This document shows, piece after piece, positions 1 through 64,000 of a stretch of 64,000 bases of DNA. Below the pieces are notes generated by a model. It saw nothing but the letters and a program-made list of their open reading frames with translations. It ran no database searches and had not been told where the DNA came from. Both the position numbers and the translations under genes were made by a program. The stretch comes from Streptomyces sp. NP160 (GTDB lineage: Bacteria > Actinomycetota > Actinomycetes > Actinomycetales > Quadrisphaeraceae): positions 1 through 64,000 of the forward strand of contig NZ_VDMJ01000020.1 in assembly GCF_006335115.1 (NCBI RefSeq). The letters run 5' to 3'. The first letter of the stretch is position 1, and each line of letters begins with the position of its first letter.

Positions 1-63
1 GCTGCCTCGGCGGCCGGCCCCGCTCGCCAGGAGGCCGCCGCCGTGCTCGCCCGGTTCAGCTGA
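1..63 (+). CDS. 3' end of an unidentified upstream gene
   Basis: An open frame entering from the left edge ends at TGA 61-63. The last 20 residues are alanine-rich and contain a RQEAAAVLARFS tail. Actinobacterial lipoyl synthase (LipA) often ends in a similar RQEA..LLAR tail and is commonly found just before a DUF4191 gene. LipA is therefore my best guess, but 20 residues cannot prove it. Confidence 0.4.
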   Translation, partial: AASAAGPARQEAAAVLARFS

Positions 64-142
64 CCGACCGCCCCGGCTGACCGCCCGGACGGGCGTCGCC
101 TGGTCGCCGCACGGCGGCCCGGGCGACGCCCGTGGGCGCGCC

Positions 143-148
143 TAGAAT
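143..148 (+). promoter_or_regulatory. -10 hexamer of leaderless DUF4191 gene
   Basis: TAGAAT ends 6 nt before the ATG at 155, and no Shine-Dalgarno sequence intervenes. The transcript would start at or next to the A of the start codon. No good -35 is visible. Confidence 0.6.
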
Positions 149-154
149 CTCCGC

Positions 155-907
155 ATGGCCCGCCGCGCTGACCCCGCCCCCTCCCCCGCCCCGGCGGAGG
201 GGCGTCGTCGAGGGCTGTTCCGCCGCAAGCCGCGCACCGGCCCCGGGCGCATCGCGCAGATGCGCGAGGTCTACCGGATGACCGCCCGCGTCGACCCGTC
301 CGTCAAGTGGTGGATGATCGGCGCCCTCGTCATCCCGTTCGCGGTCTTCGAGGTCATCGGCCTCCTCACGGGCCACCCGATCTACTTCGGCATCATCGGC
401 GTGCTCTTCGCCGTGCTCGCCGCGCTGTTCGTGCTGGCGCGCCGCGCCGAGTCGGCCGCGTACAAGAGTCTGGAGGGCCAGCCCGGCGCTGCCGGTGCCG
501 CTCTGCGCACGCTGCGCCGCGGCTGGCTGGTGGAGGAGGAGCCGGTCGCCATCGACCCGCGCACCCGAGACGTGGTCTTCCGCGTGGTCGGCCGCCCCGG
601 CGTCATCCTCGTCTCCGACGGTCCCGCGCCCCGCGTGAACCGCCTCCTCGAGGACGAGAAGCGCCGCACGGCCCGCGTCCTGCGCGACGTGCCGCTGCAC
701 ACCCTCCAGTGCGGGCGCGGCGAGGGCCAGACCCCGCTGCCCAAGCTGCCGAAGAAGGTGCAGCGCCTGGAGCGCAAGCTCACCAAGCAGGAGGTCGCCG
801 AGGTCACCAAGCGCCTGAAGGCGCTCGGTGGGGTCCGCCCGCCCATCCCCAAGGGCATCGACCCGTTCCGCGCCCGGCCCGACCGGCGCGCGGTGAGGGG
901 CCGCTGA
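155..907 (+). CDS. DUF4191 family membrane protein
   Basis: 250 aa. A basic N-terminal stretch (RRKPRTGPGRIAQMREVYRM) leads to two hydrophobic segments at about residues 53-70 and 76-93. A soluble, strongly basic C-terminal domain follows, with LPKKVQRLERKLTKQEV near residue 195. This layout matches the DUF4191 family, which is widespread in actinobacteria, often sits beside lipA, and has no established function. The ATG at 155 has TAGAAT 6 nt upstream, so the gene looks leaderless. Its stop overlaps the likely start of the next gene by a few bases, suggesting co-transcription with the HAD hydrolase. Confidence 0.9.
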   Translation: MARRADPAPSPAPAEGRRRGLFRRKPRTGPGRIAQMREVYRMTARVDPSVKWWMIGALVIPFAVFEVIGLLTGHPIYFGIIGVLFAVLAALFVLARRAESAAYKSLEGQPGAAGAALRTLRRGWLVEEEPVAIDPRTRDVVFRVVGRPGVILVSDGPAPRVNRLLEDEKRRTARVLRDVPLHTLQCGRGEGQTPLPKLPKKVQRLERKLTKQEVAEVTKRLKALGGVRPPIPKGIDPFRARPDRRAVRGR

Positions 908-1530
908 GCACCGCGTCGGGGCAGCGCGTCCGCGCGCTCGTCGTCGACGTCGACGGCGTGCTGCGGCGCTGGGACCCCGCGGAGTGGGCCGGCGCCGAGG
1001 CGCGCGCCGGCGTCCCCCGGGGGTCGCTGTACCGCGCTGCCTTCGACAGGCCGGCGCTGCGCGCGGTCGTCACGGGGCGGACCACGGACGAGCAGTGGCG
1101 CGAGGGCACGGCCGAGCGCATCGCGCATGCCCACGGGGTGGGCCTGGACGCCGCGCGCGACGTCGTCGCCAGCTGGTCGGCCTCCGCGGGTGAGGTCGAC
1201 CGCGGCGTGCTCGAGCTCATCCGCGAGCAGCGCCGCACGCGCCGCGTGGTGCTGCTGAGCAACGCCACCGACAGGCTCGACGCGGACCTCGCCCGCCTCG
1301 GCGTGGAGGACGAGGTGGACGGCGTCTACGCGACCTGGCGGATCGGCGTCGCCAAGCCCGACCCGGCGGTGTACCAGCACGTCGCGGACGACCTGGGCCT
1401 GCCGACCTCCGCGTGCGCCTTCGTCGACGACTCCCCCAAGCACGTGGAGGGGGCGCGGGCCGCCGGCATGGTGGCGCACCTGTTCACCGGCGCCGACGAC
1501 CTGCGCGTCTTCCTCGCCTCGCTGGGCTAG
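904..1530 (+). CDS. HAD-superfamily hydrolase, probable CTG start
   Basis: About 208 aa. It opens with the HAD motif I block VVDVDGVLRRWD, where the aspartates are the nucleophile and acid/base. Motif II is VLLSNAT, the motif III lysine is in GVAKPDP, and motif IV is FVDDSPKHVEGA. This is the usual set for small phosphatases acting on phosphorylated metabolites; the substrate is unknown. No ATG, GTG or TTG lies in frame between an upstream stretch that is plainly the DUF4191 shadow and motif I. The best start is CTG at 904, overlapping the DUF4191 stop as CTGA, with GGTGAGGGG just upstream as ribosome-binding site. The stop overlaps the convergent NUDIX gene by 4 bp. Confidence 0.8.
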   Translation: MSTASGQRVRALVVDVDGVLRRWDPAEWAGAEARAGVPRGSLYRAAFDRPALRAVVTGRTTDEQWREGTAERIAHAHGVGLDAARDVVASWSASAGEVDRGVLELIREQRRTRRVVLLSNATDRLDADLARLGVEDEVDGVYATWRIGVAKPDPAVYQHVADDLGLPTSACAFVDDSPKHVEGARAAGMVAHLFTGADDLRVFLASLG

Positions 1531-2084
1531 GGCGTGCGGCGGCCCTCGTGGGCCGCGAGCAGCGTGAGCGCGGCGAGGGTCACCGCGTCGACCACCCTGC
1601 CGTCGCCGACCATCGCGTCGAGCTCCTCGCGCGACACCCACCGGGTGACGAGGTCGGCCTCGGTCTCCTCGAGCCGCTGCTCCCCCGCGGTGAGGTCCTC
1701 GGCGAGCCACGCGTGGCCGCGCTGGGAGGCCATGCCCGCGGCGAGGTCGAAGCTGCCGAGCGGTGTGAGCCGCTGCGCGCGCAGGCCCGTCTCCTCGGCC
1801 AGCTCGGCGCGGGCGAGGTCCTCCAGGGACCCGGTGGCGCCGGAGGGCCAGGTGCCCTGCGGGAACTCCCAGCGGCGGGCGCGCACGGGGTAGCGGTACT
1901 GCTGCACCAGCCACCAGCCGTGCCCGGGCCCGTCAGCGGGCGTGGTGCGGGGCAGCACGATGCAGAAGTCGGGCTTGTCGACCACGCCGTAGACCCCCGT
2001 GGTCCCGTCCTCGCGGCGCACCAGGTCCTCCCGGACGCTGATCCAGGGGTTGGCGTAGACGACGCGGGTCTCGACCTGCTCCAC
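1527..2084 (-). CDS. NUDIX hydrolase
   Basis: 185 aa from GTG 2084. The Nudix box reads from [25 protein letters not shown], with the metal-binding REUEEXGU part as AELAEETGL. It is preceded by a [10 protein letters not shown] strand and WEFPQG, typical of the ADP-ribose pyrophosphatase-like branch that cleaves nucleoside diphosphate linkages. TAGCGT lies 7 nt upstream of GTG 2084 and overlaps the stop of the upstream RDD gene, supporting this start and a leaderless mRNA. The longer reading frame to 2174 is a cysteine-rich shadow of RDD and is rejected. Confidence 0.88.
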
Positions 2085-2091
2085 GACGACG

Positions 2092-2097
2092 ACGCTA
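2092..2097 (-). promoter_or_regulatory. -10 hexamer of leaderless NUDIX gene
   Basis: On the minus strand TAGCGT is followed by 7 nt and the GTG at 2084. The hexamer contains the TAG stop codon of the RDD gene, so gene end and promoter share bases. Confidence 0.55.
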
Positions 2098-2520
2098 GCG
2101 GCGACCTGCCGGCCGGCCGCTGCCGCGCAGCAGCACCGTGCCGGCGAGCTTGTCGTGCAGCTGGCGGCCGTCACCGCCCGGCAGGAAGGCGGGCAGCACC
2201 AGCGCGACGAGCACGGCGCGCAGCAGGGCGGCGAGCGGCGGCGGGGGCGTCGTCGTCGTGACGAGCCGGTGGACCCGCAGGCCCAGCAGGGCGTGCCCGA
2301 AGCTGCCCCCCAGCGTGGCCACCAGGACCACCTGCTCGACCACGAAGAGCAGCAGGGTGGCGCCGGGGTGGTAGTCGAAGAAGGCGTAGGAGACCAGCGA
2401 GCAGGCCAGCCAGTCCACGACGATCGCGGCGACGCGCCGGCCGGGGGTGGCCAGGGAGCCGGGACCGGCCGGGGGCAGCCCGAGGCCCTGACCGGGCCAG
2501 GCGTCCGCGGGTGCCGTCAC
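2095..2520 (-). CDS. RDD family membrane protein
   Basis: 141 aa. The Arg-Asp signature of the family is visible as [16 protein letters not shown] near residue 27, followed by a second hydrophobic segment [21 protein letters not shown] and a third around [15 protein letters not shown]. It ends with the conserved [14 protein letters not shown] proteins are integral membrane proteins of unclear role, and an RDD gene next to glnA is a common actinobacterial arrangement. GTG 2520 is preceded at 6 nt by TAGCCT and no ribosome-binding site, so it is probably leaderless. It is divergent from glnA. Confidence 0.88.
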
Positions 2521-2526
2521 GGGCCC

Positions 2527-2532
2527 AGGCTA
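2527..2532 (-). promoter_or_regulatory. -10 hexamer of leaderless RDD gene
   Basis: TAGCCT on the minus strand sits 6 nt before GTG 2520. It lies about 40 bp from the GlnR box of the divergent glnA, so GlnR could affect both directions. Confidence 0.5.
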
Positions 2533-2569
2533 CGGGCGGTCCCGGTGATCGGCGCCGGGCGGCTCCCCC

Positions 2570-2607
2570 GTAACCTGCCCGAAATGCCGGCGTCACAAGC
2601 CGGAGAC
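2570..2607 (+). promoter_or_regulatory. GlnR operator of glnA (four half-sites)
   Basis: Four 5-mers repeat at exact 11-bp steps: GTAAC at 2570, GAAAT at 2581, GTCAC at 2592 and GAGAC at 2603. This is the alternating a-site (gTnAC) and b-site (GaAAC) pattern with 6-bp gaps described for actinobacterial GlnR. It lies about 70 bp before the glnA start and just upstream of a TAGCGT hexamer, where GlnR would act under nitrogen limitation. Confidence 0.85.
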
Positions 2608-2617
2608 GCGTGCTCCC

Positions 2618-2623
2618 TAGCGT
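2618..2623 (+). promoter_or_regulatory. Probable glnA -10 element
   Basis: TAGCGT lies 10 bp after the GlnR box and about 53 bp before the glnA ATG, leaving a leader of roughly 45 nt that contains the GAGGAGGG ribosome-binding site. The -35 region would lie inside the GlnR box. Confidence 0.5.
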
Positions 2624-2676
2624 GCGACGACGGCAGACGCACCAGCTGTGCCAGCGCGACCCCCCGAGGAGGGTGG

Positions 2677-4101
2677 ATGTTCAAGGACGCGAACGAGGTC
2701 ACCAGGTACATCACCGACAACGACGTCAAGTTCGTCGACGTCCGTTTCTGCGACCTGCCCGGCGTGATGCAGCACTTCAACGTGCCCGCCGCCACGGTCG
2801 ACGAGGACTTCTTCACCGAGGGCCAGATGTTCGACGGATCCTCGATCCGCGGCTTCCAGGCCATCAACGAGTCGGACATGAAGCTGGTGCCGGACCTCGA
2901 CACCGCCTACGTCGACCCGTTCCGCGTCGAGAAGACGCTGAACATCAACATGCACATCGTCGACCCCATCACGGGCGAGCCGTACAGCCGCGACCCGCGC
3001 CAGATCGCGGCGAAGGCCGAGGCCTACCTCAAGAGCACGGGCATCGCCGACACGGCGTTCTTCGCGCCGGAGGCCGAGTTCTACATCTTCGACGACGTGC
3101 GCTTCAAGACCTCCCAGCAGGAGGCCTACTACCACATCGACTCCATCGAGGCCGCGTGGAACACCGGTCGCGTGGAGGAGGGCGGCAACCGCGGGTACAA
3201 GACGCCCTACAAGGGCGGCTACTTCCCGGTGCCCCCGACGGACCACTACTCCGACCTGCGCGACCAGATGAGCCTGGCGCTCGACGCGCAGGGCCTCGGC
3301 GTGGAGCGCGCCCACCACGAGGTGGGCACCGCCGGCCAGACCGAGATCAACTACCGGTTCGACACGCTCGCCAAGTCGGCCGACAAGATCATGCTGTTCA
3401 AGTACATCATCAAGAACGTGGCCTGGCAGGCGGGCAAGACCGTCACCTTCATGCCCAAGCCGCTCTTCGGTGACAACGGCTCGGGCATGCACGTCCACCA
3501 GTCGCTGTGGAAGGACGGCTCGCCGCTCTTCTACGACGAGTCCGGCTACGGCGGCCTGTCCGACACCGCCCGCTGGTACATCGGCGGCCTGCTCCACCAC
3601 GCGCCGTCGCTGCTCGCCTTCACCAACCCGACGGTGAACAGCTACCACCGCCTGGTCCCGGGCTACGAGGCCCCCGTGAACCTCGTCTACTCGGCGCGCA
3701 ACCGCTCCGCCTGCGTGCGCATCCCGATCACGGGCTCCAACCCCAAGGCCAAGCGCATCGAGTTCCGCGTGCCGGACCCGTCGTGCAACCCGTACCTGGC
3801 GTTCTCCGCGATGCTGCTCGCCGGCATCAACGGCATCCAGAACCGGATCGAGCCGCCGGACCCGGTGGACAAGGACCTGTACGAGCTGCCGCCCGAGGAG
3901 CACGACGCCATCGCGCAGGTGCCGGGCTCGCTCGGCGCCGTCCTCGACGCGCTCGAGGAGGACCACACGTACCTGACCGACTCGGGGGTCTTCACCGAGG
4001 ACCTCATCGAGACCTGGATCGAGTACAAGCGGAAGAACGAGATCGACCCGATCCGCTTCCGCCCGCACCCGCACGAGTTCGAGATGTACTACGACATCTG
4101 A
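2677..4101 (+). CDS. glnA: Glutamine synthetase type I
   Basis: 474 aa, the usual length for GSI-beta; it condenses glutamate and ammonia with ATP in the cytoplasm. Visible motifs are [10 protein letters not shown] near residue 50, the EAEFYIF metal site, [15 protein letters not shown], and the ATP-site block ending [35 protein letters not shown] follows. The adenylylation loop [10 protein letters not shown] places Tyr402 as the likely site for GlnE. The start is the ATG after GAGGAGGG; reading further upstream would cross the promoter. Four GlnR half-sites lie upstream, and a strong hairpin follows the stop. A second, type III synthetase occurs at 42.2 kb. Confidence 0.98.
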
Positions 4102-4141
4102 TCTGCGCGAGCGCGTGACCGCGGTGTCCTGACCGCGGGTT

Positions 4142-4187
4142 CGAGCCCGCACCGCCCGCCCTCGACGGGGAAGGCGGTGCGGGCTCG
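4142..4187 (+). terminator. Hairpin terminator of glnA
   Basis: A perfect 15-bp inverted repeat (4142-4156 with 4173-4187, 16-nt loop) starts 40 bp after the glnA stop. There is no U tract, as is usual in high-GC actinobacteria. The merR gene ends convergently at 4233, so it may serve both strands. Confidence 0.8.
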
Positions 4188-4232
4188 CCGCGTCCTCACC
4201 GGTGGGCCTCGGCCGTCCCGGGCGCCGGCCCC

Positions 4233-5027
4233 TCAGCCCACGCGGAAGACCGGCCACCCGATCTCCGTGCGCCACGCGGCCGGGTCGCTCGCCTCGCGCG
4301 GGCCCACCAGGTAGACCTCCCGCACCGGCCCGGCCACCGCCATCGCGTTCCGCACCACCCAGGCGCCGAGCTCCCCGTAGGTGACCTCGACGCCGTCGTG
4401 CTCCCCGGCGTGCGTGGTCACCGCCAGCTCGGCGGCGGGGAGGGTCACGGCGTGCACCCGCCCCGTGCGCGGCGGGGCGTCCGTGGGCAGGTAGAGCAGC
4501 ACCCGTCCCCGCCCCTGCTCGAACAGGGCGCCGTCGTAGCTCCCCCCGGGCGGACCGGTGGCCGCGCCGCCGACGGCCGCCTCCAGCTCGGCCAGTGCCC
4601 CGGCGTACCAGGCGCCGACGTCACCGTGGCCGACCACGGCCTCCACCGCAGCGACGGTGCGAGCGGGCTCGGCCCGCAGCTGCACGGAGATCGGGGCCGG
4701 GTCGGGCTGCAGCAGGCGCCGCAGCGACACCACCGCGGCCCGGGTGCGGTCGAGCTGGTCCTCCAGGCGCTGCAGGTGGTCGGCGACCAGGGACGCGCGC
4801 ACGCCGGGGTCCGGGGTCTGCACGATCCGCTGCACCTCGCCCAGGGGGACGTCGAGCTCGCGCAGCCGGTGGATGACCTGCGCGGTGGGGATCTGCTCGA
4901 CCGCGTAGTAGCGGTACCCGGTGGTCCCGTCGACCACGGCAGGGTCCAGCAGGCCCGCCTCGTGGTAGCGGCGCAGCGTCCTCACGCTCAGCTGCGTCAT
5001 CCGCGAGAACTCCCCGATGGTCAGCAC
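4233..5027 (-). CDS. MerR family transcriptional regulator
   Basis: 264 aa. The N-terminal winged-helix MerR domain ([26 protein letters not shown], then [14 protein letters not shown]) is followed by a dimerisation helix ([20 protein letters not shown]). A C-terminal domain of about 150 residues resembles the GyrI-like/bacterial transcription-activator effector-binding fold, so it probably senses a small hydrophobic ligand. GTG 5027 is 6 nt after CAGGCT with no ribosome-binding site, so the gene looks leaderless. The operator palindrome fits in a 19-bp spacer of its own promoter. It is divergent from the NTF2-like/SDR pair, its likely targets. Confidence 0.9.
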
Positions 5028-5033
5028 CCGGCC

Positions 5034-5074
5034 AGCCTGGACCCTCTCCCGGGGAGAGGGTCCAGCGCTTGACC
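5034..5074. promoter_or_regulatory. MerR operator and divergent promoters
   Basis: A 29-bp perfect palindrome (14-bp arms, one central base) occupies 5037-5065. On the minus strand TGGACC (5064-5059) and CAGGCT (5039-5034) are separated by 19 bp, the long spacer typical of MerR-controlled promoters, with the palindrome covering it. On the plus strand TTGACC (5069-5074), 19 bp and CACGGT (5094-5099) lead to the ATG at 5106. A further GACCCT half-site overlaps that -35. Confidence 0.7.
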
Positions 5075-5105
5075 CTCCCGCGCCGCGAGGCCGCACGGTC
5101 GGTCC

Positions 5106-5468
5106 ATGACGCACACCAGCGACCCCAGGGCCGACCAGCTCCCCGCCGCCGTCAGCGGCTTCCTCTCCGCCAGCACCGTGCACGACGCCGACGCGGCCGC
5201 GGCGTTCCTGGCCGACGACGTCGTCGTCGTCGACCAGGGCGAGTCCTTCCGCGGGCTGCAGGAGGTCCACGCCTTCGTGCGCGACGCCGGCGCCGAGTTC
5301 GACTACAGGACCGAGCAGGTCGGGGCCCATCGAGTGGACGACGAGCACTGGGTGGTGGTGCTGCGCCTGGAGGGCGGCTTCCCCGGAGGCGTCGCCGAGC
5401 TCGACTACCGCTTCTCGGTGCGCGACGCCCGCGTCAGCGAGCTCGTCATCGCGAACCACCTCGCCTGA
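5106..5468 (+). CDS. NTF2-like (SnoaL/DUF4440-type) protein
   Basis: 120 aa, a single small alpha+beta cone fold. The pattern is an N-terminal helix with [39 protein letters not shown], then strands such as [11 protein letters not shown] and [23 protein letters not shown]. These proteins bind or isomerise small molecules, but the ligand cannot be read here. ATG 5106 is 6 nt after CACGGT, so it is probably leaderless. The stop shares one base with the SDR start (TGATG), indicating translational coupling. Likely controlled by the divergent MerR. Confidence 0.8.
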
Positions 5469-6265
5469 TGGCCGAGCGGCAGCCCGTGGACCGCGACCGC
5501 CTCGACGGTCGCCGGGCGCTGGTGACGGGCGGGACCAGGGGCACCGGGAGGGCCGTGGCCGACAGGCTGCGGGAGATGGGGGCCGACGTCTGGGTCACCG
5601 CCCGGACGGTGCCCGAGGGGTACCAGCACCCCGACCGCTTCATCGGCGCGGACACCTCCACGCTCGAGGGGACGGACGCCGTGGCCTCGCGGCTCGCCGA
5701 GGTCGCAGGCCCCCTCGACGTGCTCGTCCACGTCGTCGGCGGGTCGACGACGCCGCCCGGCGGGTACGCGGCCGTCTCCGACGAGCAGTGGCTCGCCGAG
5801 CTGGGCCTCAACCTCCTCGGCGCGGTGCGGCTCGACCGCGCCCTCCTGCCGGCGGTGGTCGCGTCGGGACGGGGCGTGGTGGTGCACGTGACGTCCATCC
5901 AGCGCCAGCTGCCGCTGCACGAGGCGACCCTGGCGTACGCCGCCGCCAAGGCCGCGCTGCGCACGTACAGCAAGGGCCTGGCCAACGAGCTCGCCCCGCA
6001 CGGCGTGCGGGTCAACGCGGTCAGCCCGGGCGGCATCCAGACGGAGGGCTACCAGGTGTTCGCTGACCGGATCGCGGCGGGCAGCGGCCTCACCCGCGCC
6101 GAGGCCGAGCAGAGCATCCTCGACTCCCTCGGAGGGGTGCCGCTGGGCCGGTTCGCCACAACGCAGGAGGTCGCCGACCTGGTCGGCTTCCTCGTCTCCG
6201 ACCGCGCGACGGCCGTCGTCGGCGCCGAGTACGTCATCGACGGCGGCACGGTGCCGACCGTCTGA
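5468..6265 (+). CDS. SDR family oxidoreductase
   Basis: 265 aa, classical short-chain dehydrogenase. The cofactor motif is [12 protein letters not shown] near residue 19, with Thr in place of the usual Ile in TGxxxGIG. The catalytic serine lies in VTSIQRQ and the YAAAK Tyr/Lys pair is near residue 158. [13 protein letters not shown] and a C-terminal [10 protein letters not shown] complete the fold. The substrate is unknown. It shares an operon with the NTF2-like protein and has a strong hairpin after the stop. The MerR partner with a ligand-binding domain suggests induction by a xenobiotic or secondary metabolite. Confidence 0.92.
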
Positions 6266-6281
6266 GTGACGGCGACCACCC

Positions 6282-6314
6282 GCACCGCCCGGCCCGGGAA
6301 GGGCCGGGCGGTGC
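6282..6314 (+). terminator. Terminator after SDR gene
   Basis: A perfect 14-bp stem (6282-6295 with 6301-6314) with a 5-nt loop lies 17 bp after the SDR stop and 36 bp before the next start. Confidence 0.82.
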
Positions 6315-6350
6315 CCGCCGGTTGCGCTCAGAGGCAGGAGGAGGCCCTGG

Positions 6351-7409
6351 GTGGACCAGCGGGACGTGGACGTGGTGGTGATCGGTGCGGGGCAGGCGGG
6401 TCTGTCCGCAGCCCACCACCTGCAGCGGCGAGGGCGCTCCTTCGTCGTCCTGGACGCCGAGGACGGACCCGGCGGCGCGTGGCGCCACCGGTGGCCCTCC
6501 CTGCTCATGGCCACCGTCAACGGCATCTTCGACCTGCCCGGCCTCCCCCAGGACCCGCCCGACCCGGCCGAGCCGAGCCGCGTGGCGGTCCCGCGGTACT
6601 TCGCCGAGTACGAGCGGCTCACGGGACTGGCCGTCCGGCGCCCGGTCACCGTGACCTCGGTGGAGGCCGTCGACGAGGACCCCGCCGGCCGCCTCCTCGT
6701 GCGGACCACCGCCGGCGGCTGGAGCGCCCGCGCCGTCATCAACGCCACCGGCACCTGGAACAACCCGGTCCTGCCCACCTACCCGGGGCGGGCCACCTTC
6801 GCCGGCAGGCAGCTGCACGCCCGTGAGTACGGGAGCGCGGAGGAGTTCGCCGGCCAGCGGGTGGCGGTGGTCGGTGGCGGCATCACCGCCGTGCAGCTGC
6901 TGGAGGAGGTCTCTCGGGTGGCGACCACGCACTGGTACACCCGGCGGGAGCCGGTCTTCCGCGATGGTGGCTTCGACCCCCAGGTGGAGGGCCGGGAGAT
7001 CATCGCCCGGGTCACCGCGGACGTCGAGGCCGGACGCCCCACCGGCAGCGTGGTGTCCTATACCGGCCTGTTCTGGACCCCGTACGCCGTCGCCGCCCGC
7101 GACCGCGGCGCACTGCAGCGGCGCCCGATGTTCAGCGAGGTGCGCCCCGAGGGGGTCGTCGAGGCGGACGGCACGCTGACGCCCCTGGACGCCGTGCTGT
7201 GGGCGACCGGCTTCAAGCCCTCCCTGGGACACCTGGAGCCGATGGGACTGCGGGACCCGGGCGGCGGGATGCGGATGGCCGGGACCCAGGTCGCTCGGGA
7301 GCCGCGGGTGCACCTGGTCGGTTTCGGCCCGTCGCAGTCCACCGTCGGCGCCAACCGCGCCGGGCGCGCCGCCGTGGTCGGGGTCAGCCGGCTGCTCGCA
7401 GCCGCCTGA
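6351..7409 (+). CDS. Flavin-dependent monooxygenase (FMO-like)
   Basis: 352 aa. The N-terminal Rossmann FAD motif is VIGAGQAGLSAAHHL. The NADPH motif is VVGGGITAVQLLEEV near residue 167. Between them is FAGRQLHAREY, matching the FxGxxxHxxx(F/Y/W) fingerprint of flavin monooxygenases at about residue 150. ATGFKPSLGHL is the C-terminal ATG motif. It probably N-, S- or Baeyer-Villiger-oxygenates a small molecule. GTG 6351 follows AGGAGGAGG at good distance. It stands alone between a terminator and the next promoter. Confidence 0.9.
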   Translation: MDQRDVDVVVIGAGQAGLSAAHHLQRRGRSFVVLDAEDGPGGAWRHRWPSLLMATVNGIFDLPGLPQDPPDPAEPSRVAVPRYFAEYERLTGLAVRRPVTVTSVEAVDEDPAGRLLVRTTAGGWSARAVINATGTWNNPVLPTYPGRATFAGRQLHAREYGSAEEFAGQRVAVVGGGITAVQLLEEVSRVATTHWYTRREPVFRDGGFDPQVEGREIIARVTADVEAGRPTGSVVSYTGLFWTPYAVAARDRGALQRRPMFSEVRPEGVVEADGTLTPLDAVLWATGFKPSLGHLEPMGLRDPGGGMRMAGTQVAREPRVHLVGFGPSQSTVGANRAGRAAVVGVSRLLAAA

Positions 7410-7469
7410 CCCGCGGCGAGGGCCTCGTGGGCTCGGCCAGCGAGCGACGGCTGCCACCAGCAGACGACC

Positions 7470-7498
7470 TTGACGCCGCAGACCCAAAACCCTACCGT
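7470..7498 (+). promoter_or_regulatory. Promoter of isomerase/dehydrogenase operon
   Basis: TTGACG (7470-7475), a 17-bp spacer and TACCGT (7493-7498) give a good sigma-70-type promoter, predicting a leader of about 58 nt before GTG 7563. The sequence after the -10 (TCTGGTAACTGGTCC) has repeated GGTAACT/ACTGGT words that could be an operator, but I cannot assign it. Confidence 0.65.
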
Positions 7499-7562
7499 CT
7501 GGTAACTGGTCCGCGGGGTCCGTCGTCGTCGACGGGTGCAGCCCGCCGACGGAAGGAGCCCC

Positions 7563-8375
7563 GTGAGCACGCCCGCCATCTCCGTGCAGCTGTACACCGT
7601 GAAGGACGCCCTCGACGCCGACCTGGAGGGCACCGCCGCCCGCCTGGCCGGGCTCGGCCTCGACACCGTGGAGGCCTTCGACTTCGTGCGCCGCCCCGCC
7701 GAGCTCAAGGCTGCGTTCGACGCCCACGGCCTGTACGCCCGCACCGGTCACGCCTTCCTCCTCAGCGAGGAGATCACCAGCCCGGACGGGACCGTCGGGA
7801 AGCTCCCGTCCCTCGAGGAGACCCTGCAGGCCGCGAAGACCCTCGGCGTGGAGGTGGTCATCGACCCGTTCACCACCGCCGACCGGTGGCAGACCCGTGA
7901 GTCGGTGGCCGCCATGGCAGCGCGCCTCAACAGCGCCGCCGAGGCCGCCGAGGCGCTGGGCCTGCGGGTGGGCTACCACAACCACGACCACGAGCTGCGG
8001 GCGCAGATCGACGGCCGGCCCGCCCTGGAGGTGTTCGCCGACCTGCTCGACCCGCGCGTGCTGCTGGAGGTGGACCTCTACTGGGCCACCGCCGCCGGCG
8101 TCGACGCCACCGCGCTGCTGGGCCGCCTCGGGAGGCGCGTCGTCGCCGTCCACGCCAAGGACGGGCCGATGCGGGAGGGCATCTCCACCGCCGACCTCCC
8201 CCGCGACCAGGTGCCCGCCGGCCAGGGCGACGTGCCGCTCGACGCCGCCCTGCGGGCCGCGAGCGCCGCGCGGTTCGCCGTCATCGAGTTCGACCACTAC
8301 GAGGGCGACCTCTTCGAGGGCATCGCCGCGAGCCGCGCCTGGCTGGCCCAGACCCTCCAGGGGGTCTCCGCATGA
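7563..8375 (+). CDS. Sugar phosphate isomerase/epimerase (TIM barrel)
   Basis: 270 aa, AP-endonuclease-2-like TIM barrel. It starts SVQLYTVKDAL, typical of the family. Metal-site residues lie in VEAFDF, VIDPF, GYHNHDHEL near residue 140, EVDLYW and HAKDG, and E in VIEFDHYEG. GTG 7563 follows GGAAGGAGCC; the in-frame GTG at 7536 is less well placed. It overlaps the dehydrogenase gene by ATGA. A close paralogue pair is at 58.6-60.6 kb, where order and partner are conserved. Acts on a sugar or inositol derivative, not resolved. Confidence 0.9.
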   Translation: MSTPAISVQLYTVKDALDADLEGTAARLAGLGLDTVEAFDFVRRPAELKAAFDAHGLYARTGHAFLLSEEITSPDGTVGKLPSLEETLQAAKTLGVEVVIDPFTTADRWQTRESVAAMAARLNSAAEAAEALGLRVGYHNHDHELRAQIDGRPALEVFADLLDPRVLLEVDLYWATAAGVDATALLGRLGRRVVAVHAKDGPMREGISTADLPRDQVPAGQGDVPLDAALRAASAARFAVIEFDHYEGDLFEGIAASRAWLAQTLQGVSA

Positions 8376-9538
8376 GCCGCACCGGACGCGTCGGCGTCGG
8401 CCTCATCGGCGCCGGGATGATCTCCCAGCAGTACCTCACCCACCTGACGCGCTTCCCCGACGTCGAAGTGCTGTTCGTCTCCGACATCGACACAGCCCGG
8501 GCCGCGGCGCAGGCCGCGGCGTTCGGCGTGCCCCGCTCGGGCACCGCGGCGGAGCTGCTGGCCGACGACGACGTCGAGATCGTCCTCAACCTCACGCTGC
8601 CCGCCACGCACGTGGAGGTCTCCACCGCGGTGCTGCGCGCGGGCAAGCACGTGTGGACCGAGAAGCCCGTCGGGCTGACCCGCGAGTCCGCCGAGGGCCT
8701 GGTGGCGCTGGCCCGCGAGTCCGGGCTGCTGCTCGGCGTGGCCCCGGACACGGTGCTCGGCACGGGGTGGCAGGCGGCCAAGCGCGCCATCGAGGCCGGC
8801 GTCATCGGCACGCCGCTCACGGCGACGACCACGATGCAGTACCAGGGTCCGGACGTCTTCCACCCCAACGCGTCCTTCCTGTTCGCGCACGGCGCCGGAC
8901 CGCTGTTCGACATGGGCCCGTACTACGTGACCGCCCTGGTCCACCTCCTCGGCCCGGTGGCGCAGGTGGCGGCGATGGGCACGCGGGCGCAGGAGACCCG
9001 TCGCCTCCAGGTGGGACCCGATGCCGGACGGCAGTTCCCCGTGGAGGTGCCGACGCACCTGTCGGTGCTGGCGTCGTTCGAGCAGGGCGGCCAGGCCCAG
9101 TCGCTGCTGAGCTTCGACACCCCGCTGCTGCGGCAGGGCGTCTTCGAGGTCACCGGCACCGAGGGGACGATGGTGCTGCCCGACCCGAACACCTTCGGCG
9201 GCGGTCACGCCGTGCGCGTGGCCCGGCCCTTCGCCCCGGCCGACTTCACCGGTGGTGGCCGGCCCGAGCAGGTCTGGGAGACCGTCCACGAGGCCGAGCC
9301 GGAAGCCGGTCGCGGGCTCGGGGTCCTGACGATGGCCCGCGCGATCCGCTCCGGCGGGGTGCACGTGGCCACCGGCGAGGTGGGCCTGCACGTGCTGGAC
9401 GTCATGCTCGCCTCGCTGGAGTCCGCGCAGACCGGTCGCTTCGTCGAGGTGGGGTCCACGGTCGACGCCGTCCCCTCGCTCCCGGAGGACTTCGACCCCT
9501 TCGCCGCCACCGTGGAGGTCCCGGCGCCCGTCGCCTGA
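8372..9538 (+). CDS. Gfo/Idh/MocA family dehydrogenase
   Basis: 388 aa. N-terminal Rossmann GVGLIGAGMISQQYL, a middle TEKPVGLTRE carrying the EKP lysine that is catalytic in the family, and the C-terminal alpha/beta domain with FDMGPYYVTAL supplying the Asp/His-region residues. It oxidises or reduces a sugar or polyol with NAD(P). Start ATG 8372 overlaps the isomerase stop, so both are co-translated. Similar over its whole length to the protein at 58638-59783 (GPYYLTALVQLLGPV and LPDPNTF are shared). Confidence 0.93.
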   Translation: MSRTGRVGVGLIGAGMISQQYLTHLTRFPDVEVLFVSDIDTARAAAQAAAFGVPRSGTAAELLADDDVEIVLNLTLPATHVEVSTAVLRAGKHVWTEKPVGLTRESAEGLVALARESGLLLGVAPDTVLGTGWQAAKRAIEAGVIGTPLTATTTMQYQGPDVFHPNASFLFAHGAGPLFDMGPYYVTALVHLLGPVAQVAAMGTRAQETRRLQVGPDAGRQFPVEVPTHLSVLASFEQGGQAQSLLSFDTPLLRQGVFEVTGTEGTMVLPDPNTFGGGHAVRVARPFAPADFTGGGRPEQVWETVHEAEPEAGRGLGVLTMARAIRSGGVHVATGEVGLHVLDVMLASLESAQTGRFVEVGSTVDAVPSLPEDFDPFAATVEVPAPVA

Positions 9539-9611
9539 CGAGCGAGCGCCGCACGAGCTCCGCGCCGTCGGCACCTGGGCCGCTGGGGGGTCCAGGAGCC
9601 GGCGGCGCGGC

Positions 9612-10303
9612 TCACCCCTGCTGACCGAGGCCGGCGACGAGGCTGACGGCCACGGCGACGACGACGGTCCCGAACAGGTACGAGAGCAGGCCGTGGCCCA
9701 GCGCCGCCTTCCGGATGGAGGGGTCGGTGATCCGCACGTCCGGCACCGAGTAGCCCATCCCCACGGCGAAGGCGACGTAGGCGAAGTCGCTGTAGGCCGG
9801 CGCCTGCTCCTGGCTGAAGTCGATCCCCCGTCGCCGCCGGAGTAGTACCAGCGCGCGTACTTGAAGGCGAACACGGTGTTCACCAGCCCCCAGGACAAGA
9901 CCACCACCAGCACGCTGAGGACCACGGTGGCGACCCCCGCGGCGTCCCGCGAGCTCGATCGCAGGAGGCCCTCGACGACGGCGCCGAGGCTGACCACCGT
10001 CGCCCACAGGACGGCCGCGTCGGTGGACCGCGTCCGTCCCTCCTCCTCGGCCAGCCGCTTGGTGCCCCGCGCGTCGCGCGGCCAGCTGGCCCGCCACGCC
10101 ACCAGCGGGAGCGCCGCGGCGGCGACGCTCCACCCCAGGAGGAAGGCGAGGCCGGGCTCGCCGACGAGCGCGCTCGCCGCGCCCACGAGCACGCCCAGCC
10201 CGAGGCAGGTCAGCAGGCGGCGCCACGACAGGAGCGCCTTCCGCTGGCCGGCCTCGTCGTCCCCGACGTCGTCCCCGGCTGCGGTGCCGTCCACTGCTCG
10301 CAC
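9612..10303 (-). pseudogene. DUF1345 membrane protein, frameshifted
   Basis: The family is recognised by the C-terminal block IDFSQEQAPAYSDFAYVAFA, and by the N-terminal half with four or five hydrophobic segments up to FKYARWYYSGGDGG. These halves are in different reading frames. The break falls at a five-C run on the plus strand (9825-9829); one extra base there restores one frame of about 230 aa. The length of 692 nt is one base short of a multiple of three. It may be a true inactivation, a sequencing error in the homopolymer, or slippage. The N-terminal start is GTG 10303. It is divergent from the dehydrogenase cluster. Confidence 0.8.
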
Positions 10304-10380
10304 GTCAGCTCCTCACCCGAAGGGCCGCCACCGTGCTGGAGCTCGACGCCCCCATCGAAGCGCGGCGGGGCTGCTCGGGA

Positions 10381-10400
10381 CATCGGCAGTCCTGCCGATG
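10381..10400. promoter_or_regulatory. Inverted repeat before dehydrogenase operon
   Basis: CATCGGCA (10381-10388), a 4-bp gap and TGCCGATG (10393-10400) form a perfect 8-bp inverted repeat about 80 bp before the ATG of the next gene. It may be an operator for an aldehyde-responsive regulator, or an RNA hairpin in the leader. Confidence 0.45.
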
Positions 10401-10482
10401 CGCCAGCCGCTGCCGCGGGCGTTCGCTGGGAGCAGCGCGACGCCGAAGCGGTGACGTCGCTGCGGCTGGAGAGGAGACGAGC

Positions 10483-11631
10483 ATGAAGGCAGTCGTCTAC
10501 GAGGGCCCGCGCCAGGTGAGCGTCAAGGAGGTGCCCGACGCCCGCATCGAGCGGCCGACGGACGTGCTGGTGCGCATCACGACGACCAACATCTGCGGCT
10601 CCGACCTGCACATGTACGAGGGGCGCACGGACTTCGAGACCGGCCGGTGGTTCGGCCACGAGAACATGGGCGAGGTGGTCGAGGTCGGCGCCGGCGTCGA
10701 CAAGGTGCGGGTCGGCGACCGCGTGGTGCTGCCCTTCAACGTCGCCTGCGGCCACTGCAAGAACTGCGAGCACGGCCTGACCAACTACTGCCTCACGGCG
10801 CAGCCGGAGCCGAGCATGGCCGGGGCCGCCTACGGCTTCGCCGACATGGGCCCCTGGGCCGGGGGCCAGGCCGAGCTGCTGCGCGTGCCCTGGGGCGACT
10901 TCAACTGCCTGCGGCTCGGGGAGGACGCCGACGAGAAGGCCACCGACTACGTGATGCTCGCCGACATCTGGCCGACCGGGTACCACGCCACCGAGCTGGC
11001 CGGCGTCTCCCCCGGTGACCAGACGGTCATCTACGGCGCCGGTCCGGTCGGGCTCATGGCGGCGCTGTCCGCCACCGTCCGCGGCGCCAGCAAGGTGATG
11101 GTGGTCGACCGGCACCCGGACCGGCTGCGGCTGGCCGAGTCGATCGGTGCCATCGCCATCGACGACTCGAAGGTCGACCCGGTGCAGGCGGTCCTGGACC
11201 AGACGATGGGGCTGGGCGCCGACAACGGCTGCGAGTGCGTGGGCTACCAGGCGCACGACCCCTCCGGCGAGGAGCACCCGAACGACACCATGAACAAGCT
11301 GGTCGCGTCGGTGCGGTTCACCGGCAAGATCGGATCGATCGGCGTCTTCGTCCCGCAGGACCCGGGCGCGAAGGACGAGCTGGCCAAGAAGGGGCAGATC
11401 GCGTTCGACTACGGCAGCTTCTGGTTCCGGGGCCAGCACATCGGCAGCGGCCAGGCGCCGGTCAAGAAGTACAACCGCCAGCTGCGCGACCTCATCGCCG
11501 CGGGCAAGGCGTCGCCGTCGTTCATCGTCAGCCACGAGCTGCCGCTGGACCGCGCTCCCGAGGCGTACCAGCACTTCGACGCCCGCGACGACGGCTGGAC
11601 CAAGGTCGTCCTCAAGCCGGCGGGGGCCTGA
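10483..11631 (+). CDS. Zinc alcohol dehydrogenase, formaldehyde dehydrogenase-like
   Basis: 382 aa. Catalytic-zinc residues are in NICGSDLHMYEG (Cys38 region) and WFGHENMGEV. Structural zinc cysteines are in CGHCKNCEHGLTNYC. The NAD-binding Rossmann motif is GAGPVGLMAALSA. Insertions such as ADMGPWAGGQAELLRVPW and the block CECVGYQAHDPSGEEHPND resemble the glutathione-independent formaldehyde dehydrogenase (PFDH) branch. The start is ATG 10483 behind GGAGAGGAGA. The gene is followed without a gap by a small ORF and a second dehydrogenase, so they form one operon. Aldehyde or alcohol substrate inferred. Confidence 0.9.
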   Translation: MKAVVYEGPRQVSVKEVPDARIERPTDVLVRITTTNICGSDLHMYEGRTDFETGRWFGHENMGEVVEVGAGVDKVRVGDRVVLPFNVACGHCKNCEHGLTNYCLTAQPEPSMAGAAYGFADMGPWAGGQAELLRVPWGDFNCLRLGEDADEKATDYVMLADIWPTGYHATELAGVSPGDQTVIYGAGPVGLMAALSATVRGASKVMVVDRHPDRLRLAESIGAIAIDDSKVDPVQAVLDQTMGLGADNGCECVGYQAHDPSGEEHPNDTMNKLVASVRFTGKIGSIGVFVPQDPGAKDELAKKGQIAFDYGSFWFRGQHIGSGQAPVKKYNRQLRDLIAAGKASPSFIVSHELPLDRAPEAYQHFDARDDGWTKVVLKPAGA

Positions 11632-11632
11632 C

Positions 11633-12094
11633 GTGGCGGGGCGGGTCAGCAGCGTCCTGCACTCCGTGCGGTCGGCGCGGTCCGCCGTCCAGCGGCCGAA
11701 CGGCGGCGGAGGCGGACGGTCCCGAGGGCTGTCCGGGTGGATGGCCGTGACGGTGCTCCGCCCGCCGGGCGGGGTGGACACCGACCGGCTCCCCGCACCG
11801 CTGGCCGAGCTCGGCGACCGGATCGAGGTCCGCATCCAGCCGGCGAGCCAGGACAGGGGCACGGAGCTCGCGGCGCGCCTGCAGGGCGCGTCGCGCGGCA
11901 GCCGCCTGGACCGCCTCGGTGGGAAGGACGCCGAGGCGGACCTGCGCCAGGCGCTGCGGGAGTCCAAGCAGCTGCTGGAGGTGGGTGAGGTGCTCGCGGT
12001 CGACCCCACCCCCCACGGGCAGCGCAAGAGCACGCCCGGGGGGTCGCTCATCGAGAGGTGGACGACGGCGGCACCGCGAGGGGGTGTGCGGTGA
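11633..12094 (+). CDS. Small protein between two zinc dehydrogenases, SRPBCC-related?
   Basis: 153 aa, GTG start one base after the previous stop, and 4-bp GTGA overlap with the next. Its tight coupling argues that it is real. The middle part (GDRIEVRIQPASQDRGTELAARLQ) reads like the last beta strands of a SRPBCC-type cyclase. Then a helix DAEADLRQALRESKQLLEVGEVLAVDP ends it. The N-terminal third is Arg/Gly-rich and weak. I recognise no firm family; a truncated or divergent SRPBCC protein is possible. The role is likely tied to the flanking dehydrogenases. Confidence 0.65.
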   Translation: MAGRVSSVLHSVRSARSAVQRPNGGGGGRSRGLSGWMAVTVLRPPGGVDTDRLPAPLAELGDRIEVRIQPASQDRGTELAARLQGASRGSRLDRLGGKDAEADLRQALRESKQLLEVGEVLAVDPTPHGQRKSTPGGSLIERWTTAAPRGGVR

Positions 12095-13266
12095 AGGCGC
12101 TCACGTGGCGGGGCGTCAACGACGTGGCGGTCGAGGACGTCGCCGAGCCGACCATCCTCAACGACCACGACGCCATCATCGAGGTGACCCTGTCCGCCAC
12201 CTGCGGCTCGGACCTGCACCTGCTGGGCGGGTACATCCCGGCGATGCGCTCCGGTGACGTGCTGGGGCACGAGTTCATGGGCACGGTCGTCGAGGTCGGG
12301 CCCGGGGTCCGCGACCGCCGGGTCGGTGAGCGCGTGGTGGTGGTCTCGTTCACCAGCTGCGGGCGCTGCTGGTACTGCCAGCAGGGGCTGTTCTCGCTGT
12401 GCGACAACGGCAACCCGAACCCGGGCATCACCGAGGCGCTGTGGGGGCAGGCGATCGGAGGCTGCTACGGCTATTCGCACGCGATGGGCGGCTACGCCGG
12501 CAGCCACGCCCGCTACATCCGGGTGCCCTACGCCGACCAGGGCACCTTCGTCATCCCCGACGGCGTCTCCGACGAGCGGGCGCTCTTCGCCTCCGACGCC
12601 GCACCGACCGGCTGGACCGGGGCGGACCAGGCCGGCGTGAAGGCCGGGGACACCGTCGCGGTCTGGGGTGCCGGTGGCGTGGGGCAGATGGCGGCGCGAG
12701 CGGCGATGCTCATGGGGGCCGAGCGGGTCGTCGTCGTCGACAGGTTCACCAACCGGCTCGAGCAGGCGCGCACGCACGTCGGCGCGGAGACCCTGGACTA
12801 CTCCCAGGTCGACGTGCCGGCGGCGCTGCGCGAGATGACCGGCGGGCGCGGGCCCGACGTCTGCATCGAGGCGGTGGGCATGGAGGCGCACGCGAAGGGC
12901 GTGGTGCACCTGGTCGACCAGGTGAAGCAGCAGCTGCGGCTGCAGACCGACAGGCCCGGAGCGGTGCGCGAGGCGATCTACGCCTGCCGCAAGGGCGGGA
13001 CGGTGTTCACCCTCGGCGTGTTCGGCGGGTTCGTCGACTCCTTCCCGCTGGGTGCGGTGATGGACAAGGCCCTGACCCTGCGCGGCGCGCAGCAGCACGG
13101 TCACCGCTACATCCCCGCGATCCTCGAGCACATGAGCAGGGACGAGGTGAAGACCGAGCACCTGGCCACCCACGTGATGCCCCTGGAGGAGGGCCCGAAG
13201 GGGTACCGGATGTTCAAGGAGAAGGAGGACGGCTGCGTGCGGTCGGTCTTCCGCCTCGACGGGTGA
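12091..13266 (+). CDS. Zinc-dependent alcohol dehydrogenase
   Basis: 391 aa. Catalytic zinc site in ATCGSDLHLLGG and VLGHEFMG, structural zinc in CGRCWYCQQGLFSLC, NAD motif GAGGVGQMAARAA. It belongs to the same medium-chain superfamily as its upstream neighbour, but with a shorter substrate region, SHARYIRVPYAD and TDRPGAVREAIYACRKGG. Start GTG 12091 overlaps the small-protein stop as GTGA; the ATG-like in-frame start at 12058 would lie inside that ORF. It resembles the FdhA-type dehydrogenases of unknown alcohol substrate. A 16-bp hairpin follows. Confidence 0.92.
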   Translation: MKALTWRGVNDVAVEDVAEPTILNDHDAIIEVTLSATCGSDLHLLGGYIPAMRSGDVLGHEFMGTVVEVGPGVRDRRVGERVVVVSFTSCGRCWYCQQGLFSLCDNGNPNPGITEALWGQAIGGCYGYSHAMGGYAGSHARYIRVPYADQGTFVIPDGVSDERALFASDAAPTGWTGADQAGVKAGDTVAVWGAGGVGQMAARAAMLMGAERVVVVDRFTNRLEQARTHVGAETLDYSQVDVPAALREMTGGRGPDVCIEAVGMEAHAKGVVHLVDQVKQQLRLQTDRPGAVREAIYACRKGGTVFTLGVFGGFVDSFPLGAVMDKALTLRGAQQHGHRYIPAILEHMSRDEVKTEHLATHVMPLEEGPKGYRMFKEKEDGCVRSVFRLDG

Positions 13267-13281
13267 GTCACCGGTGAGCCG

Positions 13282-13319
13282 GCGGTGGGCGTCCTGCGGA
13301 CTGGCAGGACGCCCACCGC
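13282..13319 (+). terminator. Terminator of dehydrogenase operon
   Basis: A perfect 16-bp stem (13282-13297 with 13304-13319) with a 6-nt loop lies 15 bp after the second dehydrogenase stop. Confidence 0.85.
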
Positions 13320-13404
13320 AGCGGTAGGAACGTCGTGGGAGGCGCCGGCCGGTCCAGGACGGGCGGAGGTCCGGCGCTGCAGCCCCGCTGCCCGGAGGAG
13401 CCTC

Positions 13405-14421
13405 GTGCTCGAGACGGCAACCCTGGAACTGACGGAGGCTGCAGCCACCACCGGGACGCTGCGGCAGAGGGCGCAGACCGTGCTCGACGTGGTGGTGCGC
13501 CACGTGCCGTGCGACGCCGCGTGGCTCGCGGGCGTGGACCCCGTCCGCGGCGGTTACGCGTCCCTGGCGAGCACGCACCTCGACCGCAGCACCGTCGCCT
13601 ACCTCAGCGGGCCGAGGATGGCCCGCGACATCGAGCTCACCCGGACCGACCCTTCCAGGCCCCCGCTGAGCCCGTCGGACCTGCCCTGCTCGGCCTCGGA
13701 GCTGTCGACGTGGGCGGAGTGCCTCGTCCCCGGGGACTTCCACGAGGCGCTGGCCGTGGCGCTGGTCGACCGGCAGGACCGCCACGTCGGCTTCCTGGCC
13801 CTCCTGTCCAGCTCGCGCCGGCCACCCGCGGCCGCCACCCGCCGCGCCCTCCAGCAGCTCGTGCCGTGGGTCGCCCGGGGCGTCGACCCGCTGCGCCACG
13901 TCGCAGCAGCGGCCGACCTGCTCGACGGCGCCACCGCCGGAGCCGTGCTGTACCGACGGGGTCACCACGGCGAGCTGCCGGGCCTGGACGGCGACGACCT
14001 CCTGGCCCCGGGGTCACCGCTGACGGCGGTCGCCCGGTCCTCCTTGGAGGCGGGCCGTCCCTTCTCGACCTTCCTGTGGCCGCGCGGAAGTCGTCACGCG
14101 CCGGACGGGCACGCCAGGGCGACCGTCCTCGCCGGGCGCCAGGACCAGGCCAGCCCCGTCCTCGGCGCCGTGGTGCTGTCAGCGGCCGACGACTGCCGCG
14201 GGCTCACCCCCAGGGAGCTGGAGGTCCTCGGACTGCTGGTGGAGGGGTGCTCCAACGCAGAGATCGCCCGGACGCTGGTGCTGGCACTGCGGACCGTCGC
14301 CGCCCACCTCGAGCACGTCCTGACCAAGCTCGAGGCGCCGACGCGCACCCTGGCCGCCGTGAGGGCGGACCGGGAGGGCCTGTACGTGCCGATGACGTGC
14401 GGCGGCCCGCTCGCGCGGTGA
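13405..14421 (+). CDS. LuxR-family regulator with N-terminal sensory region
   Basis: 338 aa. The C-terminal HTH (about residues 268-330) carries GLTPRELEVLGLLVEGCSN and NAEIARTLVLALRTVAAHLEHVLTKLE, a normal LuxR helix-turn-helix. The first 240 residues have a GAF-like feel (LRQRAQTVLDVVVRHVPCDAAWLAGVDP) but no clear ligand motif. A response-regulator receiver or P-loop domain is absent. GTG 13405 has CGGAGGAG upstream; reading further up would cross the terminator of the previous operon. Target genes unknown; it follows the dehydrogenase operon and is convergent with the ABC operon. Confidence 0.85.
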   Translation: MLETATLELTEAAATTGTLRQRAQTVLDVVVRHVPCDAAWLAGVDPVRGGYASLASTHLDRSTVAYLSGPRMARDIELTRTDPSRPPLSPSDLPCSASELSTWAECLVPGDFHEALAVALVDRQDRHVGFLALLSSSRRPPAAATRRALQQLVPWVARGVDPLRHVAAAADLLDGATAGAVLYRRGHHGELPGLDGDDLLAPGSPLTAVARSSLEAGRPFSTFLWPRGSRHAPDGHARATVLAGRQDQASPVLGAVVLSAADDCRGLTPRELEVLGLLVEGCSNAEIARTLVLALRTVAAHLEHVLTKLEAPTRTLAAVRADREGLYVPMTCGGPLAR

Positions 14422-14443
14422 CCGGGCGAGCGGGCCGTTCGGG

Positions 14444-15415
14444 CTACGCCTTCCGCGAGAGGGCCACCGCGGCGATGATGATGGCCCCGCGGACCACCTG
14501 CTGCTGGGCGACGTCGAGCCCGGCCAGGATCAGGCCGTTGTTGACCAGGCCCATGAAGAGCGAGCCGAACAGCGTCCCGATGATCGCTCCCCGGCCGCCG
14601 AACAGGCTGGTGCCTCCGAGGATGACCGCCGCGATGACGGTGAGCTCGTCGCCCTGGCCCCACTGGAACCTCCCGGACGCCAGGCGGCCGGCGTAGAGCA
14701 TGCCCGCCAGCGAGGCGACCACGCCGGAGGTGAGCAGCACGAGGAACTTGATGCGCGCGGTGCGGATGCCGGTGTAGGCGGCCGCGGTGGGGTTGCCGCC
14801 GGTGGCGAGCACCTGCCGGCCGTACCGGGTTCGGTTCATGACCACCCAGCCGACCGCCACGGCCAGCGCCGTCCAGACGAGCAGGCCGGGGACGGGGCCG
14901 AAGTTCCCGCCGCCGAAGACCAGGACGTAGGTGTCGTCGGTGATGGGCTGCGGCGCGGAGCCGGTGATCCACTGGGCCAGGCCGGCGGCCAGCCCCAGCA
15001 TGCCGAGGGTCACGAGGAACGACGGGATCCTCAGCAGCGCGACCAGGCCGCCGTTGACGGCGCCGATGACGGCGCCGGCCGCGAGGCCCGCCAGGACTCC
15101 CGGCACCAGCCCGTGGCTGGTGATGGTCATCGCGGTGACGACCGACGACAGACCCGCCACGGAACCGACGCTCAGGTCGATCTCCGCGTTCGCGATGACG
15201 AAGGTCATCGCGACCGCCATGACCGAGATGGTGGCCGTCTGGCGGACGATGTTGACGAGGTTGCCGCCGGACAGGAACCCGCTGTCGCCCAGCGTCGTCG
15301 CGAAGAGCACGAAGACGAGCACGAACGCGAGGTAGATGATGTTGCTGCGCCAGTCCAGGCGCGCGGTGACCCTGGTGAGGGGGCTGGTCGGCGTCGTCGC
15401 CGCGGCGGTGCTCAT
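14444..15415 (-). CDS. Sugar ABC transporter permease (RbsC type)
   Basis: 323 aa, about eight to ten hydrophobic segments, with the conserved cytoplasmic loop NAEIDLSVGSVAGLSSVV and GTSLFGGRGAIIGTLFG of the RbsC/XylH family. Only one permease gene is present, as in ribose-type systems, which form homodimers. ATG 15415 overlaps the ATPase stop by 4 bp. Last gene of the operon; it ends 22 bp from the convergent LuxR gene. Confidence 0.95.
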   Translation of the reverse strand: MSTAAATTPTSPLTRVTARLDWRSNIIYLAFVLVFVLFATTLGDSGFLSGGNLVNIVRQTATISVMAVAMTFVIANAEIDLSVGSVAGLSSVVTAMTITSHGLVPGVLAGLAAGAVIGAVNGGLVALLRIPSFLVTLGMLGLAAGLAQWITGSAPQPITDDTYVLVFGGGNFGPVPGLLVWTALAVAVGWVVMNRTRYGRQVLATGGNPTAAAYTGIRTARIKFLVLLTSGVVASLAGMLYAGRLASGRFQWGQGDELTVIAAVILGGTSLFGGRGAIIGTLFGSLFMGLVNNGLILAGLDVAQQQVVRGAIIIAAVALSRKA

Positions 15416-16932
15416 GCTGCTTCTCCCTGGATGATGAGCTGGAGCTGCTCTTCGCTGCGCACCTCGTGGCGCTCGAGCACCCGGTGGGTCCGGCCCCCGC
15501 GCAGGACCACGATCCGGTCGGCCACGGCCAGGAGCTCGGGCAGCTCGGAGGAGATGAAGACGACGCCGCCGCCGCGGGTGGCGAAGTCGCGGACGAGCTC
15601 GAGGATCTCGGTCTTGGTGCCGATGTCGACGCCGGCGGTGGGCTCGTCCATGACGAGGACCCGCGGCTCGGTGCTCATCCACTTGGCGACGACGACCTTC
15701 TGCTGGTTGCCCCCGGAGAGGAGCTTCACCGGTGCGAAGGGGTCCGCCGCCTTGATGGAGTACCGCCCGACGAGCTGCTCGGTCAGCTCCCGCGTCCGGG
15801 CGGGGCTGACGAAGGGCCCTGCGGAGACCCTGTCGAGCACGGGCAGCACGAGGTTGTCGGAGACCGAGTGCTCCAGCACCAGGCCCTGCTCGCGCCGGTC
15901 CTCGGGGACGAGTGCGACCCCCGCCCGCTGGGCCGCGGCGGAGCTCCTGAAGGCGACCGGCTCGCCGGCGAGGCAGAGCTCACCGCCGGTCGGGGCGTCG
16001 ATGCCGCTGACCACGCGGGCGAACTCGGTGCGCCCGCTGCCCATGAGGCCCGCCAGCCCGACGACCTCGCCCGCCCGCACCGTGACGCTCACGGACTCGA
16101 GCACGTCGGCGCTGGCGATGCCGGTGGCCTCGAGCAGCACGGGGGCGTCCGGGTCTCGCGGGCGCTCCCGGTAGACGAGGTCGCCGGCGAGCCGGCGCCC
16201 GATGATCGCCTCGACGATGTCGGCCGGGGTGAGGACGTCGACGCGGTCGCTGAGGGAGACGCTGCCGTCCCGCAGGACGGTGATGCGGTCGGCGATGCGC
16301 CGGATCTCGTCCATCCGGTGGGAGATGTAGACGACGGCGATGCCGCGCGCCGTCAGCCGCTCGACGAGCCCGAAGAGGTTCTCCAGCTCGTGCTTGGCCA
16401 GGCTCGCGGTGGGCTCGTCCATGACGAGCACCCGCGCGTCCTTGGCCAGGGCCTTGGCGATCTCCACGAGCTGCCAGTACGCCGTGCTCAGTCGGCCGAC
16501 CTCCCGGCGCGGGTCGAGGTCCACGCCGAGGTCGGCGAAGATCCGGCGCGCCTCCGCCTCGGCGGCCCGGTCGTCCACGAGGCCCAGCCGGCCTCGCCGC
16601 TCCCTGCCCAGGGAGATGTTCTGCGCGACGCTCATGGACGGGACCAGGCTGAACTCCTGGAAGACCATGCCGATGCCGGCCCGCTCGGCGTCGGCGGTGG
16701 AGCGGATGGTCACCGGCTCGCCGCCGACCTCGATGGTCCCCGCGGTGATGGGGTGCACCCCCTGGAGCACCTTCATGAGCGTGGACTTGCCCGCGCCGTT
16801 CTCCCCGGCGAGGGCGTGCACCTCCCCCGCGTGGACGTCGAGGTCGACGGACCTCAGCACCTTCACCGGGCCGAAGTCCTTGACCACGCCCCGCATGCGG
16901 ACGGCGGGCACCCGCCCGTCGGGCTCGCTCAC
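15412..16932 (-). CDS. Sugar ABC transporter ATP-binding protein (RbsA/MglA type)
   Basis: 506 aa with two ATPase domains. First domain: Walker A GENGAGKSTLM, Q-loop FQEFSLVP, LSTAYWQLVEIAKAL signature, Walker B VLVMDEPTASL. Second domain: degenerate Walker A GLMGSGRTE, signature LSGGNQQKVVVAKW, Walker B VLVMDEPTAGVD. A degenerate second Walker A is normal in this family. GTG 16932 overlaps the dehydrogenase stop (GTGA). It energises the adjacent permease for uptake of a pentose, inositol or similar polyol. Confidence 0.96.
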   Translation of the reverse strand: MSEPDGRVPAVRMRGVVKDFGPVKVLRSVDLDVHAGEVHALAGENGAGKSTLMKVLQGVHPITAGTIEVGGEPVTIRSTADAERAGIGMVFQEFSLVPSMSVAQNISLGRERRGRLGLVDDRAAEAEARRIFADLGVDLDPRREVGRLSTAYWQLVEIAKALAKDARVLVMDEPTASLAKHELENLFGLVERLTARGIAVVYISHRMDEIRRIADRITVLRDGSVSLSDRVDVLTPADIVEAIIGRRLAGDLVYRERPRDPDAPVLLEATGIASADVLESVSVTVRAGEVVGLAGLMGSGRTEFARVVSGIDAPTGGELCLAGEPVAFRSSAAAQRAGVALVPEDRREQGLVLEHSVSDNLVLPVLDRVSAGPFVSPARTRELTEQLVGRYSIKAADPFAPVKLLSGGNQQKVVVAKWMSTEPRVLVMDEPTAGVDIGTKTEILELVRDFATRGGGVVFISSELPELLAVADRIVVLRGGRTHRVLERHEVRSEEQLQLIIQGEAA

Positions 16933-18110
16933 CGGCCCTCTCGCTCGACCTGGTCGACCGCCGTCCACGCCCCGGTCCGCCCCGAGGCGAGGATCGCCTC
17001 GTCGACCAGCGCGGTCTGGTAGCCGTCGGCGAAGTCGGGACGCACCGAGCCGCCCTCGGCGATGGCCTTGAAGATCTCGTACGCCTCGATGATCTTCGTC
17101 TCGGAGTAGCCGATCCCGAGCGCCGGGATGGGCCACAGCGACTCCCCGTACGGGGTGCCCGGACCGGTGTAGACGGTGCGGAAGCCGCGGCGGTCGGCGG
17201 GGTCGGCCTTGAACGCGACCTGCAGCTCGTCGCGGCGTTCGTAGTTGAAGAAGATCGTGCCCTCGGTGCCGTGGATCTCGAAGGTGATGTAGTTGTTGCG
17301 CCCCCAGGCGTTCCGCGTGGCCTCGATGGACCCGACGGCCCCGTCGCAGAACCGCAGCATGGTGATCGACTCGTCGTCGACGTCGACGGCGCCGCGGGGC
17401 CCGTCCGAGCCGCGCGAGGCGCCGAGGGAGTCGAAGCCGCTGCTCTGCAGCGGCCGGTCGTGGATGAACCGCGACACCAGCGAGCTGACCTCGTCGACCT
17501 CCCCCACCAGGTAGCGCGCGAGGTCGACCACGTGCGAGCCGATGTCCCCCACGGCGCCGGACCCGGCGATCGCCTTCTGGAAGCGCCAGCTCAGCGGGGA
17601 GTCGAGGTCGGCGCTCCAGTCCTGCAGGTAGGTCCCCCGGAAGTTGAGGACCTCCCCGATCGCCCCCTCCTCGACGTACTTCTTCGCCAGCGCGACGGCG
17701 GGGGTGCGGCGGTAGTTGAAGGCGACGGCGTGGACCACGCCGGCCTTCTGCACCGCCTCGAGCATCCGCTGCGCGTCTGCGGCGGTGGGGGCCAGGGGCT
17801 TCTCGCAGATGACGTGCTTGCCGGCCTCGGCGGCGGCGATCGCGATGTCGGCGTGCAGGTGGTTGGGCGTGGCGATGTCGACGACGTCGACGGAGGGGTC
17901 CGCGACGACGTCCTGCCAGGAGGTCGCGTGGCGCTCCCACCCGTAGCGGTCCGCGGCGGTGCGGGCGAGGTCCTCGCTGACGTCGACGATGACCTTGCGC
18001 ACGGGGCGGGCCGGGGCGGGCCAGAAGTACATGGGCATGGCGGCGTAGGCGAGCGAGTGCGCCTTGCCCATGAAGCCGCCGCCGATGAGGGCGATGTTGA
18101 GGTCTCTCAC
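16929..18110 (-). CDS. Gfo/Idh/MocA dehydrogenase of the ABC operon
   Basis: 393 aa. NALIGGGFMGKAHSLAY-type Rossmann start (MRDLNIALIGGGFMGKAHS), EKPLAPT carries the catalytic Lys region, GDIGSHVVDLARYL is the C-terminal substrate motif, and GWERHATSWQDVVADP is the family-specific block. Its closest relation to the other two Gfo genes here is only at family level. It starts at GTG 18110 and lies between binding protein and ATPase, so it probably acts on the imported sugar or polyol inside the cell, together with the isomerase at 19404-20231. Confidence 0.93.
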   Translation of the reverse strand: MRDLNIALIGGGFMGKAHSLAYAAMPMYFWPAPARPVRKVIVDVSEDLARTAADRYGWERHATSWQDVVADPSVDVVDIATPNHLHADIAIAAAEAGKHVICEKPLAPTAADAQRMLEAVQKAGVVHAVAFNYRRTPAVALAKKYVEEGAIGEVLNFRGTYLQDWSADLDSPLSWRFQKAIAGSGAVGDIGSHVVDLARYLVGEVDEVSSLVSRFIHDRPLQSSGFDSLGASRGSDGPRGAVDVDDESITMLRFCDGAVGSIEATRNAWGRNNYITFEIHGTEGTIFFNYERRDELQVAFKADPADRRGFRTVYTGPGTPYGESLWPIPALGIGYSETKIIEAYEIFKAIAEGGSVRPDFADGYQTALVDEAILASGRTGAWTAVDQVEREGR

Positions 18111-18158
18111 GGTGGTCCTCCGGTGGTGCTGGTGCTGGGTCGGGTGGTCGGGGGGCCG

Positions 18159-19343
18159 TCAGCCCTCGAAGGCGTCCGTGACGGCGGCGGGCGGGTCGGC
18201 GCTGTAGACCTGCTTCCAGGCGTCGAGGACGTTCTCGTGGTCGACGGGCAGGGAGCTCAGCGCCACGTACGGCGGCACCTGCTCGCCGAGGGCGCTGAGC
18301 GCCGCGAGGTCCACCTCGGCGACGCCCTGGCTGTAGGGCAGCTGCGCCCCCAGGCCGACGACCATCTCCCCCTTGGCCAGAGCGATGGCGACGTTGGTGC
18401 CGAGGTCCTCGGTGGCGATCTTGATGTCGGTGCGGCCCGTCTCTCGGGCGGCGGCCATGACGCCCTCGGCGGGGACGTCCCACACGGCCCAGATGCCGTC
18501 GAGGTCGGCGTTCTTGGTGAGCATGGCGTTGGCGACGCCCTGCGCGTCACCGGCGAAGTCGGGGCCGGCGATCCCCTGCTCCTGCACGACCTCGATGTCG
18601 GGGAACTCGTCCTCGATCGTCGTCGTGAAGCCCTCGTAGCGCTGCTGGGTGACGAAGAAGTCGGCCTCGTGGTGGATCACGCCGATCTTCCCCTTGCCGC
18701 CGAGGGAGCGGGCGAACAGGTAGGCGGAGGTGACGCCGTTGCCGTAGTTGTCGGCCGAGACCATGGAGACGTAGTCCTGCCCGGCGGTGAAGCCGTCCGG
18801 GACGTTGTCCATGAAGACGAGGCGCACGCCCTGCTCCGCCGCCTTGCGGTACGCACCGGCCGTCGCCACCGGGTCCGTGGGGATCGACACGATGATGTCC
18901 GGGTCCTGCGCGAGGACGGTCTCGATGTCGGAGACCTGCTTGGCCGGGTCGAAGTTCGCGTCCGTGGTGGCGATGACCCGGATCCCCAGGCGCTCGAACT
19001 CGGCGTTGAGGCCGGCGATCTGGGCGTTGGCCCAGTCGTTGCCGCCGTAGTGCATGACGATCGCCGCGGTCAGACCCATCGCGGCGACCTCGGCGGCCTG
19101 GGCGTCGGTGACCGTGGCGGCCTCCACCGGAGAGGGGTCCTCGCCGTTCGGGCCCTTGCTGAGCACCTGGCCGGTGATCTCCTGCAGGGCGGCGTCGATC
19201 TCCTGGCTGACCGCGGGGTCCACCTCCTGGGCGGCCGAGCTGGTGGCGGCGGTGCAGCCGGACAGCACCAGGCAGAGGGCGGCGGCTGGCGCCGCCAGCA
19301 ACCGGAGGTGGAGGGGCGTGCGGGAGGGCAGGCCGGTGGGCAT
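18159..19343 (-). CDS. Sugar-binding lipoprotein (Peripla_BP_4)
   Basis: 394 aa. A signal peptide with lipobox LVLSGC (Cys30) anchors it to the membrane face outside. A helical stretch of about 60 residues precedes the ribose-binding-like fold, which opens with AAIVMHYGGNDWANAQIAGLNAEF; the two-domain hinge strands include PDIIVSIPTDPVATAG and KIGVIHHEADFF. Such an insert before the fold is unusual but seen in some polyol binders. It is the second gene of the operon and should capture the ligand for the RbsA/RbsC-like transporter. Ligand unknown. Confidence 0.93.
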   Translation of the reverse strand: MPTGLPSRTPLHLRLLAAPAAALCLVLSGCTAATSSAAQEVDPAVSQEIDAALQEITGQVLSKGPNGEDPSPVEAATVTDAQAAEVAAMGLTAAIVMHYGGNDWANAQIAGLNAEFERLGIRVIATTDANFDPAKQVSDIETVLAQDPDIIVSIPTDPVATAGAYRKAAEQGVRLVFMDNVPDGFTAGQDYVSMVSADNYGNGVTSAYLFARSLGGKGKIGVIHHEADFFVTQQRYEGFTTTIEDEFPDIEVVQEQGIAGPDFAGDAQGVANAMLTKNADLDGIWAVWDVPAEGVMAAARETGRTDIKIATEDLGTNVAIALAKGEMVVGLGAQLPYSQGVAEVDLAALSALGEQVPPYVALSSLPVDHENVLDAWKQVYSADPPAAVTDAFEG

Positions 19344-19403
19344 GGTCGGACTCCTCGTCGAGTGCTGACTGGGTGGGCGGGTGGACGGCGGGGTGGTGCT
19401 GGT

Positions 19404-20231
19404 TCAGGCGGGGAGGTCGAGCAGCTCGACGAGGTGCTCGTAGCTGGTGCGCGCGGCGTCGAGGGGGTCGCCGGGGGTCGAGTCGAGCTCGACGACGAGC
19501 CAGCTGTCGTACTCCGCCTCGCGGATCGCGCGGACGATGTCGCGGAGGTCGAGGTCGCCGAGACCGAGCGGCAGGAAGGTCTGCGTGGCCAGGTCGACGT
19601 CCTTGAGGTGCACGTGCTGGAGCCGCTCCGGGTAGCGCCGGATGAGCTCGGCCGGGTCACCGCCGCCGGCGGCCAGGTGCGCGGTGTCGGGGCAGAAGCC
19701 GATGCGGGTGCGCTCCATGAGCCGGTCGAGCTCGTCGGGGGACTCGACGATGGTGCCCAGGTGCGGGTGGTAGCTGGCGTCGAGGCCGTGGTCGGCGGCG
19801 AGGTCGGTGACCCGGTCCAGCGCGGCGGCGAGCCGGTCGTGGTCCTCCTCCTGGACGCCGGCGGCGCGGCGGGCACCACCGCCGACCACGAGGCGCCCGG
19901 CGCCGAAGCGCGCCGCCAGCTCGCAGGCGGCGCGCACCTTGGCCATCTCGTCGGGCAGCACGTCGGCGTAGATGAAGTTCGCGCCGGTGTAGACGCTGAC
20001 CAGCTCCACGCCCGCCGTCTCCATCGCCCGCAGGAACGGCTCGGGCCGGTCGGCGAGGGCAGCGAGGTTGCCGTCGAAGACCTCGACGCCCGCGTACCCC
20101 GCGGCGCCGATGTCGCGCACGGCGTCCAGGACCGAGCCGTTCGACAGGTAGTGGAGGTCCTTGGCGCTGGTGACGCCGGAGGGGTGTCCGACGACACCGC
20201 CCCAGGTGATCGTGTGGTGACCGAGCCGCAT
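19404..20231 (-). CDS. Sugar phosphate isomerase/epimerase (IolE-like)
   Basis: 275 aa TIM barrel. It opens with RLGHHTITWGGVVG. Metal-ligand motifs are VEVFDGN, SYHPHLGTIVES, FCPDTAHLAAGG, HLKDVDL and VVELDSTPGD. This pattern is close to IolE/2-keto-myo-inositol dehydratase-like or hydroxypyruvate isomerase-like proteins. It is first in the operon, with GGAGGAGCC just before ATG 20231. Together with the dehydrogenase it suggests catabolism of inositol or a related cyclic polyol. Confidence 0.9.
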   Translation of the reverse strand: MRLGHHTITWGGVVGHPSGVTSAKDLHYLSNGSVLDAVRDIGAAGYAGVEVFDGNLAALADRPEPFLRAMETAGVELVSVYTGANFIYADVLPDEMAKVRAACELAARFGAGRLVVGGGARRAAGVQEEDHDRLAAALDRVTDLAADHGLDASYHPHLGTIVESPDELDRLMERTRIGFCPDTAHLAAGGGDPAELIRRYPERLQHVHLKDVDLATQTFLPLGLGDLDLRDIVRAIREAEYDSWLVVELDSTPGDPLDAARTSYEHLVELLDLPA

Positions 20232-20244
20232 GGCTCCTCCGTCA

Positions 20245-20280
20245 GGGCAGGGGTGTGGGCAGGGGTGTGGGCAGGGGCGT
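20245..20280. repeat. Three 12-bp tandem repeats in operon leader
   Basis: Units at 20245-20256, 20257-20268 and 20269-20280 read gggcaggggtgt twice and gggcaggggcgt once. They sit just upstream of the isomerase start in the untranslated leader. Function unknown; replication slippage product or RNA-binding site. Confidence 0.7.
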
Positions 20281-20438
20281 GGGCGCGGTCGACCTGCGTC
20301 GGACCGCGGAGCGGGTGGGATCGGGGCTCGAGGTCAGCCGGCGCGGTGCGCGGCGGGCGCGGGCTGGAGCAGCACGTCGATCTCCTTCGATCGATCAGGA
20401 GGTGACGGTCGAGCCCGTTCCTGGAGCACCGCCACCAG

Positions 20439-20468
20439 GGCGTCCCCCCAGGGGGGAGGGGGGACGCC
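20439..20468 (-). other. GC-rich hairpin in the ABC operon leader
   Basis: An 11-bp perfect stem (20439-20449 with 20458-20468) with an 8-nt loop falls about 10-35 nt after the predicted transcription start. On the RNA, the loop carries a run of C and could pair alternatively with the G-rich flank. It may be an attenuator or an early terminator. Confidence 0.45.
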
Positions 20469-20481
20469 GCGGCGTGCCATG

Positions 20482-20511
20482 AGTGTGAACGTTCGCCCTA
20501 CCGAGAGTCAA
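20482..20511 (-). promoter_or_regulatory. Promoter of LacI-controlled ABC operon
   Basis: On the minus strand TTGACT (plus 20511-20506), an 18-bp spacer and CACACT (plus 20487-20482). The operator O1 lies between -35 and -10, so a bound LacI protein would block RNA polymerase. No other good promoter is near the first operon gene. Confidence 0.72.
20485..20496. promoter_or_regulatory. LacI operator O1
   Basis: Twelve bp, gtgaacgttcgc, centred on the AACGTT core; palindromic except the outer bases. Lies in the promoter spacer. Confidence 0.8.
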
Positions 20512-20516
20512 GCGAG

Positions 20517-20532
20517 AGGCGAACGTTCGCCT
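20517..20532. promoter_or_regulatory. LacI operator O2
   Basis: A perfect 16-bp palindrome, AGGCGAACGTTCGCCT, with the same GAACGTTC core as O1. The centres are 34 bp apart. It lies 5 to 20 bp upstream of the -35. Confidence 0.85.
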
Positions 20533-20558
20533 GAGGCCGTCGCCGTGGCCCCGTGCGC

Positions 20559-21569
20559 CTAGGCGCGCGGCGCCGCCGTCGAGCTGCGCACCACCAGCGC
20601 CGGAGCCACCGGGCGCGTGTCGACGGGCTCCCCCTCCATGAGCGACAGGAGGATCTCCATGCACCGCCGCCCCACGGTCGAGAACGACTGCCTCACCGTG
20701 GTCAGCGGGGGGAAGACCTGCGGCGCGAACTCGTTGTCGTCGAACCCCACCACCGACAGGTCCCGAGGCACGGACACCCCGGCCTCGTGCACCGCCCGCA
20801 GGAGACCGAGCGCCATGAGGTCGGAGGCGACGAAGACGGCGCTGGGCAGCCCGGTGGACAGCATCTGACGACCGATCTCGTACCCGCTCTCCCCCGACCA
20901 GTCCCCGAACCACACCCGCCCCGGGGTGAGGCGGTGCGCCTCGAGCTCGGCGCGCCAGCCCGCCAGCCGCACCTGGCCGTCGAGCCACTCCTGGCTGCCC
21001 GCCACGTGCGCGACGTCCACGTGCCCGGCCTCCACCAGGTGGCGGACGGCCAGGCGCGCCCCGAGCTGCTGGTCCTCGAAGAAGACGGTGAGCCCCGGCT
21101 GGCTCGCCCGGCCCGGCGCGAGCATGACCACGGGGAGGTCGGCCGGCACCTCCTGCGCCACCTGGGCCATGGGCACCCGGGGTGCGATGACGACGACGCC
21201 CTCCACGCCCCGCTCGGCGAAGTCCCGGAAGGTGTCGGCGACCAGCTCGGGGTCAGGCCGGTCCATGGTCGCCACCAGGGCGGTGTAGCCCGCGCTGCGA
21301 GCCGCCGACTCCACGGCGGTCAGGGTGCTGACAGGCCCGTACCGCGGGGAGGCGTCCGCGATGACGCCGATCGTGCGCGAGCGGCTGGTCTTCAACGCCC
21401 TCGCCGCGTCGTTGCGGCGGTACCCCAGCTCCGCGATGACCTCCAGCACCCGTCGGCGCGTGTCGGAGGACACCCTGGGGCCGTCGTTGATGACGCGGGA
21501 GACCGTCTGGTAGGAGACGCCGGCCGCGCGTGCGACGTCCTTCAGCGACGGCGGCCTGGTCTCTGGCAC
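20559..21569 (-). CDS. LacI family transcriptional repressor
   Basis: 336 aa. N-terminal HTH (PSLKDVARAAGVSYQTVSRV, INDGPRVSSDTRRRVLEVI) followed by the hinge AARALKTSRSRTIGVIAD and a periplasmic-binding-protein-like ligand domain with WLDGQVRLAGWRAELEAH, FVASDLMALGLLRAVHEAG and FDDNEFAPQVFPPLTTV. GTG 21569 follows GGAGGACCTGCC. It is encoded upstream of and in the same direction as the ABC operon. Two operators in the intervening region strongly suggest it represses the operon until the sugar or polyol binds. Confidence 0.95.
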   Translation of the reverse strand: MPETRPPSLKDVARAAGVSYQTVSRVINDGPRVSSDTRRRVLEVIAELGYRRNDAARALKTSRSRTIGVIADASPRYGPVSTLTAVESAARSAGYTALVATMDRPDPELVADTFRDFAERGVEGVVVIAPRVPMAQVAQEVPADLPVVMLAPGRASQPGLTVFFEDQQLGARLAVRHLVEAGHVDVAHVAGSQEWLDGQVRLAGWRAELEAHRLTPGRVWFGDWSGESGYEIGRQMLSTGLPSAVFVASDLMALGLLRAVHEAGVSVPRDLSVVGFDDNEFAPQVFPPLTTVRQSFSTVGRRCMEILLSLMEGEPVDTRPVAPALVVRSSTAAPRA

Positions 21570-21777
21570 GGCAGGTCCTCCGGGGGACGCGAGGGCGGAG
21601 GGCCGACGGTAGTGCTGACCCGCACCCGGGGTGCACCGGCCCGGCGCGAGCCCTCGCACAGGACGGGTGCAGCGCTCAGCGTCACCGGACGCTCACGCGC
21701 CACCACCGGCTCCCCGCACCGGCCCAGCCGGGCCACCGGGTGACCGGCGACGGCCCGCGATCACGGGGAGCGCTGAG

Positions 21778-21783
21778 TAGCGT
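21778..21783 (+). promoter_or_regulatory. -10 hexamer of leaderless secreted-protein gene
   Basis: TAGCGT ends 6 nt before GTG 21790. Confidence 0.55.
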
Positions 21784-21789
21784 GCCGGG

Positions 21790-22173
21790 GTGCCCGAACG
21801 TCCCACGGCACCGCGACGAGCTCCGGTGGTCGCCGCCCTGGCGGTGCTGCTGACCCTCCTCGCGACGGTCCTGGTGCCCGGCAAAAGCGAAGCAGCGGGG
21901 CCCACCGCGACGGTGACGGCCGCCCCCGCCGCGGCGTCCCCGACCGCGTCGCCGTCCGCGTCGCCGTCCGAGTCGCCGTCCGCGTCGCCGTCCGAGCAGG
22001 GGTCCGGGGAGGCACCCGCGACCACCGCGAGCGCAGAGGCCGCCGAGGACCAGCAGGAAGCCGTGACCGGCGAGGACGCGCGGGTGCGCACGTCGCCGAC
22101 GCCCGTGGACCGGGACCGGGCGCGGGCGGTGGAGCCGGTCCTCGCGCGCTCACCGCTGACCGCCCCCGACTGA
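21790..22173 (+). CDS. Small secreted or anchored Ser/Pro-rich protein
   Basis: 127 aa. An N-terminal signal (VVAALAVLLTLLATVLV) is followed by low-complexity ATVTAAPAAASPTASPSASP and PSESPSASPSE, encoded by a 12-bp repeat (gcgtcgccgtcc) that recurs about four times near 21946-21993. The tail is acidic, ending RSPLTAPD. No family is recognised. The gene is monocistronic, with TAGCGT 6 nt before GTG 21790. The repeat stretch may vary in length between strains. Confidence 0.6.
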   Translation: MPERPTAPRRAPVVAALAVLLTLLATVLVPGKSEAAGPTATVTAAPAAASPTASPSASPSESPSASPSEQGSGEAPATTASAEAAEDQQEAVTGEDARVRTSPTPVDRDRARAVEPVLARSPLTAPD

Positions 22174-22361
22174 GCCCGGTCACCGCCGTCGTCCTGCGCC
22201 TCCCGCGCCCACCGCTCCGACCCAGGTGGCGGTGGCGCCCCCGCTCCACCTTCCCCGACCACGCACCGCGGTGATCGAGCCCAGGTCCCGTGCGCTGCTC
22301 CGCCCTCCGCCGCGAGCAGCCGTTGACCCGACCTGACCCGTCCCGACCCCCGAGGTGTTCC

Positions 22362-23108
22362 ATGACCACCAGCTCCACCACCCCCACCCGCCGTTCCACC
22401 GCCACCGGCCGCGTGCTCGTCGTCCGGCGCCTGACCGAGGCCGACCTGCCGCTCACCGCCGCGCTCCAGGCCGCCGCTCCCCCGTCCAGCGCGCTCGACG
22501 TGCCCGCTGCCCTCGGCGCGGGCTTCCTGCGCCGCTGGCAGCTGGCCCAGCTCACCTCCCCGCACGCCGTGGCCCTCGTGGCGGAGCAGGTCGACGACGA
22601 CGCGGGGCGCGGCGCCGACGGCCGTCGCACCAGTGGTGTGCTGCTCGCGGTGCTGGACCGCCGGGCCCACCGCGAGCACCTGCTGCACCAGCACGGCCCC
22701 CGGATCGCCAGCGCCCTGTCGAGCGCGCCGCTGCGGGCGCCCGGCGCCCTGGCGTCCTGGGCCAGGCTGCGCGGTGGTCCGCTGGCGCAGGCGGTGACGC
22801 TGCTGCCGACCCGCGGCGGAGCCGCGGCAGGCGCCCGGCGGCTCGAGGCCGGTGCTGTCCGGGTGCCACCGGTGGCGGAGCTCGACGCCCTGGTGGTCGA
22901 CCCGGCGCTGCGCCGCACGGGCGTCGGGCGGCAGCTCCTCGCCGCCCTCGCGGCGCGCGCGGCGGACGCCGGGCTCGACCGCGTCGAGGCGCGCGTGCCG
23001 TGGGGCACGGGCGCGGAGGGCTTCTTCGCGGCGTGCGGGTGGGCGGCGTCCACGACGCGTCCGAGCCCGCGAGGCGGCTTCGAGACCAGGTTCCACCTGG
23101 ACCTCTGA
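22362..23108 (+). CDS. GNAT family N-acetyltransferase
   Basis: 248 aa. The acetyl-CoA site is RRTGVGRQLLAALAARAADAG near residues 180-200, with FFAACGWAAS as the C-terminal beta-bulge region. A long, alanine-rich middle insert (HRTSGVLLAVLDRRAHREHLL) makes it larger than a simple GNAT. The start is ATG 22362 after CGAGGTG. Substrate unknown; it precedes a second GNAT but the 63-bp gap gives no clear operon. Confidence 0.8.
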   Translation: MTTSSTTPTRRSTATGRVLVVRRLTEADLPLTAALQAAAPPSSALDVPAALGAGFLRRWQLAQLTSPHAVALVAEQVDDDAGRGADGRRTSGVLLAVLDRRAHREHLLHQHGPRIASALSSAPLRAPGALASWARLRGGPLAQAVTLLPTRGGAAAGARRLEAGAVRVPPVAELDALVVDPALRRTGVGRQLLAALAARAADAGLDRVEARVPWGTGAEGFFAACGWAASTTRPSPRGGFETRFHLDL

Positions 23109-23171
23109 GCGCCGCCGCCGGCGCGCGGGAAACCGGTGGCGCCCCGCGGGGCGGGGCCGAGACCCTCGGGC

Positions 23172-23615
23172 GTGGCCCCGCCCCCTCTGCTCGCAGAGCT
23201 CGCCTGGCGCGCACCCGTCACGGACGCGGAGCTCGTCGCGCTCACGCTGGCCTACGGGGGCCGGGCCCCACCGGGTTGGTGGGGCCGGCGGCGCCCGCAC
23301 TCCCTGGGCTGGGTGACGGCGCGCGACGAGGGCGGTGAGCTGGTCGGGTTCGTCAACGTGGCCTGGGACGGCGCCGACCACGCCTTCCTGATCGACACCA
23401 AGACACACCCCCGGTTCCAGCGCCGGGGGCTCGGCACCGCCGTGGTGCGCCGGGCCGCCCAGGAGGCGCGAGCCGCCGGCTGCGAGTGGCTGTTCGTGGA
23501 CTTCGAGCCGCACCTGGCGGCCTTCTACCTCGACGCATGCGGGTTCAGGACCACGGCCGCCGGCCTGGTGCACCTGCCGACCCTCGACGCCGACGCCGTC
23601 CGCGCCCTAGGGTGA
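23172..23615 (+). CDS. GNAT family N-acetyltransferase
   Basis: 147 aa from GTG 23172. QRRGLGTAVVRRAAQEARAAG is the acetyl-CoA loop and FYLDACGFRTTAAGL the C-terminal region. Preceding strands include LVGFVNVAWDGADHAFLIDTKTHP. GTG 23136 is an alternative start, but GACCCT lies 5 nt before 23172 and supports the shorter form. The substrate is not predicted. A short gap then leads to the MFS transporter. Confidence 0.85.
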   Translation: MAPPPLLAELAWRAPVTDAELVALTLAYGGRAPPGWWGRRRPHSLGWVTARDEGGELVGFVNVAWDGADHAFLIDTKTHPRFQRRGLGTAVVRRAAQEARAAGCEWLFVDFEPHLAAFYLDACGFRTTAAGLVHLPTLDADAVRALG

Positions 23616-23751
23616 TCGACAGAGCCCCAACTGTAGTCAGGACCCCGGCTGCGGCCCCCCGCACCCGAACCCTGGTGGAGTGGTCTCGCAGCACGTGCCG
23701 CGAGTGGGCCGATGCACCCCGTCGGCCTCGCCATGCCTGGAGACACCTGCG

Positions 23752-25065
23752 ATGAACGCTCCTGACAGCTCCCTGCCCTCCCAGCCCTCTGCGCCGCGCC
23801 GCAGCCGCGGTGGCGCCGCCCTCGTCACGGCGCTCGTGGTCGACTCCCTCGGCAACGGCCTGTTCCTGCCGCTGTCGCTGGTCTTCTTCCTGCAGCTCAC
23901 CGACGTCCCGCTCGCCCTGCTGGGGCTGCTGCTCACGCTGGCGAACGCCGTCACGCTGCCGGCGCCCGTGTGGGTCGGCACGCTCGTCGACAGGTTCGGT
24001 GCGCGTCCCCTGGTGGTGGCTGCACAGCTCCTGCAGGCGGTGGGCTTCGCGGCGTACGCCCTCGTCCACGGGCCCGTGGGGGTCTTCGCCGCCTCGGCGC
24101 TCGTCGCGGTGGGCGTGCGCGTCTTCTGGTCGTCGGTCTTCACCGCCATCGCCGAGCACGCCGAGGCTGACGAGGCAGCCCGGCCCGGACAGGCGTGGTC
24201 CAAGGACACCTGGTTCTCGGTGGCCAACGGCGCCCGCACGGCGGGGCTGGCGATCGGCGGCCTGGCCACTGGGGTCGTCATCGCGGACGGGCGCGACGGC
24301 ACGTACGTGGCGGTCGCCTACGCCTCGGCGGTCTGCTTCGGCGTCGCCGCCCTGCTCATCGCCGTCGTCGTCCCCAGCCGCCACCGCACCCGGCCGGAGG
24401 ACACCGCCGGCCAGCCGGCAGCGGCCGAGGACGAGCCGACCGGCTACCGGGCGCTGCTGCGCGACAGGCCGTTCGCCGTGCTCACCGCGCTCAACACCGT
24501 GTACGCGCTGACCAGCATGATGCTGGGACTGGCCCTGCCGACCGTCGTGCTCACCGTGCTGGAGGCGCCGGCGTGGCTGACCGCGGCCGTGCTGGCCGGC
24601 AACGCCGCCCTCATCGCCGTGCTGTCGGCGCCCGTGGGCCTGCGCACGCCGCGGTACCGCAGGACGCGCGTGCTCGCCGTGGCGGCGGGGCTGTGGACGG
24701 CCTGGGCCGCGGGGATGGCGCTGCTGGCGCCGGGACGGTTGGGGGTCGTCGTCGTCGTGGTGGTCTCGGTGACGCTGCTCTTCACCGCGGCCGAGCTGCT
24801 CCACGCCCCCGCCTCGACCGCCCTGGCCGCCGCGGCCGCTCCCGACGGCGCGCGCGGTCGCTACCTGGCGGTCTTCCAGTACTCCTTCACCGCGGCGTCG
24901 ATCGTCGCTCCTGCCTTCTTCACCACGCTGGCGTCGGTGACCAGCGCCCTGCCGTGGCTGGCGCTGGCCGCGCTGAACGCGGTGAGCGTCGTGGTGCTGC
25001 TGCGGCTGGAGCAGCGGCTGCCAGCGGCAGCGCTGCGCGAGGGGCCGGCGGTCGGGCCGGCCTGA
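23752..25065 (+). CDS. MFS transporter
   Basis: 437 aa, 12 hydrophobic segments. The first loop signature is LVDRFGARPLVVAA between TM2 and TM3, with VDSLGNGLFLPLSLVFFLQ as TM1. RSRGG at the N-terminus is cytoplasmic. This is an efflux-type (DHA1-like) transporter, substrate unknown. Start ATG 23752; no strong ribosome-binding site (GGAGACACCTGCG). Confidence 0.92.
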   Translation: MNAPDSSLPSQPSAPRRSRGGAALVTALVVDSLGNGLFLPLSLVFFLQLTDVPLALLGLLLTLANAVTLPAPVWVGTLVDRFGARPLVVAAQLLQAVGFAAYALVHGPVGVFAASALVAVGVRVFWSSVFTAIAEHAEADEAARPGQAWSKDTWFSVANGARTAGLAIGGLATGVVIADGRDGTYVAVAYASAVCFGVAALLIAVVVPSRHRTRPEDTAGQPAAAEDEPTGYRALLRDRPFAVLTALNTVYALTSMMLGLALPTVVLTVLEAPAWLTAAVLAGNAALIAVLSAPVGLRTPRYRRTRVLAVAAGLWTAWAAGMALLAPGRLGVVVVVVVSVTLLFTAAELLHAPASTALAAAAAPDGARGRYLAVFQYSFTAASIVAPAFFTTLASVTSALPWLALAALNAVSVVVLLRLEQRLPAAALREGPAVGPA

Positions 25066-25132
25066 CTGGTGAGAGGTCGACCTCGCGGTCTCCGCGGTAG
25101 GTTCATCGGCTGCCCAGACCCCGGAGGAACCC

Positions 25133-25735
25133 GTGGACGACGTCCAGCACCGCCGCGACCGCGCCGACGCGCTGCAGGCCGAGGCCGGCGAGGTGGTCGA
25201 CGAGCTCGACCTCGACGCCCTGCTGAGCACCGCGGGCCAGCCGCACCGCGTGGGCAGTTCGCGCCTGGGGCTCATGGTGTGGCGCGACGTGGACATCACC
25301 GTGGTGTGCGAGCGCCTCGACGTCGTCGTCGTGAGCGGTCTGGCCGGGCAGCTGCTGCAGCGCGGGGACGTGCGCGAGGTGACCGTGCGCTCGGAGGTGG
25401 GGCGGCTCAACACCGACCCCGCCACCTACCCGGACGGCGTGTACCTGCAGGTCCGGTACGCCCCTGCCCACCGCGAGGAGTGGAAGCTGGACGTCTGGTT
25501 CGTCGACGAGCCGGACCGCCAGCCCGACCTGCGCCACGTCACCACGCTGCCGGCGCTGCTCGACGAGCCGGCCCGTGACGCCGTGCTCGCGGTGAAGGAG
25601 CACTGGGCTGCTCGGCCGGAGTACGGCTCCGCGGTCACCAGCGCTGACGTCTACCGCGCGGTGCTGGAGGACGGCGTCCGCGACGTCGCCGACTTCGACA
25701 CGTGGCTCGCCGAGCGGGCCGCTCGACGTCGGTGA
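25133..25735 (+). CDS. Hypothetical protein, nucleotidyltransferase-like
   Basis: 200 aa. GSSRLGLMVWRDVDITVVCERLD near residues 40-62 resembles the G-S-x10-D-x-D core of nucleotidyltransferase-fold proteins, with a further acidic strand WKLDVWFVD at about residue 120. I do not recognise a defined family. The start is GTG 25133 with CCGGAGGAACC upstream, and TAGGTT lies 30 bp before it as a probable -10. It is followed by a convergent glycosylase gene. Confidence 0.7.
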   Translation: MDDVQHRRDRADALQAEAGEVVDELDLDALLSTAGQPHRVGSSRLGLMVWRDVDITVVCERLDVVVVSGLAGQLLQRGDVREVTVRSEVGRLNTDPATYPDGVYLQVRYAPAHREEWKLDVWFVDEPDRQPDLRHVTTLPALLDEPARDAVLAVKEHWAARPEYGSAVTSADVYRAVLEDGVRDVADFDTWLAERAARRR

Positions 25736-25758
25736 TCCAGTGCCTCCCGACGTGGTCC

Positions 25759-26274
25759 TCACGGCAGGAGGGCGGCCAGCTCGGCCCACCACTCCAGGCG
25801 GGCCGGGCGCCCGTCGTAGCTGGCGCGCCGGTTGGCTCCCGAGGCGCTCGGAAGCACGAACACCCGGCTGCCCGCCACGGTCCACGGCGCCTCCCCCAGG
25901 CCCGGTGGGCGGTGGCCCTCGAAGCGGGCGTACGAGGCGGCCGCGGCCTTGCCGTGGAAGGCCACCCACGTCGGCGCGCACCGCTCCACCGCGCTGCGGA
26001 ACCGCTCCAGGTCGTGCGGCGCGGGCCGCCCGCCCGCGCGCGACGGGTCCCGCAAGAGGTCGGTGAGCCCGACCCCCGCGCTCGGCAGGTCGGCGTCCTC
26101 CTCGGGCGCGAACCTGCGCGCGGTGATGCCGGACTCGTGCAGCAGGCGCCAGAAGTCGTCCCCGGGACCGGCGTGGTGGTGCCCGCGGGCCGCGGCGCAC
26201 GCGGTCACGGCCGGCCCCACGAGCACGACGCGCAGGCCCGGTGCCAGGTGCTCGGCCAGTGCTGCTCCGCTCAC
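25759..26274 (-). CDS. Mismatch DNA glycosylase (TDG/Mug-like), atypical motif A
   Basis: 171 aa. GDDFWRLLHESGITARRF, VGLTDLL, and WVAFHGKAAAASY are characteristic of the Mug/TDG superfamily. The usual catalytic GINPG asparagine motif is replaced by VGPAVTACAAARGHHHAGP, with no Asn in position. Some actinobacterial homologues share such a replacement (GTAAG). Activity cannot be assumed. GTG 26274 has CACGAT 6 nt upstream, so it is probably leaderless. Convergent with the previous gene and downstream of amidase on the same strand. Confidence 0.8.
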   Translation of the reverse strand: MSGAALAEHLAPGLRVVLVGPAVTACAAARGHHHAGPGDDFWRLLHESGITARRFAPEEDADLPSAGVGLTDLLRDPSRAGGRPAPHDLERFRSAVERCAPTWVAFHGKAAAASYARFEGHRPPGLGEAPWTVAGSRVFVLPSASGANRRASYDGRPARLEWWAELAALLP

Positions 26275-26288
26275 CCGGCCATCGTGCG

Positions 26289-28028
26289 TCAGCCCAGGGG
26301 CGGCGTGCGCGGCGGAGCGACCCGCCGCGACCCCGTCGCCTCGAAGGCGGCGGCCAGGCGCAGCAGACGGGTGTCGTCGTAGGCCCGACCGGCCAGCGTC
26401 AGCCCCACGGGCATCCCGGTGTCCTCCACGACGCCCATCGGCACGGTCACGGTGGGGATGCCCAGGTGCCGGATCGCGAGGTTGCCGTTGGCCACCCAGA
26501 CGCCGTTGCGCCAGGCCGCCTCCTGGGCGGCCTCGTCGACGTCCGCCGTGGCCGGGCCGACGTCGGCCACGGCGGGGAAGACGACGGCGGCCAGGCCGAG
26601 GGCGTCCATCCAGTCCTCGAGGTCGGCCTTCCGCGTCGCCTCCAGCCCGCGCATCCCCTCGGCGATCCCGGGGACGTCCGCGTAGGAGGCGCCCGGGTGG
26701 TCGCGGACCCACTGCGGGTAGGTGGGCAGGTCGTCGTCGAAGCCGGTGTACCGGTCCGGCAGGGCGCCCTCGGGATGGGGGAAGATCCGCGCGCCGTCGA
26801 CGTCGACCAGGGTGTCCAGCGCCGGGTCGCCGTTGGCGTCCAAGAAGTCCTCGAAGGCCCAGGCGGCCAGGTCCGTCACCTCGCGGCGCAGGAAGCCGGC
26901 GGGCACCAGGCCGCGGGTGGCGATGGTGGGGGCGCCCGCGCGGTCGCCCTCGTAGTTCGTCACCGCGGGGAAGTCGACCTCGACCACCTCGGTGCCCGCC
27001 GCCTCGAGGTCGGCGCGGGCGGCCTCCCACAGGGCGATGACGCTGGCGCGGGTCTCGATCCGCTGGCCGGTGGGGCCGCCGATGCCGGTGCCCGTGCCCG
27101 CGTCCGGGTCGGCGTTCACGTACATCCGCGGCACGCCCACGCGCAGGCCGCCCAGCACCTCTCTGGCGGTGGCGTCGTCGTCGACGGCGAGGGCCGGGTA
27201 GGACTCCGGGCGCACCGCTGACGCCGCGGGGAGCTGGACCCAGGGCTGGCTGCGCCACAGGTCACCGCGGGTCTGCGGGTCGTCGGCGACGACGACGTCG
27301 AGCACCTCCAGCAGGTCCGCCACGGAGCGGGTGTGGGGCACGACGACGTCCATGGTCGGCACCAGCGGCCAGTTGCCCCGCGTGGAGATGACGCCGCGGG
27401 AGGGCGTGTAGGCGACCAGCCCGTTGTTGCTGGCGGGGCCGCGGCCGCTGGACCAGGTCTCCTCCCCCAGGCCGAAGGCGGCGAAGCTGGCGGCGGTCGC
27501 CGTCCCCGAGCCGTTGGACGAGCCGGACGCGAACGGCGCGGTGAGCCAGTCGGCGCTGTAGGGGCTCTCGGCGCGGCCGTAGACGCCGCGCTGCATGCCG
27601 CCGTTGGCCATCGGCGGCATGTTGGTCAGGCCGAGGCAGATGGCGCCCGCGGCGCGCAGGCGCTCGATGGTGAAGGCGTCGCGCTGGGCGACGAGGTCGG
27701 CGAAGGCGGGGCTGCCCGCCGCTGCCGTCAGGCCGCGCACGAGGTAGCTGTCCTTGGCGGTGTAGGGGATGCCGTCGAGGGGGCCCCGCACCTCGCCCCT
27801 GGCCCGGCGCTCGTCGGAGGCCCGCGCCTCCTCGTGCGCGGCCGGGTTGAGGACGACGACGGCGTTCAGGGCCGTCGCGGTGCCCGGCGCGTCGTAGGCG
27901 GCGATGCGGGCGAGGTGCGCCTCCACCAGCGACACCGCGGTGGCGCGCCCGTCGGCCAGGGCGGCGCGCAGGTCGGCGATGGACGCCTCGACCACGTCGA
28001 CGTCCTGACCGTGCGTCTGGGGGGCCAT
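26289..28028 (-). CDS. Amidase (amidase-signature family)
   Basis: 579 aa. The Ser-cisSer-Lys triad can be placed: Lys in DGIPYTAKDSYLVRG, cis-Ser/nucleophilic Ser in the glycine-serine-rich SGSSNGSGTATAASFA. Late strands VFPAVADVG and GIPTVTVPMGVV are conserved. It hydrolyses an unknown amide. ATG 28028 lies 8 nt after GAGAGG; GTG 28037 is too near to that site. Divergent from agmatine deiminase, with an inverted repeat between, so possibly regulated together. Confidence 0.93.
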   Translation of the reverse strand: MAPQTHGQDVDVVEASIADLRAALADGRATAVSLVEAHLARIAAYDAPGTATALNAVVVLNPAAHEEARASDERRARGEVRGPLDGIPYTAKDSYLVRGLTAAAGSPAFADLVAQRDAFTIERLRAAGAICLGLTNMPPMANGGMQRGVYGRAESPYSADWLTAPFASGSSNGSGTATAASFAAFGLGEETWSSGRGPASNNGLVAYTPSRGVISTRGNWPLVPTMDVVVPHTRSVADLLEVLDVVVADDPQTRGDLWRSQPWVQLPAASAVRPESYPALAVDDDATAREVLGGLRVGVPRMYVNADPDAGTGTGIGGPTGQRIETRASVIALWEAARADLEAAGTEVVEVDFPAVTNYEGDRAGAPTIATRGLVPAGFLRREVTDLAAWAFEDFLDANGDPALDTLVDVDGARIFPHPEGALPDRYTGFDDDLPTYPQWVRDHPGASYADVPGIAEGMRGLEATRKADLEDWMDALGLAAVVFPAVADVGPATADVDEAAQEAAWRNGVWVANGNLAIRHLGIPTVTVPMGVVEDTGMPVGLTLAGRAYDDTRLLRLAAAFEATGSRRVAPPRTPPLG

Positions 28029-28055
28029 GCGCGTCACCTCTCCGCGGGGGCTGAC

Positions 28056-28076
28056 TAACCGACAGGCTTTCGGTTA
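28056..28076. promoter_or_regulatory. Inverted repeat, possible TetR operator
   Basis: TAACCGA (28056-28062) and TCGGTTA (28070-28076) form a perfect 7-bp inverted repeat with a 7-bp spacer, between divergent amidase and agmatine deiminase genes. A TetR gene lies 1.1 kb downstream in the operon. Confidence 0.6.
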
Positions 28077-28144
28077 CTGTCCACGCATCGTGGGGCAAGG
28101 ACGGCACCGTCCGCAAGGGCCCCGGCCGAGAGGCAGGAGCAGCT

Positions 28145-29179
28145 GTGCCGACGACGAAGACAGCGACGACGACGATGCCCGCCGAGTGGGAGCGGCACGC
28201 CCGCACCTGGATGGCCTTCCCGCCGCCCAACGCCACCTTCGGCGAGGTGGGAGGCGCCGACCTGCACCGCGCGCGGGTCGCCTGGAGCCGGGTGGCGAAC
28301 ACCGTGGTGGCCTTCGAGCCGGTGCGCATGCTCGTGCGGCCCGACGACGTCGGCGCCGCCCGCGAGCTGCTCGACCCGCGGGTGCAGCTGGACGAGGTGG
28401 GCCTCGACGACTCCTGGCTGCGCGACTCCGGGCCGACCTTCGTGCGGGGAGCCTCCGGGGTCGAGGCGGTGGACTGGACCTTCAACGGCTGGGGCGCGCA
28501 GAGCTGGGCCGCGTGGGAGCAGGACGCGCAGGTCGCGCGCCACGTGGCGGGGCTGGCCGGGGTCCCGGTGGCGTCGTCGTCGCTGGTGACCGAGGGCGGC
28601 GGCTTCCACGTCGACGGCGAGGGCACCGTGCTGCTCACCGACACCGTGCAGCTGGACCCGGACCGCAACCCCGGCTGGACCCGGGAGCAGGTGGAGGCCG
28701 AGGTGCACGGCCACCTGGGCACGTCGAAGGCCATCTGGCTGCCGCGCGGGCTCACCGCCGACTACGGGGAGTTCGGCACCCGCGGGCACGTCGACATCGT
28801 CGCCGCGTTCACCGCGCCGGGTGAGGTGCTCGTGCACACCCAGCCCGACCCCGGCCACCCCGACCACGAGGTCTCCGCGGAGGTGCTCGAGCTGCTGCGC
28901 ACCGCGACCGACGCCCGCGGGCGCCGCCTGCGGGTCACCGAGCTGCTCGCCCCGAGGACCACCGAGGTGGACGGCGAGCTGGTCGACTTCTCCTACGTCA
29001 ACCACTACGTGGCCAACGGCGCCGTGGTGCTGTGCTCCTTCGCCGACGAGCGCGACGAGGCCGCGGCGGCCGTGCTGGCCGCCGCCCACCCCGGCCGGGA
29101 GGTGGTGCTGGTCGACGCGCGGGACGTCTTCGCGTTCGGCGGCGGCATCCACTGCACCACCCAGCAGCAGCCGGCCTGA
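28145..29179 (+). CDS. aguA: Agmatine deiminase
   Basis: 344 aa, normal length. The catalytic cysteine is in GGIHCTTQQQP at the C-terminus; substrate-binding motifs are WMAFPP near the N-terminus, DDSWLRDSGPTFV, NGWGAQ, and EGGGFHVDGEGTVL. Converts agmatine to N-carbamoylputrescine and ammonia, releasing nitrogen from polyamine precursors. GTG 28145 after GGCAGGAGCAG. TetR follows after 10 bp. Confidence 0.95.
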   Translation: MPTTKTATTTMPAEWERHARTWMAFPPPNATFGEVGGADLHRARVAWSRVANTVVAFEPVRMLVRPDDVGAARELLDPRVQLDEVGLDDSWLRDSGPTFVRGASGVEAVDWTFNGWGAQSWAAWEQDAQVARHVAGLAGVPVASSSLVTEGGGFHVDGEGTVLLTDTVQLDPDRNPGWTREQVEAEVHGHLGTSKAIWLPRGLTADYGEFGTRGHVDIVAAFTAPGEVLVHTQPDPGHPDHEVSAEVLELLRTATDARGRRLRVTELLAPRTTEVDGELVDFSYVNHYVANGAVVLCSFADERDEAAAAVLAAAHPGREVVLVDARDVFAFGGGIHCTTQQQPA

Positions 29180-29189
29180 GGCGCGCCAG

Positions 29190-29816
29190 GTGGCCCGCCC
29201 GACCTCGCCGCTGCTCTCCCGCGGCGGGATCCTCACCGCCGCGCTCGACCTCGTGGACGCCGACGGCGACTTCACCATGCCGCGCCTCGCCCGCGCGCTC
29301 GGCGTGAGCACGTCCTCGCTGTACCACCACGTGCCGGGCGGGCGCTCCGACGTCGTCGAGGGTCTGCGGGGGCTGGTGTGCGACGGGCGGATGCCCACCG
29401 AGCGCACCGACGGCGAGGGCTGGCGCGCGTTCGCCGACCGCTGGGCTCGGGGCTACCGCGGAGCGATGGCCGCGCACCCGCACGTCGTCCCCCTGCTCAC
29501 CGCGCAGACCGTCAGCGACCCCGGGGTGCTGGCCAGCTACGAGGCCCTGGTCGACGTGCTCGCGCAGGACGGCTTCGACGACGCGGCCGCGCTGCACGTG
29601 GTGGCCGTGCTCGACTGCTTCGTGCTCGGCTCCGCCCTCGACGCCGGGGCACCCGCGCAGGTGTGGGACGACGACGCCGAGCGCCGCCCGCGCCTGTCCC
29701 GCGCCGTCAGCGCCGCGCGGTCGCAGCCCGGGGACCGCTCGGGCGCGACGTTCGAGCTGGGCCTGACCAGCCTGCTGACCGGCCTGGAGGCGGTGCGCGA
29801 GCGCGCCGGCGGCTGA
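29190..29816 (+). CDS. TetR family regulator
   Basis: 208 aa. The HTH is ILTAALDLVDADGDFTMPRLARALGVSTSSLYHHVPGG spread over residues 12-50. The C-terminal part matches the TetR_C_1 type (TFELGLTSLLTGLEAVRER). The GTG at 29190 sits 10 bp after the agmatine deiminase stop, so it is the last gene of that operon and likely an autoregulator. The IR at 28056-28076 is its best candidate operator. Confidence 0.9.
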   Translation: MARPTSPLLSRGGILTAALDLVDADGDFTMPRLARALGVSTSSLYHHVPGGRSDVVEGLRGLVCDGRMPTERTDGEGWRAFADRWARGYRGAMAAHPHVVPLLTAQTVSDPGVLASYEALVDVLAQDGFDDAAALHVVAVLDCFVLGSALDAGAPAQVWDDDAERRPRLSRAVSAARSQPGDRSGATFELGLTSLLTGLEAVRERAGG

Positions 29817-29859
29817 GCTCTGCACCGGGCCCTGCGCGGTGCCGGGCCGAGGCGCACCG

Positions 29860-30711
29860 TCAGGCTGCGGAGGCCGGACAGGCCGCGTGGGCGTGGCCCT
29901 CGTCGTCGGGGGTGAGCAGGTCGTGGTCCCGCAGCACGCGCACCAGGCGGCTGCTGCTGCCACCGCGGGAGCAGGCCTCGGCGAAGCCGTCGGCGCCGAG
30001 CTCGTCGGTGTACTCGACGTCGAGCACCACCGGGTACTGGTCGGTGTAGGCGGTGCACTCGTCGTAGACCTCGCAGGACTCGGCCACGGCGAAGTCGTAC
30101 CCCGCCGCCCGCAGCCGACCTGCGAGCTCGGCGGTGTTCTTCTGCGCGACCGCCAGCCCCGCGCCGTGGGCGACCCGGGCGTACTCGACGGCGAGTGCGG
30201 CGTTGTCGTCAGCCGTCAGGTGGCCCTGCGAGCGGGTCCAGCTGTCGAGGTTGTCCACCTCCACCGCGTCGAACCCGGACGCGGCGCACCCGCGGATCCA
30301 CGGGCCCACCACGTCGAGCAGCGCTGACCGCTTCGCCGCGGTGGAGGTGTCGAGGAGCAGCTCGTCGGGCCAGCCCGGGTCGGCCAGCGGCCCGTCGTCG
30401 GTCTGCACCACGAGGTCCGGGTGAGCGGCGGCGAACGCCCCCGACTCCGCCGGCTGGGTCTGGAACCCGTTGACGTAGCAGATGTCGTAGCCCAGGCCCG
30501 CGGGCTGCGCGGTCCTGTCGCGCGCCACCACGGTCACGCCCGCAGCCGGCTCGTAGGCACCACCCAGCTGGTAGTCGAACGCCGCGCCGGTCGGCGGCGG
30601 TGACCAGGTGTGCGGGGCCGGCTCGGGCCCGCCGGCCGAGCACCCCGCCAGCACCAGCGCGACGACGCCGGCGCAGGCGGCGGCACCGGCAGCGGCACGG
30701 CTGACGAGCAC
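29860..30711 (-). CDS. Lipoprotein, GH114-like endo-galactosaminidase fold
   Basis: 283 aa. Lipobox LVLAGC near residue 23. FDYQLGGAYEP, YDICYVNGFQTQ, GPWIRGCAASGFDAVEVDN and LDSWTRSQGHLT fit the GH114/TIM-barrel domain (polygalactosaminidase-like), with Asp in DAVEVDNLD a likely acid. Target polysaccharide on the cell surface is unknown. GTG 30711 has TAGCGT 6 nt upstream, no ribosome-binding site, so it is leaderless. Divergent from the CG0192-like gene. Confidence 0.85.
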   Translation of the reverse strand: MLVSRAAAGAAACAGVVALVLAGCSAGGPEPAPHTWSPPPTGAAFDYQLGGAYEPAAGVTVVARDRTAQPAGLGYDICYVNGFQTQPAESGAFAAAHPDLVVQTDDGPLADPGWPDELLLDTSTAAKRSALLDVVGPWIRGCAASGFDAVEVDNLDSWTRSQGHLTADDNAALAVEYARVAHGAGLAVAQKNTAELAGRLRAAGYDFAVAESCEVYDECTAYTDQYPVVLDVEYTDELGADGFAEACSRGGSSSRLVRVLRDHDLLTPDDEGHAHAACPASAA

Positions 30712-30717
30712 CCGGCC

Positions 30718-30723
30718 ACGCTA
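30718..30723 (-). promoter_or_regulatory. -10 hexamer of leaderless GH114 lipoprotein gene
   Basis: TAGCGT on the minus strand ends 6 nt before GTG 30711. Confidence 0.55.
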
Positions 30724-30750
30724 GCGAGCGGTGGCTGGGATGCTGCCGGC

Positions 30751-31407
30751 ATGGCCGTCCACCACGCCGCGACGATCGTCCCGACCAAGGCCGAGCTGCT
30801 GGCCGCGTGGGTGCCCACGCAGTCCTGGGCCGCCGGCGCCGACACCTCCGAGCTCACCAGGCTCGGCTCGTACCGGTTCGACGACCCCGACGGCGAGGTC
30901 GGCGTGGAGACCCACGTGCTGGCCACCGCCGACGGGCAGGTGCTCCACGTGCCGCTGACCTACCGCGGAGCACCGCACGACGGCGCGGAGTCCTCGCTCG
31001 TCACGACGATGACCCACACCACCCTCGGTGACCGCTGGGTCTACGACGCCCGCCACGACCCGGTCTACGCCGCCGTGCTGGCCGCGGCCGTCGCCACCGG
31101 CGGCCGCGAGGCGGACCTGTTCCTCGCCACCGCGGACGGCCTGGAACCGCAGCCCGCCTCCGCGCGCGTGCGCGGCAGCGGCTCGGCACCCACCGCGCCG
31201 ACCGCCTCCTGGGCCGGCCCGCGGGTCGCCGTCGAGGGCACCACGTCGCGGATCGAGGGCGACGGCGCTGCGCTCGTCGTGCTCCACGTGCTGAGCACGA
31301 CGACGACCGCGGGCGCCGCGGCGGACGACCCCGTGCTCACCGGGACCTGGCCCGGACAGGACGAGCCCGTGCTGCTCGCGGTGCTCGAGACCGTCGCGGT
31401 GGGCTGA
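30751..31407 (+). CDS. CG0192-like protein (maltokinase cap domain fold)
   Basis: 218 aa. AVHHAATIVPTKAELLAAWVPTQSW at the N-terminus, LGSYRFDDPDGEVGVETHVL, and LHVPLTYRGAPHDGAESSL then HTTLGDRWVYDARHDPVYAA. These are the hallmarks of actinobacterial CG0192-related proteins, which share the N-terminal cap of maltokinase but not the kinase. Function is not established. ATG 30751 is 6 nt after GATGCT, probably leaderless. Confidence 0.85.
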   Translation: MAVHHAATIVPTKAELLAAWVPTQSWAAGADTSELTRLGSYRFDDPDGEVGVETHVLATADGQVLHVPLTYRGAPHDGAESSLVTTMTHTTLGDRWVYDARHDPVYAAVLAAAVATGGREADLFLATADGLEPQPASARVRGSGSAPTAPTASWAGPRVAVEGTTSRIEGDGAALVVLHVLSTTTTAGAAADDPVLTGTWPGQDEPVLLAVLETVAVG

Positions 31408-31571
31408 CCCTCACCCCTTCGGCTGGCGCGGCGAGGAGCTCGTCTGCGGGAGGCTGCAGGCGGGACGAGCCATCCCGGGTGGTGCCCGCTCGCGACGTGC
31501 TGAGGACGCTCCGGCGTCACGCCGCGGCGGGCACCGCCGCCCTCAGTGCCCAGTCAGACCGGCCAGACCGC

Positions 31572-32324
31572 TCAGACCGGGCGCACCTCGGCGAGGCGCC
31601 GGCGGGAGTGGTCGTCGTCCCAGCAGACGGCCGCCTCCCAGGCCGCGGACGCCTGCGCGGCCACGTCGTAGGCGGCCGGTCCGAGGTCGGCGGCGTCGTG
31701 CGGCAGCGCCAGGTCCAGCTCGGGGATGTCCACCCGGGACTCGTCCCAGTCGATGAGCCCGACCCCGCCCGCGGTGAGGCGGACGTTGCCCGGGTTGAGG
31801 TCCCCGTGGACGACGCAGCTCGGCCGACCGGCCAGACGCGCCCACGCGGCGCGGCAGCGCGCGACGCCCTCGGGCGGCATCGCGGTGAGGTCGACCCTGG
31901 TGCCCCGCTCCTCGTGCAGCAGGTCGGTGGAGGCGCGCCAGCCGGGGCGCTGCGGCCAGCCGCTCGTGGCCCCGTGGACCTGCCGCACGGCGGCTGCCAC
32001 GCGGCGCCAGTCGGCCTCCGTCTGCGGCGGCTCGCCGTCGACGCGCGCCATCACCACCAGCCCGCGGGTGAACAGCCTCCCGTCGCTGGTGGGCAGCGGC
32101 ACGGGGACGACGACGCCCAGGGGCCGGAGCTGGCGGTCGAGGTGCTGCACCAGTGCGGTCTCCCACGCCAGGTCGGCGTCGGACCGGGTGCCCAGGCGGG
32201 CCACCGCCGGGCGGCCCCCCACGCGCACGCTCCTGACCTGGTTGGCCGCTCCCCCGGTCAGCGGGTCGAGCAGCTCGACGTCGTCGCCCCAGTCCGCCAG
32301 CGCCTCCCACCCCACGCCCGGCAT
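31572..32324 (-). CDS. Aminoglycoside/choline phosphotransferase-like protein
   Basis: 250 aa. Brenner motif VVHGDLNPGNVRL (catalytic Asp) and LIDWDESRVDIPELDLA (metal Asp) place it in the APH family. An N-lobe LTGGAANQVRSVRVGGRPAVAR is truncated but present. It phosphorylates an unknown small hydroxyl compound; resistance cannot be inferred. ATG 32324. The divergent P-loop gene starts 48 bp away. Its last codons contain three imperfect 9-bp CAGACCG repeats. Confidence 0.9.
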   Translation of the reverse strand: MPGVGWEALADWGDDVELLDPLTGGAANQVRSVRVGGRPAVARLGTRSDADLAWETALVQHLDRQLRPLGVVVPVPLPTSDGRLFTRGLVVMARVDGEPPQTEADWRRVAAAVRQVHGATSGWPQRPGWRASTDLLHEERGTRVDLTAMPPEGVARCRAAWARLAGRPSCVVHGDLNPGNVRLTAGGVGLIDWDESRVDIPELDLALPHDAADLGPAAYDVAAQASAAWEAAVCWDDDHSRRRLAEVRPV

Positions 32325-32371
32325 CCTGCACCGCCACCCCCACCGCCGGCGCTCCGGGCGACGATGGCCCC

Positions 32372-32911
32372 GTGGCGACGCTGCACCTCATGGTCGGGCT
32401 GCCCGGCGCGGGGAAGACGACGACGGCGAGGGCGCTGGCCGAGCAGCACCGCGCGCTGCGCCTCACCCCCGACGAGTGGATGATCCCGCTGTTCGACGAC
32501 AACGACGCCGGCGGCATGCGCGACGTGCTCGAGGGGCGGTTCGTCACCACGGCGCTGCAGCTGCTGCGCCTCGGCGTCGACGTCGTCCTCGACTTCGGGC
32601 TGTGGAGCCGCGACGAGCGCGCCGCGCTGCACCACCTCGCCGCCGGTGCCGGTGCGGGCTGCCGGTCGGTCTACCTGCCGGTCGGCGCCGAGGAGCAGTG
32701 GCGGCGCGTGCAGGGGCGGGCGGGCACCGTGGGCAGCTCGACGTTCGCCATGACCCGCGCCGACCTCGACGAGTGGCGGCTGCGCTTCGAGCCGCCGGAC
32801 GAGGCGGAGCTGGCCGGCGGGGCCCCGGCGCGGCCGCTGCCGCAGGGGTGCGCGTCGTGGGAGGCGTGGGCGACGGCGCGGTGGCCGTCGCTGGTGGTCT
32901 CCGGGCCCTGA
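32372..32911 (+). CDS. P-loop kinase (AAA_33/chloramphenicol-kinase-like)
   Basis: 179 aa. Walker A GLPGAGKTTTARAL, then RLTPDEWMIPLF and VVLDFGLWSRDERAALH, as in small-molecule kinases of the AAA_33 clan. Substrate unknown. GTG 32372 has GACGAT 6 nt upstream. A separate PHP gene begins 20 bp later with its own GACGAT, so they may be independent leaderless units. Confidence 0.85.
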   Translation: MATLHLMVGLPGAGKTTTARALAEQHRALRLTPDEWMIPLFDDNDAGGMRDVLEGRFVTTALQLLRLGVDVVLDFGLWSRDERAALHHLAAGAGAGCRSVYLPVGAEEQWRRVQGRAGTVGSSTFAMTRADLDEWRLRFEPPDEAELAGGAPARPLPQGCASWEAWATARWPSLVVSGP

Positions 32912-32931
32912 GCGCTGGGACGATCAGCGGT

Positions 32932-33801
32932 GTGACGGACAGCGCTGCGACGGACGGCGCCTGGCCGGCCGACGACCACGTGCACTCGCAGTTCTCCTGG
33001 GACGCGGGGGCCGGCGACATGGAGGCGACCTGCGCGCGGGCCGTCCAGCTGGGACTGCCGGCGGTCTCCTTCACCGAGCACCTTGACGTGGGCGCCTGGC
33101 AGGCCCCGCCGGGCGGCTGGGCGTGGAGGGGGACGGTCCGGGGCCGCACCGACGAGCACGGGCGGTTCATGTCCGAGCCGCTGGAGGTGCAGGCGTACCT
33201 CGAGGAGGTCGAGCGGTGCCGGCACCTGTTCCCCGACCTGCGGATCCGCTGGGGCGTCGAGCTCAGCGAGGGGCACCGCCACCCCGCGGCCTCGGCCGAG
33301 GTGGTGCGCTGGGGCTTCGAGCGGGTGGTCGGGTCGCTGCACGCGCTCGCCGACCTCGACCACCCCGGTGAGGTGGTGGAGATGCGCGGCGCCGTGGCGC
33401 AGCGGGGCGCGCTCGGCACGGTCCTCGCCTACCTCGACGAGGCCGCGGAGATGGCGGCCAGCGACGCGCCGTTCGAGCTGCTCGGGCACCTCGACTACCC
33501 GCTGCGCTACTGGCCCGCCGACGCCGGCCCGCTGCCCTGGGGCGAGCTGGAGGAGCGCGTGCGCCACGTCCTGTCCGTGCTCTCGGGCTCCGGCCGGGCG
33601 CTGGAGGTCAACACCTCGCGCCCGCTGGAGCTGGTCGTGGTGCGGTGGTGGCGGGAGGCCGGCGGGCAGGCGGTCTCGTTCGGCAGCGACGCGCACCGGC
33701 CCGAGGACCTGGCGGTGCGCTGGCGGGAGGTCGCCGACGCGGTCCGGGCCGCCGGGTTCCGACCGACCGCCGATCCCACCGCGCTGTCGGGGCGCTCCTG
33801 A
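32932..33801 (+). CDS. PHP-domain phosphoesterase (histidinol-phosphatase-like)
   Basis: 289 aa. Metal-binding motifs DDHVHSQFSWDAG, FTEHLDV, RWGVELSEGHRHP, ERVVGSLHAL, LGHLDYP and FGSDAHRPEDLA match the PHP domain with its trinuclear metal centre. The histidinol-phosphatase branch (HisK-like) is closest, but the real substrate is open. GTG 32932 follows GACGAT by 7 nt. Confidence 0.9.
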   Translation: MTDSAATDGAWPADDHVHSQFSWDAGAGDMEATCARAVQLGLPAVSFTEHLDVGAWQAPPGGWAWRGTVRGRTDEHGRFMSEPLEVQAYLEEVERCRHLFPDLRIRWGVELSEGHRHPAASAEVVRWGFERVVGSLHALADLDHPGEVVEMRGAVAQRGALGTVLAYLDEAAEMAASDAPFELLGHLDYPLRYWPADAGPLPWGELEERVRHVLSVLSGSGRALEVNTSRPLELVVVRWWREAGGQAVSFGSDAHRPEDLAVRWREVADAVRAAGFRPTADPTALSGRS

Positions 33802-33828
33802 GGGCTCGCGCACGCGCCCGAGGCCGGA

Positions 33829-34149
33829 TCAGACGAGGAAGTCGTCGACCTGCAGGTCGTGGGCGACGAAGGGGCGCAGGCTGGCAGCCAGCTCCAGGAC
33901 GACGTCCCGCACCGAGGCCGCGGCCTCCGGGACGAAGGTCAGCAGCGCCGAGGTCTCGGTGGTGTCGCTGCGCGGCGGCCCCGCCCAGGTGCTGTCGGGC
34001 AGGGCCGCGGCGATGCGCTCGATGCAGTCGTCGAGCACGAGCCCCGGCTCAGCGGGGTGCTCCTCCAGCGCGGCGAGCTGGGCCTCGACAGCGCCTGGCC
34101 AACCCTCGGGCTCGTCGGGGGCCAGGAACAGCAGGACGTCGTACGACAC
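33829..34149 (-). CDS. Hypothetical protein
   Basis: 106 aa, acidic (MSYDVLLFLAPDEPEGWPGAV start, PFVAHDLQVDDFLV end). I recognise no family. The start GTG 34149 has GAGGAGG upstream, which supports it as a real gene. It stands between the PHP gene and the PRISE gene terminator. Confidence 0.7.
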   Translation of the reverse strand: MSYDVLLFLAPDEPEGWPGAVEAQLAALEEHPAEPGLVLDDCIERIAAALPDSTWAGPPRSDTTETSALLTFVPEAAASVRDVVLELAASLRPFVAHDLQVDDFLV

Positions 34150-34306
34150 GCGGGCCTCCTCACTCGTGCGCCGGTGGCCCCCGCACCCCGAGGGCTCACC
34201 GCGCGGGACGCGTCATTCTCGTCGCGGCGCACCTCGGGCAGAACCCCACGCACCAGCTGCTCTGGTGCTGCACCGCTCCACCGCGCCTCGCCGCCGCTGC
34301 ACCGCA

Positions 34307-34344
34307 GGTGACCTCGGTCGGTTCCGGGACTGACCGAGGTCACC
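34307..34344 (-). terminator. Terminator of PRISE-like reductase gene
   Basis: A perfect 13-bp stem (34307-34319 with 34332-34344) with a 12-nt loop begins 18 bp after the reductase stop. Confidence 0.78.
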
Positions 34345-34361
34345 GGGGGGGCGGTGCGGTC

Positions 34362-35495
34362 CTAGGGGACGAGGTGCTCGGCGCGGTAGCGGTCCACCAG
34401 CGCCAGCAGCGCCCGCTCCGTGCTGACGTAGCCGGTCCACCCGAGCAGGCGGCTGCGCGTCATGTCGGCGAAGACCTCCACCTCCCGGCCCAGGTCGGCG
34501 TCGGTGTGCCACCAGGAGGCCACCCGCGCGAGGTCGGGCTCGACCAGGCCGTGCTCGGCCACGAGCCGGGCCCACACCGGGCCCGCGCCGGCCATCTGCT
34601 GCTCCAGGGGCTGGGGCTCCTCCGACGGGCCCTGCGGCTCGACGCCCAGGTGCTCGGCCAGCCGCGGCCAGAGCCGGCGCCAGCGCACCAGGTCTCCGTC
34701 GACCACGTTGAAGGCGGTGTCCGCCGCCGCGGGCGTCGTCGCCGCCCACAGCTGGTGGTCGGCGAGGAGGTCCGCGTCGGTCAGGTCCACGACGCCGTCC
34801 CACTGGGCCAGCGACCCGGGGAAGGTGAAGGGACGCCCGAGGTGGCGCTGCACACCGGCGTAGGCGGCCAGCGTCGAGGCCATGTTCATGGCGTTGCCGA
34901 CCGCGTGGCCGATGACCGTGTGGGAGCGGTGCACGCTCCAGGTGAAGCCGTGGGAGGACGCCGCGGCGAAGAGCTCGTCCTCCTGGGCGTAGTAGAAGTT
35001 GTCGACCGGGAGGCGCTCGGCGTCTTCCAGGAACGGGGTGTCGGGCAGGTCGCCCTGGCCGTAGGACTCGAAGGGGCCGAGGTAGTGCTTCAGCCCGGTC
35101 ACCAGCGCCACGTGCCGGAGCGTGCCCTGCGGTCCCAGGACGGCGAGCAGGTCGCGGACCATGCCGGCGTTGACGCGGATGTTCTCCGCCTCGGTCTCCT
35201 GCCGCGACCAGGCCGCGATGAAGACGTGCGTCGGGCCGAGGTCTCCCAGTCCCTCCCGCAGCGAGTCCAGCGAGCGCAGGTCCGCGGCCACGTGCTCGGC
35301 GGGCGAGCCGGGCACCGGCGACCGCGACAGACCGGTGACCCGCCAGCCCGCACCGGCGAGCTGGCGCACCAGTGCGGACCCGGTGATGCCGCTGGCGCCG
35401 ACGACGAGGGCGTGGGCCCCCTCGGGAGCGGTGCGCACCGGAGTGGGCGCGCGGTCGGGGAGGGCGACGGCCAGCGGGCGGGGCGTGCTGTTCAC
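34362..35495 (-). CDS. PRISE-like NAD-binding reductase (SDR)
   Basis: 377 aa. ALVVGASGITGSALVRQLA is the cofactor motif. TGLKHYLGPF and NFYYAQED carry the Lys and Tyr typical of progesterone 5-beta-reductase/iridoid-synthase-like enzymes, which reduce enones with NADPH. VDLTDADLLADHQLWA is also family-like. The role in bacteria is unknown. GTG 35495. Followed by a strong hairpin. Confidence 0.88.
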   Translation of the reverse strand: MNSTPRPLAVALPDRAPTPVRTAPEGAHALVVGASGITGSALVRQLAGAGWRVTGLSRSPVPGSPAEHVAADLRSLDSLREGLGDLGPTHVFIAAWSRQETEAENIRVNAGMVRDLLAVLGPQGTLRHVALVTGLKHYLGPFESYGQGDLPDTPFLEDAERLPVDNFYYAQEDELFAAASSHGFTWSVHRSHTVIGHAVGNAMNMASTLAAYAGVQRHLGRPFTFPGSLAQWDGVVDLTDADLLADHQLWAATTPAAADTAFNVVDGDLVRWRRLWPRLAEHLGVEPQGPSEEPQPLEQQMAGAGPVWARLVAEHGLVEPDLARVASWWHTDADLGREVEVFADMTRSRLLGWTGYVSTERALLALVDRYRAEHLVP

Positions 35496-35585
35496 CCCGG
35501 GTGCAGCCGCGCCCGGTCCCCTCCTGTTCCCCGGCGCGCTCGCCCGGTCGTCCCGCGCGCTGGGGGTGCTCCCTGGAGGCCGGGG

Positions 35586-36470
35586 TCAGCGCTCGACCAG
35601 CTCGACCAGCTCCACCAGCTCCACCAGGCGTCGCAGCAGCGGGTCGGCGCCGGCGTGGTCGTCGGCGACGACGGTCACCACGGCGTCGCCGAGGAACAGC
35701 AGCACCTGGCCGTGGGCGCCGTGCAGGCGCCACGCCCCGCCGGGCCCGCCCCAGCCGGCGAGCGCGTGGTGGGTGTACCCCGGACCGGCACCGTCGCGGA
35801 CGGTCCAGTCCGCGTGCATCGCGTCGACCCACCGCGGCGAGACCAGCTGCCGCCCGCGCCAGGCGCCGCGGTCGCGCAGCAGCCGCCCGAGGCGGGCCAG
35901 CTCGCCGCTGCGCAGGTGGAGGCCCTCGGCGGCCCTGACGTGGCCGAGGGGGCAGCGGTCCCAGACCGGGGCGTCGATGCCGAGCGGCTCGAAGAGCCGT
36001 GACGCCGTCCAGGCGTGCACGTCGCCGACCACGGCGGCCAGGGCGCGCGCGGCCGTGTACGTGCTGGCGGGCGCGTACTGGAACACCCGCCCGCGGGAGG
36101 GGCCGGCGAGGAAGGCGGCGGCCACGTCGGGGACGTCGGTGGTCCACGTCGGCGACCACGGCGCGTCGATGCCGCTGACCATGCCGAGCAGGTGGCGCGT
36201 CGTCACGCGCCCGACGCCGTCGCCGGTCGCGAGGTCCGGCAGGTAGCGGGCGACCGGCGCGTCGACGTCGAACAGCCCCTCGTCGCCGGCAGCGCCGGCG
36301 GCGAGCACGCACACGCCCTTGGCCACCGAGTGGACGTCGCGGGGGACGTCCTCGCTCCAGCGGTGGACCGCGGCGTCGTCCCCGACCAGCACGTGCACGG
36401 CATGCGCGGCGAACCCCTGCTCGGTGACGACGTCGACGACGCGGGCCAGCACGGTCTCGGCACGGCCCAC
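35586..36470 (-). CDS. Serine hydrolase (beta-lactamase/esterase-like)
   Basis: 294 aa. HSVAKGVCVL is the SxxK motif, PASTYTAARALA a YxN-like region (YTA, not YxN), and GAHGQVLLF the H/K-S/T-G-like motif. So this is likely an esterase or D-Ala carboxypeptidase-like enzyme, not a true beta-lactamase. C-terminal LVELVELVELVER comes from 9-bp repeats near 35588-35625. GTG 36470 is 6 nt after CAGGGT, so it is leaderless. Confidence 0.88.
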   Translation of the reverse strand: MGRAETVLARVVDVVTEQGFAAHAVHVLVGDDAAVHRWSEDVPRDVHSVAKGVCVLAAGAAGDEGLFDVDAPVARYLPDLATGDGVGRVTTRHLLGMVSGIDAPWSPTWTTDVPDVAAAFLAGPSRGRVFQYAPASTYTAARALAAVVGDVHAWTASRLFEPLGIDAPVWDRCPLGHVRAAEGLHLRSGELARLGRLLRDRGAWRGRQLVSPRWVDAMHADWTVRDGAGPGYTHHALAGWGGPGGAWRLHGAHGQVLLFLGDAVVTVVADDHAGADPLLRRLVELVELVELVER

Positions 36471-36512
36471 GCCGCCACCCTGCCAGTCGGCCGGTCGGCC
36501 GGTGAGCCCGGC

Positions 36513-37889
36513 TCAGCCGGGCAGCAGCCGCAGCGCGAACGGGTCCAGGGTGCCCGGCAGCGGCCGGTCGGCCCGCAGGCGCGGCACCGCGGGCCGCCAC
36601 GCCTGGTGGGCGAGGGCGGCGAGCAGCGTGCTCGTGGTCAGCAGCACCACGCCCCGTCCGGGACACATCCCCGGGCCCGCGCTGAACGGGACCAGCGGCC
36701 AGTCGACGGCGCCGCGCGGGTCCTCCTGGCCGTCGGCGTCGAGCCACAGCTCCGGGGCCAGGCGGTGGGCCTGCGGCAGTCGGGACTCGTCGCGGTGGAA
36801 GAAGGGGGCGAAGACGAGGACGCCCGTGCGCTCGGGCAGGTCGCCGGTGCGCCAGCTCGTCGTCGTCGTGGTCTGGCGCAGGACGGCGGGCGTGGTGGGC
36901 CACAGGCGCAGCGACTCCAGGACCACCGACCGCAGCACCGGCCGCCGCGCGACGGGCGCAGCCGGGTCCACCGACGGCGGCGGCGCCTCCTCGCGCACGC
37001 GGCGGGCGACGTCGGGGTGGGCGGCCAGGAGCTCCAGCGCCCGTGACGAGGCCCAGGCGGCGGCGTCGAAGGCGAACAGCCACTGCGGCACCTGCTCGTG
37101 GGGCACCACGCCGGGTCCCGCGGGCGTGCCGGCCACGAGCGCCGCGAGACTGCCCGGCTCGGCGGCCTCCACGTACTCCCGCACCCGGCCCAGGAACCGC
37201 TCGCGGCGGCGGTGGTCCACGGGCGCCAGACCCGACCAGTTGGCGCGCCGGCGCAGGGCGAGGAGGTCGTCGGTGACCTGCTCGTCGTCGCGCGCGGACT
37301 CGCCGAGGGTCACCCGGCGCACGGCCCGCCACCAGGTGCGCGAGAGCAGCGGCCAGGTCAGCGCACCGGCGGACCGCGCCTCGTCGGCCAGCTGCGCCGC
37401 CTCCTGCGCGACCACCGCCGCGAAGGGACCGGCGAGGTGGTGCAGCGGCTGGCCCGCGTCGAGCACGGACTCGTTGAAGGGGCGCCGCTCCCGCCGCTGC
37501 GCCGGGGAGCTGATGAGCACCCCGCGCGGCTGGAAGTGCGCCAGGGCGCCGCGCTTCTCCGGAGACGCCGGCGAGAAGGGTTCCGGGGCGCCCTCGAGGA
37601 CGCGGCGGACGTCGCCGGGCTCCACGGGGACGACGAAGGACCTGCCCAGCAGGCGCACGTGCACCGGGTCGGGGCCGTGGCGCTCGCGCAGGCGGCGCAC
37701 GGTCCGCACCGCGCGGGAGTCGAGGTCCAGCCGGGCTGCCACCGCGACCGCACGGGGACGCCGCGCGATGGCCCCGCGGGCGGCGACGGGCAGCAGCACG
37801 CCACCCGCCAGACGCGCGGCGTCCAGCAGGGAGGCGGTCGGGACGCGTCCGCGCCGGCCGGGTCGTGTGGGGTGCTCGCTGGGTGTCAC
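36513..37889 (-). CDS. Cytochrome P450
   Basis: 458 aa. Heme loop FSAGPGMCPGRGVVL (axial Cys), ExxR motif ESLRLWP, and the I-helix WLFAFDAAAWASSRAL. The I-helix lacks the usual (A/G)GX(D/E)T pair, so oxygen activation may be altered. FxPRG is absent. The longer upstream reading frame is shadow. GTG 37889 or 37898 are possible starts. It has no ferredoxin neighbour; substrate unknown. Confidence 0.9.
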   Translation of the reverse strand: MTPSEHPTRPGRRGRVPTASLLDAARLAGGVLLPVAARGAIARRPRAVAVAARLDLDSRAVRTVRRLRERHGPDPVHVRLLGRSFVVPVEPGDVRRVLEGAPEPFSPASPEKRGALAHFQPRGVLISSPAQRRERRPFNESVLDAGQPLHHLAGPFAAVVAQEAAQLADEARSAGALTWPLLSRTWWRAVRRVTLGESARDDEQVTDDLLALRRRANWSGLAPVDHRRRERFLGRVREYVEAAEPGSLAALVAGTPAGPGVVPHEQVPQWLFAFDAAAWASSRALELLAAHPDVARRVREEAPPPSVDPAAPVARRPVLRSVVLESLRLWPTTPAVLRQTTTTTSWRTGDLPERTGVLVFAPFFHRDESRLPQAHRLAPELWLDADGQEDPRGAVDWPLVPFSAGPGMCPGRGVVLLTTSTLLAALAHQAWRPAVPRLRADRPLPGTLDPFALRLLPG

Positions 37890-37954
37890 CTCCCCCACGG
37901 TGTGCCCGCCGGACCCCGCCCGCGAGACGATCGTGGTGCCCTCCGGCCGCCCGC

Positions 37955-38266
37955 TCAGGGCCGGCCGAAGCCGAAGGGGATGGGGATCGGCCCGCAGCAG
38001 CACACCCCCTGCACCCGCTGCTGCGCGCTGAGCAGCGCCACCGCCTGGTAGCAGGCCGCGAACCGGAGCACCACGGGCAGCACCGACCGCGAGACGCCGC
38101 GCTCGGCCACGGTGCGGCGCACCGCGCCGGAGCACGAGTCGCCCCCGTGGGCGAGCCGGTGGGCGCACGCGTACCCCTTCCGCGGTGACAGCCGCACCTG
38201 GTACCAGGCGATGGCCCGGTCCACGGCGCGCGCTGCTGGGGTGGGACGGCTCCTGCGCTGCTCCAT
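37955..38266 (-). CDS. yidD: YidD-family membrane protein insertion factor
   Basis: 103 aa. DRAIAWYQVRLSPRKGYACAHRL and HGGDSCSGAVRRTVAERG match YidD (DUF37). The usual gene is beside rnpA and yidC, but here it is isolated next to a P450 gene. The C-terminus has a three-cysteine VCCCG cluster and a CYQ, unlike the short housekeeping copy, so it may be a second, specialised copy. ATG 38266 has CAGCAT 6 nt upstream, leaderless. Confidence 0.85.
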   Translation of the reverse strand: MEQRRSRPTPAARAVDRAIAWYQVRLSPRKGYACAHRLAHGGDSCSGAVRRTVAERGVSRSVLPVVLRFAACYQAVALLSAQQRVQGVCCCGPIPIPFGFGRP

Positions 38267-38342
38267 CCGACGATGCTGCTCCCGCTCCGCGGATCACACG
38301 CGTCGACCTTGCAACCGCGCACCGGCGTGCCAGCCTCGAGGG

Positions 38343-39200
38343 GTGGAGAGCTTCACCCGGGCCGGACTGCACTTCGACGTCACCGACGTCGGCCCCGACC
38401 TCCCCGGCGCGCCGACCGTCCTGTGCCTGCACGGCTTCCCGCAGGACCGCTCGGCCTTCGACGACGTCGCTCACCGCCTGGCCGGGCGCGGCGTGCGCGT
38501 GCTGGCGCCCGACCAGCGCGGGTACTCCCCCGGCGCCCGTCCACGAGGACGGCGCGCGTACGCGCTCACCGAGCTCGTGGCCGACGCCGTCGCCCTCCTC
38601 GACGCGGCGGGGGCCCAGCGCGCGCACGTGGTGGGGCACGACTGGGGCGGGGTGGTGGCCTGGGCGCTCGCCGCCTGGCACCCCGACCGGGTGGCCTCGC
38701 TGACGGCCCTCTCCCAGGCGCACCCGGCGGCCATGGACGCGGCGGTCCGGCGCTCGACCCAGGGGCTGCGGTCCTGGTACGTGGCGGCGTTCCAGGTGCC
38801 GCTGCTGCCCGAGCTGGTGCTGTCCCGGCCGGGCGCCCTGGAGCGGCTGCTGGTGCGCTCGGAGCTGCCCGAGCACCTCGCCCGGCGCTACGCCGAGCGC
38901 GCGGTGCACGGCGGCGTGCGGGACGGGCGGCTGGCGGCGGGCATCGGCTGGTACCGGGCCCTGCCCCTCGCCGGCCGGCCCGTCGGGCGGGTCACGGTCC
39001 CCGTCACCTACCTGCACGGCTGGCGCGACCCCTTCTACGCGCCCGCCTCCGTGCTCGGCACCTCCGACCGCGTGGACGGGCCCTTCGAGCGGCGCACGCT
39101 GGACACCGGGCACTGGGTCCCCGAGCAGGAGCCGGGCGCCGTGGTGGAGGCCGTGCTGGACCACGTCGCCGCCGGCGCCTCAGGTGGCGCTGAGCACTGA
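38343..39200 (+). CDS. Alpha/beta hydrolase (epoxide hydrolase-like)
   Basis: 285 aa. LHGFPQDRSAF oxyanion motif and VVGHDWGGVVAWALA with Asp as nucleophile in the G-x-D-x-G-G position, as in soluble epoxide hydrolases and haloalkane dehalogenases. The final His is in DTGHWVPEQ. CAGCCT lies 6 nt before GTG 38343. The 3' end overlaps the convergent DeoR gene by 21 bp. Confidence 0.92.
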   Translation: MESFTRAGLHFDVTDVGPDLPGAPTVLCLHGFPQDRSAFDDVAHRLAGRGVRVLAPDQRGYSPGARPRGRRAYALTELVADAVALLDAAGAQRAHVVGHDWGGVVAWALAAWHPDRVASLTALSQAHPAAMDAAVRRSTQGLRSWYVAAFQVPLLPELVLSRPGALERLLVRSELPEHLARRYAERAVHGGVRDGRLAAGIGWYRALPLAGRPVGRVTVPVTYLHGWRDPFYAPASVLGTSDRVDGPFERRTLDTGHWVPEQEPGAVVEAVLDHVAAGASGGAEH

Positions 39201-39935
39201 GACGCCCCCCGCCCGGAGCTCCTCCAGGACCTCGCCGGGCGACGCGTCGGTGATCACGCCCGCCACCCGCTCCAGCGGGAGCACCTGGAACGGCGAGGCG
39301 GCCCCGATCTTCTCGACGCTGGCCAGCACGTAGGTCTCGGCGGCGCGATCGGCCAGGGCGCGCTTCATGGCCGCCTCCTCGGGATCGCCGGTGGTGAGCC
39401 CCACCGCGGGGTGCACCCCGGTGACGCCGAGGAAGAACAGGTCGGCCGAGACCGCCTGGGCGGCCTCGACGGCGGCGGCGCCGCACGTCACGGCGGAGTG
39501 CTTGAACAACCGCCCACCCAGGACGAAGACCTCTGCGCTGGGGTGGTCGACCAGGGCTGCGGCCACCGTCGGGCTGTGCGTGACCACCGTGCAGGCGAGC
39601 CCGGGCGGGAGCGCCCGCGCGAGCGCCAGCGTCGTCGTCCCCCCGTCCAGGAGCACCGTGCTGCCGGGTGCGACCAGCTCGACCGCCCGCGCCGCCACCC
39701 GCTGCTTGCTGGCCACGGAGACCGCGGTGCGCGTCGCGTAGTCGGCCGTCGCCGGCGAGACGGGCAGGGCTCCGCCGTACACGCGCTGGCAGAGCCCGGC
39801 CGCGGCCAGCTCGCGCAGGTCTCGCCGGACGCTGTCCTCCGAGAGGCCGAGCTCAGCGGCGACGTCCTTGGCCACGACCTTGCCGTCGGCGGCCAGGCGC
39901 GCCAGGAGGAGGTCCTTCCGCTCAGCAGCCAGCAC
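39180..39935 (-). CDS. DeoR family transcriptional regulator
   Basis: 251 aa. N-terminal HTH (RKDLLLARLAADGKVVAKDVAAELGLSEDSVRRDLREL spans about residues 6-42). The sensor domain has VLLDGGTTTLALARALPP and LGVTGVHPAVGLTTGDPEEAAMKRAL, binding a phosphosugar. GTG 39935 follows GAGGAGC. It is divergent from the DUF4406 gene, with three 10-bp direct repeats between that may be its binding site. Confidence 0.93.
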   Translation of the reverse strand: MLAAERKDLLLARLAADGKVVAKDVAAELGLSEDSVRRDLRELAAAGLCQRVYGGALPVSPATADYATRTAVSVASKQRVAARAVELVAPGSTVLLDGGTTTLALARALPPGLACTVVTHSPTVAAALVDHPSAEVFVLGGRLFKHSAVTCGAAAVEAAQAVSADLFFLGVTGVHPAVGLTTGDPEEAAMKRALADRAAETYVLASVEKIGAASPFQVLPLERVAGVITDASPGEVLEELRAGGVSVLSAT

Positions 39936-39950
39936 GCGTGCTCCTCAGTG

Positions 39951-39980
39951 TTCTTTCACGTTTCTGCATGTTTGTGTACG
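39951..39980. promoter_or_regulatory. Three 10-bp phased repeats, likely DeoR site
   Basis: TTCTTTCACG, TTTCTGCATG and TTTGTGTACG follow each other without a gap; each begins with TT and ends in an ACG/ATG-like word, one helical turn apart. DeoR-family regulators often bind such direct repeats. The run ends in the TACGGT -10 of the DUF4406 gene. Confidence 0.6.
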
Positions 39981-39982
39981 GT
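39977..39982 (+). promoter_or_regulatory. -10 hexamer of leaderless DUF4406 gene
   Basis: TACGGT ends 6 nt before ATG 39989. It overlaps the last of the three phased repeats. Confidence 0.6.
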
Positions 39983-39988
39983 ACCGGC

Positions 39989-40405
39989 ATGAGCGCAGAC
40001 GCCGCCACCCCCGGCACCCCCGCACCCCCTCGGCCGATGATGGTCCTCATCGCCGGTCCCTACCGCTCCGGCACGGGCGACGACCCCGCGCTCATGGCCG
40101 CCAACCTCGAGCGCCTCGAGGAGGCCGCCTGGCCCGTCTTCGCCGCCGGGCACGTGCCGGTGATCGGAGAGAGGGTGGCGCTGCCCGTGCTGCGATCCGC
40201 CGGCTCCACGGTCTTCGACCCGCTCGCCGAGCAGGTCCTCTACCCGACCGCGGAGCGGCTGCTGCAGCACTGCGACGCGGTGCTCCGCCTGCCGGGTGCC
40301 TCCCGGGGCGCCGACCAGGACGTCGCCATCGTCCGCGAGCGCGGGCTGCCCGTCTACCACCACGTCGACGAGCTCCCGGTGCGGGGGTCCACCATGGCCG
40401 GATGA
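39989..40405 (+). CDS. DUF4406/nucleoside-deoxyribosyltransferase-like protein
   Basis: 138 aa. MVLIAGPYRSGTGDDPALMAANLERLEEAAWPVFAAGHVPVIGE spans about residues 18-62, then CDAVLRLPGASRGADQDVAIVRERGLPVYH. This is the fold of 2-deoxyribosyltransferase-like DUF4406 proteins. A Glu-nucleophile region is plausible but not certain. It overlaps the UPF0303 gene by ATGA. A DeoR neighbour suggests nucleoside or sugar metabolism. Confidence 0.85.
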   Translation: MSADAATPGTPAPPRPMMVLIAGPYRSGTGDDPALMAANLERLEEAAWPVFAAGHVPVIGERVALPVLRSAGSTVFDPLAEQVLYPTAERLLQHCDAVLRLPGASRGADQDVAIVRERGLPVYHHVDELPVRGSTMAG

Positions 40406-40875
40406 GCGACCTGCCCGTCTTCACCGCCGCCGACGTCGCGGCGCAGCCCGTGCTCGACCTGGAGTCGTTCTCCCAGGACGACGCCGTCGACCTGGGCGTG
40501 CTCGCGCTGGAGGTGGTCCGCGAGCGCCGGGCGAACCTCGCGGTGCGGGTGGAGCTGCACGGCCAGACGGTGTTCCTGGCGAAGACCGGCACCACGGACT
40601 CCGGCAACGAGCACTGGCTGGCGGGCAAGGCGCGGGTGGTGCACCGCTTCGGAGAGCCGTCCCTGCTGGTGCGCCGGCGCCACGAGGAGGCCGGGACCCC
40701 CTTCGACCAGCGCGACGACGTCGACCACGACCAGTTGAAGGCGCACGGCGGCTCGGTGCCGCTGCGCGTGGCGGGCCAGGTGGTCGGCACGCTGACCACC
40801 TCGGGCGAGCCCGACGTGGTCGACCACGCGGTCTCCGCGGAGGCGGTGCGCCGCTTCCTCGCACGCCGGACGTGA
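40402..40875 (+). CDS. UPF0303 family protein
   Basis: 157 aa. SFSQDDAVDLGVLALEVVRER, VELHGQTVFLAKTGTTDSGNEHWLAGKARVVHRF, LKAHGGSVPLRVAGQVVGTL are the UPF0303 (heme-degrading-like/YBR137w) signatures. Function unknown; GlcG/HbpS-like relatives bind cofactors. Translationally coupled to the DUF4406 gene. Confidence 0.85.
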   Translation: MSDLPVFTAADVAAQPVLDLESFSQDDAVDLGVLALEVVRERRANLAVRVELHGQTVFLAKTGTTDSGNEHWLAGKARVVHRFGEPSLLVRRRHEEAGTPFDQRDDVDHDQLKAHGGSVPLRVAGQVVGTLTTSGEPDVVDHAVSAEAVRRFLARRT

Positions 40876-40886
40876 TCGCCAGCCGC

Positions 40887-40892
40887 TAGCGT
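40887..40892 (+). promoter_or_regulatory. -10 hexamer of leaderless methyltransferase gene
   Basis: TAGCGT ends 7 nt before GTG 40900. Confidence 0.55.
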
Positions 40893-40899
40893 CGCGCGG

Positions 40900-41481
40900 G
40901 TGACGACCCCCGCCGTCCCCGCTCCCGCCCCCGACGTGGTCCTCGAGGCGGAGCGCCGCTCCGTCGGGCGCTCCTTCTCCCAGTCCTGCGCCACCCCCAC
41001 CGGGCCCCTGCTCGCGGTGCTCGCCGCCGCGGTGCGGCCCGGTGGCCGGGTGCTGGAGCTGGGCACGGGCGTCGGGGTGGGGACGGCGTGGATCGTCGCC
41101 GGGCTCGCGGGCCGGGACGACGTGGAGGTGGTCACCGTCGAGCTGGACGAGGAGCTGGCCGACCTCGTGCGCGGCACGGACCTGCCCGTGACGGTGCTGC
41201 ACGGGGACGCGGTGGCGCTGCTGCCCGGGCTCGGCGCGTTCGACCTGGTGTTCGCCGACGCGCTGGGCGGGAAGTGGACGGGGCTGGACCTCACGATCGC
41301 CGCCGTCGCCCCGGGCGGCGTGCTCGTCGTGGACGACATGGACCTGGCGCGCTACCACTCCCCCGAGGACCGCGCCGCCGTGACGGCCGTGCGCGAGACC
41401 CTGCTGGGCCACCCGGACCTGGTGAGCGCCGAGCTCGCCGCGGGCACCGGCCACATCCTCAGCACGCGCCGCCCCGCCTGA
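40900..41481 (+). CDS. O-methyltransferase-like SAM-dependent protein
   Basis: 193 aa. RVLELGTGVGVGTAWIVAGL is motif I, VVTVELDEELADLV motif post-I, FDLVFADALGGKW motif IV, LVVDDMDLA later. Close in pattern to class I catechol-type/TrmR-like methyltransferases. Substrate unknown. GTG 40900 with TAGCGT at 7 nt. The next DHFR-like gene is separate. Confidence 0.88.
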   Translation: MTTPAVPAPAPDVVLEAERRSVGRSFSQSCATPTGPLLAVLAAAVRPGGRVLELGTGVGVGTAWIVAGLAGRDDVEVVTVELDEELADLVRGTDLPVTVLHGDAVALLPGLGAFDLVFADALGGKWTGLDLTIAAVAPGGVLVVDDMDLARYHSPEDRAAVTAVRETLLGHPDLVSAELAAGTGHILSTRRPA

Positions 41482-41541
41482 CCCGCCGCCCCGGAGGCGG
41501 GGAGGCTGGTGCGCCCGGTCGAGCTGCGGGAGGGTCGAGCC

Positions 41542-42078
41542 GTGCGCCGTGTCGTCATCTACCAGCTGCTGTCGCTCGACGGGGTCGCGGAGTCCCCTGA
41601 CCGCTTCTTCGACTGGGACGACGTCCTCGACGCGAACCTCGCCGACGTCATCTCCTCCCAGGACGCCGTGCTGCTGGGCCGCCGCTCGTACGACGAGTGG
41701 GCGCCGTACTGGCCCACCAGCGACCTCGAGCCCTTCGCGACCTTCATCAACGGCGTGACCAAGCACGTGGTCACGTCCTCACCCCTCGAGCCGGCGTGGT
41801 CCGGCGCCTCGGCCGTCGAGGGCGATCCGGTCGCCTTCGTGCGCACCCTGAAGGAGACCGACGGGGGCGACATCGGCGTGCACGCCAGCACCACCCTGGC
41901 GCGGGCGCTGCTGGCGGCAGGCGTCGTCGACGTCCTGAGGCTCGTGGTGGCGCCGGCGGTGGCGGGCAGCGGCGCGCGGCTGCTGGACGGCGTCGCGACG
42001 GTCCGCCTGGAGCTGGTGCGCAGCGAGGCCTCCCCCAGCGGGCACCTCGTCCTCGACTACCGCGTCCTGGCCGGCTGA
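41542..42078 (+). CDS. Dihydrofolate reductase-like (RibD C-terminal) protein
   Basis: 178 aa. RRVVIYQLLSLDGVAESPDRFF, DAVLLGRRSYDEWAPYWP, TKHVVTSSPLEP, DIGVHASTTLARALLAAGVVDVLRLVVAPAVAGSGARLL. This YyaP/YwjB-like NADPH-binding family is common in actinobacteria; function is open. GTG 41542 after GGGAGGGTCGAGCC. The upstream GTG 41509 lacks a ribosome-binding site. Confidence 0.9.
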   Translation: MRRVVIYQLLSLDGVAESPDRFFDWDDVLDANLADVISSQDAVLLGRRSYDEWAPYWPTSDLEPFATFINGVTKHVVTSSPLEPAWSGASAVEGDPVAFVRTLKETDGGDIGVHASTTLARALLAAGVVDVLRLVVAPAVAGSGARLLDGVATVRLELVRSEASPSGHLVLDYRVLAG

Positions 42079-42099
42079 GGGCGCGCGGCGCGCGGACGC

Positions 42100-42148
42100 G
42101 TCACAGGAACGACCCACGACCGGAACGCTCGCGAAACACCGCCGAGAC
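42100..42148 (+). promoter_or_regulatory. Degenerate GlnR box upstream of glutamine synthetase III
   Basis: Five 5-mers at exact 11-bp steps: GTCAC (42100), GACCC (42111), GGAAC (42122), GAAAC (42133), GAGAC (42144). The first and fourth fit gTnAC and GaAAC exactly; others are weaker. Same phasing as the glnA box. Confidence 0.55.
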
Positions 42149-42224
42149 GCGGGGCGCCTACGGTCTCGGTCGCGCTTGACAGCGGCTCCGACCAGCGGGG
42201 CCGCGCCCACCTCGAGGAGAACGC

Positions 42225-44402
42225 ATGAGCGGCAGCGCCGCCCGCCTGGACGCCATCAACGCCGTCAAGTCCTACGTGCCGCCGGCGCCGTCGTTCGCCG
42301 CGCACGAGGCTCCCGGTGAGATCTTCGGGCAGAACGTCTTCTCCCGCGACGTCATGCAGGCCCGCCTGCCCAAGGCCGTGTTCCGCTCGGTGATGGCCAC
42401 CATCGAGTCCGGCGCCAAGCTCGACCCGAGCGTCGCCGACGCCGTGGCCTCGGCCATGAAGGACTGGGCGATGGACCGGGGCGCCACGCACTACGCCCAC
42501 GTCTTCTACCCGCTGACCAACCGCTCGGCCGAGAAGCACGACAGCTTCCTGGAGCCGGACGGCGTGGGCTCCTCGATCGCGGAGTTCGCCGGCAAGACCC
42601 TGGTGCAGGGCGAGCCCGACGCGTCCAGCTTCCCCAACGGCGGCCTGCGCTCCACCTACGAGGCTCGCGGCTACACCGCCTGGGACATCACCAGCCCGGC
42701 CTACATCCTCGAGAACGCCAACGGCAACACGCTCTGCATCCCCACGGTCTTCGTCTCCTTCACCGGCGAGGCGCTCGACCTCAAGGCCCCGCTGCTGCGC
42801 TCCCAGCGCGCCATGGCCGACCAGGCCAAGCGCGTGCTGGCCCTGTTCGGCCACATCGAGCCCGGCAACATCGTCAGCTTCGCCGGTCCCGAGCAGGAGT
42901 ACTTCCTGATCGACCGCAGCTTCTCGCTGTCCCGCCCGGACCTGCTGAACTGCGGCCGCACCCTCTTCGGCGCCAAGCCCCCCAAGGGCCAGGAGTTCGA
43001 CGACCACTACTTCGGGTCCATCCCCGACCGCGTCCTGGCGTTCATGCTCGACGCCGAGCGCGAGCTGTTCAAGCTGGGCATCCCCGCCAAGACCCGTCAC
43101 AACGAGGTCGCACCCGGGCAGTTCGAGATCGCCCCGATGTTCGAGCAGGCCAACCTCGCTGCTGACCACCAGCAGCTGCTGATGGTCACCATGCGCAAGG
43201 TGGCCCAGCGCCACGGCATGGAAGTGCTCTTCCACGAGAAGCCCTTCGCCGGCGTCAACGGCTCCGGCAAGCACGTGAACTTCTCCTTCGGCGGCGGCAG
43301 CGTCGGCAACCTGCTGCTCCCGGGCGACACCCCGCACGACAACGCCCAGTTCCTCGTGTTCTGCGCCGCCGTCATCCGCGCGGTGCACCTGCACGGCGGC
43401 CTGCTGCGCGCGTCGGTGGCCTCCTCCACCAACGACCACCGCCTGGGCGCCAACGAGGCCCCGCCGGCCATCATCTCGATCTTCCTCGGGGACCAGCTGG
43501 CGGACGTCTTCGACCAGGTCGCCAAGGGCGGTGCCACCTCCTCCAAGGAGAAGGGCACCCTGATGATCGGCGTCGACACCCTGCCGGTGCTGCCGACCGA
43601 CCCGGGCGACCGCAACCGGACCAGCCCCTTCGCCTTCACCGGCAACCGCTTCGAGTTCCGCGCGCCTGGCTCCCTGCAGTCGATCGCCCCGCCGATGATC
43701 ACCATCAACACGATCGTCGCCGAGTCGCTCGACCACGTGGCCACCGAGCTGGAGGCCAAGCTGGCCGGCGGTGAGGACTTCAACACCGCGGTGCAGAAGG
43801 TGCTGGAGCAGATCGTCTCCGACCACGGCGCTGTGATCTTCAACGGCGACGGCTACTCCGACGAGTGGCAGGTGGAGGCCGCTGCCCGCGGCCTGAAGAA
43901 CCTCAAGACGACGCTCGACGCGCTGCCGGAGCTCATCACGCCCGAGGCGCTGGAGCTCTTCTCCAAGTACGGCGTGCTGTCCGAGCAGGAGTCGCACAGC
44001 CGCTTCGAGGTGGCCCTGGAGCAGTACGCGCTCTCCGTGGGGGTCGAGGCGAAGCTGTCCCTGGAGATCGGCTCGACGCTGGTCCTCCCGGCGGCCGTGC
44101 GCTACCAGACCGAGCTGGCCCAGAACGTGGCCGCGCTCAAGGCCGCCGGCGTGGAGGCGGACACCTCACTGCTCACGGCGGTGTCGGAGCCGCTGGCGGC
44201 GCTGCGCTCCGCCGTCGCCGAGCTGCGCACCGCGGTGGCGCACCACCCCGACGGCGGATCGGCCGGTCACGCCCTGTACTCGCGGGACACCCTCCTGCCG
44301 GCGATGGCGGCGGTCCGCGCCGCCGCCGACGAGCTGGAGACCGTGGTGGCCGACGACCTGTGGCCGCTGCCGACCTACCAGGAGATGCTCTTCATCCTCT
44401 GA
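42225..44402 (+). CDS. Glutamine synthetase type III
   Basis: 725 aa, the size of GSIII (GlnN). Family blocks: [52 protein letters not shown] (metal), [55 protein letters not shown]. Makes glutamine from glutamate and ammonia. No GlnE-type Tyr loop is seen. ATG 42225 follows GAGGAGAACGC. A degenerate GlnR box lies upstream, so it may serve under nitrogen stress beside glnA. Confidence 0.95.
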
Positions 44403-44412
44403 CGGGCGGACC

Positions 44413-44448
44413 GGTGCTCGCACCCGCAGGCTGGCGGGTGTGAGCACC
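44413..44448. terminator. Hairpin after glutamine synthetase III, overlapping next start
   Basis: 15-bp arms (44413-44427 and 44434-44448) with one mismatch and a 6-nt loop. The right arm includes the GTG start (44440) of the SDR gene. The CAGGCT at 44427-44432 would start the SDR RNA inside the hairpin, so that transcript has no hairpin. Confidence 0.6.
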
Positions 44449-45591
44449 CACACCCCCGCACCCGCACCCGCACCCGCACCCGGCGCAGTCCCCGTCGAGC
44501 TCGCCGAGACCGCCGCGTCCGACCTGTCCGCACCGCCGTCCGAGCGCGGCGTGGCGGTGGTCACCGGCGGCTCGGCGGGAATCGGCCGCGCCGTGGTGCG
44601 GGAGCTCGCCGCGCGCGGCTGGGACGTCGCGGTGCTCGCGCGCGGGCGCGACGGCCTGGCCGGTGCCGTGGCCGACGTCGCCGGAGCAGGACGACGCGGG
44701 CTCGGGCTGGTGTGCGACGTCGCGCACCGCGAGCAGGTCGAGGCCGCAGCCACCCGCGTGGAGGCCGAGCTGGGCCCCGTCGAGGTCTGGGTCAACAACG
44801 CCATGGCGAGCGTCTTCGCCCCCTTCTCCGACACCGACCCCGACGACTTCGAGCGCGCCACCGCCGTCACCTACTTCGGCCAGGTGCACGGCACCCGCGC
44901 CGCACTGGAGCGGATGCGCCCCCGCGACCGCGGCCACGTGGTCCAGATCGGCTCGGCGCTGGCCTTCCGCGGCATCCCCCTGCAGGCGGCCTACTGCGGC
45001 GCCAAGCACGCCGTCGTCGGCTTCACCGAGTCGGTCATCACCGAGCTGCGCCACGAGGGCAGCCGCGTGCAGGTGTCGATGGTCCACATGCCGGGCATGA
45101 ACACCACGCAGTTCGGGTGGGTGCGGACCACCGAGCCGAAGCACCCCCAGCCGGTGGCCCCGATCTGGCAGCCGGAGGCCTGCGCCAAGGTGGTGGCCGA
45201 GGTGGTCGACCACCCGCGCCGCCGGACGTGGGTGGGCGAGTCGACCGTCTACACGATCCTCGGCAGCTGGGTCGCCCCGTGGTTCGTCGACAGGTACCTG
45301 GCGCGGACCGGTGTGGACGGGCAGCTCACCGACCAGCCCCGGTCCACCATGCGGGGCGACTACCTGGACGCCCCCGTCCCCGGGGACGCCGGGGCGCGCG
45401 GCGAGTTCGACGACCAGTCGTGGAGCTGGAGCCCGCAGGTGTGGCTGCAGCAGCGCCGGCACGCCGTCGACGTGGTCGGCACCGCCGCGCTCGCCCTCGG
45501 GGCCGTCACCGCAGCGGCCGCCGCCTCAGCGTCCGTCAGGCGCCGGCGCGGCACCCCCGCCGCCCGCGTCCAGCGGTGGCTGGGGCGGTGA
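44440..45591 (+). CDS. SDR oxidoreductase with C-terminal membrane segment
   Basis: 383 aa. After a PAPAPAPAP N-terminal tract (encoded by cacccg repeats), the cofactor motif VVTGGSAGIGRAVV appears near residue 40. The active site is IGSALAFRG with YCGAK. At the C-terminus, VVGTAALALGAVTAAAAASA is a membrane segment followed by RRRRG, so it is likely membrane anchored. Substrate is probably lipid-like. CAGGCT lies 7 nt before GTG 44440, so leaderless. Confidence 0.88.
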   Translation: MSTHTPAPAPAPAPGAVPVELAETAASDLSAPPSERGVAVVTGGSAGIGRAVVRELAARGWDVAVLARGRDGLAGAVADVAGAGRRGLGLVCDVAHREQVEAAATRVEAELGPVEVWVNNAMASVFAPFSDTDPDDFERATAVTYFGQVHGTRAALERMRPRDRGHVVQIGSALAFRGIPLQAAYCGAKHAVVGFTESVITELRHEGSRVQVSMVHMPGMNTTQFGWVRTTEPKHPQPVAPIWQPEACAKVVAEVVDHPRRRTWVGESTVYTILGSWVAPWFVDRYLARTGVDGQLTDQPRSTMRGDYLDAPVPGDAGARGEFDDQSWSWSPQVWLQQRRHAVDVVGTAALALGAVTAAAAASASVRRRRGTPAARVQRWLGR

Positions 45592-46034
45592 GCGCACCGC
45601 GCACGCACCCCGCCGGGGAGCTGCTGCAGGGCGCCCGGGCCACCTGGGGCACCGCGCTGCTCGTGGCCCCCGGGCCCGTGCTCCGCCTGGTCGGCGAGGC
45701 CGAGCCGGACCCGCGCTCGCGCGCCGTCGTGCGCGTCCTGGGGGCCCGGCACCTGGCGCAGGCGGCCTTCTCCGGACGCGCGCCGGGCAGGGCGACGCTC
45801 GCCGACGGCGCCTGGGTCGACGTCGTCCACGCCGTCACGTCCCTGGCGCTGGCCGCGGGCGACCGGCCCCGGGCGCGGCTGGCGCTCCTGGACGCCCTCG
45901 TCGCGCTGACCTGGGGCACGGCCACCGCCCGGGCGGCCCGCCGGGTGCCCCTGGTCAGCGGCGAGCCGGCGTCGCGGCGCGAGCGGCTCGCCCGCGCCGT
46001 GCACCCGCTGCTGCCAGGGGCACCCGCCCTCTGA
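45588..46034 (+). CDS. Hypothetical protein, helical
   Basis: 148 aa, GTG 45588 overlaps the SDR stop as GTGA, so translationally coupled. ELLQGARATWGTALLVAPGPVLRLVGEAEPD then RVLGARHLAQAAFSG and WVDVVHAVTSLALAAGD suggest two or three helices and a membrane-bound small protein resembling DUF4267-type. I cannot name a family with confidence. It likely works with the SDR. Confidence 0.65.
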   Translation: MSAPRTHPAGELLQGARATWGTALLVAPGPVLRLVGEAEPDPRSRAVVRVLGARHLAQAAFSGRAPGRATLADGAWVDVVHAVTSLALAAGDRPRARLALLDALVALTWGTATARAARRVPLVSGEPASRRERLARAVHPLLPGAPAL

Positions 46035-46036
46035 GG

Positions 46037-46627
46037 TCAGCCCTCGGTCTTCTCCAGCGCGGCGTAGGCGTACTGGAGCGCGTCGGCGGCAGCCACCACC
46101 GTCATGCCGGTGGCCACCCAGCGCGTGGCGCGCGGCGCCGCGGCGTAGGAGACCACCGCCGCCGTCGCCACCCACTGCCCCAGGCAGAACGGGCACGTGA
46201 TGAGCTCGCCGACGGCGTGCTTCACCGCGCCGCTGCGCGGCTGCTCCAGCACCTCGCCCGGCCCCGCCGGCTCGGAGAAGACCGTGAACGGCGCCCTCAG
46301 GGGTGAGAGCACGGCGTCCTTGGACAGGGTGCGGGTGGTCCGGAAGACCGCCACCGACATCAGCGCGAGGTCACCCGCGCTCGGGAGCGCCGCGTCGCGG
46401 CGCCGCCTGGCCAGCAGACCGGCGGCGGTGACCGTGCTGAGGAGGTAGCCGCTCATGAGCAGCGCGTAGCCGGTGAGCGGGCGCTCGTCGCGCTGCTCGG
46501 GGTCGGTGCCCAGCTCCTCGTACTCGCGGCGGGTCCGCAGCCACCAGCGCGCCGCTCCGGCGAGCGGTCCGCTGTGGGTGTGGGCCGCCTGCGCGAGGCG
46601 GCCGTCGACGTCGTCCTGGTGCTCCAC
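46037..46627 (-). CDS. DUF1360 membrane protein
   Basis: 196 aa. Two central hydrophobic segments (YALLMSGYLLSTVTAAGLLA) and the LITCPFCLGQWVA motif with a CPFC pair. TLSKDAVLSPLRAPFTVF is the DUF1360 signature. Function unknown. GTG 46627. Only 2 bp separate it from the convergent gene end at 46034. Confidence 0.88.
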   Translation of the reverse strand: MEHQDDVDGRLAQAAHTHSGPLAGAARWWLRTRREYEELGTDPEQRDERPLTGYALLMSGYLLSTVTAAGLLARRRRDAALPSAGDLALMSVAVFRTTRTLSKDAVLSPLRAPFTVFSEPAGPGEVLEQPRSGAVKHAVGELITCPFCLGQWVATAAVVSYAAAPRATRWVATGMTVVAAADALQYAYAALEKTEG

Positions 46628-46699
46628 GACCGACCCCTACCCCGTCGCGCCCGAGACGATCGCGCGCAGCACGTCCTGGTGCCTCCCCGGTCCGGGGCA

Positions 46700-46705
46700 T
46701 AGCGT
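46700..46705 (+). promoter_or_regulatory. -10 hexamer of leaderless membrane protein gene
   Basis: TAGCGT ends 6 nt before GTG 46712. Confidence 0.55.
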
Positions 46706-46711
46706 CGACGG

Positions 46712-47341
46712 GTGCCCGGGGGAACGTCCGTCCCGCGCGCGCTCGTCGACGGCGTCGTCGTCGGGCTCGCGCTCATGGCCGTGTTCACCACCGCGTGGAG
46801 CGCCAACACCCTCGGCACCTGGCCCGGGCCGCTGGGCACGGCGGTCACGGCGGTGGGCGTGCTGGCCAGCGCGTGGTTCGTCGTGAGCGCCGTGCGCCTC
46901 GCGCGCGTCCGCGGGCGCGCCAGCACCGCGATGACGCCCCAGGAGCAGCGCTGGCAGAGGCGCAGCGGGACGGCCTTCGGGTGGGTCTTCACAGCCGAGG
47001 CGGTGCTCGTCGTGGTCGCGGCGAACGTGCTCGGCCGGATCGGCCGGCCCGACCTCGTGCTGCCGGCCATCGCCCTGGTCGTGGGGCTGCACTTCTACCC
47101 GATGGCGCGGATCTTCCAGCGCAGCATCGACACGTGGCTCGCCACGGCGCTGAGCGCCGTCGGGCTGGCGGGGCTGCTCGCGCTGCTGCTCACCTCCGCC
47201 GACCGCGACCTGGTGTGGGGCCTGGTCGCCGTGGGCGCCGCCCTGACCACCGGCGCGTACGGGGTGTGCTTCACGCGGATGGCCACCGCGCTGCGCACCC
47301 GCGCGACCGGCTCGCGAGCGGTACCGGGCTCCTCGGCATGA
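46712..47341 (+). CDS. Hypothetical six-TM membrane protein
   Basis: 209 aa, about six hydrophobic segments (LVDGVVVGLALMAVFTTAW, VTAVGVLASAWFVVSAV, AFGWVFTAEAVLVVVAANV, LPAIALVVGLHFYPMA). The FYPMARIFQ motif near residue 130 looks conserved in small actinobacterial membrane proteins. No function known. TAGCGT lies 6 nt upstream of GTG 46712. Confidence 0.75.
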   Translation: MPGGTSVPRALVDGVVVGLALMAVFTTAWSANTLGTWPGPLGTAVTAVGVLASAWFVVSAVRLARVRGRASTAMTPQEQRWQRRSGTAFGWVFTAEAVLVVVAANVLGRIGRPDLVLPAIALVVGLHFYPMARIFQRSIDTWLATALSAVGLAGLLALLLTSADRDLVWGLVAVGAALTTGAYGVCFTRMATALRTRATGSRAVPGSSA

Positions 47342-47739
47342 CTGCTGGGCACACCGGCGCGGAGGCCGTCTACGCGCGCTACCTGCTGGTGCTGGACGAG
47401 CGCCGGTGGGAGGACCTGGGCGCCGTCGTCCACGACGAGGTCACGCACGACGGCCGGCTGATGACGCGCGAGCAGTTCGCCGACCTGCTGCGCGAGGACG
47501 TGGCCACCATCCCCGACCTGCGCTACGAGCTGCGCGCGCTGGTGGTCGACGGCGACCACCTCGCGGCACGGCTGTGGTTCGACTGCACGCCCGTGCGTCC
47601 CTTCCGCGGGGTCGACACCCGCGGGCAGCGGGTCGCCTTCGCCGAGCACGCCTTCTACGAGCTGGTCGACGGCCGCATCAGGAGCATCGAGTCGGTGGTC
47701 GACGTCGACGCCGTGCGCCGCCAGGTGCAGGGCGGCTGA
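47338..47739 (+). CDS. SnoaL-like nuclear transport factor 2 fold protein
   Basis: 133 aa, ATG 47338 overlaps the previous stop (ATGA). VYARYLLVLDERRWEDLGAVVHDEVTHDGRLMTREQFADLL, ALVVDGDHLAARLWFDCTPV and AFAEHAFYELVDGRIRSIESVVD. Similar to SnoaL polyketide-cyclase/ester-cyclase-like proteins. Ligand unknown. Confidence 0.8.
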   Translation: MTAGHTGAEAVYARYLLVLDERRWEDLGAVVHDEVTHDGRLMTREQFADLLREDVATIPDLRYELRALVVDGDHLAARLWFDCTPVRPFRGVDTRGQRVAFAEHAFYELVDGRIRSIESVVDVDAVRRQVQGG

Positions 47740-47760
47740 GCCGCCGCCGACCAGCAGTGG

Positions 47761-48669
47761 TCAGCGGCGCAGCGCCCGGGCCACGCGCCCGACGAGCACC
47801 TCGGCGGCCGCGCGCCCCGGTGCGGTGGGGAGCATCGGGTAGGCGTGCAGCTGGCCGCGGGCCTCGTGGAGCTCGGCCTCGACACCCGCGGCGCGGGCCT
47901 TCTCCACCAGCAGGTGGGCGTCGGGGTTGAGCACGTCGCGGGTGCCGGTGAAGACCGTCAGCGGCCCCAGGCCGGCGAGGTCGCCGGAGAGGGGGCTGAC
48001 GGCGGGGTCGGTGAGCGGCAGGTCGCCGCGCCACGCGTCGGCCAGCACGCGGCCGCCGGGGGTGGCCAGCCACGGGTCGGTGGGCTGCACCTCGGGGATG
48101 CGCGGGTTGCTCCACGTGAGGTCCAGGGCCGGGGAGACCAGCAGGGTCAGCGGCAGCCGGACGTCCTCGTCGCGCAGCGAGAGCGCCGCGGACAGCACGA
48201 TCTGCCCGCCGGCGGAGTCACCGAGGACGCCGGTGGGCCCGTGCCGCTCGGTGCTGGCGCGGACCAGCTCGACCACCCGGTCCCGCACCGGTCCCGCGGT
48301 GCCGTGCGGGACCAACGGGTAGATCGGAACGGTGACGACGACGCCCGCCTCCGCCGCGACGGTGGCCGCGAGGTGCCACTGCTGCCGGACGATCTCGTTG
48401 ACCCAGCCGCCACCGTGGACGTAGACGACCCCGCCGACGGGGCGCTCGACCGCCGTCGGCGTGAGCGTGTAGACGGGCCAGCCGCGGTCGTGGACGACGT
48501 CGACGCGCACGTCCCGCCGCAGCCTGCGGGGCGGGCCGTACGCGGCGGGGCGCAGGGTCGCCTCGCGGATCCTGTCGTGCGCGCCCTGCTCGGTGGCGAA
48601 GGTGCGGTTGAAGTGCAGCACCCGCATGAGCGGTGGCAGGACCCGGCTGGCGACGTCGGTGGAGGTCAT
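47761..48669 (-). CDS. Alpha/beta hydrolase, HSL-type
   Basis: 302 aa. [12 protein letters not shown] is the HGGGW oxyanion motif; [17 protein letters not shown] holds the nucleophilic Ser. Catalytic Asp in [12 protein letters not shown] and His in GQLHAYPML. Hormone-sensitive-lipase-like esterase. ATG 48669 has TACGGT 7 nt upstream, so the longer 48687 reading is rejected. Confidence 0.92.
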
Positions 48670-48676
48670 CACCACC

Positions 48677-48682
48677 ACCGTA
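48677..48682 (-). promoter_or_regulatory. -10 hexamer of leaderless hydrolase gene
   Basis: TACGGT on the minus strand ends 7 nt before ATG 48669. Confidence 0.55.
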
Positions 48683-48856
48683 AGCACGCCGGCGACGGGC
48701 CCCGAGGTGGCCCTCGTCCGCGGTGACGACGGGCGGCTACCGCCGTGCAGCTGCGGCGCCCCTGCGGCTCGACCTGGCGGCGGGCACGGGCGTGCTGGAG
48801 GAGCCGGGGGTCTGGGTGCGCCACCGCTGAGCGGGCGCGGGGAAGGGACGCCGACC

Positions 48857-48862
48857 TACGCT
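48857..48862 (+). promoter_or_regulatory. -10 hexamer of leaderless AAA gene
   Basis: TACGCT ends 6 nt before ATG 48869. Confidence 0.55.
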
Positions 48863-48868
48863 CCGGGG

Positions 48869-49888
48869 ATGGCCCCTCGCCGCAACCCCCTCGACGGCCT
48901 GCGCGAGAAGGCGGGCCAGCTGGGCGAGCGGCTGCAGGACCGCCTGCCAGGTCCCGCTCTGCGGGGCGTCGAGGAGCTGTTCGGGCAGACCCCGCCGGCG
49001 CGCCCGCTGGCGCTGGTGATGGCGGACCTCGACGCCCTGGTCGGCCTCGAGGACGTCAAGGAGCAGGTGCGGGCGCTGCTGGCGTTCCTGCAGGTGCAGG
49101 CGCGGCGCAAGGAGCACGGCCTGCCGGAGGTCGCGACCTCCCAGCACCTGGTCTTCCTCGGCAACCCCGGCACCGGCAAGACCACCGTGGCGCGGCTGCT
49201 CGCCGAGATGTACCGGGCCGTGGGGCTGCTGGGCCGGGGTCACCTCGTGGAGGTCGACAGGGCGGGCCTGGTAGGGCAGTACGTCGGTGCGACGGCCATC
49301 AAGACCGACCGCGTGATCCGCTCCGCGCTGGACGGGGTGCTCTTCATCGACGAGGCCTACTCCCTCGCACCCGAGGGCGAGGGACGCCTCGACTTCGGCC
49401 CCGAGGCCATCGAGGTGCTGCTCAAGCGCATGGAGGACCACCGCCACCGGCTGGTGGTCGTCGTCGCCGGGTACCCGGCGCTCATGGACGCGTTCCTGCG
49501 GTCCAACCCGGGGCTCCGCTCGCGCTTCGCCCGCGAGATCACCTTCCCCGACTACTCCGTGGCCGAGCTGGAGCAGATCTTCTCCCTGGTCGTGGCCGAG
49601 CACGAGTACGCGATGGCGCCGGGTGCCGCCGAAGCGCTGCGGAGCGTGCTGGGCGGTCTGCGGTCCGGGCAGGACTCGGGCAACGCCCGCTTCGCCCGCA
49701 CGCTGTTCGAGCAGGCGCTCAACCGCCAGGCGCTGCGCCTGACGCGCTCGGCGAAGGACGACGTCGACGTGCTCGAGCGCGACGAGGTGATGGCGCTGTG
49801 GGCGCAGGACATCACCGAGGCCGCGCAGGCGCTGGGACAGGACCCCTCCGCTGGGCAGTCGCCCCGACGTCGTCGCTGGCTCGGCTGA
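48869..49888 (+). CDS. CbbX/EccA-like AAA ATPase
   Basis: 339 aa. N-terminal helical part, then [19 protein letters not shown], Walker [17 protein letters not shown], pore-loop region [17 protein letters not shown], Walker [13 protein letters not shown], Arg-finger region [20 protein letters not shown]-terminal [21 protein letters not shown] is typical of CbbX/SpoVK-like AAA proteins. Target unknown. ATG 48869 with TACGCT at 6 nt. Not adjacent to RuBisCO or ESX genes. Confidence 0.92.
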
Positions 49889-50171
49889 CCCGCCCGCTCC
49901 CCGTGATCACGGGCTTCCCGAGCACCTTCCGAGCGTGATGACTGCAGCCGTGAGCCTCCGGAGACCGCGGACGACGGCGTCGAGCGCTCTCGGACGCGCA
50001 CGACGTCCATGATCACGCCTGGCATGTGCTCCGGACGTCCATGATCACGGAGGGGTGCGTGGGGTCGGTACGCTGGACCCCGTCCTCGACCAGGACTCCC
50101 TGTGGCGCTCCTCCGCTGACCACCCCCGCGGGCGGTGGGGTGCCGGTCCTCTGACTCGTGGAGCTCCTGCC
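49889..50171. other. 283-bp intergenic region with TGATCA motifs
   Basis: No gene is seen. A palindrome CCGTGATCACGG lies near 49901, and CCATGATCACG occurs near 50008 and 50040. TACGCT near 50069 may be part of a promoter for the aminotransferase. The words ACGTCCATGATCACG repeat twice. Confidence 0.5.
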
Positions 50172-51362
50172 GTGGCTGACACGTCCTCCCTCCCCCTCGC
50201 CCAGCGCCTGCGCGGCGTGGCCAGCTCGCCCGTGCGCGACCTGCTGGCCCTCGCGGCCCGGCCCGAGGTGGTCTCCTTCGCCGGCGGCCTGCCCGCCCCC
50301 GAGCTGTTCGACGTCGACGGCGTGCGCGCCGCCTTCGACGCCGTGCTCTCGGGGCCGGGGGCGCGCACCGCGCTGCAGTACGCCCCCACCGAGGGGAACG
50401 CCGACCTCCGCGCGCTCCTCGCCGCCCGCACGAGCGGCCGCGGACTGGCCACCACCGCCGACGACGTGCTCGTCACCACGGGCTCGCAGCAGGCGCTCGC
50501 GCTGCTGAGCACCGCCCTGCTGGACCCGGGCGCCGTCGTCGCCGTGGAGGAGCCGACGTACCTGGCCGCCCTGCAGAGCTTCGCGCTCGCCGGCGCGCGG
50601 GTGGTCCCCGTGGCCAGCGACGACGACGGCGTGGTGCCCGCGTCGCTGGAGCGCGTCCTCGACGAGCACGCCCCCGCGCTGGTCTACCTCGTGCCGACCT
50701 TCGCCAACCCGACCGGTCGCACGCTGACCGCCGCCCGGCGGGCGGCGGTGGCCGCGCTCCTGGCCGACCGCCCGACGTGGGTGGTGGAGGACGACCCCTA
50801 CGGCGAGCTCCGCTACCGCGGCGAGGCGCTGGCGCCGCTGGCCTCCCAGCCCGCGCTGGAGGGTCGCGCCATCTACCTGGGCAGCCTGTCCAAGGTCTTC
50901 GCCCCGGGCCTTCGCCTGGGGTGGCTGCGGGCGCCGCGGGAGCTGCGGGCGAGGCTGGCGGTGGCCAAGCAGGCCGCTGACCTGCACACCTCCACGATCG
51001 ACCAGGCCGCCGCAGCGGCGTACCTGACCGCCACCGATCTCGACGCCCACGTCGCCGCGCTGTGCGCCGCCTACGGCGCTCGCCGGGACGCCGTGCTGGA
51101 GTCGCTGCCGTCGGTGCTGCCGCCGGGGTCGAGGTGGACCGACCCGGACGGCGGCATGTTCGTCTGGGCGCGCCTGCCCGGTGGCGTCGACACGGCGACC
51201 CTGCTGCCCGCGGCACTGGAGCATGACGTCGCCTTCGTGCCCGGGGCGCCGTTCTACGCCGGGACGCCGGACCGCTCGACGCTGCGGCTGTCGTTCACCA
51301 CGCACTCCCCCGGGCGCACCCGCGAGGGCCTGTCACGTCTGGGACGGGCCCTGGGCCGCTGA
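50172..51362 (+). CDS. PLP-dependent aminotransferase (class I, 2-aminoadipate-like)
   Basis: 396 aa. VVSFAGGLPAPELF opens the fold; YAPTEGNADLRALLA, VPTFANPTGRTL, VVEDDPYGELRYRGE then the PLP-binding Lys in GSLSKVFAPGLRLGW. C-terminal GAPFYAGTPDRSTLRLSFT. LysN/MocR-like aminotransferase subfamily without a DNA-binding domain. GTG 50172. Its 3' end overlaps the MarR gene by 30 bp. Confidence 0.93.
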   Translation: MADTSSLPLAQRLRGVASSPVRDLLALAARPEVVSFAGGLPAPELFDVDGVRAAFDAVLSGPGARTALQYAPTEGNADLRALLAARTSGRGLATTADDVLVTTGSQQALALLSTALLDPGAVVAVEEPTYLAALQSFALAGARVVPVASDDDGVVPASLERVLDEHAPALVYLVPTFANPTGRTLTAARRAAVAALLADRPTWVVEDDPYGELRYRGEALAPLASQPALEGRAIYLGSLSKVFAPGLRLGWLRAPRELRARLAVAKQAADLHTSTIDQAAAAAYLTATDLDAHVAALCAAYGARRDAVLESLPSVLPPGSRWTDPDGGMFVWARLPGGVDTATLLPAALEHDVAFVPGAPFYAGTPDRSTLRLSFTTHSPGRTREGLSRLGRALGR

Positions 51363-51866
51363 CGCCCGGGAGCGGTGCTCGCGCTCGGCGTCCTCCATCG
51401 CCGCGCTGAACTCCAGGAGGAAGCGGTGCACCGCTGACAGCTCGTCCTGGCTGAAGGTCGCCATCACCGCGTCGGTCCGACGGCCGAGCGGCCCGAAGAA
51501 GGCGCCGGCCACGGCCATCGCACTCGGAGTGATGCGCAGGTGCACGCGCCGCCGGTCGGTCTCGGCGCGCTCGCGCTGCACGTGACCGGCGCGCTCAAGC
51601 CTGTCGACCACGCTGGTGGTGGCAGCCGTGCTCAGGCCCAGGGCCTCGGCCAGCCCACCGGCCGTCAGCGGGTCACCCCCGTCCTCGGCCTGCATGACGT
51701 GGACCATCGCCTCGAGGTCGGTGGGGTGCATCGCCTGGTGCTCGGCGAAGGCGTGCGCCAGGTGCTGCGTCCGGTAGGTCAGCGTCCGGACGTCGTCGAC
51801 GAGGACGCGCTGCAGCCGGGCGCGCTCGCCGTCGTGCCCCTCCCGCCTGTGCGCCACGCCCACCAT
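51333..51866 (-). CDS. MarR family regulator
   Basis: 177 aa. The HTH is LTAGGLAEALGLSTAATTSVVDRLERAGHVQRE, with wing DRRRVHLRITPSA. ATG 51866 or a GTG a few bases downstream; GGAGGGAGG lies just before. Divergent from the MMPL exporter, its probable target. 3' end overlaps the aminotransferase. Confidence 0.9.
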   Translation of the reverse strand: MVGVAHRREGHDGERARLQRVLVDDVRTLTYRTQHLAHAFAEHQAMHPTDLEAMVHVMQAEDGGDPLTAGGLAEALGLSTAATTSVVDRLERAGHVQRERAETDRRRVHLRITPSAMAVAGAFFGPLGRRTDAVMATFSQDELSAVHRFLLEFSAAMEDAEREHRSRASAAQGPSQT

Positions 51867-51915
51867 CCTCCCTCCGTCTTGCGCTGGTCCTCCGCGCGCT
51901 CCATCATCTCGCTCA

Positions 51916-51941
51916 TCGAAAGGTTCGACCACCGAGAGGTT
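51916..51941. promoter_or_regulatory. Repeats in MarR-MMPL divergent region
   Basis: TCGAA-AGG-TTCGA (51916-51928) is a small inverted repeat; CGAAAGGTT and CGAGAGGTT (51917, 51933) are direct repeats 16 bp apart. Likely MarR contacts, close to the MMPL start. Confidence 0.4.
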
Positions 51942-51944
51942 TTC

Positions 51945-54083
51945 ATGAGACGCGTCGTGACCGCACCCGTCGGACGGAGCAGCGCCTGGCTCACCGTGGT
52001 GCTCGGCCTGCTGGTGGCCCTCGGCCTGACGGTCCTCGCCCCTTCCCCCGACCGCGGCACGGGCGTCAGCGCCGGGCTGCCCTCGTCTGCGGAGTCCGTG
52101 CGGGTGGCCGAGCTCGAGCGGCAGCTGCCGGGTGCTGACGCGACGTCGGCGCTCGTCGTCGTCCGCCGCGACGGCGGCCTGCAGGCCGCCGACACCGCAG
52201 CGCTCCAGCAGCTCTCCGGGCAGCTGGCCGCGATCGCCGAGGGCGGGCGGGTCGCCCCGCCGGTGACCTCGCCGGACGGGACGACGGCACTGGTCGCCGT
52301 ACCGCTGAGCAGCGCCGGCGGCACCGAGGCGCTGGCAGAGACCGTCGGGGCGATCCGCGCCGACGTGCGCTCCACGACCGCCGACCTGCCCTCCGGGCTG
52401 ACCGCCGAGGTCACGGGCGGGGCGGCGTTCTCCACCGACATCGCCGCGCAGTTCGAGGGCGCCAACCTCACGCTGCTGCTCACCACGGTGCTCGTGGTGG
52501 CTGCACTGCTGCTCGTCACCTACCGCAGCCCCGTGCTGTGGCTGGTGCCGCTGGCCGTGGTGGGCGCGTCGGCGGCGGCGGCCACGGCGCTGTTCGCCGT
52601 GGTCTCCCGCACCTTCGACGTGGTGCTCGACCCCTCCACGGGAGGCATCGCCGACGTGCTCGTCTTCGGCGCCGGCACCAACTACGCCCTGCTGCTCATC
52701 GCCCGCTACCGCGAGGAGCTCCGCCGCGAGGCGGACCGCCGCCTCGCCATGCGGCGCGCGTGGCGCGGCGCAGCCCCCGCCATCGCGGCCAGCGCGGGCA
52801 CGGTTGTGCTCTCGCTGCTCGCGCTGTCGTTCGCGGTGCTCGGGTCCAACCGGAGCGTCGGGCAGTTCGGGGCGCTCGGCATCGCGGTGGCGGCCCTCTT
52901 CGCGCTGCTCGTGCTCCCGGCGGCGCTGGTGCTGTGCGGGCGCGGGGTCTTCTGGCCGTTCGTCCCCAGGGTCGGCTCGGCGGAGACGTCGCTGAGCGGA
53001 CCGTGGTCCCGCATCGGCCGGGCCGTGGTGCAGCGGCCGTGGCGCGTGGTGGCGGTCGCCGTCGCCGTCCTCGCGGTGATGGCGGCGGGGATCTCGGGTG
53101 CGCGGCTGGGCCTCAGCCAGACCGAGCAGTTCCGCGTCGAGGCGGAGGCGGTGACCGGCGTGGAGACCCTGGCGAAGGCCTTCCCGGCAGGCGCGGCGGA
53201 CCCGGCGCGGATCGTCGTCAGGAGCACGGACCAGACTGTGGTGGCCGCCGTGGTGGACACCGCGACCGCGACCGAGGGCGTGGCGTCGGCCACCGCCGGG
53301 CGCCAGGGGGCGGGACTCACCGAGGTGACCGCGGTGCTCGACGCAGACCCGGGCAGCCCCGCCGCGCAGGCGACCGTGGAGCGGCTGCGGACGGCGCTCG
53401 ACGCGGTGCCCGGCACCGACGGCGAGGTTCTGGTGGGCGGGAGCACCGCGAGCGACCTGGACGTCAGGACCGCCACCGAGCGCGACCTGCGCGTGGTCGC
53501 GCCGCTCGTCCTGCTGATCGTGCTGCTGGTGCTCGTCGTGCTGCTGCGGGCGGTGGTCGGGCCGCTGGTGCTGGTGGCCACCGTGGTGGCGAGCTTCTTC
53601 GCAGCGCTGGGCGCGGGCAACTGGCTCGCCACGGACGTGCTGGGCTACCCCGGCCTGGACACGGGCGTGCCGCTGCTGGCGTTCCTCTTCCTGGTCGCGC
53701 TGGGCGTCGACTACAACATCTTCCTCGTCACGCGGGTGCGCGAGGAGGTGCCTGCCCGCGGGACGCACGAGGCCGTGGTGGTGGGCGTCTCGGTGACGGG
53801 CGCTGTGATCACGAGCGCCGGCGTGCTGCTGGCGGCGGTGTTCACGGTGCTCGGCGTGCTGCCGCTCATCACGCTCACCGAGCTGGGGATCATCGTGGGG
53901 ATCGGCGTGCTGCTCGACACCCTGCTGGTGCGCACGCTGCTGGTCCCGGCGCTGTTCACGCTGCTGGACCGGTGGGCCTGGTGGCCGGGCGCCCTGTCCC
54001 GCCCGAGCCGCCACCGGGACGACGGGGCTCACGGCGACGGCAGCTCCGCCGGCGCGCCGGCCCCGGAGCTCTCAGCCCGCTGA
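51945..54083 (+). CDS. MMPL family transporter
   Basis: 712 aa. TM1 at residues 10-30, then an extracellular loop, TM2-6 (ANLTLLLTTVLVVAALLLV, LVFGAGTNYALLLIARYREEL with the DYN-like GTNY), and a second half with VDYNIFLVTRVREEV near residue 590. Two MMPL halves, RND-type, export lipids or drugs. ATG 51945 after GAGAGG. The divergent MarR suggests drug or fatty-acid induction. Confidence 0.93.
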   Translation: MRRVVTAPVGRSSAWLTVVLGLLVALGLTVLAPSPDRGTGVSAGLPSSAESVRVAELERQLPGADATSALVVVRRDGGLQAADTAALQQLSGQLAAIAEGGRVAPPVTSPDGTTALVAVPLSSAGGTEALAETVGAIRADVRSTTADLPSGLTAEVTGGAAFSTDIAAQFEGANLTLLLTTVLVVAALLLVTYRSPVLWLVPLAVVGASAAAATALFAVVSRTFDVVLDPSTGGIADVLVFGAGTNYALLLIARYREELRREADRRLAMRRAWRGAAPAIAASAGTVVLSLLALSFAVLGSNRSVGQFGALGIAVAALFALLVLPAALVLCGRGVFWPFVPRVGSAETSLSGPWSRIGRAVVQRPWRVVAVAVAVLAVMAAGISGARLGLSQTEQFRVEAEAVTGVETLAKAFPAGAADPARIVVRSTDQTVVAAVVDTATATEGVASATAGRQGAGLTEVTAVLDADPGSPAAQATVERLRTALDAVPGTDGEVLVGGSTASDLDVRTATERDLRVVAPLVLLIVLLVLVVLLRAVVGPLVLVATVVASFFAALGAGNWLATDVLGYPGLDTGVPLLAFLFLVALGVDYNIFLVTRVREEVPARGTHEAVVVGVSVTGAVITSAGVLLAAVFTVLGVLPLITLTELGIIVGIGVLLDTLLVRTLLVPALFTLLDRWAWWPGALSRPSRHRDDGAHGDGSSAGAPAPELSAR

Positions 54084-54161
54084 CCACCGGGTCGCACCGG
54101 CGGGGGCCCATGATCGCGGCGGGCTGGTCAGAGGAGGGTGCCGGTGGCAACCTAGAACCCC

Positions 54162-55631
54162 GTGAGCGTGAAGGACGAGTCAGCCACGGCCACCGCAGAC
54201 CGCGGGTTCCTGGGCCAGCCCCGGGCACTGGCGCACCTGTTCGGCGTGGAGATGTGGGAGCGGTTCAGCTTCTACGGGATGCAGGCGATCCTCGCCTACT
54301 ACCTCTACTACTCCGTCGCCGACGGCGGGCTCGGCGTGCCGCAGGCGACCGCCACGAGCATCGTCGGCGCCTACGGCGGCCTGGTGTACCTGTCCACGAT
54401 CGTCGGCGGCTGGGTCTCGGACCGCCTCGCCGGCCGCGAGCGCGTCCTGTTCGGCAGCGCGTGCGTGGTGATGCTCGGGCACATCGCCCTCGCGGTGCTG
54501 CCGGGCCTCGCCGGGGTGGGCGCGGGCCTCGTGCTCGTTGCGCTGGGCAGCGGAGGGGTCAAGGCGACGGCGACCGCCCTGGTCGGCACCCTCTACGCCG
54601 AGGGCGACACCCGCCGCGACGCCGGGTTCTCGCTGTTCTACCTGGGCATCAACGTCGGCGCGCTCATCGGCCCGCTGCTCACCGGTCTGGCGCAGAGCGC
54701 GGTCGGGTTCCACCTCGGGTTCGGGCTGGCGGCCATCGGCATGGCCCTCGGACTGACCCAGTACGCGGTCGGCCGCGAGGGCCTGCGCGGCGGGGAGGCC
54801 TCGCGCGTGCCGGACCCGCTGCCGGCCGCGCAGCGGCTGCGGTGGGCGCTGGTGGCCGTCGCCGTCGTCGTCGTCATCGCGGTGGCGGGGTTCCTCGGCC
54901 TGCTGCCGCTGGCCGGCCTGGCGACCATCGTCGCGGTGACCTGCGCCGTCGCGTCGGCGGCGTACTTCGCCTTCCTCCTGAGCAGCTCCCGCCTCGACGC
55001 GGTCGAGCGGCGCCGGGTGCTGGCGTTCATCCCCATGTTCGTCGCCTCGGTGGCGTTCTGGTCGCTGTACCAGCAGCAGTCGACGGTGGTCGCGCTGTTC
55101 GCCGACTCCCAGCTGGACAGGTCGCTGTTCGGCTGGACCGTGCCGGCCTCCTGGGTGCAGTCGATCAACCCGGTCTTCATCATCGTGCTGTCCGGCGTCT
55201 TCGCCGCCCTGTGGACGCGGCTCGGCTCGCGCCAGCCGTCCACCCCGGTGAAGTTCGCCGCTGGCGTGGGCGTCATGGGCGTGGCGTTCCTGCTGTTCCT
55301 GCCCATGTCCGACCCCGCGCCGCACAGCGCGCCGCTGCTCGGGCTGGTCGGGGTGCTGCTGGCGTTCACCGTGGCGGAGCTGCTGCTCTCCCCCGTGGGG
55401 CTGTCGCTGTCCACCAAGCTCGCGCCCAAGGCGTTCCCCACCCAGATGGTGGCGCTGTGGTTCCTGTCCACCGCGCTCGGCTCGGCGCTCGCCGGGGTCT
55501 TCGCAGGGAACTGGACGCCCGAGGGGCAGGCCGGCTACTTCAGCGCGCTGGGCCTCGTGGCGATCGGCCTCGCCGTCGTCCTGGCGCTGGTGGCCAGGCC
55601 GATCCACCGGCTCATGAGCGGCGTCGACTGA
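54162..55631 (+). CDS. Proton-dependent oligopeptide transporter (POT/PTR2)
   Basis: 489 aa, about 12-14 hydrophobic segments. VEMWERFSFYGMQAIL is the ExxERFxYYG proton-coupling motif, and GLGVPQATATSIVGAYGGLVYLS follows. Later LFYLGINVGALIGPLL and FWSLYQQQSTVVALFAD. Imports di- and tripeptides. GTG 54162 or 54168; TAGAAC lies 3 or 9 nt before these. Convergent with the isomerase. Confidence 0.93.
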   Translation: MSVKDESATATADRGFLGQPRALAHLFGVEMWERFSFYGMQAILAYYLYYSVADGGLGVPQATATSIVGAYGGLVYLSTIVGGWVSDRLAGRERVLFGSACVVMLGHIALAVLPGLAGVGAGLVLVALGSGGVKATATALVGTLYAEGDTRRDAGFSLFYLGINVGALIGPLLTGLAQSAVGFHLGFGLAAIGMALGLTQYAVGREGLRGGEASRVPDPLPAAQRLRWALVAVAVVVVIAVAGFLGLLPLAGLATIVAVTCAVASAAYFAFLLSSSRLDAVERRRVLAFIPMFVASVAFWSLYQQQSTVVALFADSQLDRSLFGWTVPASWVQSINPVFIIVLSGVFAALWTRLGSRQPSTPVKFAAGVGVMGVAFLLFLPMSDPAPHSAPLLGLVGVLLAFTVAELLLSPVGLSLSTKLAPKAFPTQMVALWFLSTALGSALAGVFAGNWTPEGQAGYFSALGLVAIGLAVVLALVARPIHRLMSGVD

Positions 55632-55652
55632 CCGACCGCCACGGGGCCGCGG

Positions 55653-56630
55653 TCACGCCGCAGGGATCGCCCGCTCGACCCACTCCCAGCTGGCCCGCGC
55701 GGAGGCGTCGGGGGCCATGCTCGCCTTGTCGACCTCGATGATGACCCAGCCGCCGAAGCCCTCCGGCAGCGCGGCCAGCACGCCGTCCAGGTCGACCTGA
55801 CCGAGCCCCGGCTCCAGGAAGATGCCGCTGTCGGCGGCCTTGCGGTAGGGCGTCGGGGTGGCGCGGCTGGCTGCCGCGACGCCCAGGTCGAGGTCCTTGA
55901 GGTGCAGGTCGAGCAGCCTGTCGGCGTGCCGGCGCAGCATCGCGGCGGCGTCGATGCCCGCCCATCCCAGGTGCCCCACGTCGAACGACGCCCCCAGGAG
56001 GCTCGCCGGGACCGCCGCCAGCACCTGCTCGATCTCGTCCTCGGTCTCCACCCAGGTGCCCACGTGGTTGTGCAGCCCCGGCCGCACCCCCTCGGCCACC
56101 AGCACCTCGCAGGCCTGCCCGAGGACGTCGATGACCTCGTCCAGCCGCGCCTGGTCGAAGCCGAGGCCGGTCGCCGCACCCACCTCCGTGCGCGGGTGCT
56201 TCGGCCCCCACGCCACCTCCGGCGCGATGAAGACGCTGTCCAGGCCGAAGTACGCGGACTCCTCCGCGCGGCGGCGGACGCCGTCGAACCAGTGCACGCG
56301 CTCGGCGGAGCCGGGGGCCAGGCGCACGTCGTGGTCGGAGGGGATGCCGATCTGCGCGTACCCCGGCGCCAGCGCGAGGCCCGAGTCGCGCACCATCCGC
56401 GCGTAGTCCTGGAGGGTCTGGGTGGCCAGCACCTCCATCATCACCGCGCCAAAGCCGGCTCCGGCGATCTCGGCGAGGACGCCGGGGTAGTCGGCGCGGA
56501 AGTCGGGGTCGGCGTAGCGCCACAGGTCAGGGCTGTCCGGGTCGGACGGGTCGGCCTTGACGTTGATCCACTGGATGGCGTTGAGGGCGACGCGGTCGCG
56601 GGTCAGGGGGTGGCTCACCGGGCTGCTCAC
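55653..56630 (-). CDS. Sugar phosphate isomerase/epimerase, single gene
   Basis: 325 aa. A longer N-terminus (LNAIQWINVKADPSD) precedes the TIM-barrel; metal motifs EVLATQT, LHNHVGTWVETED, FDVGHLGWAG, LHLKDLDLGV, IIEVDKASM. A WRYADPDFRADYPGVL block is unusual compared with the other three. GTG 56630 is 6 nt after CAGGGT, so leaderless. Role unknown; possible inosose/sugar-acid isomerase. Confidence 0.88.
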   Translation of the reverse strand: MSSPVSHPLTRDRVALNAIQWINVKADPSDPDSPDLWRYADPDFRADYPGVLAEIAGAGFGAVMMEVLATQTLQDYARMVRDSGLALAPGYAQIGIPSDHDVRLAPGSAERVHWFDGVRRRAEESAYFGLDSVFIAPEVAWGPKHPRTEVGAATGLGFDQARLDEVIDVLGQACEVLVAEGVRPGLHNHVGTWVETEDEIEQVLAAVPASLLGASFDVGHLGWAGIDAAAMLRRHADRLLDLHLKDLDLGVAAASRATPTPYRKAADSGIFLEPGLGQVDLDGVLAALPEGFGGWVIIEVDKASMAPDASARASWEWVERAIPAA

Positions 56631-56702
56631 CGCACGACCCTGCCCCGCCCGACCCGGTGATCGGAAGCCCCGTGGCGCTGCAGTCCGTGCGAGGGTGCCG
56701 CC

Positions 56703-57311
56703 GTGCACCAGCTCGCCACCAGCTTCACCCTCGCCCTGCCCGCCTGGGTGGCCGGCGAGCTCGCCGACGTGCCGTCGGTCCTGCCGACCGCGGAGGACCG
56801 GATGGCCGTGGTCCACCGGCTCGCCGCGCGCAACCACCGCGAGGGCGGCGGCGGGCCGTTCGCCGCGCTCGTCGTCCGCGCCGACACCGGCGAGGTGGTG
56901 AGCGCCGGCGTGAACGTGGTGCTCGGCTCCGGGGTCTCCTCCGGCCACGCCGAGGTGGTGGCCCTCGGGCTCGCGCAGACCGCCGTCGGCACGTGGGACC
57001 TGGGCGGACCCGGGCAGCCCGTGCACGAGCTGGTGGTCAACTGGCGGCCCTGCATCCAGTGCTACGGCGCCGCCATGTGGTCGGGCGTGCGCCGGCTGGT
57101 GGTCGCGGGGCAGGGGCCGGAGCTGGAGGAGATCACCGGCTTCGACGAGGGACCGCTGGGCGCCGACTGGGCCGAGCAGTTCGAGGCGCGCGGCATCACC
57201 GTGGTCACGGACGTGCTGCGCGAGGAGGCGCTGGCGGTCTACCGCGAGTACCGCGCGGAGGCCGACGGCGGGCGGGCGCTGGTCTACAACGCCCGCCAGC
57301 CGTCGCCATGA
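56703..57311 (+). CDS. Nucleoside deaminase (CMP/dCMP-type zinc)
   Basis: 202 aa. Zinc site SGHAEVVAL (His/Glu) and WRPCIQCYGAAMW (PCxxC). Belongs to the guanine/cytosine-deaminase-like family. TAVGTWDLGG and LYFDEG-like EITGFDEGPLGADWAEQF near the end. GTG 56703 has GAGGGT 6 nt upstream. Substrate unknown. Confidence 0.92.
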   Translation: MHQLATSFTLALPAWVAGELADVPSVLPTAEDRMAVVHRLAARNHREGGGGPFAALVVRADTGEVVSAGVNVVLGSGVSSGHAEVVALGLAQTAVGTWDLGGPGQPVHELVVNWRPCIQCYGAAMWSGVRRLVVAGQGPELEEITGFDEGPLGADWAEQFEARGITVVTDVLREEALAVYREYRAEADGGRALVYNARQPSP

Positions 57312-57314
57312 GGG

Positions 57315-58241
57315 TCAGGGGACGAGCGAGCCCGCGGCGGTGAAGAGGCGGTACCACTCCTGGCGGCTCAGGCGGACGTCGGAGCCGGCCACCGCCTCGC
57401 GCACGCGCTCCGGCTTGGTGGTGCCGAGCACCACCTGGATGTCGGCCGGGTGGCGGGTGATCCACGCGGTGGCGATGCCCGTGGGGGTGACGCCGTGGGC
57501 CTCGGCCAGCTCCTCGAGCACGTCGTTGAGGTCGGCGTACTGCTCGCGGTCACCGAGGAAGGTGCCCGTGAAGAAGCCGCCCTGAAACGGCGACCACGCC
57601 TGCAGCGTCGTCCCGTTGAGGCGGGCGTGCTCGAGCATGCCGCCGTCGCGGTGCACCGACTGCTCCAGCCCCTCCATGTTGGAGGCGACGCCGGTGGAGA
57701 CCAGCGAGGAGTGGGTGACGCTGAGCTGCACCTGGTTGGCCACGAGCGGCTGGCGCACCACCGTCTTCAGCAGCTCCTGCTGCAGCGGGGTGTGGTTGGA
57801 GACGCCGAAGTGGCGGACCTTGCCCGCGGCCTCGAGCTGGTCGAAGGCGGCGGCGACCTCCTCGGGCTCCACCAGGGCGTCGGGCCGGTGCAGCAGCAGG
57901 ACGTCGAGGTGGTCGGTCTGCAGCGCCGCGAGCGAGGCGTCGACGGCGCTGAGGATGTGCGCGGTGGAGAAGTCGAAGAAGCCGTCGCGGATGCCGCACT
58001 TGGACTGGATGACCACCCGCTCGCGCTCGGACGGGGTGAGCTTGACCGCCTCGGCGAAGCGGCGCTCGCAGAGGTGGTCGCCGCCGTAGACGTCGGCGTG
58101 GTCGAGCACGGTGACGCCCTCGTCGAGGGCGGTGCGGACGAGGGCGTCGATGGCCGCGTCGTCGAGGGCGTCGATGCGCATGAGGCCGAGCACGATGCTG
58201 CTGACCTCGAGGCCGGTGCGGCCGAGCTGCTGGGTCTTCAC
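57315..58241 (-). CDS. Aldo/keto reductase (YdhF-like)
   Basis: 308 aa. Catalytic Tyr in DHADVYGGD, Lys in IQSKCGIRDG, Asp in LDHADV. LLLHRPDALVEPEEV and HFGVSNHTPLQQELL are typical. NADPH-dependent; substrate unknown. GTG 58241 lies 8 nt after AGGA; ATG 58250 is directly on it. The end lies 4 bp from the deaminase stop. Confidence 0.93.
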   Translation of the reverse strand: MKTQQLGRTGLEVSSIVLGLMRIDALDDAAIDALVRTALDEGVTVLDHADVYGGDHLCERRFAEAVKLTPSERERVVIQSKCGIRDGFFDFSTAHILSAVDASLAALQTDHLDVLLLHRPDALVEPEEVAAAFDQLEAAGKVRHFGVSNHTPLQQELLKTVVRQPLVANQVQLSVTHSSLVSTGVASNMEGLEQSVHRDGGMLEHARLNGTTLQAWSPFQGGFFTGTFLGDREQYADLNDVLEELAEAHGVTPTGIATAWITRHPADIQVVLGTTKPERVREAVAGSDVRLSRQEWYRLFTAAGSLVP

Positions 58242-58358
58242 CCGGCCCATCCTGTCGCCCGCGCAGGCACCGGCCACCGGGGGGCGCCGGCCCCGCCACG
58301 AGGTGGCGCGGGGTCGTCGCGGACGGGTGAAGATCGACTCGCCGTCGACCACCCCGGA

Positions 58359-58371
58359 GAGGACAGTCCTC
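58359..58371. promoter_or_regulatory. Palindrome before DUF6131 gene
   Basis: GAGGAC-A-GTCCTC, a 13-bp palindrome, 45 bp before the DUF6131 start. CTGGA-gtga-TCCAG follows at 58377-58390. Possible operator region. Confidence 0.35.
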
Positions 58372-58415
58372 CTCAGCTGGAGTGATCCAGACATTGTTCA
58401 ACTGGAGGTGGCGAC

Positions 58416-58559
58416 ATGATCGTCCTGGGGCTCATCCTGCTGCTGCTGGGCATCTTCCTGCCGCAGAACCTGCTGCTCACGATCGGCATCGTGCTGATCA
58501 TTGTGGGCCTCGTGCTCAACCTCGTCCCGATCGGCGGCACGCGCCGAAGGGTCTTCTGA
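58416..58559 (+). CDS. DUF6131-like small membrane protein
   Basis: 47 aa: MIVLGLILLLLGIFLPQ then LLLTIGIVLIIVGLVLNL, ending GGTRRRVF. Two hydrophobic helices and a basic tail match the widespread actinobacterial DUF6131 family. Function unknown. It has a good ribosome-binding site GGAGG 7 nt before ATG 58416. A strong hairpin follows. Confidence 0.8.
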   Translation: MIVLGLILLLLGIFLPQNLLLTIGIVLIIVGLVLNLVPIGGTRRRVF

Positions 58560-58574
58560 GCCACCCGAGGACGA

Positions 58575-58616
58575 CGACGGCCCCGCCGCCCCCGACAGGG
58601 GGAGGCGGGGCCGTCG
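58575..58616. terminator. Bidirectional terminator
   Basis: 13-bp perfect outer stem (58575-58587 and 58604-58616) with an inner 5-bp CCCCC/GGGGG stem and GACA loop. Between the DUF6131 stop and the convergent dehydrogenase stop. Confidence 0.85.
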
Positions 58617-58637
58617 CCGTGCTGGTGGCCGGGAGCG

Positions 58638-59783
58638 TCAGAGCGTGCGGGCGGTCGGGTCCCAGTCGGCCGGCAGCGCGGGCGCCACCGCTGTGGTGCT
58701 CTCCACCTCCACGGGACTGCGCCGCTGCGACGCCTCGATGGTCGAGACCATCACGTCGAGCACGTGGAAGGCCTGCTCGCCGCTGGCGCGCTCCGGGCGC
58801 CCGGCGCGGATGGCGCGGGCCAGCTCCAGCACCCCCTGGCCGCGGCCCGCCGTCGACCCGGTGGGCGCCTCGCTGCGCGGCTCCCCGCCGATCTCGTGCA
58901 CCACGGTGTCGCCGTCGAACGTGTTGGGGTCGGGCAGCTCCAGCGTGCCGCCGGCGCCGGCCACCTCCAGCTGGGTGCGGCCCACCGCCGAGTCGAAGCT
59001 GAACACGGCCGTGGCCGACGCGCCGCCCTCGAACTCGAACAGCGCCGAGACGTGGGTCGGAACCTCCACGTCGAAGACCTGGCCGGCCTTGGGGCCCGAG
59101 CCGATGGTGCGCTGGGCCCGGGCCGTCGAGGCCGTCGCCGAGACGCGGCCCACGGGTCCGAGCAGCTGCACGAGCGCGGTCAGGTAGTAGGGGCCGATGT
59201 CGAACAGCGGGCCGGCACCCTCGGCGAACAGGAAGGCCGGGTCCGGGTGCCAGCTCTCGGGCCCCGCGCTCTGCAGCAGCACCAGCGCCGTCAGCGGGTC
59301 GCCCACGGCACCGGACTCCAGCAGCCGGCGCGCGCTCTGCAGCCCCGCGCCCAGGAAGGTGTCCGGAGCGGTCGCCACGCGGCGGTCGACCTTCGCCGCC
59401 GCCTCCAGCAGCGAGGTGCCGCTGGCCCTGTCGAGGGCGAACGGCTTCTCGGTCCAGACGTCCTTGCCGGCGGCCACGGCCGCCGTCGCCACCTCCACGT
59501 GGGCGGCGGGGATGGTCAGGTTGACCACCACCTCCACCTCGGGGTCGGACAGGACGTCCTCCACCGCGCCCCAGCGCGGCACGCCGAACGCCTCGGCCTG
59601 CGCCCGGGCGCGGTCGACCGCGAGGTCGGCCACCACCCTGACGTCGAGGTCGGGGAAGGACGTGAGGTTGGTCAGGTACTGCGTGCTGATGGTGCCGGCG
59701 CCGATCACGCCGACCCCCACGCGGCCGCTGCCGCGCGGTCCGCCCTTCGCCGCGCCCGCCCCGCCCGTCGTCGTCTCGCTCAT
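58638..59783 (-). CDS. Gfo/Idh/MocA dehydrogenase (paralogue pair B)
   Basis: 381 aa. VGVIGAGTISTQYL Rossmann motif, TEKPFALDRAS with catalytic Lys, FDIGPYYLTALVQLLGPV, and ELPDPNTFDGDTVVHEI. It is the closest relative in this window to 8372-9538 and lies, as there, 3' of an isomerase, overlapping by ATGA. A glycine-alanine-rich N-terminal stretch (TTTGGAGAAKGGPRGSG) is extra. Substrate unknown. Confidence 0.93.
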   Translation of the reverse strand: MSETTTGGAGAAKGGPRGSGRVGVGVIGAGTISTQYLTNLTSFPDLDVRVVADLAVDRARAQAEAFGVPRWGAVEDVLSDPEVEVVVNLTIPAAHVEVATAAVAAGKDVWTEKPFALDRASGTSLLEAAAKVDRRVATAPDTFLGAGLQSARRLLESGAVGDPLTALVLLQSAGPESWHPDPAFLFAEGAGPLFDIGPYYLTALVQLLGPVGRVSATASTARAQRTIGSGPKAGQVFDVEVPTHVSALFEFEGGASATAVFSFDSAVGRTQLEVAGAGGTLELPDPNTFDGDTVVHEIGGEPRSEAPTGSTAGRGQGVLELARAIRAGRPERASGEQAFHVLDVMVSTIEASQRRSPVEVESTTAVAPALPADWDPTARTL

Positions 59784-60583
59784 GCCAGTCCTTCCGCTCG
59801 CAGGTGCGCCAGGCCGTCGGCGACGGCGGTGAACCGGTCGCCGCGGGAGTCGTCCAGCTCGATCACCCGCAGCGCTGACGGCGCCGCGGCCACGATCTCG
59901 GCCACCGGCAGGGAGCCCCGCCCGAGGGCGACCTGGTCGAGCACGTCCGCGGTGGCCGGGCCGTCCTTGAGGTGCAGGGCCACCACCTGGTCGCCCAGCC
60001 GCTGCAGCAGGGCCACCGGGTCCTGCCCGCCGACCGCCACCCAGTAGGTGTCCACCTCGAGGACCACCTCGGGAGCCACCTCCGCGAGGCGCTGGGCGAG
60101 CACCTCGAAGGCGGTGGTGGCGTCCAGGACGCTCTGCAGCTCGTGAGCGTGGTTGTGGTACCCGACGCGCACGCCGTGGCGAGCGGCGACGGCGGCGGCG
60201 GCGGCCAGCTCGGCGGCCACGGCCTCGACGTCCTCCCGGGTGCCCCAGCGGTCCGGCGGGGTGAACGGGTCGATGACCGTGCGGGTGCCCCGGGCCGCCG
60301 CCGCGGCGAACAGCGCGTCCAGCGCGTCGTCGTCGGAGCCGACGAAGCGCTGGTGCATGGTCGGGGCCGCGATGTCGTGCTCGGCCAGCGCGGAGGCCAG
60401 CTCGTCGGACAGCGCCAGCGGGCCGAACGGCTCCACCGAGGCGAAGCCCAGCGCGGCCAGGCGCGCCACGGTGCCGGCGACGTCGTCGGCGAGCGCCTCC
60501 CGCACGGTGTAGAGCTGGACGGAGACCTGGCTGCTGGCCCGGGAGTCGGCCGTCTGGCCAGCGGGGGTGGGGGTGGTGGACAC
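59780..60583 (-). CDS. Sugar phosphate isomerase/epimerase (paralogue pair B)
   Basis: 267 aa. QVSVQLYTVREAL, VIDPFTPPDRWGTRED, GYHNHAHELQSVLD, EVDTYWVAVGGQ, HLKDGPATAD and IELDDSRGD are shared with the protein at 7563-8375. GTG 60583 has GAGGAGCAGC upstream; the longer 60691 reading is rejected. Co-translated with the dehydrogenase. Confidence 0.9.
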   Translation of the reverse strand: MSTTPTPAGQTADSRASSQVSVQLYTVREALADDVAGTVARLAALGFASVEPFGPLALSDELASALAEHDIAAPTMHQRFVGSDDDALDALFAAAAARGTRTVIDPFTPPDRWGTREDVEAVAAELAAAAAVAARHGVRVGYHNHAHELQSVLDATTAFEVLAQRLAEVAPEVVLEVDTYWVAVGGQDPVALLQRLGDQVVALHLKDGPATADVLDQVALGRGSLPVAEIVAAAPSALRVIELDDSRGDRFTAVADGLAHLRAEGLA

Positions 60584-60644
60584 GCTGCTCCTCGTCGTCG
60601 TGGCGGCGTCGCGGCCGTGGTGCGTGCCCCAACTCAACCATCCG

Positions 60645-60681
60645 GGGAAACTTCCCGACCAGCCGGTCGGGGTCCGACCGG
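60645..60681. promoter_or_regulatory. Two palindromes in divergent promoter region
   Basis: GGGAA-AC-TTCCC (60645-60656) and CCGGTCGG-GGT-CCGACCGG (60663-60681) lie between the isomerase and the glycerophosphotransferase genes. LacI or ROK-type repressors bind such sites; none is encoded nearby. Confidence 0.45.
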
Positions 60682-60764
60682 ACGCGATCATGGTCGGCCG
60701 GGCCCCATCATGGGCGGTCGGACCGCGCTGCCCCGCGAGGGCGGCGCCAGGAGGGAGTGGTCGC

Positions 60765-61937
60765 GTGAGGATCGTCTACAACAGCTTCGACGGCAGGTAC
60801 TCCGACAGCCCCCGCGCGCTCTACGAGGCGCTCACCCGCACGGCCGGCGTCCCGCTGGAGCACACCTGGCTCGCGTCGCCGGCGCACCGCGCGGGCTTCC
60901 CCGACGGTCCGGCCCTCGTGGAGCCCGACGGCCCCGGGGCCGTGGCCGCGCTCGAGGCGGCCGACGTCGTCGTCTCCAACTACCACCTGCGCCCGGAGTG
61001 GGAGAAGGCCGCCGGCTGCCTGTACCTGCAGACCTGGCACGGCACCCCGCTCAAGCGCATCGCCGCGGACGAGCCGCACGTCGGCCCCGACGACCCCGTG
61101 CCCGGCTGGCGCGACGTCGACCGGTGGGACCTGCTGCTGTCGGCCGGACCCGAGGCCACCGAGGCGCTGACCACCGCGTTCCGCTGGACCGGCCCGATCG
61201 CCGAGACCGGCTGGCCGCGCAACGACGTCCTGCTCTCGCCCCGGCGCGAGGACCTGCGCGCCGCGGTGCGCACCCAGCTGGGCCTCACCCCGGAGAAGAC
61301 CGCCGTCCTCTACGCGCCCACGTGGCGCGACGACGTGGTGGACGCCGTCGGCCGCCGCGACGTGGACCTGCGCCTCGACCTCGCCGAGTTCAGCCGCCGC
61401 TTCGGCGACACCCACGTGCTGCTGCTCCGGCTCCACTACATGCTCTCCGACCGGCTGGCCGACTCCCTCGGCGGCGCCCCGCTGCCGCCCGGGGTCCTGG
61501 ACGTGTCGAGCCACCCGGACATCGCCGACCTGTACCTGGCGGCCGACGCGATGGTCACGGACTACTCCTCGACGCTGTTCGACTTCGCGGCCACGCGCAA
61601 GCCGCTGCTCCTGTTCGCCTACGACCTGGAGCACTACCGCGACGACCTGCGCGGCTTCTACTTCGACCTGTTCGGCTCGCCCCCCGGGCCGGTGCTGCGC
61701 ACGAGCGAGGAGCTGCTCGACGCCCTCGCCGACCCGGTGGCCGCCACCGCGGCCTGGGAGGAGGCGGCAGACGCGTTCCGCGCGCAGCACTGCCCCCTCG
61801 ACGACGGCGGCGCCGTCCAGCGGGTGCTCGACCTGGTGCTGCCCGCCCGCGCGGCCCTCGCGGCGGCGCCGGCTCAGCTGCCCGGCCAGCGCGAGGACGC
61901 GGACGCGACCTCCCCGGCGCAGGAGGTGTCCCGGTGA
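60765..61937 (+). CDS. CDP-glycerol glycerophosphotransferase-like protein
   Basis: 390 aa. YLQTWHGTPLKRIAADEPH is the TagB/TagF HGTP motif, then ETGWPRNDVLLSPRRED, LYAPTWRDD, LLLRLHYMLSDRL, DVSSHPDIADLYLAADAMVTDYSSTLFDFA. Transfers glycerol-phosphate or similar to a cell-surface acceptor (teichoic-acid-like). GTG 60765 after GGAGGGAG. It overlaps the nucleotidyltransferase gene. Confidence 0.93.
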   Translation: MRIVYNSFDGRYSDSPRALYEALTRTAGVPLEHTWLASPAHRAGFPDGPALVEPDGPGAVAALEAADVVVSNYHLRPEWEKAAGCLYLQTWHGTPLKRIAADEPHVGPDDPVPGWRDVDRWDLLLSAGPEATEALTTAFRWTGPIAETGWPRNDVLLSPRREDLRAAVRTQLGLTPEKTAVLYAPTWRDDVVDAVGRRDVDLRLDLAEFSRRFGDTHVLLLRLHYMLSDRLADSLGGAPLPPGVLDVSSHPDIADLYLAADAMVTDYSSTLFDFAATRKPLLLFAYDLEHYRDDLRGFYFDLFGSPPGPVLRTSEELLDALADPVAATAAWEEAADAFRAQHCPLDDGGAVQRVLDLVLPARAALAAAPAQLPGQREDADATSPAQEVSR

Positions 61938-62650
61938 CGCTGCAGGCGGTCGTGCTGGCCGCGGGCAAGGGCACCCGGCTGGGCCGGCCCCTGCCGAAGC
62001 CGCTGACTCAGCTGGCCGACGGGCGCAGCATCCTCGCCCAGCAGGTCGACAACCTGCGGTCCGTGCTCGGCGAGCAGCTGTCCATCACCGCGGTGGTCGG
62101 CTACAAGGCCCCCCTGATCATGGAGGCGCTGCCGACCCTCCTGTTCGCCTACAACGAGGACTACGAGGACACCAACACCTCCAAGTCCCTGCTGCGGGCG
62201 CTGGAGCTGTCCGCCGACGGCCCGGTCGTCTGGCTCAACGGCGACGTCGTCTTCGAGCCCGCGCTGCTGGAGCTGCTGCTCGGGCCGATCGCCCGCGGCG
62301 AGAGCGCGGTCTGCGTCAACACCTCCTCGGTGGCCGAGGAGGAGGTCAAGTACACGGTCGACGACGACGGCTTCATCAAGGAGCTCTCCAAGACCGTGGT
62401 CGGCGGCCTCGGGGAGGCGGTCGGCATCAACCTCGTGGGCGCGGCCGACAAGGCGCTGCTCGTCGAGAACCTCCGCGCCTGCGGCGACCAGGACTACTTC
62501 GAGCGGGGCATCGAGCTGTCCATCGCCCAGGGCATGAGGGTGCTCCCGGTGGACATCTCCGCGCACGTCGCGGTCGAGGTCGACTTCGAGGAGGACCTCG
62601 CCCGCGCCGAGCGCCTCGTCGCCGAGCACCGCGAGGCGCTCGAGCACTGA
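61934..62650 (+). CDS. Sugar/choline nucleotidyltransferase (LicC-like)
   Basis: 238 aa. QAVVLAAGKGTRLGRPLPKPL is the NTP-transferase motif, then VVWLNGDVVFEPALLELLL with the metal Asp, and VAVEVDFEEDLARAERLV at the end. The family activates phosphocholine or sugars with CTP. GTG 61934 overlaps the glycerophosphotransferase stop (GTGA), so they likely make and use one activated polymer precursor. Confidence 0.9.
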   Translation: MTLQAVVLAAGKGTRLGRPLPKPLTQLADGRSILAQQVDNLRSVLGEQLSITAVVGYKAPLIMEALPTLLFAYNEDYEDTNTSKSLLRALELSADGPVVWLNGDVVFEPALLELLLGPIARGESAVCVNTSSVAEEEVKYTVDDDGFIKELSKTVVGGLGEAVGINLVGAADKALLVENLRACGDQDYFERGIELSIAQGMRVLPVDISAHVAVEVDFEEDLARAERLVAEHREALEH

Positions 62651-62656
62651 CCCCGT

Positions 62657-62709
62657 CCGTGATCATGGGAGGTCGGCCGCCCCGGGTGGCCGACCGCCCA
62701 TGATCACGG
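62657..62709. terminator. Bidirectional hairpin with TGATCA ends
   Basis: 22-bp arms (62657-62678 and 62688-62709) with one mismatch and 9-nt loop, between convergent nucleotidyltransferase and ackA. Outer ends CCGTGATCATGG match a recurring intergenic motif. Confidence 0.85.
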
Positions 62710-62712
62710 AGG

Positions 62713-64000
<1,288 letters not shown>

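What the first reader, a model, noticed from the sequence alone, without database searches (positions are those of the whole stretch)
42100..42148. 11-bp phased GlnR-like repeats before glutamine synthetase III
Five words GTCAC, GACCC, GGAAC, GAAAC and GAGAC follow at exact 11-bp steps. This suggests that GSIII, whose regulation in actinobacteria is less studied, belongs to the same regulon as glnA.
Basis: partly seen in the sequence, partly recalled or inferred. Interest (0 to 1): 0.6.

Follow-up and report, generated by a model that had tools for sequence, protein, structure and literature searches.

The report
GlnR-type nitrogen switch before glutamine synthetase III
The repeated DNA words in front of this type III glutamine synthetase gene look like a real docking site for GlnR, the master nitrogen regulator of actinomycetes, and the same arrangement is kept in front of the same gene in most related bacteria compared, so this enzyme very probably belongs to the nitrogen-starvation response.

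Summary
Confirmed, and stronger than claimed. The five words lie exactly at 42100, 42111, 42122, 42133 and 42144, before an intact GSIII gene (42225-44402). Words 3-5 plus a -10 box (CCTACGGT, 42157-42164) form the functional-looking core. The genome encodes a GlnR orthologue. Its own glnA, also in this window, has the same layout: words at 11-bp steps, the last one starting 15 bp before the TA of the -10. Among GSIII promoters from GlnR-encoding genomes, 41 of 52 (plus 6 of 6 in the genus) reach 7 of 8 positions of a published GlnR motif, against 4.4 of 52 in shuffles. In 45 of these 47 a -10 sits in phase with the lattice. Promoters of 49 non-actinobacteria and 8 GlnR-less genomes stay near the shuffle level, though one GlnR-less draft keeps a convincing box. 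PhoP boxes are not enriched; MtrA, which binds GlnR boxes in Streptomyces, is not excluded. In three of six congeners the glnA box is missing or degraded while the GSIII box is kept. This is a new target of a known regulator; ten paper searches showed no report of it in what I saw. Binding and expression are untested.

The parts
42100..42104 (+). word 1 GTCAC (outer a-type word; GTCAC or GTTAC in 4 of 6 genus members, lost in 2)
42111..42115 (+). word 2 GACCC (invariant in 6 of 6 genus members but lacks A4; role unexplained)
42122..42126 (+). word 3 GGAAC, a-site of the conserved core (invariant 6 of 6)
42133..42138 (+). word 4 GAAAC(A), b-site of the conserved core (GAAACA or GTAACA in 6 of 6)
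42144..42148 (+). word 5 GAGAC, third word of the core, next to the -10 (GAGAC, GAGAT or TGAAC in 5 of 6)
42157..42164 (+). probable -10 region CCTACGGT (TACGGT hexamer 42159-42164), TA 26 bp after the start of the b-site
   Evidence: CCTAnnnT in 6 of 6 genus members; TANNNT at +26 in 32 of 47 orthologue sites
42214..42219 (+). probable ribosome binding site GAGGAG
   Evidence: sequence; kept in the 6 aligned genus members
42225..44402 (+). GSIII (glnN) coding region, 725 aa
   Evidence: ORF; PF12437, PF18318, PF00120; matches PDB 3o6x over residues 32-723
2570..2623 (+). comparison promoter of glnA (GSI, ORF read from ATG 2677 to 4101): GTAAC 2570, GAAAT 2581, GTCAC 2592, GAGAC 2603, -10 region CCTAGCGT 2616-2623
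   Evidence: lattice score 11 of 12; TIGR00653 match at 2695-4095

Best explanation
A GlnR-binding promoter element of the GSIII gene. GlnR, an OmpR-type regulator, would bind head to tail on 11-bp direct repeats, with one dimer on GGAAC-n6-GAAACA (words 3-4) and a further subunit on GAGAC (word 5), possibly extended upstream over words 1-2. The array covers the place where a -35 box should be and ends 8 bp before CCTACGGT, so GlnR probably replaces a missing -35 and recruits RNA polymerase, switching GSIII on when nitrogen is short. Shown: the words, their spacing to the -10, conservation across genera, the GlnR gene, the matching glnA promoter. Inferred: binding by GlnR, the direction (activation), the trigger (nitrogen limitation) and the oligomer count.
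For: GlnR orthologue in the genome: 79% identity to an S. coelicolor GlnR piece recalled from memory, and PDB matches led by 8hih, 8hig, 8hml, 4o1i and 4o1h, the last named 'Transcription regulator GlnR'. The published motif Gn2AC-n6-GnAACA (PMC3662644, passages) is matched 8/8 in 6 of 6 genus members and at 7/8 or better in 41 of 52 other promoters from GlnR-encoding genomes; 40 shuffles of the 52 give mean 4.4, max 10, and other spacers 1-18. In 45 of the 47 sites a TANNNT lies at +15, +26, +36 or +37; 0.25 of 47 is expected at any one offset. Consensus of 27 non-redundant cores: GTnAC-n6-GnAACA-n5-GnCAC-n8-CCTAnnGT (cores were chosen for 6/8 motif positions and a TANNNT at +26, so those columns are favoured by the choice). 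Same layout at own glnA. An 8/8 site lies about 1.5 kb upstream of the P-II gene in 5 of 5 other genus members, where amtB is expected; amtB itself was not checked. Within the genus the words of the core stay while spacers drift. In 49 non-actinobacterial GSIII promoters 5 reach 7/8 (3.7 expected), none 8/8, and none has the site at the -10 distance.
Against: No binding or expression data. GACCC (word 2) lacks A4. 11 of 52 promoters from GlnR-encoding genomes score below 7/8; several are mycobacterial ones with a weaker TTGAC/GTAACG version that does sit at the -10 distance, but L012, L015 and L168 have no convincing box. G081, a 94% complete draft without GlnR, has a convincing box (7/8, -10 in place). 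Spacer controls are not all low: n4 gives 18 of 52, and n8 gives 5 of 6 at 7/8 in the genus, though none at 8/8 there. In M. smegmatis only glnA1 and glnA2 of at least ten annotated GS genes were GlnR-controlled (PMC3662644, passages); whether it has a GSIII was not checked. The own glnA matches only 6 of 8 motif positions, although its lattice scores 11 of 12.
Confidence: 0.87

Rival explanations
1. The box is read mainly by MtrA, which recognises GlnR boxes in Streptomyces and represses nitrogen genes in rich medium. GSIII would then be chiefly MtrA-repressed, or GlnR and MtrA would compete.
For: MtrA's recognition sequence is highly similar to GlnR's and it represses nitrogen genes (PMC9045223, passages). 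The own genome has 12 further, weaker matches to the GlnR query, so an MtrA-type protein is likely; it was not identified.
Against: No 8/8 site in 8 promoters from genomes without a GlnR orthologue. This is a small number, and MtrA presence was not scored, so it is indirect.
Confidence: 0.08
2. A PHO box: PhoP binds 11-nt direct repeats and GSIII is under phosphate control.
For: PHO boxes are also 11-nt direct repeats (GTTCACC) and PhoP competes with GlnR at glnA in S. coelicolor (PMC6988585, passages).
Against: The best two-repeat GTTCACC match averages 8.66 of 14 against 8.32 in shuffles; 0 of 58 reach 12; own 9. The b-words carry AA at positions 3-4, the GlnR form.
Confidence: 0.02
3. Chance: a GC-rich window offers many GNNAC-like words and the reader picked a lucky row.
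For: A 12-bp-step control gives one equally high lattice elsewhere in the window; 4-word lattices at 11 of 12 occur 0.88 times per shuffled window.
Against: The orthologue conservation and the lock to the -10. The sites are not all copies of one another: of 42 cores, 27 remain when cores of 75% identity or more to one already kept are dropped.
Confidence: 0.01
4. Transcription starts from another promoter, e.g. the TTGACA at 42177-42182, and the array is a relic or a distant operator.
For: TTGACA is a perfect -35 hexamer and is kept in 3 of 6 genus members.
Against: No recognisable -10 17 bp after it; it is not kept in G008, G011 and G012, whereas CCTAnnnT after the array is kept in 6 of 6.
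Confidence: 0.04

Closest known systems
GlnR boxes of actinomycete glnA, amtB-glnK-glnD and nir/nas promoters (S. coelicolor gTnAc-n6-GaAAc; M. smegmatis Gn2AC-n6-GnAACA)
   Same: Word type, 11-bp phasing, coding strand, nitrogen gene, GlnR in the genome; same spacing of last word to -10 as own glnA.
   Different: Target is GSIII, not named in the passages and the one section of the 2023 review that I read (PMC10704036; 'glnN' 0 occurrences in its main text). Five words here, one of them (GACCC) off-consensus.
PHO boxes of PhoP
   Same: 11-nt direct repeats; PhoP overlaps GlnR sites at glnA in S. coelicolor.
   Different: GTTCACC repeats are not enriched here.
MtrA sites
   Same: Highly similar consensus; MtrA binds GlnR-type sites.
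   Different: Not distinguished here by sequence; MtrA represses nitrogen genes.
GSIII (glnN) of cyanobacteria and Bacteroides (PDB 3o6x)
   Same: Same enzyme family over residues 32-723.
   Different: Cyanobacterial glnN is ammonium-repressed (PMC9397018, passage), through NtcA as I recall; here an unrelated regulator appears to do a similar job.

Membership tests
GlnR box / GlnR regulon promoter | a-site GnnAC, 6 bp, b-site GnAAC(A) | tested here: met
   8/8 at 42122
GlnR box / GlnR regulon promoter | direct repeats at 11 bp, in tandem | tested here: met
   five words at exact 11-bp steps; in the 52 orthologue promoters spacer n6 gives 41, spacers n2-n5 and n7-n11 give 1-18
GlnR box / GlnR regulon promoter | A at position 4 of each word | tested here: inconclusive
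   4 of 5 words; GACCC fails
GlnR box / GlnR regulon promoter | GlnR encoded in the genome | tested here: met
   G000:C127:712-1374
GlnR box / GlnR regulon promoter | conserved in orthologous promoters where GlnR exists and missing where it does not | tested here: met
   7/8 or better in 6 of 6 and 41 of 52, versus 2 of 8 without GlnR and 5 of 49 non-actinobacteria, the last two near shuffle means 0.70 and 3.67; one GlnR-less draft (G081) keeps a convincing box
GlnR box / GlnR regulon promoter | GlnR binds it in vitro | not testable with these tools
   needs EMSA or footprint
GlnR box / GlnR regulon promoter | gene responds to nitrogen and to glnR deletion | not testable with these tools
   needs RNA data
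GSIII (GlnN) | GSIII_N, catalytic and C-terminal domains over cut-off, about 725 aa | tested here: met
   PF12437 247.5 bits (cut-off 25), PF18318 132.4, PF00120 75.1; 3o6x E 3.6e-185
GSIII (GlnN) | glutamine synthetase activity | not testable with these tools
   needs assay
PHO box (PhoP) | two or more GTTCACC repeats at 11 nt | tested here: not met
   own 9 of 14; 0 of 58 reach 12
MtrA site | MtrA binding | not testable with these tools
   consensus similar to GlnR's

The most novel reading that the evidence does not exclude
In this genus GSIII, not the housekeeping GSI, is the glutamine synthetase that must stay under GlnR. The GlnR box at glnA looks lost in G011 and G012 and degraded in G008, while the GSIII box is kept in all six species: a hand-over of nitrogen control between two unrelated glutamine synthetases. 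More widely, GSIII would be a regular, so far unlisted, member of the GlnR regulon wherever actinomycetes carry it, joined to it by a promoter whose 11-bp lattice is locked in phase to the -10.
Probability: 0.35. Interest if true: 0.55.

Novelty: new member of a known kind. Interest (0 to 1): 0.45.

Why it matters
GSIII is patchy in actinomycetes (31 of 394 class genomes, 11 of 138 genera), and I saw nothing on its control there. This gives it a likely role (ammonium assimilation under nitrogen limitation) and a ready test promoter. The lattice locked to the -10 across genera is a clean comparative data set for how GlnR meets RNA polymerase. A missing glnA box beside a kept GSIII box lets one ask whether GSIII has taken over from GSI.

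Tried and rejected
PhoP as reader of the box: rejected by score. Chance: rejected by conservation, although the window-only test is moderate and a 12-bp-step control gave one equal hit.

Operon of GSIII and glnA as the reason for glnA box loss: in the own genome they lie about 38 kb apart, so this cannot apply there. In 6 of 30 class genomes GSIII lies just upstream of glnA on the same strand (coordinates). The gap could be read in three (G057, G223, G354; 195-238 bp); G057 and G354, and perhaps G223, show box-like words of glnA's own there. The script did not find the GSIII stop in the other three.

Other own-genome hits of the three-word pattern (5 besides this one) were fetched, but the genes near them were not named; the reversed control gave 2, so some are chance.

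Literature: four paper searches paired GSIII or glnN with GlnR and six others touched the subject. I saw titles and starts of abstracts of the listed papers (in only part of the hits were listed) and passages of seven papers. None of that reports GSIII as an actinomycete GlnR target. The library lacks most subscription journals.

Rows left out or set apart: L025 (no upstream sequence) was dropped from the promoter counts; L071 (GlnR match only partial, at a contig end) is its own group and scores 8/8. glnA loci were scanned over about 260 bp, the six genus members over 700 bp. Of 36 glnA promoters 26 reach 7/8; own, G008, G009, G011 and G012 do not.

Full report
Observation. The five words are present at 42100, 42111, 42122, 42133 and 42144, in the 146-bp gap between a RibD_C-domain gene (41509-42078, +) and a 725-aa ORF at 42225-44402 (+). 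The ORF is a complete GSIII: PF12437 247.5 bits, PF18318, PF00120; it aligns to PDB 3o6x over residues 32-723. As an isolated pattern the array is rare but not overwhelming: 1.5% of 200 shuffled windows hold a lattice as good anywhere, and a 12-bp-step control found one such lattice in the real window.

The regulator is present. A match to S. coelicolor GlnR (recalled piece) lies at G000:C127:712-1374, 79% identity. PDB matches include 8hih over residues 2-220 and 4o1h, named GlnR. Of 67 genomes behind GSIII loci that were searched, 58 have a near full-length GlnR orthologue (64% identity or more, E 4e-84 or lower). The other nine show none at that level: G081, the genomes of L021, L071 (68% identity but only residues 2-108, at a contig end) and L072, and five whose record titles name Conexibacter, Solirubrobacter or Solirubrobacterales.

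The neighbour that serves as control. glnA (GSI) lies in the same window (TIGR00653, 680 bits, 2695-4095). Its promoter reads GTAAC-n6-GAAAT-n6-GTCAC-n6-GAGAC-n8-CCTAGCGT; the GSIII promoter ends GGAAC-n6-GAAAC-n6-GAGAC-n8-CCTACGGT. A scan of the whole window for four words at 11 bp (11 of 12 or better) returns only these two promoters. In the five other genus members an 8/8 site lies about 1.5 kb upstream of the P-II gene, where amtB is expected; amtB was not checked.

Orthologues. All 6 genomes of the genus carry a full-length GSIII and none of 7 other family genomes does (they give only weak partial matches); in the class 31 of 394 genomes have GSIII_N. I compared 220 bp upstream of GSIII from 6 genus members, 52 promoters of other GlnR-encoding genomes, 8 from genomes without a GlnR orthologue, 1 with a partial GlnR and 49 from non-actinobacteria (by record title). 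Against the motif published for M. smegmatis (Gn2AC-n6-GnAACA; PMC3662644, passages), at least 7 of 8 positions are met in 6 of 6, 41 of 52, 2 of 8, 1 of 1 and 5 of 49. Shuffle means are 0.45, 4.42, 0.70, 0.07 and 3.67. All 8 positions are met in 6, 16, 0, 1 and 0. Changing the spacer to 2-5 or 7-11 drops the 52-promoter count to 1-18, the 18 being n4; in the genus n8 gives 5 of 6 at 7/8, none at 8/8. Of the two GlnR-less promoters at 7/8, G081 (a 94% complete draft) has a convincing site with the -10 in place, so its GlnR gene may be in a gap.

Promoter geometry. Measured from the start of the b-site, a TANNNT lies at +26 in 32 of 47 sites, and at +15, +26, +36 or +37 in 45 of 47, that is, on about the same 11-bp lattice; 0.25 is expected at any one offset. 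A site of 6/8 or better at the +26 distance is found in 36 of 52, 6 of 6, 1 of 8 (G081) and 0 of 49. In one genus label (g60, 9 genomes, all with a site of 7/8 or better) only 1 of 9 has that geometry; the +36 cases (5 of 47) probably belong here. Thinned to 27 cores, the consensus is GTnAC nnnnnC GnAACA nnnnn GnCAC nnnnCnTn CCTAnnGT, with the motif and TANNNT columns favoured by the way cores were chosen. glnA promoters show the same lock, mostly one word further out: 26 of 36 reach 7/8, +37 in 15 of these 26, 22 of 26 locked with a slightly wider offset set.

Within the genus. Word 3 and the CCTA of the -10 are identical in 6 of 6, word 4 is GAAAC or GTAAC, and the 6-bp spacers drift; word 5 and word 1 vary; GACCC is invariant although it lacks A4. 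For glnA, own, G009 and G010 keep four words (11-12 of 12). G008 has changes in words 2-4, and G011 and G012 have an unrelated sequence; the best lattices within 700 bp are 9 (at -359, away from the promoter), 8 and 8 of 12. On the 17-bp motif the picture is less sharp: own 6, G010 7, G009 6, G008 6, G011 5, G012 5 of 8. All six keep 10-11 of 12 before GSIII. Loss is the likelier reading, since 26 of 36 glnA promoters of the set have a site, but no tree was built and gain is not excluded.

Mechanism, with its steps marked. Shown by sequence: array, spacing, conservation, regulator gene. Inferred: GlnR binds as a head-to-tail dimer on words 3-4 with a further subunit on word 5; since no good -35 lies 17 bp before TACGGT (that stretch is inside words 4-5), GlnR stands in for the -35 and activates. 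In S. [quoted passage not shown] its section on binding sites), so activation is the likelier direction.

Literature. The 2023 GlnR review (passages and one section read) has no 'glnN' in its text. The M. smegmatis ChIP-seq study states that glnA1 and glnA2 but none of eight other GS homologues are GlnR-controlled (PMC3662644, passages). Gordonia sp. TD-46 has a GSIII_N gene, with no occurrence of GlnR in that paper (PMC13203658, passages). MtrA recognises GlnR-like sites and represses nitrogen genes (PMC9045223, passages). Ten paper searches showed no report of GSIII as an actinomycete GlnR target in the listings and passages I saw.

Verdict. A real and conserved GlnR-type promoter; a new target of a known regulator. 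The less expected part is the missing or degraded glnA box next to a kept GSIII box in half of the genus.

Noticed in passing
L130, L131, L133 (glnA upstream of G008, G012, G011): The GlnR lattice before glnA is degraded in G008 and absent in G011 and G012, while all three keep it before GSIII. On the 17-bp motif alone G008 scores as the own glnA does (6/8).
   Followed up: partly
42111-42115: GACCC is invariant in 6 of 6 genus members although it lacks the A4 said to be essential for GlnR; it also appears in phase as a third word in G168, G231 and G075. Unexplained.
   Followed up: no
G057, G065, G097, G223, G299, G354 (loci L167/L206, L180/L203, L181/L199, L177/L211, L166/L207, L160/L200): GSIII lies directly upstream of glnA on the same strand in 6 of 30 class genomes (coordinates); glnA seems to keep its own box in at least G057 and G354.
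   Followed up: partly
L152-L155, L157, L007, L011, L013 and other mycobacterial or similar loci: Many of these GSIII promoters read TTGAC-n6-GTAAC-n6-G(G/C)CAT-n8-CCTA, often with a TTG start codon; several have GCATT one step upstream.
   Followed up: partly
42177-42182: A perfect TTGACA hexamer downstream of the array, kept in own, G009 and G010 only, without a clear -10 after it.
   Followed up: no
G000 (own assembly): No P-II (GlnK) match in the own draft, while the 5 other genus genomes have one; probably an assembly gap.
   Followed up: no
G121 (C117 and C114): Two GSIII copies in one genome, with boxes of 6/8 and 7/8.
   Followed up: no
44440-44500: The short-chain dehydrogenase after GSIII begins with a Pro-Ala repeat (PAPAPAPAP) coded by a short DNA repeat.
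   Followed up: no
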